Assembly (NCBI GenBank): GCA_003852775.1 | Contig: RDDZ01000101.1 | Span: forward strand, 1-33,719 | Source of the DNA: Microbacteriaceae bacterium | Lineage (GTDB): Bacteria; Actinomycetota; Actinomycetes; Actinomycetales; Microbacteriaceae | Reading direction: 5' to 3' | DNA length: 33,719 bases | Part shown: one piece after another, positions 1 to 33,719 of the stretch | Layout: the number at the start of each line of letters is the position of its first letter | How positions within the stretch are numbered: the stretch's first letter is position 1 | Notes under the pieces: generated by a model | The model's input: only the letters and a program-made list of their open reading frames with translations | Database searches by the model: none | Told to the model about the DNA's origin: nothing | Translations under genes and position numbers: made by a program

Positions 1-160
1 CGGGGGCGGGCCCGCCCCCCCCCCGCGCGACGGGGGGGGCGGGGGGGTTGCCGCCCCGCGGGCTGGGGCCGGGGGGGCCGCCCCCCGTCCAGGGGCGCGG
101 GGGTATGCGGCTCGGAAACCCCTCGGCTCCCCCGCGAAGCGGCCTCCGGCAGCGGAGCGG
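1..160. other. G/C homopolymer-rich non-coding edge
   Basis: The first 110 or so bases are almost entirely G and C, in long runs (ten C at 15-24, eight G at 32-39, seven G at 41-47). Nothing else in the window looks like this, including its other non-coding gaps. No reading frame with a family signature is visible. It lies just downstream of the dapF stop. The likeliest explanation is a poorly resolved contig end, though a very GC-rich terminator region cannot be excluded. Confidence 0.5.
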
Positions 161-1027
161 CTACGGCAGGGTGATCGCGCCCGAGAAGACGAGCTCGGCG
201 GGACCGCTGAGGTGCACGTGACCGTCGGCGACGCGGACGCCGACCTCGCCGCCCGGCACGCGCACACGCCACGCGTCGGGGGCGCCGTCCCCCGCCCACG
301 AGCGGGTCGCGAGCGCCGCCGCGGCGGCGCCCGTGCCGCACGAGAGCGTCTCGCCGCTGCCGCGCTCGTGGACGCGCATCCGGATGCGCCCGACACCGCC
401 GGCGATGAGCGGCTCGCCGGGCACGACGAACTCGACGTTGGCGCCGTCCGGGGGCGCGGGGCTGATGACGGGGGCCTCGCTCAGGTCGAGGGCGTCGAGC
501 TCGTCGTCGTCGGCGAGAGCCACGACGACGTGGGGGTTGCCGACGCCGACGGCGAGTCCGGGCCGGTCGACGTCGAGGCGGCGGGCGGACACCATGGCGT
601 CCCCGGCGATGACGAAGGGGCCGAGGTCGACCTCGAAGCCGTCGTCGGTGCGGGTGAGCATGCGCACGCCGCCGCGCGTGCCGATGGGCACGGCCTCGCC
701 GACGGCGAGATCGAGGAGTCCCTCGGCGAGCAGGTAGGCGCCGTAGACGCGGATGCCGTTTCCGCACATCTCGGCGGGGCTGCCGTCGGCGTTGTGGTAG
801 TCCATGAACCACTCGGCGTCCGGGTCCTCGGCGAGGACGGCCGCGCCTTCGGGCAGATTCGCGGACCGGACGGCGCGGATGACGCCGTCGCCGCCGATGC
901 CGAAGTGGCGGTCGGCGAGGGCGGCGAGGCGCGTCGCGTCGAGCTCGAGGTCGCCGTCGGGGTCGCTGAACAGCACGAAGTCGTTGCCGGTGCCGTGCCC
1001 CTTGGTGAAGGCGATGTCGATACTCAC
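161..1027 (-). CDS. dapF: Diaminopimelate epimerase DapF
   Basis: DapF interconverts LL- and meso-2,6-diaminopimelate without a cofactor in the cytoplasm, supplying lysine and the peptidoglycan cross-linking residue. The 288-residue product has both catalytic cysteines in their family settings: Cys88 in EMCGNGIR and Cys230 in [11 protein letters not shown]. The N-terminal motif KGHGTGNDF is also typical. Length is slightly above the usual 275 or so. The start is GTG at 1025-1027, whose GTGA overlaps the TGA stop of miaA by 4 bases, so the two are probably translationally coupled. This is the last gene of the miaB-miaA-dapF run. dapA and dapB of the same pathway lie elsewhere in the window. 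No promoter of its own is seen. Confidence 0.97.
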
Positions 1028-1956
1028 CCGGGAAGCCTATCCGCGGCAGCATGCACCGCGTCATACGCGGCCTCGACGCGCGCGGGGTCGTCGGCGTGGA
1101 GCCAGAGGGTCTCGCTCGAGCGACCGAACCACGACACCTGACGGCGCGCGTAGCGCCGTGTGAGCGCCTGCGTCTCGGCGATCGCGTCCGCCTCGTCCAG
1201 GCGCCCGTCGAGCTGCGCGAGCGCCTGCGCGTAGCCGATGGCGCGGCTCGCCGTCGTGCCGAGGCCGCCGGGGCGCAGGCGCGCCACCTCGTCGACGAGG
1301 CCCGCCTCCCACATCCGCTCGACGCGGGCGTCGAGGCGGGGCACGAGCGCCTCGCGCTCGAGGCGCAGCCCGAGCAGCACCGTGGGGCGCCACGTGCCGC
1401 CCTCCTCGGGGAGCCCTGCGCCGAACCTCTCCCCCGTGAGCTCGATCACCTCGAGCGCGCGCACGATGCGTCGGCCGTTGTGCGGCCCGATCGCGTCGGC
1501 GGCCTCCGGGTCGAGCTCCCGCAGGCGCGCGTGCAGCATACCGGGCCCCTGCGCGTCGAGCTCGGCCTCGAGGCGGGCGCGGATGGCGGGGTCGGTGCCG
1601 GGGAAGCGGAAGTCGTAGACGACGCTCGAGACGTAGAGGCCGCTGCCGCCCACGAGGATCGGGACGGCGCCCCGCGCGAGCACCTCGTCGACGACGGCGC
1701 GGGCGTCCGCCTGGTAGCGCGCGACGCTCGCCTCGTCGCGCGGCTCGAGCACGTCGAACAGGTGGTGCGGGATGCCGCGGCGCGCGCTCACGGGCACCTT
1801 CGCGGTGCCGATGTCCATGCCGCGGTAGAGCTGCATCGCATCGGCGTTGACGATCTCGGCCGGGGTGCCGGATGCGGCGAGCCGCTCGGCGAGGTCGAGC
1901 GCGAGGTCCGACTTGCCGGTGCCGGTGGCGCCGACGACGCCGACGAGCGGGCTCAC
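1024..1956 (-). CDS. miaA: tRNA dimethylallyltransferase MiaA
   Basis: MiaA transfers a dimethylallyl group to N6 of A37 in tRNAs reading codons that begin with U. The product is the substrate of MiaB, encoded just upstream. The 310-residue protein starts with a P-loop, GATGTGKS at residues 9-16, followed by the family motifs [25 protein letters not shown] and SRAIGYAQ. The start is GTG at 1954-1956, inside a 4-base GTGA overlap with the miaB stop. Frame remains open far upstream, but that part is the miaB gene read out of frame. Length is normal for the family. Confidence 0.96.
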
Positions 1957-3467
1957 GCGGGACGGAGGCCCGGCAGCCCGAGGTTGATGGTGCGACCGCC
2001 GCCCGTGGTGCCGTGCGCGGGGACGGCGCACGACTCGGCCTCGGCGCGGTCCCACGCGTCGCCGGCGCGGGTGCGACGGATCGGCAGCTGGGGGCCGACG
2101 GGCGCGGCGATGAGGTAGTGCGGGGTGGCACGCGTGACGGTCACGCTCACGACGTCGCCGGGGCGCGGCACGGGGCCGCCCTCGGGCACGTCGAAGTGGA
2201 CGAGGCGGTTGTCCTCGGCACGACCCGACATGCGCCGCGTCTCGTCGTCGCGACGGCCCTCGCCGTTGGCGACGAGCACCTCGACGGGTGTGCCGACGAG
2301 CTTCTGCGCCTCCTCGCCCGAGATGCGCTCCTGCAGCTCGATGAGGCGGTCGTAGCGCTCCTGCACGACCTCCTTGGGGAGCTGGTCGGGCATCGTCGCG
2401 GCGGGCGTGCCGGGGCGGATCGAGTACTGGAAGGTGAAGGCGGAGGCGAAGCGCGCCTGCTCGACGACGCGCAGCGTCTCGGCGAAGTCCTCCTCGGTCT
2501 CGCCGGGGAACCCGACGATGATGTCGGTCGAGATCGCGGCGTGCGGGATGCGGGCGCGGACGCGGTCGAGGATGCCGAGGAAGCGCTCCGAGCGGTAGGA
2601 GCGGCGCATCGCTCGGAGGATGCGGTCGGATCCGGACTGCAGCGGCATGTGGAGCTGCGGCATGACGTTGGGCGTCTCGGCCATGGCGTCGATGACGTCG
2701 TCGGTGAAGGCCGCGGGGTGCGGGCTCGTGAAGCGCACGCGCTCGAGGCCGTCGATCTCCCCCGCCGCGCGCAGGAGCTTGCTGAAGGCCTGGCGGTCTC
2801 CGAACTCGACGCCGTAGGAGTTGACGTTCTGACCGAGCAGCGTGACCTCGATGGCGCCGTCGTCCACGAGGGTCTGGATCTCGGCGAGGATGTCGCCGGG
2901 GCGGCGGTCCTTCTCCTTGCCGCGCAGCGACGGGACGATGCAGAAGGTGCAGGTGTTGTTGCAGCCGACCGAGATGGAGACCCAGCCGGAGTAGGTGTTC
3001 TCGCGGCGCGTGGGGAGCGTCGAGGGGAAGACCTCGAGCGACTCGAGGATCTCGAGCTGGGCCTCGCCGTTGTGGCGCGCACGCTCGAGGAGGGTCGGGA
3101 GCGAGCCCATGTTGTGGGTGCCGAAGACGACGTCGACCCACGGCGCCTTCTCGAGGATGACGTTCTTGTCCTTCTGGGCGAGGCAGCCGCCGACGGCGAT
3201 CTGCATTCCCTCGTGGCTGCGCTTCGCGGCGGCGAGGTGGCCGAGCGTGCCGTAGAGCTTGTTGTCGGCGTTCTCGCGCACGGCGCACGTGTTGATGACG
3301 ACGATGTCGGCCTCGCCGTCGGTCGCGCGGACATAGCCGGCCGCCTCGAGGGACCCCGAGAGGCGCTCGGAGTCGTGGACGTTCATCTGGCAGCCGAAGG
3401 TGCGCACCTCGTAGGTGCGCGGGGCGGACGTGGCGCGTCCTTCCGGGGCGGCGTCGAGCAGGGTCAT
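1953..3467 (-). CDS. miaB: tRNA-2-methylthio-N6-dimethylallyladenosine synthase MiaB
   Basis: MiaB is a radical-SAM methylthiotransferase that inserts sulfur and a methyl group at C2 of i6A37 in tRNA. The 504-residue protein carries the two iron-sulfur cluster sites expected: Cys26, Cys61 and Cys95 in the N-terminal UPF0004 domain, and the radical-SAM triad Cys169, Cys173, Cys176 in [13 protein letters not shown] domain follows near the C-terminus (about 400-480). The ATG at 3465-3467 is preferred because the residues after it align with family N-termini; an ATG eight codons earlier is possible. A -10-like TAGACT lies 10 bases upstream. The stop overlaps the miaA start by 4 bases. Confidence 0.96.
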
Positions 3468-3519
3468 GGTGCCGCCAAGTCTACGTCGCACGGGGCGATG
3501 AGGGCCGTCGTGCAGCGCC

Positions 3520-4209
3520 CTAGCGGAAGCGGACGACCGAGCCCGAACGCCGCGGGGCGAGCGCCTCGTCGACGGCGGCGCGCACGGTGCTGCCGGAGTA
3601 GCCGCGCCGGGCGAGGTATGCGCTCAGCCGCCGCACGGCCGCATCGCGGTCGAGACCCCCGAGCTGCGCCGCGCGCTTGCGGGCGAGCTCCCGGGCGCGC
3701 GCAAGCTCGTCTCCTGTGTCGACGAGCTCGAGCGCGTACTCGATCGCCGAGGGAGCGAGCAGGCGGCGTGTGAGCTCGGCCGCGATGGCCGTGCGACCGA
3801 GTCCCTTGCGCTCCTGGAGCGTCGCGACGAGCTTCTGGGCGAGGGCGGCGTCGTCGATGAGCCCGACGCGCGCGAGGCGGTCGCACTCCCGCGCCACGCC
3901 GTCCTCGTCGATGCCCGCGTCGCGCAGCACGCGCTCGAGTTCGCGACGCGAGAGGTCGCGGCGCGTGAGCGCCTTGAGGGACACCTTCTCGGCGTCCAGC
4001 GCGGCGCCGCAATCCGCGTCGCTCAGCAGCGAGGGCGCGTCGTCGACGTCGGAACCCCAGGCGTCGTTCCACTCGGGCTCGACATCGCGGACGTCGTCTG
4101 CGTCGAACCCGCGCTCGGACCGGCGACCCGGGGACGCAGGGGACGAGACCGACGACCGGGGGCCGAACAGGTAGCTGACGGGCGCGAGCCGGCCGTCGGT
4201 CTCCTCCAT
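3520..4209 (-). CDS. recX: Regulatory protein RecX
   Basis: RecX binds RecA filaments and modulates, usually inhibits, strand exchange and co-protease activity. The 229-residue product has an acidic, low-complexity N-terminal extension (about residues 1-75). A RecX core follows with the repeated three-helix pattern, including [15 protein letters not shown] and [15 protein letters not shown]. Two ATGs compete. The one at 4207-4209 sits 7 bases after an AGGAG ribosome site, while the ATG at 4213-4215 lies too close to it. It starts 19 bases after the recA stop with no promoter or SOS box between, so it is probably co-transcribed with recA and SOS-induced with it. Confidence 0.93.
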
Positions 4210-4228
4210 GGTCATGCTCCTTCGCGGA

Positions 4229-5302
4229 TCACTCGCCAGCGGCCTTGCGGGCCGCGAGCTTGCCCTCGAGGGACTCGACGTTGGCCGCCTGCGCCGCCTT
4301 GCCGGCCGCGCCGATGCCGAGCTTCGCGAGGATTTTCTGCTCGATCTCGGCCGCCATGTCGGGGTTCTCGAGCAGGAAGTTGCGGGCGTTCTCCTTGCCC
4401 TGGCCGAGCTGGTCGCCGTCGTAGGTGTACCAGGCGCCGGACTTCTTGACGATGCCGTGCTCCACACCGTAGTCGATGAGGCTGCCCTCGCGGGAGATGC
4501 CGACGCCGTAGAGGATGTCGAACTCGGCCTGCTTGAAGGGCGGGGCCATCTTGTTCTTGACGACCTTGACGCGCGTGCGGTTTCCGACCGCCTCCGCGCC
4601 GTCCTTGAGGGTCTCGATGCGACGGATGTCGAGGCGCACCGAGGCGTAGAACTTGAGCGCCTTACCGCCCGCGGTGGTCTCGGGGCTGCCGAAGAACACG
4701 CCGATCTTCTCGCGCAGCTGGTTGATGAAGATCATCGTGGTCTGCGTCTGGTTGAGACCACCCGTGAGCTTGCGGAGGGCCTGCGACATGAGGCGGGCCT
4801 GGAGGCCGACGTGGCTGTCGCCCATCTCGCCCTCGATCTCGGCCTTGGGCACGAGCGCCGCGACCGAGTCGACGACGATGAGGTCGATCGAGCCGGAGCG
4901 CACGAGCATGTCGGCGATCTCAAGCGCCTGCTCACCCGTGTCGGGCTGCGAGACGAGGAGGGAGTCGATGTCGACGCCGAGCTTCTTGGCGTACTCCGGG
5001 TCGAGCGCGTGCTCCGCGTCGATGAACGCGGCGATGCCGCCGGCACGCTGCGCGTTCGCGATCGCGTGCAGCGTGAGGGTCGTCTTACCCGACGACTCCG
5101 GACCGTAGATCTCGATGATGCGGCCGCGGGGCAGACCCCCGATGCCGAGCGCGACGTCGAGTGCGATGGAACCCGTGGGGATCACGGCGACGGGCGCGCG
5201 CTCGTCGCTGCCGAGCCGCATGACGGTTCCCTTGCCGAACTGACGGTCGATCTGCGCGAGGGCGACCTCGAGGGCCTTCTCGCGGTCTGCAGGTGTAGGC
5301 AT
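4229..5302 (-). CDS. recA: Recombinase RecA
   Basis: RecA forms ATP-dependent filaments on single-stranded DNA, drives homologous recombination and stimulates LexA self-cleavage. The 357-residue protein has Walker A GPESSGKT at residues 67-74, the Walker B region [10 protein letters not shown], the loop L1/L2 motifs ([30 protein letters not shown]) and a typical Ala/Lys/Glu-rich tail. No intein interrupts it, unlike recA of Mycobacterium tuberculosis. The start is ATG at 5300-5302, preceded by AAGGAG. A perfect SOS box lies about 220 bases upstream. recX follows directly. Confidence 0.99.
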
Positions 5303-5570
5303 GTGCCCGGTCTCCTTCTGTGTCGTGTTCCATGCGCCCACCGGCTGTCGGCCCTTCGTCGACCGGTGGTGCAAGGTCGGCGCTCTCGCGACAGGGCTGC
5401 TGTCTCCATCTCGGGGACGTGGCCGACGTTACGCCCGCCCACCGACATCCCGAGGGAACGACGGGCGGATATGTCGACAACGCCTCTTCGACGGATCCTG
5501 TGGAGGACACTACAGAGAATCGAACCGATGTTCGAGAGGCGGTCGGCGTGTCGCCACCTGGGAGGCGGCC
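5303..5570 (-). promoter_or_regulatory. recA promoter region and leader
   Basis: This 268-base gap between the DUF3046 stop and recA holds the SOS box at 5520-5535. If transcription starts soon after that box, recA has an untranslated leader of about 200 bases. A TAGTGT on the minus strand (5507-5512) lies 17 bases downstream of the box half at 5530-5535 and could be the -10. Apart from the AAGGAG ribosome site I see no strong hairpin or reading frame here. Confidence 0.55.
5520..5535. promoter_or_regulatory. SOS box (LexA operator) of recA
   Basis: The sequence TCGAACCGATGTTCGA matches the actinobacterial and Gram-positive LexA site TCGAAC-N4-GTTCGA exactly, with perfect 6-base arms. It lies upstream of recA and downstream of the DUF3046 stop, so it should make recA, and recX by read-through, damage-inducible. 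No second copy with correct spacing was found elsewhere in the window. Confidence 0.93.
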
Positions 5571-5792
5571 TCAGTCGCGTGGATCGCGCAGGCCGACGCC
5601 GTGCCAGCGCTCGCGCGGCACGTCCTGGGCGCGGCACAGCGCGAGCCACACCTCGCCGGCCGGGATGCCGGCCTCGAGCGCGGCCTCCGGCGTGCGGTTG
5701 CCGAGCGCGACGATCACCGAGTCGCGCACGAGGACGCGACCGAACTGCCCGAACTCGTCCGCGACGGCCCGGTGGAACTCGCTGACCTTCAG
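5571..5792 (-). CDS. DUF3046 family protein
   Basis: This 73-residue protein belongs to the small actinobacterial family DUF3046, found between clgR and recA (Rv2738c in M. tuberculosis); its function is unknown. Family features visible are the opening KVSEFHRAVADEFG, the central ALGNRTPEAALEAG and the conserved EVWLALCRAQDVP. No ATG, GTG or TTG fits the family N-terminus. The best start is CTG at 5790-5792, which overlaps the clgR stop as CTGA, the same 4-base arrangement as ATGA couplings elsewhere here. Translation probably depends on ribosomes ending clgR. The SOS box of recA lies just beyond the stop. Confidence 0.85.
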   Translation of the reverse strand: MKVSEFHRAVADEFGQFGRVLVRDSVIVALGNRTPEAALEAGIPAGEVWLALCRAQDVPRERWHGVGLRDPRD

Positions 5793-6097
5793 CGGACCGC
5801 GAGATCCGCGTCGAACTCCGCGACGAGCTCGTCGGGGAGGGTGTCGGGAACCGAGGCGAGACCCTCGATGACGGCGAGACGGTCGCCCACCTCGCGCATG
5901 ATGACCGACACCGGGGTGTCGAGGGCATCCGCGACCGAGGCGAGGATCTCCGAGCTGGCCTCCTTCTGACCGCGCTCCACCTCGCTCAGGTAGCCGAGCG
6001 CCACGCTCGCGCGGCTCGCGACCTGGCGCAGGGTCATCGCCTTCTGCAGACGGAAGTCGCGGAGGACATCGCCGAGTTCCTGTCGAACCAGAACCAT
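5789..6097 (-). CDS. clgR: HTH transcriptional regulator, ClgR-like
   Basis: This 102-residue XRE/Cro-type regulator matches ClgR, the actinobacterial activator of clpP1P2, clpC and other proteostasis genes. The helix-turn-helix spans about residues 20-60 (MTLRQVASRASVALGYLSEVERGQKEAS), followed by the conserved SVIMREVGDRLAVIEGL. Its place between cinA/pgsA/ftsK and DUF3046/recA matches clgR in mycobacteria, which supports the name. The ATG at 6095-6097 follows a strong AAGGAGG. A TAGCCT -10 at 6146-6151 gives it its own promoter, separate from the ftsK operon. ClgR regulators are known to be controlled by Clp proteolysis. The C-terminus here (DADLAVR) lacks the terminal Ala-Ala of some orthologs. 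Confidence 0.88.
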   Translation of the reverse strand: MVLVRQELGDVLRDFRLQKAMTLRQVASRASVALGYLSEVERGQKEASSEILASVADALDTPVSVIMREVGDRLAVIEGLASVPDTLPDELVAEFDADLAVR

Positions 6098-6145
6098 GTG
6101 GTGTTCCTCCTTGTCTGTGAGCGGCGTCGCCGGAGCGAGTGGCCC

Positions 6146-6151
6146 AGGCTA
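6146..6151 (-). promoter_or_regulatory. Putative -10 of clgR
   Basis: TAGCCT on the minus strand lies about 45 bases before the clgR start, giving a short leader that contains the AAGGAGG site. It sits beside an unusually AT-rich patch (about 6165-6240) with an imperfect inverted repeat around 6161-6180, which could be a regulator site. No clear -35 is seen. Confidence 0.4.
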
Positions 6152-6235
6152 CCCGGTGTGCTGCAGAAACTCTAATTCCTGCTTCCTCGGATACCGCCGT
6201 GAAGTCACCAGGATTAACCAGATCGAAACGGCGGA

Positions 6236-6745
6236 TTATTCCCGGGAGCCGTCGTCGACGCCGAGCCGCCGCGCGAGCATCCGGAGCGCCTCCTCGACGG
6301 CCGCACGGCGGATGTCGTCGCGGCCGCCCGAGAGCGCGAGGAGCTCCGCGTCGCAACCCGCCGCATCCGCGTAACCGAGCCACACCGTGCCCGGCGCGTG
6401 ACCGTCCTGCGGGTCGGGGCCCGCGGCCCCCGTGGTCGCGACCCCGTGGTCGGCGGGTGCGCTGTCGACCGCGAGCCGCGTGCGCGCACCCTCGGCCATC
6501 TGCCGGGCCACGTCACCGTCGATCGCCCCGCGCTCGGCGAGCAGCGCCGGGTCGACGCCGAGCAGCGCCGCCTTGAGGGGGGTCGCGTAGGCGACCACTC
6601 CCCCGGACACGACCGCGGACGCGCCGGGGACGTCGACGAGCGCCGAGGTCAGCAGGCCGCCGGTGAGCGACTCGGCGACCGCGATCCGCTCGCCGCGCCG
6701 CGCGAGCTCGGCGACGATCCGCACCGCGAGGGGGTGCGGACTCAT
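6236..6745 (-). CDS. CinA C-terminal domain protein (nicotinamide-nucleotide amidase type)
   Basis: This 169-residue protein is only the C-terminal domain of CinA, the PncC-type amidase. Studied members remove the amide of nicotinamide mononucleotide to recycle NAD breakdown products. The active-site stretch AESLTGG is at residues 24-30, followed by VSGGVVAYAT and the glycine-rich TTGAAGPDPQDG near residue 110. The N-terminal molybdopterin-binding-like domain of full CinA is absent, as is common in actinobacteria. The ATG at 6743-6745 overlaps the pgsA stop by 4 bases, so it is the last gene of the ftsK-pgsA-cinA operon. The stop is TAA. Confidence 0.9.
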   Translation of the reverse strand: MSPHPLAVRIVAELARRGERIAVAESLTGGLLTSALVDVPGASAVVSGGVVAYATPLKAALLGVDPALLAERGAIDGDVARQMAEGARTRLAVDSAPADHGVATTGAAGPDPQDGHAPGTVWLGYADAAGCDAELLALSGGRDDIRRAAVEEALRMLARRLGVDDGSRE

Positions 6746-7401
6746 CCCGCGACCTTCGCCGCGCGCGTCACCCGCCACGCGTCCCAGAGGTACTGGAGGC
6801 CGCTCACGACCGTGAGGGCGAGCGCGATGCCCATGAGCACCCCGTTCACCCACAGCACCCAGTCGCCGAGCACCGTCCACAGCGGAGTGAGCGCGAACGA
6901 CACCGCGATGGCCTGGAACACCGTCTTGAGCTTGCCGAGGAAACCCGCGGGGATGACGTGGTCGCGCAGCATGAGGAAGCGGAAGACCGTGATGCCGAAC
7001 TCGCGCACGAGGATCACGATCGTGACCCACCACCACAGCTCGCCGACCCACGAGAGCGCGACGAGCGCGGCGCCCACGAGGATCTTGTCGGCGATCGGGT
7101 CGACGAGCTTGCCGAAGTCGGTCACGAGGTTCCGGCTGCGCGCGAGGAACCCGTCGACCGAGTCGGTCGTGATCGACACGATGAAGAGCGCGGCGGCCAC
7201 CCAGCGCCAGACGCCGAGCTCTCCGGCGTCGAGCACCATGAGCCACACGAACACGGGCGCGAGCAGGATGCGCACGACCGTCACGATGTTGGCGATGTTG
7301 CCCATGCTCGCGGGGGTGTCGCCCGCGCGCACGACGCGTCCCCTCATGAGGTTCGTGCGCGGGCTCGAGCCGGCCGACGGATCCGGAACGGGATCGGTCA
7401 C
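6742..7401 (-). CDS. pgsA: CDP-alcohol phosphatidyltransferase, probable PgsA
   Basis: This integral membrane enzyme probably makes phosphatidylglycerol phosphate from CDP-diacylglycerol and glycerol 3-phosphate. The 219-residue protein has the complete family signature, D80-x2-D83-G84-x2-A87-R88-x8-G97-x3-D101-x3-D105. Hydrophobic helices flank it (about 36-58, 66-80, 108-130, 150-175, 185-205). The GTG at 7399-7401 follows GGGAG at the very end of ftsK, 3 bases after its stop. Starts at Met19 or Met33 are alternatives because the first 30 residues are polar and poorly conserved. Other CDP-alcohol transferases share the motif, so substrate is inferred from synteny with pgsA3 of mycobacteria. 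Confidence 0.9.
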   Translation of the reverse strand: MTDPVPDPSAGSSPRTNLMRGRVVRAGDTPASMGNIANIVTVVRILLAPVFVWLMVLDAGELGVWRWVAAALFIVSITTDSVDGFLARSRNLVTDFGKLVDPIADKILVGAALVALSWVGELWWWVTIVILVREFGITVFRFLMLRDHVIPAGFLGKLKTVFQAIAVSFALTPLWTVLGDWVLWVNGVLMGIALALTVVSGLQYLWDAWRVTRAAKVAG

Positions 7402-7404
7402 GCG

Positions 7405-10155
7405 TCACTCCCTGCCGGTCAGCCCCCAGGCGTCCTCGTCCGAGCCGCCCTCCTCGACAGGATAGCCGTCGAACTGCGCCTCGACGGGATCGACGGATGC
7501 CGCGCCCTCCGGCCCTGACGCTTCCGGGGCGGCGGCCACGGGTGCCGCAGGCGCGGGCTCCCCGCGCAGCTGGGCGAGGACCCCGGGCAGCTGCTCGGGC
7601 GTGATGAGCACATCGCGGGCCTTGGAGCCCTCGGACGGCCCGACGATGTCGCGGGACTCGAGCAGGTCCATGAGGCGCCCGGCCTTCGCGAAGCCGACAC
7701 GCAGCTTGCGCTGGAGCATCGAGGTGGAGCCGAACTGCGTGTTGACGACGAGCGTCGCCGCCTCGAGGAGCAGCTCGAGGTCGTCTCCGATGTCGGCGTC
7801 CACCTCGCGCTTCTCGACGACCGCCGCGACGTCGTCGCGGTACTCGGGGCGCGCCTGGTCGGTGACGTGCTTGACCACGGCGTGGATCTCGTCCTCGGTG
7901 ACCCACGCGCCCTGGACGCGGATGGGCTTGGAGGCCCCCATGGGCAGGAAGAGGCCGTCACCCTGGCCGATAAGCTTGTCGGCGCCGGGCTGGTCGAGGA
8001 TGACGCGGCTGTCCGTCATGCTCGACACCGCGAAGGCGAGGCGCGACGGCACGTTGGCCTTGATGAGACCCGTGACGACGTCGACCGAGGGGCGCTGCGT
8101 CGCGAGCACGAGGTGGATGCCGGACGCACGCGCGAGCTGCGTGATGCGCACGATCGAGTCCTCGACGTCGCGCGGCGCGACCATCATGAGGTCGGCGAGC
8201 TCGTCGACCACGACGAGCAGGTAGGGGTAGGGCTGCAGCACGCGCTGCGAGCCCTCGGGCAGCACGATCTCGTTCGCGAGCACCGCGCGGTTGAAGTCGT
8301 CGATGTGGCGGAAGCCGAACGACGCGAGGTCGTCGTACCGCATGTCCATCTCCTTCACGACCCACTGGAGCGCCTCGGCGGCCTTCTTGGGGTTCGTGAT
8401 GATGGGCGTGATGAGGTGCGGCACGCCCTGGTACGCGGCGAGCTCGACGCGCTTGGGGTCGACGAGCACCATGCGCACCTCGGCGGGCTTCGCGCGCATG
8501 AGCACCGAGGTGATCATCGAGTTGATGAAGCTCGACTTACCCGAGCCGGTGGAGCCGGCGACGAGCAGGTGCGGCATCTTGGCGAGGTTCGCGACGACGA
8601 AGCCGCCCTCGACGTCCTTGCCGAGCCCGATCGTGAGCGGGTGGTTGCTCTTCGTCGCGGGGCCCGAGCGCAGCACGTCGCCGAGCGAGACGATCTCGCG
8701 ATCGCGGTTCGGGATCTCGACGCCGATGGCGCTCTTGCCCGGGATGGGCGACAGGATGTTGACCTCGTTCGACGCGACGGCGTACGCGAGGTTGCGGCTG
8801 AGCGCGGTGACGCGCTCGACCTTGACGCCCGGTCCGAGCTCGATCTCGTAGCGCGTGACGGAGGGGCCGCGCGTGAACCCCGTGACCTTCGCGTCGACGC
8901 CGAACTGCGTGAGCACGCTCGTGATGGCGGCGATCATCTCGTCGTTGACGGCCGTGCGGGCCTTGGGCGGGGTGCCCGCGCCGAGGATGGACGCGGCCGG
9001 CAGGCGGTAGGGGCGCGCCGCGGGGGCCGCGGACTTCGCCGCGGTCGCGGGTGCGGCATCCGCGAACTCCCCCGCCTCGCCGCGCTCGCTCGCGGGGCCG
9101 AAGCCCGGGAGCGTGCCGGAGTCGTCGCGCAGGGCCGTCGCGTCGGTGTCGACCTCGCCCGTGAAGCGCTTGACCGCGTCCTCCGCGCGCACGAGCTCGG
9201 CGAGCAGCTCGACGTCGAGGTCGTCGCCGGCCACCGGGTCGACGATCTCGGTCTCGAGCTCGCGGCCGAGCACGGGCGTGTCGAAGGCGGGCTCGGGCTT
9301 GGGCTTGCTGCGTCGCCACCACGGCATCGACTCGGGGTTGTCGGGCTCGAGCCCGAGGTCGGAGAGCGTGCCGAACTCGACGGTCGAGCCCTCGCCCTCG
9401 CCCTTCCGGCCCTTGGCGGGCTTCGCCTCGGGCTCGGGCAGCTCGGCGCCGAAGAGGTAGGCGTAGAGCTCGCGCAGACGGTGCCCGATGCGGTTCGGCG
9501 GGGTCTTCGTGAGGATGAAGAGCGAGAGCGCGAGCACGGCGAAGCCGAGCACCGCGGCGAGCCACGCGGCGCCGATCGTGACGAGCGGCCACGTGACGAC
9601 CCAGCCGACGACGCCGCCGCCCGCGGCGAGCGCCGCCGCGCCGTCGGACGGGGCGGGCAGGCCGCCGAAGACATGGCAGAGCGCGGCGAGGCTCGACAGC
9701 AGCAGCGCGAGGCCCACCCCGATGCGGCCGTTGTCGTGGACGCTCGACGGGTGGCGGAAGAGCCACACGGCGAGCAGCAGCAGGATGACGGGCAGCGCGA
9801 ACGCGACGCGGCCGAGCAGTCCGCCGAAGCCGTAGTTGTCGAGGGCGCGCGCGACGTCGCTCGCGGGCGCGAACCACTCGACGACCGCCGTGACGATCGC
9901 GAGCACGAAGAACAGGAACGGCACGCCGTCGCGGCGCTCCTCCTTCGCGAGGTCCTCCTTGCCGAAGAGGCGCGCGGCCCCTCCCACGACGTGCGCGAGC
10001 CCCATCCAGGCGGCGGTCAGCAGCCCGGGCTTCTCCTGCGCGACGGGCAGCTTCTTGGTGCCCTGAGGACCGCGGCCCGACGAGCGCGACGACGAGGAGC
10101 GCGATCCGCTGCTCGTGCGGGCGCGCGACGACGTCGACCGGGTGCTCGTGGCCAT
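7405..10155 (-). CDS. ftsK: DNA translocase FtsK/SpoIIIE
   Basis: FtsK is a septum-anchored ATPase pump that clears chromosomal DNA during division. The 916-residue product has a Ser/Arg-rich N-terminus and about four membrane helices within residues 65-220. An acidic linker of roughly 200 residues follows. The motor has Walker A GSTGSGKS at 534-541 and Walker [14 protein letters not shown], and the C-terminal winged-helix gamma domain follows ([30 protein letters not shown]). The tail after gamma is rich in Ala, Pro and Glu. The ATG at 10153-10155 has no ribosome site but lies 6 bases after TACCGT, fitting a leaderless transcript. pgsA and cinA follow in the same operon. Confidence 0.97.
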
Positions 10156-10161
10156 GCGATC

Positions 10162-10167
10162 ACGGTA
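10162..10167 (-). promoter_or_regulatory. Leaderless -10 of ftsK
   Basis: TACCGT on the minus strand ends exactly 6 bases before the ATG, and there is no Shine-Dalgarno sequence. This spacing puts the transcription start at or next to the A of the start codon. Confidence 0.6.
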
Positions 10168-10210
10168 ACCGCGGCATCCGACCCGACCCGGGAGCGACAC
10201 CCGTCGCCCG

Positions 10211-11443
10211 TCACAGCCTCAGCGCGTCGATCACCTTTACACGCACGGCCACGAGCGCCGGCAGCAGGCCCGCGAGCGCCCCCACGCCGGTCGCGGCGGC
10301 GAGGCCGATGACGGCCGCGTCGACGGGGAACGGCGGCACGTCCTGGAGGTAGGCGTCGAGCCACTCGGTCACCCACGGGTTCTTCACGAGGGCGACGGCG
10401 ATGAGCACGCCGACCGCGCCCGCGACCGCCGTCGCGACGACCGACTCCATCATGACCGAGAAGAACACGCGCCCCGCCGTCGCGCCGAAGCTGCGCCGGA
10501 TGCCGATCTCCCGGATGCGGTGACGCACCGTCACGAGCGCGATGTTGACGAGGCCGAGCGCGCCGAGGAGGAGGACGAGCACGGCGACGCCTCCGATCGC
10601 GAGCTTCTGCACGAGGAACGGGTCCTCGCCGGAGTACGCGAGGTAGTCGCTGCGGTAGACGTCGGCGAACCATCCCTCGCCGAGCGCGCCCGCGACCTCC
10701 GCCGAGAGCCGCGCGCTCAGCTCGTCGGCGACCTCGGGCGGCAACCAGAACTCGAACTGCGTGAACAGCTGGTCGGACGGCGTGGTCGCGAGCCCGGCCG
10801 CTGCGAACGGGTCCGTCAGCATGAACGCCGTGAGGTCCCCTCCCTCGGTCTCGGGCGGCGACTCGATGACGCCCGTGACGACCACGACGACGGTGCGCTC
10901 GGGCGTCACGACCTCGAGCGTCGGGTGGGTGCGCAGGTCGGGCGACCCGATGCGGGCCCAGAGGTCGCTCGAGATGATGACCGCGGGCGCGAGCCGGGCC
11001 GCGTCGCGCTCGGTGAACCACGAGCCGTGCAGGAGCCGGGTGCGGTGGATCGCAGCGTAGGGCTGGTCGACGACCTGCACCGACACGTGGTAGACGCCGT
11101 CGGAGAGCTGCACCCGGAGGCTGTCACCCGTCATCCGCGACCAGTACCGGATGCCGTAGCGCTCCGCCGCCGCCTCGACGACGGGCGAGATGCGGGATGC
11201 CGGCGCGCTCTCGCCCGTCTCCATGCTGTAGGCGTTGAGCTGGTAGGTCGCGGGGCGGCCGCCCCAGCGCTCGGACTGCTCGATCTGCACCTGCGTCGCG
11301 ATCGCACCGCCCGCGACGACGACCGTGAGGGCCGCGACCGCGACGCCGACGCCGATGAGGCTCAGCAGCACGCGCGTGCGGTGCACCCGAAGCTCGCCCC
11401 ACGCCTCGACGATCGAGCCGACGAGTCCGGTCCAGAGGTTCAC
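10211..11443 (-). CDS. ABC transporter permease, MacB/FtsX type
   Basis: This 410-residue permease has the MacB/FtsX layout: one N-terminal membrane helix (about 24-46), a large extracytoplasmic domain (about 47-275), then three C-terminal helices (about 280-305, 330-352, 380-402). The family sequence [17 protein letters not shown] lies after the second helix. Such proteins are mechanotransmission exporters for drugs, peptides, lipids or lipoproteins. The GTG at 11441-11443 overlaps the ATPase stop as GTGA. It is the last gene of an adaptor-ATPase-permease operon. The substrate cannot be read from sequence. Confidence 0.92.
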
Positions 11444-12174
11444 AGCGCGGCCTCCGCGGAGGGCGCCGCAGGCGGCCCCGCGAGCACCGGCTGCCCGAGC
11501 TCCGTCAGCACGCCCGCGTCGAGGCGGAAGTGCCGGCGGGCCATCGCGGCGATGTTCGGGTCGTGCGTGATCGTGATGAGCGCCGCACCCGTCGCCTCCG
11601 CGACCTCGTCGAGGAGCGTCATGACGCGGGCGCCCGTCTCGACGTCGAGGGCTCCCGTGGGCTCGTCGGCGAGGATGAGCCGCGGGCCGCGCACGAGGGC
11701 GCGCGCGATCGCGACGCGCTGCTGCTCGCCGCCCGAGAGCTGATCGGGGGTCGAGTGCAGGCGGGCTCCGAGCCCGACGCGCTCGAGCATCTCGGTCGCG
11801 AGGCGCTCGCGGCGCCAGAACTGCCTGCCGGGTGCGTACAGCAGCGGCGTCATGACGTTCTCGAGCGCCGTGCGGCGCGGCAGCAGGTTGAACTGCTGGA
11901 AGATGAACCCCACGTCGCGACCCCGCCTGCGGTCGCGGGCGCCCATCCGGAGCCTCTCGAGGGGGATGCCGTCGAACTCGAGAGTGCCCGAGGTGGGCGT
12001 GTCGATGAGGCCGAGGATGTTGAGCAGCGTGGACTTGCCGCTGCCCGAGCGACCCACGATGCTCACGTGGTCGCCGACGGCGACCTCCAGGTCGACGCCT
12101 CGCAGGATCTCGAGGCGCGACCCGTCGGGCAGGTCGACCGAGCGGGTCACCTGCTCGAGGCGGAGGAAGCTCAC
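11440..12174 (-). CDS. ABC transporter ATP-binding protein, MacB/LolD type
   Basis: This 244-residue ATPase powers the neighbouring permease. Walker A is GRSGSGKST at 41-49, the Q-loop lies in FIFQQFNLLPRRTALENV, the signature LSGGEQQR is at 146-153, Walker B ILADEPTG at 167-174 and the switch histidine is in ITHD. The FQQFNLLP and TALENV wording is typical of the MacB/LolD subfamily. The C-terminal 25 residues are Ala/Pro-rich. The GTG at 12172-12174 is 2 bases after the adaptor stop. Confidence 0.94.
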   Translation of the reverse strand: MSFLRLEQVTRSVDLPDGSRLEILRGVDLEVAVGDHVSIVGRSGSGKSTLLNILGLIDTPTSGTLEFDGIPLERLRMGARDRRRGRDVGFIFQQFNLLPRRTALENVMTPLLYAPGRQFWRRERLATEMLERVGLGARLHSTPDQLSGGEQQRVAIARALVRGPRLILADEPTGALDVETGARVMTLLDEVAEATGAALITITHDPNIAAMARRHFRLDAGVLTELGQPVLAGPPAAPSAEAAL

Positions 12175-12176
12175 GC

Positions 12177-13109
12177 TCAGCCTCCCCAGCCGATGCCCAT
12201 GCCGGGGTCGGCGGGCACGCCCGGCAGGAACTGCAGGATCTCCTCGCCCTCCTCGAGCCCGCTCACGACCTCGACCATCGTGCCGTCGGAGAGGCCGAGC
12301 GTCACCTCGCGCGCCTCCGGCTCGCCGCCGTCGGGCGACGGGAGGTAGACGATGCCCGTGCCGCTGCCGCCCTCGACTGCCGTCGTCGGGATGACGAGCA
12401 CGTTCTCGGCGACGCCGCCCGCGATCGTGAGCTTCGCGGCGAGGCCCGCGAAGACGCGGACGTCGGAGGGGACGGCGCAGCGCACGGTGGCGACGGGGCT
12501 GCCGGGGTCGTCGCCCGTGCCGGGCGCGGCCGCAGCGGAGATCGTGAGCCCCGTGCACGTGAACGGCGCGGGGCCGCCCGTGATCGTCACGACCGCCTCC
12601 GTCGGCTGCGTCGTGAGCCGGTACTGCTGCTCCGGCGGGAGGCTCGCGGTGACGTTGAAGGTCGCGGGCGCGACCTGGGCGAGCGTGTCGCCGAGACCCA
12701 CCTGCTGCCCGACGAGGAGGGCGAACGAGGTGAGGGTGCCCGAGATGGGCGCCTTGAGGATGGACCACCTGTTCGTGCCGTCCTCGTTCATGCCGCGGAT
12801 CTGGGCGAGCTCGGCGCCCGCCTCGATCCACTGCCCCGCCGTCGCGGACACCTTGCGCACCTCGCCGGAGATCGCGGCGCGGGCCGGGACCGCCGCATCC
12901 GCGCCCACCGTGCCGTCGAGCGTGACGTCGTTGCGGACGGTGCCGAGGCCGACGATGAACGTCGGGTCGACGATCGCACCCGTCGGCTGCTCGGGGGCGC
13001 TCTCGGCGGTGTCGTCGGCGAAGAACGCGATCTTCACGAGCGCGGCCGCGATCACCGCGAAGATGACCATCCAGATGACGGGGAACACCCATCGGCGAGC
13101 GATGCCCAC
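12177..13109 (-). CDS. HlyD/MacA-like periplasmic adaptor (membrane fusion protein)
   Basis: This 310-residue protein has one N-terminal membrane helix (about 10-30). A split lipoyl-like barrel follows (around GAISGEVRKVSATAGQWIEAGAELAQI and LKAPISGTLTSFALLVGQQVGLGDTLAQV), then a beta-barrel and a C-terminal adaptor domain. In a Gram-positive cell it would form an extracytoplasmic sleeve or chaperone for the MacB-like pump. The helical hairpin between the lipoyl halves is very short, as expected where no outer-membrane channel must be reached. The GTG at 13107-13109 follows AGGAG with 6 bases between. It is first in the operon. Confidence 0.88.
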   Translation of the reverse strand: MGIARRWVFPVIWMVIFAVIAAALVKIAFFADDTAESAPEQPTGAIVDPTFIVGLGTVRNDVTLDGTVGADAAVPARAAISGEVRKVSATAGQWIEAGAELAQIRGMNEDGTNRWSILKAPISGTLTSFALLVGQQVGLGDTLAQVAPATFNVTASLPPEQQYRLTTQPTEAVVTITGGPAPFTCTGLTISAAAAPGTGDDPGSPVATVRCAVPSDVRVFAGLAAKLTIAGGVAENVLVIPTTAVEGGSGTGIVYLPSPDGGEPEAREVTLGLSDGTMVEVVSGLEEGEEILQFLPGVPADPGMGIGWGG

Positions 13110-13224
13110 TCGGACTCCTGTCGACGTGCCGACGGCGCACCGCATGGCGCGCCGATTCAAGCTGACCAGCGTCGCGCGCCGACCGCATCCCAACGTTCCG
13201 CGGGCGTCGAGCGTCGCTCAGGTC

Positions 13225-13230
13225 AGGCTA
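13225..13230 (-). promoter_or_regulatory. Putative -10 of the ABC export operon
   Basis: TAGCCT on the minus strand lies in the 188-base gap between rnj and the adaptor gene. It would give a leader of about 110 bases before the GTG at 13109. No clear -35 or operator is visible. The gap has no supported reading frame. Confidence 0.35.
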
Positions 13231-13297
13231 GGGGGTGGCTCGGCCGGGTCTCGTCATCCTCGGGGTGGATTCCGGGGCGACGCCAGGCGGACCCCGA

Positions 13298-14974
13298 TCA
13301 CGCCTCGATGACGACCGGGATGATCATCGGGCGGCGGCGGTGCTGCGTGTTGACCCAGCGGCCGACCGTGCGGCGCACCGCCTGGCTGTAGCCGTGCTGG
13401 TCGTGGACGCCGTTGCGCGCGGCCTCCGCGAGCGCCGCGACGATCTGCGGTCGCACGTCGTCGAACACCGACTCGTCCTCCGCAAAACCGCGGGCCTGGA
13501 TCTCGGGCCCGACGAGCACACGCCCCGTCTGCCGGTCGATCGCGACGAAGATCGAGATGAAGCCCTCCTCGGCGAGGATGCGGCGGTCCTTGAGGTCGGC
13601 GTCCGTGATCTCGCCGACGGTCGAGCCGTCGACGTAGACGTAGCCCACGTCGAGCTGGCCCGTGACGCGCGCCACGCCGTCGGCGAGGTCGATCACGACG
13701 CCGTTCTCACCGACGACGATGTTCTCGCGCGGCACGCCCGTCTCGACCGCGAGATCCGCCGAGGCCATGAGCATCCGGTACTCGCCGTGCACGGGGAACA
13801 CGTTGCGCGGCTTCAGGATGTTGTAGCAGTAGAGCAGCTCGCCGGCGGCGGCGTGCCCCGAGACGTGCACGCGCGCGGAGCCCTTGTGCACGACGTTCGC
13901 ACCGAGCTTCGTGAGGCCGTTGATGACGCGGTAGACGGCGTTCTCGTTGCCCGGGATGAGGCTCGACGCGAGGATGACGGTGTCGCCCTGGCCGACCTCG
14001 ATGCGGTGGTCGCCGTTCGCCATGCGCGCGAGCACGGCCATCGGCTCGCCCTGCGAGCCCGTGCTCATGAACACGACGCGGTCGTCGGGCAGCTCGAGCG
14101 CCGTCTTGAGGTCGACGAGCACGCCGTCCGGCACCTTGAGGTAGCCGAGCTCGGCCGCGATGCCCATGTTGCGCACCATCGAGCGGCCCACGAGCGCGAC
14201 GTGGCGCTCGTTCACGGCGGCCGCGTCGAGCACCTGCTGCACGCGGTGCACGTGGCTCGAGAAGCTCGCGACGATGACGCGCTTCGGGGCCTTCGCGATG
14301 ACGCGCTCGAGCACGGGGCCGATCTCCCGCTCGAGGGCCGTGAAACCCGGGATGTCGGCGTTCGTCGAGTCGGGCAGGAAGAGGTCCACGCCCTCCTCGC
14401 CGAGCCGCGCGAAGGCGCGCAGGTCGGTGATGCGGCCGTCGAGCGGCAGCTGGTCCATCTTGAAGTCGCCCGTGTGGAGCACGAGGCCGGCGGCCGTGCG
14501 GATGACGACCGCGAGCGCGTCCGGGATCGAGTGGTTGACGGCGACGAACTCGAGGTCGAACGGTCCGAGCGCCGTGCGCCCGCCCTCCTTCACGACCTGC
14601 GTCACGGGCTGGATGCGGTGCTCCTTGAGCTTCGCCTCCACGAGCGCGAGCGTGAGCTTCGAGCCGTACAGCGGGATGTCGCCGCGCAGCTTGAGCAGGT
14701 ATGGCACCGCCCCGATGTGGTCCTCGTGCCCGTGCGTGAGCACGATGCCGAGGACGTCGTCGAGGCGGTCCCGGATGGAGTCGAAGTCCGGCAGGATCAG
14801 GTCGACGCCCGGGTGGTTCTCCTCCGGGAAGAGCACGCCGACGTCGACGATGAGCAGCTTCCCGTCGATCTCGTAGACCGTCATGTTGCGGCCGACCTCC
14901 CCGACCCCGCCGAGCGGGATCACACGGAGGGTGCCGGGGGCGAGCTCCGGCGGGGACACGACGTCGATGGCCAT
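13298..14974 (-). CDS. rnj: Ribonuclease J
   Basis: RNase J is a zinc-dependent metallo-beta-lactamase/beta-CASP nuclease with endo- and 5'-to-3' exonuclease activity in mRNA decay and rRNA maturation. The 558-residue protein has the metal motif HGHEDHIG at 81-88, later ligands in NHSIPDA and HTGDFKMD, and the beta-CASP motifs DSTNAD, ASFSSHVHRVQQ and the C-terminal VHVSGHA. The ATG at 14972-14974 follows GAGGAGG. The gene is 18 bases after dapA on the same strand, the order seen in mycobacteria (dapA-rnj), and is probably co-transcribed with it. Confidence 0.96.
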   Translation of the reverse strand: MAIDVVSPPELAPGTLRVIPLGGVGEVGRNMTVYEIDGKLLIVDVGVLFPEENHPGVDLILPDFDSIRDRLDDVLGIVLTHGHEDHIGAVPYLLKLRGDIPLYGSKLTLALVEAKLKEHRIQPVTQVVKEGGRTALGPFDLEFVAVNHSIPDALAVVIRTAAGLVLHTGDFKMDQLPLDGRITDLRAFARLGEEGVDLFLPDSTNADIPGFTALEREIGPVLERVIAKAPKRVIVASFSSHVHRVQQVLDAAAVNERHVALVGRSMVRNMGIAAELGYLKVPDGVLVDLKTALELPDDRVVFMSTGSQGEPMAVLARMANGDHRIEVGQGDTVILASSLIPGNENAVYRVINGLTKLGANVVHKGSARVHVSGHAAAGELLYCYNILKPRNVFPVHGEYRMLMASADLAVETGVPRENIVVGENGVVIDLADGVARVTGQLDVGYVYVDGSTVGEITDADLKDRRILAEEGFISIFVAIDRQTGRVLVGPEIQARGFAEDESVFDDVRPQIVAALAEAARNGVHDQHGYSQAVRRTVGRWVNTQHRRRPMIIPVVIEA

Positions 14975-14992
14975 GCTGGCCTCCTCGGGGGT

Positions 14993-15970
14993 CTAGCGGG
15001 TGGTGCCGGCGACCTTGGGGAGCGCGCCGCCTGCGGCGGCGTTCCGGTCGGGGCGGAAGTTGCTGAAGTCGACGCCCTCGATCTCGCGGACGAGCGCGAT
15101 CTCGTCCTCGATGAGGGCGGCCTCCGACTCCTCCGGTCCGACGAGCGGCAGACGCACGCGCGGGCTCGAGATGAGGCCGAGGCCGTGCAGGATGTACTTC
15201 GTCGCGACGGTGCCGGGCACGTGCGTCATGGTCGCGCGCACGAGCGGCTCGAGAGCGCGGTGCGCCTCCGTGGCCGTCCGCAGGTCGTTGTTGTTCACGG
15301 CGTCGACCATGGTGCGGTAGGGCGCCGGGGCGATGTTCGCGGTGACGCCGATGAGGCCCGTGCCGCCGATCGCGAGCGTCGGGAGCGCGTTGGCGTCGTC
15401 GCCCGCGAAGTACATGAGGTCGGTCTGGTTCATGACCCGGCTGACCTCGGAGAGGTCGCCCTTGGCGTCCTTCACCGCGCGGATGTTGGGGTGCTTGGCG
15501 GCGCGCAGGATCGTCTCGTACTTGATCGGCACGCCCGTGCGGCCGGGGATGTCGTAGAGGATCACCGGCAGGTCGGTCGCGTCCGCGACGAGGCGGAAGT
15601 GGGTGAGGATGCCGGCCTGCGTGGGCTTGTTGTAGTACGGCGTGACGACCATGATGCCGTCGGCGCCCGCCTTCTCGCTCTTCTTGTAGAGCTCGATCGC
15701 GTGCGCGGTCTCGTTCGAACCGCCGCCCGTGATGATCTTCGCGCGTCCGGCCGCGACGTCCTTCGCGACCTCGACGAGCTTGACCTTCTCGGGGTCGGTG
15801 AGCGTCGAGGTCTCGCCCGTCGTGCCGGTCACGACGATGCCGTCGGCACCGTGCGACACGACGTAGTCGACGTGCTTCTCGACGTCCGCCCAGTCAACCT
15901 CGCCGTCGGCCGTGAACGGGGTCACGAGCGCGACGAGCACCTGTCCGAAGGGGTTCTCTGGCGTCGACAC
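14993..15970 (-). CDS. dapA: 4-hydroxy-tetrahydrodipicolinate synthase DapA
   Basis: DapA condenses pyruvate with aspartate semialdehyde, the first committed step to diaminopimelate and lysine. The 325-residue (beta/alpha)8 enzyme has the Schiff-base lysine Lys167 in AVKDAKGD, Tyr139 in LYDIPGRTG and the GTTGETSTL loop near residue 50. It is somewhat longer than the usual 290-300 because of N- and C-terminal extensions. The GTG at 15968-15970 has no ribosome site but stands 7 bases after TAGCCT, so a leaderless transcript is likely. rnj follows in the same direction. Confidence 0.96.
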   Translation of the reverse strand: MSTPENPFGQVLVALVTPFTADGEVDWADVEKHVDYVVSHGADGIVVTGTTGETSTLTDPEKVKLVEVAKDVAAGRAKIITGGGSNETAHAIELYKKSEKAGADGIMVVTPYYNKPTQAGILTHFRLVADATDLPVILYDIPGRTGVPIKYETILRAAKHPNIRAVKDAKGDLSEVSRVMNQTDLMYFAGDDANALPTLAIGGTGLIGVTANIAPAPYRTMVDAVNNNDLRTATEAHRALEPLVRATMTHVPGTVATKYILHGLGLISSPRVRLPLVGPEESEAALIEDEIALVREIEGVDFSNFRPDRNAAAGGALPKVAGTTR

Positions 15971-15977
15971 GGTTTAC

Positions 15978-15983
15978 AGGCTA
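15978..15983 (-). promoter_or_regulatory. Leaderless -10 of dapA
   Basis: TAGCCT on the minus strand is 7 bases before the GTG start, with no Shine-Dalgarno sequence between. It matches the hexamer-to-start distance of other leaderless candidates in the window. Confidence 0.55.
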
Positions 15984-16033
15984 GCGGGTGGGCAGAGGGT
16001 GCTCCGCATGCGGCCGTGGCCGACCCCGCACGG

Positions 16034-16780
16034 CTACGGCGCGACGCGCCCGTTCGCCTGGAAGGCCGCGTGGGTGAGCGGCATGAGCTCGGCCCAGAAC
16101 GCCTCCATCTGCTCCGCGACCATCTCGATCTCGCGCTGCGGGAACGACGGGAAGTGCGACTCGGCGTTCTTCGTGCGCAGCGACAGGAAGTTCATGAGCG
16201 AGCGCGCGTTCATCGTCACGTACATCGACGAGTAGGTCGACACCGGGAGCACACCGCGGGCGACCTCGCGCGCGATGCCGGCGGCGAGCATCCGCTGGTA
16301 GGCGGCGTAGGCGAACTCGGCGGCGGCCTTCGACTCGGCGACGGCGAGCTCGGTCTGCTCCGGGGTGCCCTCGACGAACTCGTAGGCGCCGGGCTTACCC
16401 ACCTGCACGAGGCGGCGCTCGGGACCGGGGACGTAGAACACGGGGCGCAGCTCGCGGTAGCGGCCGGACTCCTCGTTGTAGGACGCGATGCGGTGCCGCA
16501 TGAACTCGCGGAAGACGAAGATCGGCGCCTGCACGTAGAAGGTCATCGAGTTGTGTTCGAAGGGCGAGCCGTGCCGGTCGCGCATGAGGTAGTTGATGAG
16601 ACCCCGGTCGCGGTCGGTCGCCTCGGTTCCGGCGGCCGCCGCGTCGAGGGTCTTCTCACCCTGCGTCGACACGCGTGCCGCGAACAGCACGTCGGAGTCG
16701 TGGGCGCTCGCGCGCACGAGCTCGACCGTCATGTCGGAACGGAACTGGATGGGGGTCGCGTCGCTCGAGTTCTCCGGCAC
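16034..16780 (-). CDS. thyX: Flavin-dependent thymidylate synthase ThyX
   Basis: ThyX makes dTMP from dUMP using FAD, NADPH and methylenetetrahydrofolate, independent of ThyA. The 248-residue product contains the ThyX motif RHR-x2-S-x-NE-x2-GRY at residues 95-108, preceded by SPFEHNSMTFYV. The GTG at 16778-16780 is chosen because TATCGT ends 6 bases upstream, as for a leaderless message. The frame is open further upstream without a credible ribosome site. It is 63 bases upstream of dapA on the same strand, the order known in mycobacteria, but dapA appears to have its own promoter. Confidence 0.96.
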   Translation of the reverse strand: MPENSSDATPIQFRSDMTVELVRASAHDSDVLFAARVSTQGEKTLDAAAAGTEATDRDRGLINYLMRDRHGSPFEHNSMTFYVQAPIFVFREFMRHRIASYNEESGRYRELRPVFYVPGPERRLVQVGKPGAYEFVEGTPEQTELAVAESKAAAEFAYAAYQRMLAAGIAREVARGVLPVSTYSSMYVTMNARSLMNFLSLRTKNAESHFPSFPQREIEMVAEQMEAFWAELMPLTHAAFQANGRVAP

Positions 16781-16786
16781 GGCCTC

Positions 16787-16792
16787 ACGATA
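16787..16792 (-). promoter_or_regulatory. Leaderless -10 of thyX
   Basis: TATCGT on the minus strand ends 6 bases before the GTG start of thyX. It supports the chosen start over longer alternatives. Confidence 0.5.
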
Positions 16793-16883
16793 TCCCGGGC
16801 CCGCCGACGTCGCGACAGCGGCTCGCCGCTCCCCGCGTCCGTCATGGGAGGTCACACTCGCCCCATGCGTCCCGGTGCCTGAT

Positions 16884-16889
16884 TACCGT
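16884..16889 (+). promoter_or_regulatory. Leaderless -10 of the thioredoxin-like gene
   Basis: TACCGT ends 6 bases before the ATG at 16896, with no ribosome site. It is the same hexamer and spacing as at ftsK. Confidence 0.55.
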
Positions 16890-16895
16890 GACGGC

Positions 16896-17330
16896 ATGGA
16901 CCCGCTGCTCGCGCTCGCCGTCGTCGGCGCGCTCGTCGCCGGCTCGACGCTCGTCGGGCTCGCGTGGCGGGCGACGCAGGGCCGCGTGCGCCGCGTAGGC
17001 ACGGCGGACGACGTCGAGCTTCCCGGCGTGGAGCTCGCGCCCGGCGCGACCCTGCTGCAGTTCTCGAGCGAGTACTGCTCCCCCTGCCGCGCGACGGCGC
17101 GGGTGCTCGGGGACATCGCCGCCTCGACGCCCGGCGTCGCGCACATCGAGATCGACGTGGCCGAGCGCCCCGAACTCGCCGCCCGCTTCGGCGTGCTCCA
17201 GACCCCCACGACCGTCGTGCTCGACGCCGCCGGCCGCGCCCACGCCCGCGTCGGCGGCGCCGTGCGTGCGAGCGCGCTGCGAGCCGAGCTCGACAGGCTC
17301 GTCGGCGCCCGCGCATCCGTCGCCGCCTGA
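16896..17330 (+). CDS. Membrane-anchored thioredoxin-like protein
   Basis: This 144-residue protein begins with a hydrophobic helix (about 4-24) that probably anchors it in the membrane. A thioredoxin fold follows with active site CSPC at residues 61-64 in FSSEYCSPCRAT. The cis-proline loop is seen in VLQTPTTVVLD. Whether the redox domain faces in or out is not certain; the Arg-rich stretch after the helix (GRVRRV) suggests it may be cytoplasmic. It precedes a DUF4395 gene by 16 bases. This pairing recurs in actinobacteria and suggests a shared thiol or sulfur role. The exact substrate is unknown. Confidence 0.88.
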   Translation: MDPLLALAVVGALVAGSTLVGLAWRATQGRVRRVGTADDVELPGVELAPGATLLQFSSEYCSPCRATARVLGDIAASTPGVAHIEIDVAERPELAARFGVLQTPTTVVLDAAGRAHARVGGAVRASALRAELDRLVGARASVAA

Positions 17331-17346
17331 ACCCCCGAGGAGAACG

Positions 17347-17856
17347 ATGACCGCGCAGACCGCACCCGCCCGCCCCGCCGTGATCGACCCGCGCGGCGCG
17401 CGCTTCACGGCGAGCGTCACGGCGGTGCTGCTGCTCGTCGACGTCGCCCTCGGCCTCGTCGGCGGCGTCGCCGCGACGCTCGCGGAGCGTGCGGTGCAGC
17501 CCGCCTTCCTGCTGCTCGTGGTGCTCGCCGCGGTCTTCGTGTGGAGCGCCGCCGCAGGCGTCGCACGCAACCCGTGGTCCGTGCTCTTCCGCCGCGCCAT
17601 CCGCCCGCGACTCGCACCCCCGGCCGAGCTCGAGGATGCCGCCCCTCCGACCTTCGCGCAGGGCGTCGGTGCGCTCGTGACCGTCGTGGGCGCCGTGCTG
17701 CACCTCGCGGGTGTGCCGTACGGGCTGGTGGGCGCGGCCGCCGCGGCGTTCGTCGCCGCCTTCCTCAACGCCGCGTTCGGCTACTGCCTCGGCTGCCGGC
17801 TGTACCTGCTGCTCGTGCGCGGGGGCCTCATCCGGAAGCGCGCCTCGACCGCCTGA
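17347..17856 (+). CDS. DUF4395 family membrane protein
   Basis: This 169-residue protein has about four membrane helices (near 25-45, 50-72, 105-125, 125-145) and the DUF4395 family wording PRGARFTASVTAVLLL, RNPWSVLFRRAIRPRL and the terminal GYCLGCRLYLLL. The last holds a CxxC pair at the end of the final helix. The ATG at 17347 follows GAGGAG and lies 16 bases after the thioredoxin-like gene, so the two are an operon. The CxxC next to a thioredoxin partner suggests membrane thiol exchange or sulfur-compound transport, which is inference only. Confidence 0.87.
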   Translation: MTAQTAPARPAVIDPRGARFTASVTAVLLLVDVALGLVGGVAATLAERAVQPAFLLLVVLAAVFVWSAAAGVARNPWSVLFRRAIRPRLAPPAELEDAAPPTFAQGVGALVTVVGAVLHLAGVPYGLVGAAAAAFVAAFLNAAFGYCLGCRLYLLLVRGGLIRKRASTA

Positions 17857-17882
17857 CGCTCGACCGACCCCGGGGTTCGACC

Positions 17883-17888
17883 TAGGCT
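17883..17888 (+). promoter_or_regulatory. Leaderless -10 of the OsmC gene
   Basis: TAGGCT ends 6 bases before the ATG at 17895, giving this gene its own promoter within the 38-base gap after DUF4395. Confidence 0.58.
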
Positions 17889-17894
17889 GGCCCC

Positions 17895-18320
17895 ATGGCG
17901 ATCACGAGCGAAGCGACCACCCTCTGGTTCGGGGATCTGTTCAGCGGATCCGGCACGACCTCGCTCGATTCGAGCGACGCGGCCGAGTTCCCCGTCACCT
18001 GGAACGCGCGCTCCGAGGGCGAGCTCGGGCGCACCAACCCCGAGGAGCTGCTCGGCGCGGCGCACTCGGCGTGCTTCTCGATGGCGTTCTCGAACGCCCT
18101 CGCGAAGGCCGGGTTCCCGCCCGAGAGCCTGCAGGTGACGGCCGCCGTCACCTTCCAGCCCGGCGAGGGCATCACGGGCAGTCACCTGCTCGTGAGCGCG
18201 AAGGTGCCCGGGATCGCGGAGGCCGACTTCGAGCGCCTCGCCGAGGACGCGAAGGCGAACTGCCCCGTCTCGAAGGCGCTCGCGGGCGTGCCGATCACGC
18301 TCGAGGCGAGCCTGGCCTAG
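17895..18320 (+). CDS. OsmC family peroxiredoxin
   Basis: OsmC/Ohr proteins reduce organic hydroperoxides through two cysteines. The 141-residue product carries both: Cys60 in GAAHSACFSMAFS and Cys123 in ANCPVSKAL. The wording resembles the OsmC rather than the Ohr branch. It lies 38 bases after the DUF4395 gene, probably with its own leaderless promoter. Its TAG stop and that of the opposite-strand gene share the palindromic CTAG at 18317-18320. With the thioredoxin-like and DUF4395 genes it makes a thiol-redox cluster. Confidence 0.94.
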   Translation: MAITSEATTLWFGDLFSGSGTTSLDSSDAAEFPVTWNARSEGELGRTNPEELLGAAHSACFSMAFSNALAKAGFPPESLQVTAAVTFQPGEGITGSHLLVSAKVPGIAEADFERLAEDAKANCPVSKALAGVPITLEASLA

Positions 18321-18775
18321 AGGCGCACGTCCGGCGTTCCGCCCCGCTCGAGGCGGATCGCGGTGCGCGTCGCCCAGCGCGCGCGCCGTCGGTCGCCCGC
18401 GGTGTCGTAGGCGAGGGCGAGACGGAACCACGCCCGCCAGTCGTCCGGCGTGGCCTCGACGGCCGCGCGGTAGCGCGGGAACACCTCCTCGGCGGCTGCG
18501 CGCTCGACGCGCCCGCTCGCGCCGACGGGCAGCTGCTCCTCGGGCAGGCCGCCCTCCTCCTCAAGACGGCGCGCGAGAGTCTCGGCGCGGATGCCGAACA
18601 CGATCTCGGCGGCGATGAACCCGCCGCCGGCGAGCGCGAGGAGGAGGAGCCCCGCGCCCATCGAGATCGCGATGCCGTCGCCCGTGCCGAAGAGCACCGT
18701 CGCGTAGTAGATCGCGAACACGAGGTAGAGCGCGAGCAGGACCGCCATGACGACGGTGCCGACGCGCGTCGTCAT
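18317..18775 (-). CDS. Membrane protein with C-terminal TPR-like helices
   Basis: I do not recognise a named family. The 152-residue product has two membrane helices (about 8-30 and 36-62), then a charged linker and a C-terminal helical segment. In that segment, RYRAAVEATPDDWRAWFRLALAY and DRRRARWATRTAIRL read like one tetratricopeptide repeat. The ATG at 18773-18775 overlaps the dapB stop by 4 bases, so it is co-expressed with dapB. It is convergent with the OsmC gene and the two share the bases of their stop codons. A scaffold role at the membrane is possible but unproven. Confidence 0.82.
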   Translation of the reverse strand: MTTRVGTVVMAVLLALYLVFAIYYATVLFGTGDGIAISMGAGLLLLALAGGGFIAAEIVFGIRAETLARRLEEEGGLPEEQLPVGASGRVERAAAEEVFPRYRAAVEATPDDWRAWFRLALAYDTAGDRRRARWATRTAIRLERGGTPDVRL

Positions 18776-19500
18776 AGACCGAGGAGCGAGTCGAGCCCCA
18801 CGAGGAGGCCGCGGGCCTCCGGGAGCGCGCGGAGGGCGAGCAGGATGCCCGCCTCGTAGGAGGCGTCGGAGACCGTCTGGTGGCTGATGCGCACGGTCTC
18901 GCCCACTCCCCCGAAGACCACCTGCTGCTCGGCGAGCACACCCGCGAGACGGAGGCTGTGCACGGGCACGCTCGCCACCTGCTGACCGCGGGCGCGCTGG
19001 TCGGTGTACGGCGCGGCGACGGGACCGCGCTCGGCGCGTGCCTCCGCGATCTGCTCCGCGGTGCGGATCGCGGTGCCCGACGGGGAGTCCGACTTGCCGG
19101 CGTGGTGCGACTCGATGATCTCGATCGACTCGAAGTAGGGCGCCGCGATCGTCGCGAGGCGCGTCGCGACGACGGAGCCGAGCGAGAAGTTCGGCACGAC
19201 GATGACGCCGAGCTGCGGGTCGTCGCCGAGGCGGCTGCGCACGCGCTGGAGGCGCTCCGCCGTCCAGCCCGAGGTGCCCACGAGCACGGGGATGCCGCGC
19301 GAGACCGCCGCCTCCACGACATCCGGCGACACGGCGGGCAGCGTCACGTCGAGCACGAGGTCGGCGCCTTCGATCGCGTCGAGCGAGTCGCGCGAACCGA
19401 GTCGGGAGTGGACCTCGAAGTCGTCGCTCGCCTCGATGAGGCGGGTCGCGAGGGTGCCCATCCTGCCGCTCGCTCCGACGACGGCCACCGAGTACGCCAT
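18772..19500 (-). CDS. dapB: 4-hydroxy-tetrahydrodipicolinate reductase DapB
   Basis: DapB reduces the DapA product with NAD(P)H in the diaminopimelate/lysine pathway. The 242-residue protein has the nucleotide-binding GASGRMG at residues 9-15, GTSGW near 75, the catalytic-region ESHHAGKSDSPSGTA near 133-147 and the end-domain FGGVGETVRISH. The ATG at 19498-19500 has no ribosome site. A TAGGCT -10 ends 6 bases upstream, within a palindrome shared with the divergent acetyltransferase gene. The membrane/TPR-like gene follows with a 4-base overlap. Confidence 0.96.
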   Translation of the reverse strand: MAYSVAVVGASGRMGTLATRLIEASDDFEVHSRLGSRDSLDAIEGADLVLDVTLPAVSPDVVEAAVSRGIPVLVGTSGWTAERLQRVRSRLGDDPQLGVIVVPNFSLGSVVATRLATIAAPYFESIEIIESHHAGKSDSPSGTAIRTAEQIAEARAERGPVAAPYTDQRARGQQVASVPVHSLRLAGVLAEQQVVFGGVGETVRISHQTVSDASYEAGILLALRALPEARGLLVGLDSLLGL

Positions 19501-19502
19501 GC

Positions 19503-19524
19503 GTCCAGCCTATCTAGGCTGGAC
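19503..19524. promoter_or_regulatory. Symmetric bidirectional leaderless promoter (dapB / GNAT)
   Basis: Two perfect 10-base arms, GTCCAGCCTA at 19503-19512 and TAGGCTGGAC at 19515-19524, are separated by TC. Each arm carries a TAGGCT -10, on the minus strand at 19507-19512 and on the plus strand at 19515-19520. Each hexamer ends exactly 6 bases before a start codon: ATG of dapB at 19500 and GTG of the acetyltransferase at 19527. The whole divergent gap is only 26 bases, so the two -35 regions would lie inside the opposite genes. Confidence 0.65.
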
Positions 19525-19526
19525 GG

Positions 19527-19991
19527 GTGGTCCCCGTCTTCCGCGTCGCATCCGTCACCGACCCGGATGCGCACGAGCTCCTCGCCGAGTACTTCGCGAT
19601 GCGCGCCGCGGGCTTCGACCCCGCCGCGGGCTCCTACCGGACCGTGTTCCCCGACCCCGATCGGTTCACGGGCGACGCCGGCGTCTTCCTCGTCGTCGAG
19701 GACGACGGCGTGCCGGTCGGCTGCGGCGGCATTCGGATGCTCGAGCCGCACCGCGCGGAGGTCAAGCACCTCTACCTGCGCGACTCGGTCCGGGGGCGCG
19801 GATGGGGCCGGCTGCTGCTCGCGGAGCTCGAGCGCCGCGCCCGGGGCCTCGGCGCCACTGAGAGCGTGCTCGACACCAACGTGTCGCTCGCGGCGGCCGG
19901 CTCGCTCTACCGCTCGAGCGGCTACGTCGAGATCCCGCCCTACAACGACAACCCCAACGCCACCACGTGGTTCCGGAAGGAGCTCGCCTGA
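19527..19991 (+). CDS. GNAT family N-acetyltransferase
   Basis: This 154-residue protein is a Gcn5-related acetyltransferase using acetyl-CoA. The acetyl-CoA pyrophosphate loop VRGRGWGR is at 88-95, after the beta-4 strand AEVKHLYLRDS. The C-terminal LYRSSGYVEIPPYNDNPNATTWFRKEL is typical of a GNAT subgroup common in actinobacteria. The acceptor is unknown. The GTG at 19527 has no ribosome site but stands 6 bases after TAGGCT. It is divergent from dapB and convergent with the histidine phosphatase gene, 23 bases away. Confidence 0.92.
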   Translation: MVPVFRVASVTDPDAHELLAEYFAMRAAGFDPAAGSYRTVFPDPDRFTGDAGVFLVVEDDGVPVGCGGIRMLEPHRAEVKHLYLRDSVRGRGWGRLLLAELERRARGLGATESVLDTNVSLAAAGSLYRSSGYVEIPPYNDNPNATTWFRKELA

Positions 19992-20014
19992 GCCGAAGCG
20001 CGGCGCAGGAGGAC

Positions 20015-20617
20015 TCAGTAGGGCTGCTCGACCGACAACCCGGTGCGGAGCTCGGGCAGCAGGTGGCCGAGGTCGTTGTGGGTCACGAGCACGGGCGGCT
20101 TCGCGGAGCGCACGCGGATGATCGTGAGCCCGCAGTTGGCCTGGTTGATGCCGAGCCAGCGCCAGCTCGCGGCGCCGAACACCTCGCGCACGAACCAGCC
20201 GATCACGAAGTTGTGCGTGATGAGCAGGTCGTGACGGTCCTCGCGGGTGGGCGTCAGCCACTCAGCCGTCGCATCCGCCATCTGCGCCTCGCCCGCCTCG
20301 ATCTCCTCGCGCGTGACCGCGCCGAAGAAGTGCTCCCACGCGTGCGGCAGGTCGGGCGTGGGGCCCGACGGGATGCAGTCCATGAGCAGCGCCGACGGCT
20401 GGGGCTCGATCGCGGGCATCCGCTCGGTCATGATGCGCGCCGTCTCCTGCGCGCGCTGGAGCGGCGAGGTCCAGGCGCCCGTGAAGGGGACACCGCCGAG
20501 GCGCTCGGCGATCGCGTGCGCCTGGCGCACGCCGCGGGGCGAGAGCGGACCGTCGGGCAGGCCGTGCTCGGCATCCTGCTGCTCGCCGTGGCGCACGAGG
20601 TAGAGGAATCGCGACAT
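20015..20617 (-). CDS. Histidine phosphatase family protein
   Basis: This 200-residue protein belongs to the phosphoglycerate mutase-like histidine phosphatases. The catalytic RHGE is at residues 9-12 in FLYLVRHGEQQDAEHG. The second conserved arginine lies in TSPLQRAQETA, and the later catalytic histidine in LLITHNFVIGWFV. The substrate cannot be told from sequence. The ATG at 20615-20617 follows AGGAG, 8 bases after the stop of the M16 peptidase gene, so the two form an operon. Confidence 0.92.
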   Translation of the reverse strand: MSRFLYLVRHGEQQDAEHGLPDGPLSPRGVRQAHAIAERLGGVPFTGAWTSPLQRAQETARIMTERMPAIEPQPSALLMDCIPSGPTPDLPHAWEHFFGAVTREEIEAGEAQMADATAEWLTPTREDRHDLLITHNFVIGWFVREVFGAASWRWLGINQANCGLTIIRVRSAKPPVLVTHNDLGHLLPELRTGLSVEQPY

Positions 20618-20625
20618 GGGTGCTC

Positions 20626-21981
20626 CTACGCCGCCGCCGGCTCGCCGTCGAGTCCCGCGAACGCCGCGGGGGTGACCGGGCCGACCGCAGCGACCGAGAG
20701 GGGGCGCTCCACGAGCTCGGCGGCGAGCTCGCTCACCTCGGACGCGGTCACCGCCTCGATGCGACGGAGGGTCTCGTCGAGGTCGGCGAACTCGCCGAGG
20801 GTCAGCTCGCTGCGACCGAGGCGGCTCATCCGCGTGTCGGAGTCCTCGAGCGCGAGGGCGGAGGCGCCGCTCAGCTGGCCGCGCGCTCGGGCGAGCTCCT
20901 CGTCGGTGATGCCGTGCGCGGCGAGGCGGCGGAACTCGGCGAGCATGAGCTCGGCGACGTCCGGGGCGCGCTTGGGCGAGCATCCGGCGTAGAGCCCCAC
21001 GATGCCCGCGTCCGAGTAGCTCGACGCGAAGGAGTACACGGAGTAGGCGAGGCCGCGCTTCTCGCGCACCTCCTGGAAGAGCCGGGAGCTCATGCCGCCG
21101 CCGAGCACCGAGTTGAGCACGGTGAGGGCGGGGCGGCGGTCGTCGGCCGCCGCGAGGCCGGGAACGCCGAGGTAGAGGTTGACCTGCTCGAGCGGGCGCT
21201 CGACGAGGGCGAGCGGCGATCCCCGCTCGATGAGACCCGCCGCGGGATCGCGGCGCGGGACGGGGGACGCGGCGGTCTCGAGGTCCCAGCCCGCCTCTGC
21301 GAGGGCGGAGAGGGCGACCTCGACGATGCGCTCGTGGTCGACGGCGCCCGCGACGGTGATGACGAGGTCTCGCGGTCCGTAGTTCTCGCGGTAGTGGCGC
21401 CACACCGCGTCGCGCGTGACCGCGCCGATCGACTCGGGGCTGCCGCCGATCGGCCGGCCGAGCGGGTGCTCGCCGAAGACCGCCTCGAAGAAGCGCTCGC
21501 CCGCGACGTCCCCCGGGTCGTCGTCGGCCATCGCGAGCTCCTCGAGGATGACGCCGCGCTCGTTCTCGAACTCCTCCGGGTCGAGCACCGAGGACGCGAA
21601 CATGTCGGCGAGCACGCGCACGGCCATCTCGAGGTCGCGGTCGCGCACCTTCGCGTAGTAGCAGGTGTGCTCCTTGGCCGTGAGGGCGTTGTGCTCGCCG
21701 CCCACCGAGTCGAAGGCGACGGCGATGTCGAGGGCGCTGCGGGTGGTCGTGCCCTTGAACAGCAGATGCTCGAGGAAGTGGGTGGAACCGTAGGTCACGG
21801 GCTCCTCGTCGCGGGAGCCGACCGCGACCCAGAAGCCGACGGTCGCGCTCTGGGATCCGGGCACCCGCTCGGTCAGGACCCGCACCCCGCTGGGGAGCAC
21901 CGTGCGCCGGACGAGCGTGCCGCCCGACGCGTCGATGGCGAGTTCCGGGAGGTCGAGAGGGAGCTGCACCGCGCCGTTCAT
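20626..21981 (-). CDS. M16 family zinc peptidase (PepR-like)
   Basis: This 451-residue processing-peptidase-like protein has the inverted zinc motif HFLEH at residues 68-72 and the third ligand in ENERGVILEEL around 148-149. The conserved N-A-x-T element (EHNALTAKEHTCYY) and the second-domain R/Y pair in REKRGLAYSVYSF are also present. It is the equivalent of pepR, which sits next to pnp in mycobacteria; here other genes intervene. The ATG at 21979-21981 has no ribosome site but follows TAGGCT by 7 bases. The histidine phosphatase gene lies directly downstream. Confidence 0.94.
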   Translation of the reverse strand: MNGAVQLPLDLPELAIDASGGTLVRRTVLPSGVRVLTERVPGSQSATVGFWVAVGSRDEEPVTYGSTHFLEHLLFKGTTTRSALDIAVAFDSVGGEHNALTAKEHTCYYAKVRDRDLEMAVRVLADMFASSVLDPEEFENERGVILEELAMADDDPGDVAGERFFEAVFGEHPLGRPIGGSPESIGAVTRDAVWRHYRENYGPRDLVITVAGAVDHERIVEVALSALAEAGWDLETAASPVPRRDPAAGLIERGSPLALVERPLEQVNLYLGVPGLAAADDRRPALTVLNSVLGGGMSSRLFQEVREKRGLAYSVYSFASSYSDAGIVGLYAGCSPKRAPDVAELMLAEFRRLAAHGITDEELARARGQLSGASALALEDSDTRMSRLGRSELTLGEFADLDETLRRIEAVTASEVSELAAELVERPLSVAAVGPVTPAAFAGLDGEPAAA

Positions 21982-21988
21982 CGCCCCG

Positions 21989-21994
21989 AGCCTA
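21989..21994 (-). promoter_or_regulatory. Leaderless -10 of the M16 peptidase gene
   Basis: TAGGCT on the minus strand ends 7 bases before the ATG. The 44-base palindrome begins about 50 bases further upstream, close enough that a bound regulator might also affect this promoter. Confidence 0.5.
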
Positions 21995-22042
21995 CGCCAT
22001 GGAACCGGACGGCCGCCGCGCCGCATCCCCCCGGATTGGGGG

Positions 22043-22086
22043 CCAGAATGAGGACAAACAGACAAGTCTGTTTGTCCTCATTCTGG
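22043..22086. promoter_or_regulatory. 44-base perfect palindrome, probable TetR operator
   Basis: Arms of 21 bases (22043-22063 and 22066-22086) are exact reverse complements around a central AA. The core ACAGACAAGTCTGT looks like a TetR-family operator, and each arm repeats GACAA, so two dimers could bind. It is AT-richer than anything nearby. It lies directly upstream of a TACCGT -10 (22087-22092) reading into the TetR gene, and between that gene and the divergent M16 peptidase gene, so autorepression is the simplest reading. Confidence 0.75.
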
Positions 22087-22092
22087 TACCGT
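22087..22092 (+). promoter_or_regulatory. Putative -10 of the TetR gene
   Basis: TACCGT follows the palindrome immediately, so a -35 would fall inside the operator. Transcription from here would give a leader of about 165-170 bases before the TTG start at 22267. Confidence 0.45.
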
Positions 22093-22194
22093 GTGACTCG
22101 CGGAGAGCGACGGAACCCGACCGATCGGCCCTTCCCAGCCGGGTAACCCGCACCCGGGCCGCTTGCGGCACCGATCGTCGGACGCCGATCGCCC

Positions 22195-22227
22195 GTGCCG
22201 CGGCCCTCTCGCGGGTGGCCGCGGCAC
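22195..22227 (+). other. Strong leader hairpin before the TetR gene
   Basis: Arms GTGCCGCGGCC (22195-22205) and GGCCGCGGCAC (22217-22227) form a perfect 11-base stem with an 11-base loop. It ends 25 bases before the AAAGGAG ribosome site. No U-run follows, so it could be an attenuator-like structure, an mRNA stabiliser or a binding site. Confidence 0.5.
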
Positions 22228-22266
22228 CCTGCTCCGCCCCAGCACCCAGAACAAAGGAGCCCCGGG

Positions 22267-22875
22267 TTGCCGATCGACATCGTGAAGCCGCCGAAGCGCC
22301 ACAGTCTCGCGCCCGCGAAGCAGCGCATCCTCGACACCGCCGACCGGCTCTTCTACGACGAGGGCATCCGCGCGGTCGGCATCGACCGGCTCATCGCGGT
22401 GTCGAGCGTCACGAAGGCGACGTTCTACAAGCACTACGGCTCGAAGGATCGTCTGATCGTCGAGTACATCGCCTACCGTCACCTGCAGTTCGCGGAGACG
22501 GTCGACGCCGCCGCGCAGGCCACCGACGACCCCGAGCAGCTGCTGCGCGACATCCTCGCGCTGCAGGTTCGGCTCATCTCCTCCCCCGGCTTCCGCGGCT
22601 GCCCGTTCCTGAACGCCGCGACCGAGTTCACCGACGGCGCGCACCCCGTGCGCCGCGCGGTCGACCACCACCGCGAGTGGTTCCACGACCTGCTCGAGAA
22701 CCTGCTGCGCGCCATCGGCCACCCGCTCCCGGGCGACGCGTCCGACGACCTCGTGCTCGCGCACGACGGCGCGATGCTCGGCGGCTACGCGGGCGACCCG
22801 GTCGCCGCGTCGGCGGCGCTCCAGCGCATGTACGACCGCGTGCTCGCGGCCGTCCCGGAGCGCGCCGCAGCCTGA
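22267..22875 (+). CDS. TetR/AcrR family transcriptional regulator
   Basis: This 202-residue protein has an N-terminal TetR helix-turn-helix (about residues 16-65) with ILDTADRLFYDEGIRAVGID and SSVTKATFYKHYGSKDRLI. A ligand-binding helical domain follows, including SPGFRGCPFLNAATEF, a wording common in TetR proteins that control oxidoreductases. The start is TTG at 22267, 7 bases after AAAGGAG. The in-frame GTG at 22282 is too far from that site. The gene is preceded by a 44-base palindrome likely to be its operator. It is convergent with an aldo/keto reductase gene 19 bases away, a likely but unproven target. Confidence 0.93.
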   Translation: MPIDIVKPPKRHSLAPAKQRILDTADRLFYDEGIRAVGIDRLIAVSSVTKATFYKHYGSKDRLIVEYIAYRHLQFAETVDAAAQATDDPEQLLRDILALQVRLISSPGFRGCPFLNAATEFTDGAHPVRRAVDHHREWFHDLLENLLRAIGHPLPGDASDDLVLAHDGAMLGGYAGDPVAASAALQRMYDRVLAAVPERAAA

Positions 22876-22894
22876 GGCGCGTCCGTCCCGGCGG

Positions 22895-23905
22895 TCAGGA
22901 GCTCGCTCGGTCGAGGGCCGAGAGCTGGTGCCGCGTGAGGCGGATGTCGGGCGCCGACATCACGTCGAACAGCTGATCCGCGCTGCTCACCTCGACGACC
23001 GGCGCGACGACGCCCGGTCGGCTCAGGAGCCACGCGAGGGCGACGCCCGTCATCGAGGCATCCGCCTCCGCCGCCACCCGCTCGAGCACCGCGAGCACGC
23101 GACGGCCGCGCCGACCCAGGTGCGGGGCGATGTAGGCGGCCGCGTGACTGCGCGCCAGGTCGGAGCGGGTGCGGTACTCCCCCGTGAGGAAGCCGCCCGC
23201 GAGGGGGAACCGCGGCATGACGGCGAGGCCCTGCTGGGCCGCGACCCGGGCGAGATCGCCCTCGTACCCCGCACGGTGCACGAGCGAGTACTCGTTCTGC
23301 AGGGCCGTCATGGGCGCGACCCCGAGCAGACCGCACGCCACGCGCGCCGCGAGCAGGCGGTTGCCGGTGTGGTCGGACATGCCGAACGTCAGCACCTTGC
23401 CCCGGCGGATGAGCGCGTCGACCGCGAGGAGCGTCTCCTCGAACGGCACCTCGGTGTCGTCGATGTGCAGGTACAGCAGCTCGATGCGGTCGGTGCCGAG
23501 CCGGCGCAGCGAGTCGTCGACGGCCGCCGTGATGGCGGGGGCCGAGAGCCCCGGATGCGCGAGGGACTTGCCGACCTTCGTCGCGACGACGATGCGGTCG
23601 CGGTTGCCGCGGCGCCGCATCCAGTCGCCGATGAGCTGCTCGCTGCGTCCCTCGCCGTAGGCGTCGGCCGTGTCGATCATGTTGCCGCCGAGGGCCGTGT
23701 ACGCGTCGAGGATCTCGCCGACGGCCGTGTCGGACACGCTGCCGCCGAAGTGCTTGCCGCTCATCGCGGTGGGGAAGACCTCGAGCTCGGTGCCCGGGAT
23801 GCGACGGCGAGGAGGAGCCGCGCGGCCGACGATGGCGGCGGTCTCGATCGTGGTGGGGACGGGCGCGGACGTGGGTGCCACTGGCGGCACCGTCCGGATG
23901 TCCAT
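22895..23905 (-). CDS. Aldo/keto reductase
   Basis: This 336-residue NAD(P)H-dependent (beta/alpha)8 oxidoreductase has the catalytic tetrad of the family: Asp78 and Tyr83 in IDTADAYGEGRSE, Lys110 in VVATKVG and His147 in LLYLHIDD. The C-terminal VAPVVEVSSADQL is a cofactor-binding wording of this group. The first 35 residues are an extra, Pro/Thr-rich stretch before the domain. The ATG at 23903-23905 follows GAGGAGG. The gene is convergent with tetR and divergent from the PEBP gene. The substrate is unknown. Confidence 0.92.
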   Translation of the reverse strand: MDIRTVPPVAPTSAPVPTTIETAAIVGRAAPPRRRIPGTELEVFPTAMSGKHFGGSVSDTAVGEILDAYTALGGNMIDTADAYGEGRSEQLIGDWMRRRGNRDRIVVATKVGKSLAHPGLSAPAITAAVDDSLRRLGTDRIELLYLHIDDTEVPFEETLLAVDALIRRGKVLTFGMSDHTGNRLLAARVACGLLGVAPMTALQNEYSLVHRAGYEGDLARVAAQQGLAVMPRFPLAGGFLTGEYRTRSDLARSHAAAYIAPHLGRRGRRVLAVLERVAAEADASMTGVALAWLLSRPGVVAPVVEVSSADQLFDVMSAPDIRLTRHQLSALDRASS

Positions 23906-23931
23906 GTCCCCCACCTCCTCGGGTTGGAGCG

Positions 23932-23937
23932 AGGGTA
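23932..23937 (-). promoter_or_regulatory. Putative -10 of the aldo/keto reductase gene
   Basis: TACCCT on the minus strand would give a leader of about 20 bases containing the GAGGAGG site. No copy of the TetR palindrome is visible in the 160-base gap (23906-24065) to the PEBP gene, and nothing else stands out in that gap. Confidence 0.35.
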
Positions 23938-24065
23938 ACGCCCCCGTGCGACCGGGATGAGCAGAACGGGCGGTTCGCCGGAGGATCGAGATGAATTCGT
24001 GATTCGACTCGACCCGCGGCCCGCACGATGGCAACGTGGAGGGCATCGGACGCAGGAGGGCGCAG

Positions 24066-24593
24066 ATGTCGAACGATCCGTTCTGGAGGCTCCCCGAGGT
24101 GGCGCACCTCGAGGTGCGCAGCCCCGACTTCGAGGAGGGAGGCGAGCTCCCCGCGTGGGCGCGCGCCCGCGATGCGGGAGGTCAGGACCTCACCCCCGAG
24201 CTGCGCTGGCTCGGCGCGCCCGAGGGCACGCGGAGCTTCGTGGTGCGCGTGTTCGACCCCGACGCGCCGACCCTCAGCGGGTTCTGGCACTGGGCCGTGT
24301 ACGACCTGCCGGCCGTCACCGACCACCTCCCGCGCGGAGCGGGCACGCCCGCCTCGGGGCTGCTGCCCGCCGGCGCCGTGACCGTCAGGAACGAGCTCGG
24401 CGATGAGGAGTACACGGGCGCCGCTCCCCCGGCGGGCCACGGCGAGCACCGCTACTTCTTCGTCGTGAGCGCCCTCGACGTGCCGCACCTCGACCTGCCC
24501 GCGGGGATCACGCCCGCCGTGCTCGGCTTCGTGCTGCGCGAGCACGAGCTCGCACGCGGCGCGACGGTCGGCACGAGCATCACGCGGGCGTAG
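24066..24593 (+). CDS. YbhB/YbcL family PEBP-like protein
   Basis: This 175-residue protein belongs to the phosphatidylethanolamine-binding protein superfamily (bacterial YbhB/YbcL, Raf kinase inhibitor-like). The anion-pocket motifs are clear: VRVFDPDAPT, GFWHWAVYDLP and the C-terminal PPAGHGEHRYFFVVSALD. Bacterial function is poorly defined. The ATG at 24066 is chosen because AGGAGG ends 6 bases upstream; a GTG at 24036 would add ten residues. It is convergent with pnp, with a hairpin terminator between. Confidence 0.92.
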   Translation: MSNDPFWRLPEVAHLEVRSPDFEEGGELPAWARARDAGGQDLTPELRWLGAPEGTRSFVVRVFDPDAPTLSGFWHWAVYDLPAVTDHLPRGAGTPASGLLPAGAVTVRNELGDEEYTGAAPPAGHGEHRYFFVVSALDVPHLDLPAGITPAVLGFVLREHELARGATVGTSITRA

Positions 24594-24598
24594 ACGAC

Positions 24599-24632
24599 GG
24601 ATGCCCGCCCCGCTCACGCGGGACGGGCATCC
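24599..24632. terminator. Bidirectional hairpin terminator (PEBP / pnp)
   Basis: A 15-base stem (24599-24613 with 24618-24632) encloses the loop TCAC. It has one C-A mismatch on the plus-strand RNA, which becomes a U-G pair on the minus-strand RNA, so the stem is complete for the pnp transcript. It lies between two convergent stop codons. No long U-run follows, as is common in GC-rich actinobacteria. Confidence 0.8.
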
Positions 24633-24651
24633 TGTGGGTCTCTTCGAGAGC

Positions 24652-26949
24652 TCAGCCCTCGGCGGGGGCCTCCGGGCCCTCGCTGCCGGCAGCGGAGCCG
24701 TCGGTGTCGGCCGCCACGGCCTCCTCGACCACCGGGGCGAGCGACAGCTTGCCGCGGTCGTCCATCTTGGTGATCTCGACCATGATCTTCTGGCCGACCG
24801 AGAGCACGTCCTCGACGTTCTCGACGCGCTTGCCGCCCGCGAGCTTGCGCACCTCGGAGATGTGCAGCAGGCCGTCCTTGCCGGGGAGCAGCGAGACGAA
24901 CGCACCGAAGGTCGCGAGCTTCACGACGGTGCCGAGGAAGCGCTCGCCGACCTCCGGGTTGACCGGGTTGCCGATCGCGAGCACCTGGGCGCGCGCGGCC
25001 TCGGCCGACGGGCCGTCGACGGCGCCGATGTAGACGGTGCCGTCCTCCTCGATGGAGATCTCGGCGCCGGTCTCGTCCTGGATCGCGTTGATCGTCTTGC
25101 CCTTGGGACCGATGAGCTCGCCGATCTTGTCGACCGGGATGTTCACCGAGATCACGCGCGGAGCGGTCGGAGCCATCTCGTCCGGGCCGTCGATCGCCTG
25201 GTTGATGACCGCGAGGATCGCCGTGCGGGCCTCCTTGGCCTGCTGCAGCGCACCCGCGAGCACATCCGAGGGGATGCCGTCGAGCTTCGTGTCGAGCTGG
25301 ATCGCCGTCACGAACTCCGAGGTGCCGGCGACCTTGAAGTCCATGTCGCCGAGCGCGTCCTCGGCGCCCAGGATGTCGGTGAGCGCCGCGTAGCGGGTCT
25401 CGCCGTCGATCGTGTCGGACACGAGGCCCATCGCGATGCCCGCGACCGGCGCCTTGAGCGGCACACCGGCGTTGAGGAGCGACAGGGTCGAGGCGCACAC
25501 GGAGCCCATCGAGGTCGAGCCGTTGGAGCCGAGGGCCTCGGACACCTGACGGATCGCGTACGGGAACTCCTCGCGGCTCGGCAGCACCGGCACGAGGGCG
25601 CGCTCGGCGAGGAAGCCGTGCCCGATCTCGCGGCGCTTCGGCGACCCCACGCGGCCGGTCTCACCGGTCGAGTAGGGCGGGAAGTTGTAGTGGTGCAGGT
25701 AGCGCTTCTTCGTGATGGGCGAGAGCGAGTCGATCTGCTGCTCCATCTTGAGCATGTTGAGCGTGGTGACGCCCAGGATCTGGGTCTCGCCGCGCTGGAA
25801 GATCGCGGAGCCGTGCACGCGCGGGATGACCTGCACCTCGGCGTCGAGCGCACGGATGTCGGTCAGGCCGCGGCCGTCGATGCGGACGCCCTCAGTGAGG
25901 ATGCGGCCGCGGACGATCTTCTTGGTGACCGACTTGTAGGCGGCGCTCACCTGGCCGTTGGCCGACTCGGGGAGCTCCCCTGCCTCGACCTTGGCGGCGA
26001 TGGCCTCCTTGACGCGCGCCTTGAGGGCGTCGTCGGCGTCCTGGCGCTCGATCTTGTCGGCGATCTGGTAGATCTTCGCGAGCTCGTCGTGCGCGAGCGC
26101 GTCGACGGCGGCGTACACCTCGTCGGTGTAGTCGACGAAGATCGGGTACTCCTTGATCTCCTTGGCCGACTGCGCCGCGAGCTGCTCCTGGGCCTTCACG
26201 AGCTGCGCGATGAACGGCTTGGCGGCCTCGAGACCCTCGGCCACGACGGCCTCGTTGGGCTTGACGGCACCGCCCTGGATGAGCTCCCAGCTGTGCTCGG
26301 TGGCCTCGGCCTCGACCATCATGATCGCGACGTCCTCGGTGCCGTCGGCCTTCTTGACGACGCGACCGGCGACGACCAGGTCGAACACGGCATCCGCGAG
26401 CTGCGAGTGCTTCGGGAACGCGACCCACTGGCCGCCCTTCTCGCCCGGCGTCGGGATGAGCGCGAGGCGCACACCGGCGATGGGGCCGGAGAACGGCAGG
26501 CCCGAGATCTGGGTCGAGGCGCTCGCCGCGTTGATGGCGAGGGCGTCGTAGAACTCGTCGGGCGCGATGCTCAGGACGGTGATGACGACCTGGACCTCGT
26601 TGCGGATGCCGTCGGCGAACGACGGGCGCAGCGGGCGGTCGATGAGACGGCAGACGAGGATCGCCTCGGTCGAGGGGCGGCCCTCGCGACGGAAGAACGA
26701 GCCGGGGATCTTGCCGGCGGCGTAGGAACGCTCCTCGACGTCGACCGTCAGGGGGAAGAAGTCGAAGCCCTCGCGAGGCTGCTTCGACACGGAGGTGGCC
26801 GAGAGGAGCATGGTGTCCTCGTCGAGGTACGCCGCGACGGCGCCCTGGGCCTGCTGGGCGAGACGACCGGTCTCGAAACGGATGGTGCGGGTGCCGAACT
26901 TGCCGTTGTCCAGAACGGCTTCGGCGAACTTGATCTCGGGGCCTTCCAC
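24652..26949 (-). CDS. pnp: Polyribonucleotide nucleotidyltransferase (PNPase)
   Basis: PNPase degrades RNA 3'-to-5' phosphorolytically and can add tails. The 765-residue protein has the order RNase PH-like domain 1 (about 15-150), helical domain, RNase PH-like domain 2 (about 345-580), KH domain (about 600-660, with [19 protein letters not shown]) and S1 domain (about 675-745). The family sequences [12 protein letters not shown] and GTSTEFVTA-like [14 protein letters not shown] are visible. The C-terminus ends in an Ala/Glu/Gly-rich tail. The GTG at 26947-26949 follows AAGGAG. No rpsO lies upstream; a long structured leader does. A hairpin terminator follows. Confidence 0.97.
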
Positions 26950-27247
26950 GAGGTCTTACTCCTTGCTTGCCGCGATTCGCACGGCATGACATTCGGAGCA
27001 GGAGCGGGCAGGAAGGGCGAGGCGCGCGCAGATCTCGCGCACCGGCCGCCTGGATCTGGTCAACAGTAGAAGGGCTCCGACTCCGTGTTCGGAGAACCAC
27101 CACCGGTGACCAGCTTCGTGCCGGCCTGCTCCGTTTCAACCTCCGCCGAATCGTTGCTCGGCGGAGAAGTCGCCGGATGGCGACCGGGGAAAGCCTACCA
27201 GCCGGCCCCCACGGGGCGAGGAATGCTCCTCCTCCCGCGCGCCGCGG
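26950..27247 (-). promoter_or_regulatory. pnp promoter and structured leader
   Basis: This 298-base gap holds no supported gene. On the minus strand a TAGGCT -10 (27192-27197) would start a leader of about 235 bases. Reading 5' to 3', it contains a 6-base stem at 27169-27184, a 9-base perfect stem at 27141-27166, and a 7-base outer stem (27107-27113 with 27056-27062) enclosing a 5-base stem at 27081-27094. The ribosome site follows. PNPase is autoregulated through leader hairpins in enterobacteria, so such a role is plausible here but inferred. Confidence 0.5.
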
Positions 27248-28024
27248 CTAGCCCGCGAGCGCGAGGACGGCGCGCGCCGCCTCGCCGAGCGCGCGTCCGT
27301 ACGCGGGGCCGTGACCGGCCGCGTGCACGGCGAGCGGGTGCAGTTGGTGGAGCGGGACGCGGTCGCGCCAGCCCGCGCGCAGCGGCCGCTCGCGCTCATA
27401 GCCCGCCACGATGTCGTCGAGGTACGGCGCCCCGAAGAGCGCGAGCATCGCGAGGTCGGTCTCCCGGTGGCCGCCGTGCGCCGCCGGGTCGATGATCACG
27501 ACGCCCGCGGCGGTCCACAGCACGTTGCCGTTCCACAGGTCGCCGTGGAGGCGCGCGGGCGGCTCGTCGTCGTCGAACGCCCCCGTGCGGATGAGCGCGC
27601 ACGCCGCGCGGGCATCCCGTTCGTCGCGCGGGCCGAGGTCGCCCGCGCGGACGGCGACGTCGAGGTACGGCTCGACGCGGTCGCGGGCGTAGAACAGGCC
27701 CCACGAGCCGGTCTCGGGGCCGACGGGCAGCTCGCGGCGGCCGATGAAGATCGGGCCGTTCCAGCCGTCCGGCCGGGCGCCGAAGCCGGCCGCCCCCGCG
27801 ACGTGGGTGCGTGCGAGCGCCGCACCGAACGCGGACGCCGCCTCGCGCGACGCACGCGCCTCCTCGACGCGCTCGAGCTCGATCCAGCCCTCTCCCACGT
27901 CGGCGACCCGCACGACGCGGGCACCGCCGCCGGGCTCGGCCTCGGCGAGCCAGCGCAATCCCGCGGCCTCGGCGGCGAAGAAGCCGGCGGGCGCATCCGG
28001 CCGGTGCTTGCGGAAGACGCTCAT
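27248..28024 (-). CDS. Fructosamine kinase family protein
   Basis: This 258-residue protein belongs to the fructosamine-3-kinase/ketosamine kinase family, which phosphorylates sugar amines or glycated proteins and allows their repair. The protein-kinase-like catalytic motif HGDLWNGN is at 160-167, and the metal-binding aspartate is Asp179 in VIIDPAAHGGHRETDLAM. It is shorter than the usual 285-300 residues, mainly at the N-terminus, where MSVFRKHRPDAPAGFFAAEAAGL aligns with the start of the kinase N-lobe. The ATG at 28022-28024 follows GAGAGG. The small anchored protein gene lies 13 bases upstream and is probably in the same operon. Confidence 0.9.
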   Translation of the reverse strand: MSVFRKHRPDAPAGFFAAEAAGLRWLAEAEPGGGARVVRVADVGEGWIELERVEEARASREAASAFGAALARTHVAGAAGFGARPDGWNGPIFIGRRELPVGPETGSWGLFYARDRVEPYLDVAVRAGDLGPRDERDARAACALIRTGAFDDDEPPARLHGDLWNGNVLWTAAGVVIIDPAAHGGHRETDLAMLALFGAPYLDDIVAGYERERPLRAGWRDRVPLHQLHPLAVHAAGHGPAYGRALGEAARAVLALAG

Positions 28025-28037
28025 CCTCTCGCCTCGT

Positions 28038-28487
28038 TCACAGCTCGTACGACAGGGGGCCGGGCCCGCAGGTGCGGCGGGCGGCGACGTCGTAGGCGAG
28101 CAGCCGCTCGGCGGGCGAGTCGATGCGGTTCGCGGAGTAGTCGAACAGCGCCTGCTCGAACGAGAAGCCCGCGAAGCAGCGGTTGATGCTCTCGATGAGG
28201 GAACGGGCCTCTCCGGTGCGCGCGCCGGCGCCCACTCCGCTCACGCGCACCGTGCCGTCCGTCGAGTCGAACGCCCACCCCTCGATCGCGTAGGACCACG
28301 GGTCGTCGGGCCGAGTGCAGTGCTCGAAGACCGGCCACATGAGGTCGCCGGGGATGCGTTCCGAGGCGGCCTCGGCCCGCGGGAGGGGGCGCGACCCGTT
28401 CTCGACGAGGAGCCCGACGGCGGTGACGGATGCCGTGGCGAGGGCGACCGCGCCCACCCAGGCCGTGATCCGCTCGCCGCGTCGCAT
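28038..28487 (-). CDS. Small secreted or membrane-anchored protein, unknown
   Basis: I do not recognise a family. The 149-residue product has a short positively charged start (MRRGER) and one hydrophobic segment (about 9-29), a signal anchor or signal peptide with no lipobox. The rest should be extracytoplasmic and contains three cysteines, near positions 57, 104 and 140. Two of them lie in HCTRPDDPW and NRCFAGFSF. The ATG at 28485-28487 stands 6 bases after CAGAAT and has no ribosome site. It is divergent from the DUF5302 gene and precedes the fructosamine kinase gene by 13 bases. Confidence 0.78.
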   Translation of the reverse strand: MRRGERITAWVGAVALATASVTAVGLLVENGSRPLPRAEAASERIPGDLMWPVFEHCTRPDDPWSYAIEGWAFDSTDGTVRVSGVGAGARTGEARSLIESINRCFAGFSFEQALFDYSANRIDSPAERLLAYDVAARRTCGPGPLSYEL

Positions 28488-28493
28488 GGCGCC

Positions 28494-28499
28494 ATTCTG
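28494..28499 (-). promoter_or_regulatory. Leaderless -10 of the small anchored protein gene
   Basis: CAGAAT on the minus strand ends 6 bases before the ATG at 28487. It faces the DUF5302 promoter within the same 49-base divergent gap. Confidence 0.45.
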
Positions 28500-28524
28500 C
28501 CTGTCGCGACCCGTAGGCCGGGCC

Positions 28525-28530
28525 TATGCT
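28525..28530 (+). promoter_or_regulatory. Leaderless -10 of the DUF5302 gene
   Basis: TATGCT ends 6 bases before the ATG at 28537. Its first bases are part of the small palindrome TAGGCC-G-GGCCTA (28514-28526). Confidence 0.55.
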
Positions 28531-28536
28531 GACCAG

Positions 28537-28719
28537 ATGAGTTCCGACGAGAAGCCCGGCGCCGCATCCGAGGACATGAAGAAGAAGTTCCGCGAAGCGC
28601 TCGAGCGCAAGAAGCAGCAGTCGCACGACCGCCCCGCGCACCTCGACGGCGAGAGCGCCGTGCACGAGGCCCACAGCCGCGCGGGCGGCAAGCGCGAGTT
28701 CCGCCGCAAGTCGGGCTGA
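28537..28719 (+). CDS. DUF5302 family small protein
   Basis: This 60-residue, highly charged protein matches DUF5302, a family of short actinobacterial proteins of unknown function. Its hallmarks are the opening ASEDMKKKFREALERKK, an Ala/His/Gly-rich middle and the terminal GGKREFRRKSG. It is likely mostly disordered and basic, so nucleic-acid or ribosome contact is possible but unproven. The ATG at 28537 stands 6 bases after TATGCT without a ribosome site. An 18-base palindrome follows its stop. Confidence 0.85.
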   Translation: MSSDEKPGAASEDMKKKFREALERKKQQSHDRPAHLDGESAVHEAHSRAGGKREFRRKSG

Positions 28720-28722
28720 TCC

Positions 28723-28740
28723 CGCGCCGGCGCCGGCGCG
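28723..28740. terminator. 18-base GC palindrome between convergent genes
   Basis: CGCGCCGGCGCCGGCGCG is its own reverse complement. It lies between the stops of the DUF5302 gene (28719) and the FMN reductase gene (28751), where a bidirectional terminator is expected. There is no separate loop or U-run. Confidence 0.5.
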
Positions 28741-28750
28741 TGCGGTGCTG

Positions 28751-29392
28751 CTACTCCCCCGCGAGGCCGCCCAGCAGGTGGCCGAACGAGCGGCCCTCGC
28801 CGAGGAAGGCGTCCGGCGAGAACGGGTCGACGATCGTGCGCTCCTCGCGCCGCGCGATCGCCTCGGCGAGCTCGCGCGCGCCGCGCTCGATGCGCGAGGC
28901 GAGCGGCTTGACCTCGTCGGCCTGCGCACCCCAGTCGCTCGACGCCGCGAACACACCCGTCGAGACGGGCTCGGCGTGCAGGTAGGCGAAGAGCGGGCGC
29001 ATCGCGTAGTCGATCGCGAGCGAGTGCCGGGCGGTGCCCGCGTTCGCGGCGAGCAGCACCGGCATCCCGGTGAGCGCGTCCGGGTCGATCACGTCGATGA
29101 ACGACTTGAACAGCCCCGAGTAGCTCGTCGAGAAGATCGGCGTGGCGGCGATGAGGCCGTCGGCCGAGACGACGCGGTTGATCGCGTCCTCGAGCGCGGG
29201 CGGGGCGAACCCCGCGAGCAGGTTGTTGGTGATCTCATGCGCGAGCTCGCGCAGCTCGATCACGTCGATCTCCGCCTCGATGCCCCGCGTCGCGAGCTCG
29301 GCGACCGTCGCCTGAGCGAGACGGTCGGCGAGCATGCGCGTCGACGAGGGGTTGGAGAGACCGGCGCTCACGACGGCGATGCGGCGTGTCAT
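28751..29392 (-). CDS. LLM-partnered FMN reductase, CE1759 type
   Basis: This 213-residue NADPH-dependent FMN reductase-like flavodoxin-fold protein begins TRRIAVVSAGLSNPSSTRMLADRLA. It has the flavin-binding loop ATPIFSTSYSGLFKSFID around 85-105. The wording matches the CE1759 type, which is encoded next to a CE1758-type luciferase-like monooxygenase, as here. It should supply reduced flavin to that partner. The ATG at 29390-29392 overlaps the monooxygenase stop by 4 bases, so the two are coupled. Confidence 0.9.
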   Translation of the reverse strand: MTRRIAVVSAGLSNPSSTRMLADRLAQATVAELATRGIEAEIDVIELRELAHEITNNLLAGFAPPALEDAINRVVSADGLIAATPIFSTSYSGLFKSFIDVIDPDALTGMPVLLAANAGTARHSLAIDYAMRPLFAYLHAEPVSTGVFAASSDWGAQADEVKPLASRIERGARELAEAIARREERTIVDPFSPDAFLGEGRSFGHLLGGLAGE

Positions 29393-30627
29393 CGTGCCAC
29401 CTTCTTCTGGGTCGCGGCGGGGCCGAAAGCCGAGCCGGAGGTCGCGGCGGGCGCCGCGACGGGGGTGTCCTGGTAGGGGCCGCCGACGGTGAGGTTGTTG
29501 CCCCCCGCGGAGGTCGGGCGCGCCTGACGCGTGGGCCCGTCTCCGTAGACGGCGGCGACGCGCGCGGCGTGGGTGGGCGCGTCGGGCACCTCGGCCGGCC
29601 GGTCCGTCGCGAGCTCCTTCCGGAGCACGGGCACGACCTCGCCCCCGAGGATGTCGAGCTGCTCGAGCACGGTCTTGAGCGGCAGCCCCGCGTGGTCGAC
29701 GAGGAACAGCTGGCGCTGGTAGTCGCCGAAGTACTCGCGCATGGCGGCGTAGCGGTCGATCACCTGCTGGGGCGAGCCGACCGTGAGCGGCGTCAGCTCC
29801 TGGAACTCCTCGAGCGAGGGGCCGTGGCCGTAGACGGGCGCGTTGTCGAAGTAGGGACGGAACTGCCGCACCGCGTCCTGCGAGTTCTTCGCCATGAACG
29901 CCTGACCGCCGAGGCCGACGATCGCCTGCTCCGGGGTGCCGTGCCCGTAGTGGGCGTAGCGCTGCCGGTAGAGCGTGATGAGCCGCTGGTAGTGCTCCTT
30001 GGGCCAGAAGATGTTGTTCGCGAAGAACCCGTCGCCGTAGTAGGCGGCCTGCTCGGCGATCTCGGGCGTGCGGATGCTGCCGTGCCACACGAAGGGCGGC
30101 ACGCCGTCGAGCGGGCGCGGCGTGGAGGTGAACCCCTGCAGCGGCGTGCGGAACTTGCCCTCCCAGTCGACGACATCCTTCTCCCACAACTCGCGCAGGA
30201 GCGCGTAGTTCTCGATCGCGAGAGCGAGGCCCTGGCGGATGTCCTGCCCGAACCAGGGGTACACGGGTCCGGTGTTGCCGCGGCCCATGACGAGGTCGAC
30301 GCGACCGCCCGTGAGGTGCTGCAGCATCGCGTAGTCCTCGGCGATCTTCACCGGGTCGTTCGTGGTGATGAGGGTCGTCGCGGTCGACAGGATGAGGCGC
30401 GAGGTGCTCGCGCCGATGTAGGCGAGCGTCGTGGTGGGCGAGCTCGAGAAGAACGGCGGGTTGTGGTGCTCACCGAGGGCGAAGACGTCGAGGCCGACCT
30501 CCTCCACGTGCTTCGCGATGGTGACGATGTCGCTGATGCGCTGAGCCTCGCTCGGCGTCTGGCCCGTCGTGGGGTCGCGCGTGATGTCGCTCACGCTGAA
30601 GATGCCGAACTGCATCTGGCTGCTCAT
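29389..30627 (-). CDS. LLM class flavin-dependent monooxygenase, CE1758 type
   Basis: This 412-residue luciferase-like TIM-barrel monooxygenase uses reduced flavin from the partner reductase. Family wording includes MQFGIFSVSDIT at the start, FALGEHHNPPFFSSSPTT near 50, AMLQHLTGGRVDLVMGRG near 100-117 and PPFVWHGSIRTPEIAEQAAYYGDGFF in the middle. After about residue 365 comes a low-complexity Ala/Pro/Thr/Gly tail that is probably disordered and outside the barrel. The ATG at 30625-30627 is used; upstream sequence is weak in ribosome-site signal. The oxidised substrate is unknown. Confidence 0.92.
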   Translation of the reverse strand: MSSQMQFGIFSVSDITRDPTTGQTPSEAQRISDIVTIAKHVEEVGLDVFALGEHHNPPFFSSSPTTTLAYIGASTSRLILSTATTLITTNDPVKIAEDYAMLQHLTGGRVDLVMGRGNTGPVYPWFGQDIRQGLALAIENYALLRELWEKDVVDWEGKFRTPLQGFTSTPRPLDGVPPFVWHGSIRTPEIAEQAAYYGDGFFANNIFWPKEHYQRLITLYRQRYAHYGHGTPEQAIVGLGGQAFMAKNSQDAVRQFRPYFDNAPVYGHGPSLEEFQELTPLTVGSPQQVIDRYAAMREYFGDYQRQLFLVDHAGLPLKTVLEQLDILGGEVVPVLRKELATDRPAEVPDAPTHAARVAAVYGDGPTRQARPTSAGGNNLTVGGPYQDTPVAAPAATSGSAFGPAATQKKVAR

Positions 30628-30734
30628 GGCGTTGTCCGTTCTTCGTGATTTCCATGCGTATGCATCGATACCGCGTGAAACCGAGCGCACGCCGCGAGTA
30701 TTCCCGCCACCCAGCGCGGTCTCGCCGCCTCCCC

Positions 30735-30740
30735 TAGCCT
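30735..30740 (+). promoter_or_regulatory. Leaderless -10 of the thioredoxin gene
   Basis: TAGCCT ends 6 bases before the ATG at 30747, with no ribosome site in between. Confidence 0.58.
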
Positions 30741-30746
30741 GGGACG

Positions 30747-31130
30747 ATGGCGACCGTCGAACTCACCCGAGACACCTTCGAGAGCACCGTGCTGGATGGC
30801 GACATCGTGCTCGTCGACTTCTGGGCCGCGTGGTGCGGCCCCTGCCAGGCCTTCGGCCCGGTCTTCGAGGCGTCGAGCGAGAAGCACTCGGACATCACCT
30901 TCGCGAAGGTGGACACGGATGCCGAGCCGGAGCTCTCGGGCGCGCTCAACATCCGCTCGATCCCGACGCTCATGGCGTTCCGCGACGGCATCGGCGTGTT
31001 CGCCCAGGCCGGCGCGCTGCCGGCCCACGTGCTCGAGGACCTCATCGCGCAGATCCGCGCGCTCGACATGGACGAGGTGCGCGCGAAGATCGCCGAGGCG
31101 GAGGCCGCCGGCACCGCCCCTACTTCTTGA
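30747..31130 (+). CDS. Thioredoxin family protein
   Basis: This 127-residue cytoplasmic thioredoxin has the classical active site WCGPC, with Cys30 and Cys33 in VDFWAAWCGPCQAFGP, and the cis-proline loop IRSIPTLMAF near residue 72. A charged helical C-terminal extension of about 20 residues follows the fold (DMDEVRAKIAEAEAAG), as in several actinobacterial thioredoxins of unassigned partner. The ATG at 30747 appears leaderless. Its 3' end overlaps that of the opposite-strand gene by 11 bases. It is divergent from the LLM monooxygenase gene, a possible functional neighbour. Confidence 0.95.
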   Translation: MATVELTRDTFESTVLDGDIVLVDFWAAWCGPCQAFGPVFEASSEKHSDITFAKVDTDAEPELSGALNIRSIPTLMAFRDGIGVFAQAGALPAHVLEDLIAQIRALDMDEVRAKIAEAEAAGTAPTS

Positions 31131-31551
31131 GCGCCCCCATGAGCAGCACCACGCGGTAGCCCTCGCGGCGCTTGTCGATGCGCACGGGGATGCGCATCTT
31201 GAGCCCCTGGTCGTCGAGACGGCGCAGGTTCTCGTCGACGACCGACTCGAGCCCGCGCGGCACCATCCCCACGGGGCCGCTCACGCGACGCCCCGTGAAC
31301 AGCCGCACCTCGATGGGGGCGTCCTGTCCCTCGGCCTGGATCGTGCGCGGCGAGATCGCGGTCTCGAACTCGGTGGCACCCGACTCGACGAGCTCGCGCA
31401 GCTCGTCCTGGTACGGGTTCGAGTTGGCGAGCACGATCGTCACGCGCTTGTTGCGCGGCGTGAGGTTGTAGACGTAGTCGTCGAAGCTTCCGAAGCCGCG
31501 ATCCTCACGCGGGAGGGTCGTGTCGACTCCGCGTCGGCGGAAGAGTCCCAT
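31120..31551 (-). CDS. Conserved-looking protein of unknown function
   Basis: I cannot assign a family. The 143-residue product is soluble and rich in charged residues. It starts with the basic MGLFRRRG, has a middle segment RVTIVLANSNPYQDELRELVESG, and ends RIPVRIDKRREGYRVVLLMGALKK. The part RRVSGPVGMVPRGLESVVDENLRRL recalls small beta-rich domains such as HIRAN, but this is a weak resemblance. Codon use is like that of neighbours. The ATG at 31549-31551 stands 6 bases after TAGGAT without a ribosome site. Its last 11 bases overlap the thioredoxin gene tail to tail. Confidence 0.82.
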   Translation of the reverse strand: MGLFRRRGVDTTLPREDRGFGSFDDYVYNLTPRNKRVTIVLANSNPYQDELRELVESGATEFETAISPRTIQAEGQDAPIEVRLFTGRRVSGPVGMVPRGLESVVDENLRRLDDQGLKMRIPVRIDKRREGYRVVLLMGALKK

Positions 31552-31557
31552 GGGCCG

Positions 31558-31563
31558 ATCCTA
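31558..31563 (-). promoter_or_regulatory. Leaderless -10 of the unknown 143-residue gene
   Basis: TAGGAT on the minus strand ends 6 bases before the ATG at 31551. Confidence 0.52.
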
Positions 31564-31580
31564 CGGGCGCGAGACGGCGC

Positions 31581-31700
31581 TCAGCGCCCGGCAGGGGCGG
31601 CACCCGCGAGCTCGGGAGGTGCCGCGGGTGCCGCCGCCTCGGCGGCACGGCAGCACACGGCGCACACCGCCGCGATCAGACCGTGCCGACATTCATCCAT
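31581..31700 (-). CDS. Possible 39-residue Cys/His-rich small protein
   Basis: In the 238-base gap between the channel gene and the 143-residue gene, a short frame encodes a protein beginning MDECRHGLIAAVCAVCCR and ending in an Ala/Pro-rich tail. The pattern C-x-H-G-L-x4-C-x2-C resembles small zinc-binding-like actinobacterial proteins, which is why I list it. The ATG is at 31698-31700 with no ribosome site; CACACT lies 7 bases upstream and could be a leaderless -10. It is 89 bases downstream of the channel gene stop. Its tail overlaps strong inverted repeats, so the frame could be fortuitous. Confidence 0.4.
   Translation of the reverse strand: MDECRHGLIAAVCAVCCRAAEAAAPAAPPELAGAAPAGR
31597..31648. 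repeat. Two overlapping, mutually exclusive inverted repeats
   Basis: Arms 31597-31608 and 31623-31634 are perfect 12-base reverse complements with a 14-base loop. Arms 31628-31635 and 31641-31648 are perfect 8-base complements with a 5-base loop. The two stems share 31628-31634, so only one can form at a time. They lie downstream of the channel gene and inside the possible small frame, and could be a terminator or a switch. Confidence 0.5.
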
Positions 31701-31789
31701 GGCAGAAAGTGTGCGCGCGGTCCCGCGGGCCGACCACCCCCAGACGGGGTGCCCCACGTGCGGGTGCGCACTGATGTTCGACTCTCGGA

Positions 31790-33664
31790 TCAGTCGCGCG
31801 CGATGACGATGACGCGATCACCCGGGGCGTACACCCTCCGCTCGTCCTTGCGCGGGTTGACGACGACGCCGTAGGCGTCCGCGCTCCGACGCGCCTTCGC
31901 GGCGACGCGGTAGCCGATCGCGGTCTCGCCGTGACGCGAGGCGGCCTCCGTCACGGTCGCGAAGTCGACCTCCACGCCCTCCGCCACGTAGCGGGACGCG
32001 GGCCTGACGTAGATCTCGCTCCCCTCGGCCGACAGCAGCTCCGCGAACACCGCGGCGAGCCGCCCGTTCTCGCTGAACTGGGCGAGGGCGAGCGCCGTGA
32101 GGCGGTCGGACACGATGAAATCGTCGGCGTTCGTCACCTCGGCGAGCTCGCGATTGCGGTCGTCGAGCATCTCGCTCACGACGTTGAGCCTCGCGCCCGT
32201 GCGCTCGGCGACGTCGCGCAGGTGGAGCAGCGTGATGAGGGTCTTCGCATCGGCCTGCTGGGCGGTCAGGCGGGCGTCGGCGAGGACGACGATGTGATCC
32301 GCCTCCGCGACACCGGCCTCGTCCAGCACGCGACGGCTGGTGGGGTCTCCACGACGGAACCGCACGTCGAGCGACCGGAGCGGCGGCAGCGCCGGAGGCT
32401 CGACGTCTGCGACGAGCTCGACCGTCGAGCCCGGAGCGACGTAGGCGTCGAGCTCCGCGAGCATGACCTCCACGCCGTGGTTGTGACCGAGCACGAGCGT
32501 GCGCTCCGGCGCCGAGGCGGTCACGACCCCGCTCACGATCGCCTCCTCATCGGGCGCGACGACCGCCCCGGACCGGACGGCGGCGTCGTCGGCGGAGATG
32601 AGCACGAGCTCGTCGCCCGCCGCGCACACGGTGTCCGCCGGCGGGTTGAGGATCACCCCCTCCCCCGTCACGAGACCGATGAGCGTCGAGTCGACGAACG
32701 AGAGCTGCGCCTCGCGGTAGGTGCGCCCGACGAGCTCGGGGACGACCGCCATGTAGATCTCGTCACCGGCGAAATCGAGAAGCTCGGAGTAGACGACGGA
32801 GAGGCCGGACTGACGGCAGGTCTGCACGATGATCCGGTTGATGAGGTCGCGCGCGAGCACCCACTCGACCTCGTCGCGGCCTACGAGGCGCGCGACCTCG
32901 AGGTTCGCCGGGTCCCGGAGCTCGCCGACCACATGGAACCGGGCGCCCTCACGGCGGTTCGGGTTGTTCGTGACCGCGAGCGCGGTCTTGATGACCGCGG
33001 CATCCGGATCCTCGTCGCCCTCCGGGGCGAGGAGGATGATGCTGCGCGCCGCGTGCGGGTTCCCGAGCTCGAGATCGAGCACCGACATCGGATCCCCCGA
33101 GCGGCAGATCACCCGGGTCCTGCCGGTCGACCCGACCACGGCGCGGATGGCGTCCTCCATCTCGACCTTGTCGCGCTCGGCGAGGATGACGATCGCACTT
33201 CGGCCCCGCGACTCGTTCGCGACGGCGAGCTCCGCGACGATCGTGAACACCTTGTCGCTCCAGCCGAGGATGAGCGTGTGGTCCTTCTCGAGCACGCACG
33301 AGCGGCCCTTGCGCAGCTCCGCGACCTTCGCATCGAACCCGCCCGAGACGATGCCGATGAGGCTCGCGACGATCACGAGACCGCCGAGCGTCACGATGAG
33401 CATCGCGATGCGGAAGCCCCACCCGGTGTCGCCGCCCATCGTTCCCGGGTCGAGAGTGCGCATGAGGTTGCCCCAGAAGATGTCGAGGAAGTCGCCCTCG
33501 GGCTCGTCGTCGGGGTGCAGAGGCAGCGCCCACACGATGACGGCCACGACCGTCACGAAGACGAACGACACCGCCGCGAGCAGACCGATGAGGGCGATCG
33601 TGCCGCCCGACATCCACGTGTCGAAGCGGTAGCGGAGACGCTCCATGCGGGTGGGCTCGGTCAT
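31790..33664 (-). CDS. CASTOR/POLLUX-type RCK ion channel
   Basis: This 624-residue membrane protein has two helices (about 21-47 and 84-110) flanking a short pore-like segment, LMRTLDPGTMGGDTG (68-81), as in bacterial relatives of the plant channels CASTOR and POLLUX. Two RCK/TrkA-N-like regulatory modules follow. The first runs from about 128 (KDHTLILGWSDKVFTIVAELA) and the second from about 395 (ERTLVLGHNHGVEVMLAELDAY). Each is followed by a TrkA-C-like domain. A potassium or other cation channel gated by cytosolic ligands is likely. The ATG at 33662-33664 follows GAGGGGG. It is monocistronic or precedes the tiny Cys/His frame. Confidence 0.9.
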   Translation of the reverse strand: MTEPTRMERLRYRFDTWMSGGTIALIGLLAAVSFVFVTVVAVIVWALPLHPDDEPEGDFLDIFWGNLMRTLDPGTMGGDTGWGFRIAMLIVTLGGLVIVASLIGIVSGGFDAKVAELRKGRSCVLEKDHTLILGWSDKVFTIVAELAVANESRGRSAIVILAERDKVEMEDAIRAVVGSTGRTRVICRSGDPMSVLDLELGNPHAARSIILLAPEGDEDPDAAVIKTALAVTNNPNRREGARFHVVGELRDPANLEVARLVGRDEVEWVLARDLINRIIVQTCRQSGLSVVYSELLDFAGDEIYMAVVPELVGRTYREAQLSFVDSTLIGLVTGEGVILNPPADTVCAAGDELVLISADDAAVRSGAVVAPDEEAIVSGVVTASAPERTLVLGHNHGVEVMLAELDAYVAPGSTVELVADVEPPALPPLRSLDVRFRRGDPTSRRVLDEAGVAEADHIVVLADARLTAQQADAKTLITLLHLRDVAERTGARLNVVSEMLDDRNRELAEVTNADDFIVSDRLTALALAQFSENGRLAAVFAELLSAEGSEIYVRPASRYVAEGVEVDFATVTEAASRHGETAIGYRVAAKARRSADAYGVVVNPRKDERRVYAPGDRVIVIARD

Positions 33665-33699
33665 GCGGCGGGACCCCCTCGATCATCCGGGATGGGGCA

Positions 33700-33705
33700 A
33701 CGCTA
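33700..33705 (-). promoter_or_regulatory. Putative -10 of the channel gene
   Basis: TAGCGT on the minus strand would give a leader of about 30 bases with the GAGGGGG ribosome site. The rest of the window edge (33665-33719) shows no other feature. Confidence 0.4.
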
Positions 33706-33719
33706 GCGAGCGCGCCCCG

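Follow-up and report, generated by a model that had tools for sequence, protein, structure and literature searches.

A 44-bp perfect palindrome as the predicted single-site operator of a TetR-family regulator gene in Microbacteriaceae

Genes and features of the locus

The palindrome occupies positions 22043-22086 of the window, that is, of the whole 33,719-nt stretch of DNA analyzed. It lies between two divergent genes: tetR (22267..22875, plus strand), which has a TTG start and 202 codons, and an upstream gene encoding an M16 peptidase (20626..21981, minus strand). The tetR product contains a TetR_N domain (PF00440; 40.9 bits, cut-off 24), which assigns it to the TetR/AcrR family of helix-turn-helix proteins. 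The solved protein closest to it in sequence is PDB 3g7r (E = 6.4e-37, residues 15-201), titled only a putative transcriptional regulator. We take this entry to be SCO4454 of Streptomyces coelicolor; a literature search under that name found nothing. A ribosome-binding site, AAAGGAG (22253..22259, plus strand), precedes the TTG codon and is visible as a GGAG block in the leader alignment.

Downstream of tetR lies a convergent aldo/keto reductase gene (22895..24046, minus strand), whose start codon is uncertain, followed in the window by pnp. Based on neighborhood tables built from simple frame calls, the order M16, tetR, aldo/keto reductase is kept in most of 24 relatives. The two converging reading frames leave a gap of 19 bases between them (22875-22895). 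A scan of 21900-23000 found no terminator-like sites and, because the convergent gap is this short and has no such site, the two transcripts may overlap at their 3' ends. In 7 of the 24 relatives whose neighborhoods were called, a gene for a membrane protein of 113-138 residues directly follows tetR (for example, at L049:6428-6766 and L056:6721-7068). Two copies of this protein were scanned: one had no Pfam family at E ≤ 1, and the other had a sub-cut-off match to DUF1422. The gene was not found in the window and does not follow the window's tetR, where the 19-base gap before the reductase gene leaves no room for it.

The arms of the palindrome, 22043-22063 and 22066-22086, are each 21 nt long and 100% complementary around an AA center. 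The earlier note had reported these error-free arms, and direct comparison together with shuffled controls bore it out. Specifically, over 30 dinucleotide shuffles of the window, the longest perfect arm averaged 10.4 nt and never exceeded 13 nt. Since no shuffle yielded an arm longer than 13, a chance origin of the 44-bp palindrome is excluded. The note was also correct in placing the palindrome next to a -10 element of tetR and approximately 50 bases from that of the M16 gene: the hexamer TACCGT (22087-22092) directly abuts it on the tetR side, and its left end is 48 bases from the M16 -10 hexamer.

Conservation of the operator dyad

A protein search of 99 genomes identified tetR orthologs in 24, the window's included, at E = 1e-50 or better. 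In 23 of these 24, a dyad lies upstream of the regulator's own gene, as is typical of the TetR/AcrR family; 20 of the dyads are canonical and three (G044, G037, and G014) have one arm that is approximately 4 bp shorter. The contracted sites have the form GGACAGACA-n4-TGTCTGTCC; found upstream of tetR in loci L057, L061, and L062, they constitute a natural spacing variant in which the half-sites are nearer to each other by approximately 4 bp. The operator proposal was to fall if related genomes kept tetR without any palindrome upstream, and a single genome of the 24 does so: G024, which also lacks an M16 match. G024 and the three genomes with contracted dyads count against the operator reading. 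No dyad was present at six more distant TetR matches whose loci were examined, the best candidates having 7-11 mismatches.

The site is single in nearly all of these genomes. Thus, 20 of the 24, in a set that consists partly of drafts (for example, G017 is 86% and G004 89% complete), match ACARACAGACNNGTCTGTYTGT at one place only when ≤3 mismatches are allowed, namely at the site upstream of tetR. Similarly, the source genome (2.79 Mb, 158 contigs) has one copy at ≤3 mismatches. A 28-base version of the site occurs, at the same tolerance, in 15 of the 99 genomes, among them all nine members of the genus. That there is one site per genome is one of the less ordinary parts of the system. A regulon in which the operator would also govern the aldo/keto reductase gene or distant genes was looked for and is not supported, given the single site in the source genome and in 20 of the 24.

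Pairing between the arms was evaluated in 43 aligned sites. Besides that of the window, these came from 19 relatives identified through the protein and 23 identified through an exact match to the core pattern; G024, the sites with contracted dyads (three), and nine second records of genomes already included were omitted. Because the 23 were selected on the core, it does not vary among them, and the fair test lies in the 19 protein-found relatives. Among these 19, offsets 2-7, 9-13, and 15 from the center were paired in 16 to 19, and 14 matched the core without mismatch. The predicted operator dyad, GnGGACARACAGACNNGTCTGTYTGTCCnC (22050..22079, no strand assigned), accordingly spans offsets 2-13 and 15; that is, the conserved part of the palindrome is GGACARACAGAC-NN-GTCTGTYTGTCC with one outer G/C pair. 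Within this core, offset 8 was mismatched in 37 of the 42 relatives, being A/C in 33 and swapped G/T in four (G007, G012, L086, and L117). It was a symmetric G/C pair in the remaining five and A/T in the window alone.

These data sustain one part of what had been proposed, a conserved operator-like site tied to tetR, and not the other, perfect conservation over 21 bases: conservation is limited to offsets 2-13 and 15, with the mismatch at offset 8. Likewise, the GACAA repeats noted earlier do occur in the palindrome, but the arms differ there in 37 of 42 aligned relatives, so the repeats are not conserved in both arms. Searches of the literature on the site and on TetR proteins of Microbacterium and Microbacteriaceae found no account of this operator.

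Judged from these sequence comparisons, the palindrome is very probably the operator of a self-repressing TetR-family regulator that acts at a single site, its perfect symmetry being a local event on an ancestral near-palindrome. The regulator of this pair is uncharacterized.

The tetR promoter and proposed repression

An extended -10 element of the tetR promoter, TGGTACCGT (22084..22092, plus strand), overlaps the right end of the palindrome. Of the 43 sites, 38 have the motif TGnTA at a distance of 3-7 nt from the core toward tetR, among them those of 16 of the 19 protein-found relatives; none has it toward M16. The five sites without TGnTA count against the operator reading. So do the lack of a consensus -35 and a scan for consensus sigma-70 sequences, which found no promoter. 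Since TGnTA lies past the core on one side only, the operator is taken to cover the part of the tetR promoter that holds the -35 and the spacer.

In the mechanism we propose, the TetR protein would bind the dyad and so cover this region. Once bound, it would obstruct RNA polymerase at this promoter, with steric hindrance as the expected mechanism, until a ligand released it from the dyad. In the 7 of 24 relatives that have the membrane-protein gene behind tetR, that gene would share operator control.

The M16 promoter and alternative roles of the palindrome

The predicted -10 element of the M16 promoter is TAGGCT (21989..21994, minus strand); all 45 nonredundant M16 loci have TAGGCT or TAGGGT in the 85 nt upstream of the gene. 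In the window (21979-21994), TAGGCT is approximately 7 nt ahead of the M16 ATG, a spacing frequent in relatives. The M16 message is probably leaderless, a reading prompted by how often TAGGCT or TAGGGT is found some 7 nt before the ATG. Between the operator and this promoter lies a second motif, CCCCCAATCCGGGG (22029-22042, minus strand). CCCC-n-GGGG motifs occupy a like place in many relatives and, in G026, occur also without the operator. The sequence CCCCCARTYCGGGG has one other exact match in its own genome, at C61; at ≤1 mismatch it has six matches, compared with seven for a reversed control pattern.

The position of the palindrome between divergent genes had implied control of the M16 gene as well, and M16, operator, and tetR do remain adjacent and divergent in most family genomes whose neighborhoods were called. 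Nevertheless, the spacing between the M16 start and the exact operator core is not fixed, varying between 54 and 154 bp across 37 loci, and TGnTA was missing from the M16 side of all 43 sites. Moreover, TAGGCT or TAGGGT is kept near the start in 8 of 12 family genomes that have M16 with no operator upstream (G009, G011, G019, G025, G026, G027, G032, and G034), a count that leaves out G020 and in which the other four, G010, G015, G018, and G033, have neither hexamer there. Control of M16 is not supported, because the gene has its own promoter at a variable distance, and we consider it improbable that the one operator also represses it. In another alternative, the full 44-bp symmetry is selected, the outer arms providing contacts to additional dimers or extending the footprint. 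Long arms do exist in some relatives: L088 has 18 pairs with no mismatch, and L097 and G049 have 18 and 19, respectively, with one mismatch each. Beyond the core, however, pairing in the 42 relatives was near the level expected from column composition (for example, 24% vs 30% expected at offset 21); offset 18 was slightly above it (36% vs 24%). As the window is the only one of the 43 sites paired at all offsets 2-22, selection for the full symmetry is unlikely.

A cruciform, a terminator, or the remnant of a mobile element, with no protein site at all, would account for the fold of the palindrome DNA, a near-perfect hairpin of -22 kcal/mol (z = -10.2). Against it stand the one copy per genome linked to tetR, the absence of terminator-like sites from the region scanned, and conservation in two arms around a free 2-bp center, which is operator-like. 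We give this explanation almost no weight. The preferred reading is thus an operator of tetR whose outer symmetry is peculiar to the window.

Origin of the perfect symmetry

Seven of the eight genus relatives carry TCTGTCTGTCCTCATCGTG on the right arm, with CATCGTG in place of the window's CATTCTG. At three positions the window departs from all seven of these right arms, and each time its base complements the left arm; at a fourth, offset 22, the seven vary among themselves. All eight genus relatives are mismatched at offset 8, where the window is paired. Assuming independent columns, pairing at offsets 8, 14, and 16-22 has a probability of approximately 4e-5 per site, with 43 sites seen; for offsets 17-22 alone, it is 7e-4.

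The simplest account is that template switching during replication copied one arm from the other. A single such arm-to-arm switch would explain both the full pairing in the window and the inverted cores found in G007 and G012. Arm homogenization and spacer inversion via template switching are described for yeast inverted repeats (PMC8604942). Counting against the switch, the left arm also differs from that of G002, the right-arm T at offset 8 is also present in G007, and the right-arm CATTCTG recurs in L096, which is from another genus. The closest relative compared, G002, has 89% protein identity, so the number and direction of arm changes are not fixed.

The tetR leader and its ACCCGA hairpins

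The tetR mRNA leader (22096..22266, plus strand) would begin with a transcription start near 22099. The 170-nt leader of the window was aligned to those of seven of the eight genus relatives, that of G007 being shorter and therefore left out. A GC-rich stem-loop upstream of the ribosome-binding site (22197..22225, plus strand) shows paired changes in relatives. A block of the leader is able to pair with the ribosome-binding site, some of the pairs being broken in 1-3 of 8. The predicted fold of the window's leader had only a slight stability edge over shuffled sequences, and not a clear one (z = -1.74; 14 of 200 as good).

The leaders are enriched in hairpins with ACCCGA in the loop, the other less ordinary feature of the system. 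In 44 nonredundant tetR leaders, chosen regardless of structure and at least 60 nt long after trimming, ACCCGA occurred 57 times; 34 of these lay in loops of stems of ≥4 bp, spread over 28 leaders (L064, L095, L097, and L105 are among the relatives with such loops). By comparison, 200 shuffles gave means of 6.8 ACCCGA and 1.1 hairpins, with maxima of 14 and 5. The 44 leaders are related, and the hairpin counts are therefore not independent events. In 742 kb, comprising loci L048-L126 and the window, 20 of the 21 ACCCGAA hairpins with ≥5 bp were inside tetR leaders, a figure that includes 3 second records; seven control loops matched in composition gave 1-9 each. The window's own ACCCGA-loop hairpin is weak (22109..22126, plus strand), with three contiguous pairs. 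No Rfam family was found at gathering thresholds in the leader region of the window or in the loci of seven relatives, and no literature was found on an ACCCGAA leader hairpin in actinobacteria.

A hairpin model, R1, was built from 17 selected hairpins and run on 10 genomes, in each of which the best 150 of some 2,000-3,000 candidates were scored. It gave at least 149 matches at E = 5 or better across the 10 genomes. R1 recovered the tetR leader in 8 of the 10, as follows by construction because leaders built the model, and the leader was the best match in six. It found neither the window's leader nor that of G002. Of 11 matches inspected elsewhere, 10 were in or across open reading frames, often at a GACCCGAAC codon run, and one (L182) was in no frame called. 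These inspected matches are read as chance. Pairing of the ACCCG loop with CGGGT at the window's start codon was also considered and rejected; by eye, it is not conserved in relatives.

We tentatively suggest, with somewhat less than even confidence, that the tetR lineage is under two layers of control: the single genomic operator and an undescribed cis-acting leader RNA element. The latter would consist of one or two ACCCGA-loop hairpins to which a partner binds, thereby adjusting how the repressor mRNA is translated or decays; the window's copy would be a worn one. The hairpins of these leaders may thus represent a new kind of RNA element.

Wider distribution of the core

A scan of 84,980 species for the exact 22-base core, from which records very near the window's genome may have been left out, returned 55 stretches. 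Thirty-two of the sites precede a tetR ortholog of ≥49% identity, 9 of them in genomes already in the set. A further 18 are within 1.5 kb of another TetR-like gene: 16 lie 20-112 nt before the TetR match and two behind it. These two, and the five sites with no clear TetR gene nearby, count against the operator reading. Sixteen of the 18 records are titled with genera or groups that we take to belong to the phylum Bacteroidota. The recognition helices are alike, being TKATFYKHY in the window protein and AKASFYQHF in many of the others.

Significance and comparison with known systems

The locus provides a defined regulator-operator pair with one site per genome in the relatives that carry it. 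The 43 natural variants, which include arm swaps and one perfect copy, offer a compact system for studying drift in palindromic operators and, perhaps, the return of their symmetry. In addition, the half-site is that of the cumate switch with a different spacer, which makes the relation between spacing and specificity directly testable.

Specifically, the 10-base half-sites of the CymR operator (CuO) of Pseudomonas putida F1, ACAAACAGAC and GTCTGTTTGT, are letter-identical to those of the window. The CymR half-sites are 6 bp apart (PMC5224996, PMC1654148), whereas those of the window are separated by 2 bp, so the site is not of the CymR type. Further, one arm reads ACAGACAGAC in most of the window's relatives, unlike the CymR half-site. 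CymR controls p-cymene and p-cumate genes; the likeness described here is one of operator letters. The gamma-butyrolactone receptors of the ScbR type and CprB belong, like the window protein, to the TetR family. The window protein scored 31.2 bits with the NCBIfam ScbR model, compared with a cut-off of 150, and is thus not classed as a gamma-butyrolactone receptor. CprB occupies its 22-bp site as a dimer of dimers, in the manner of QacR (PMC4150764). By analogy with QacR and CprB, it is possible that two dimers occupy the one operator described here.
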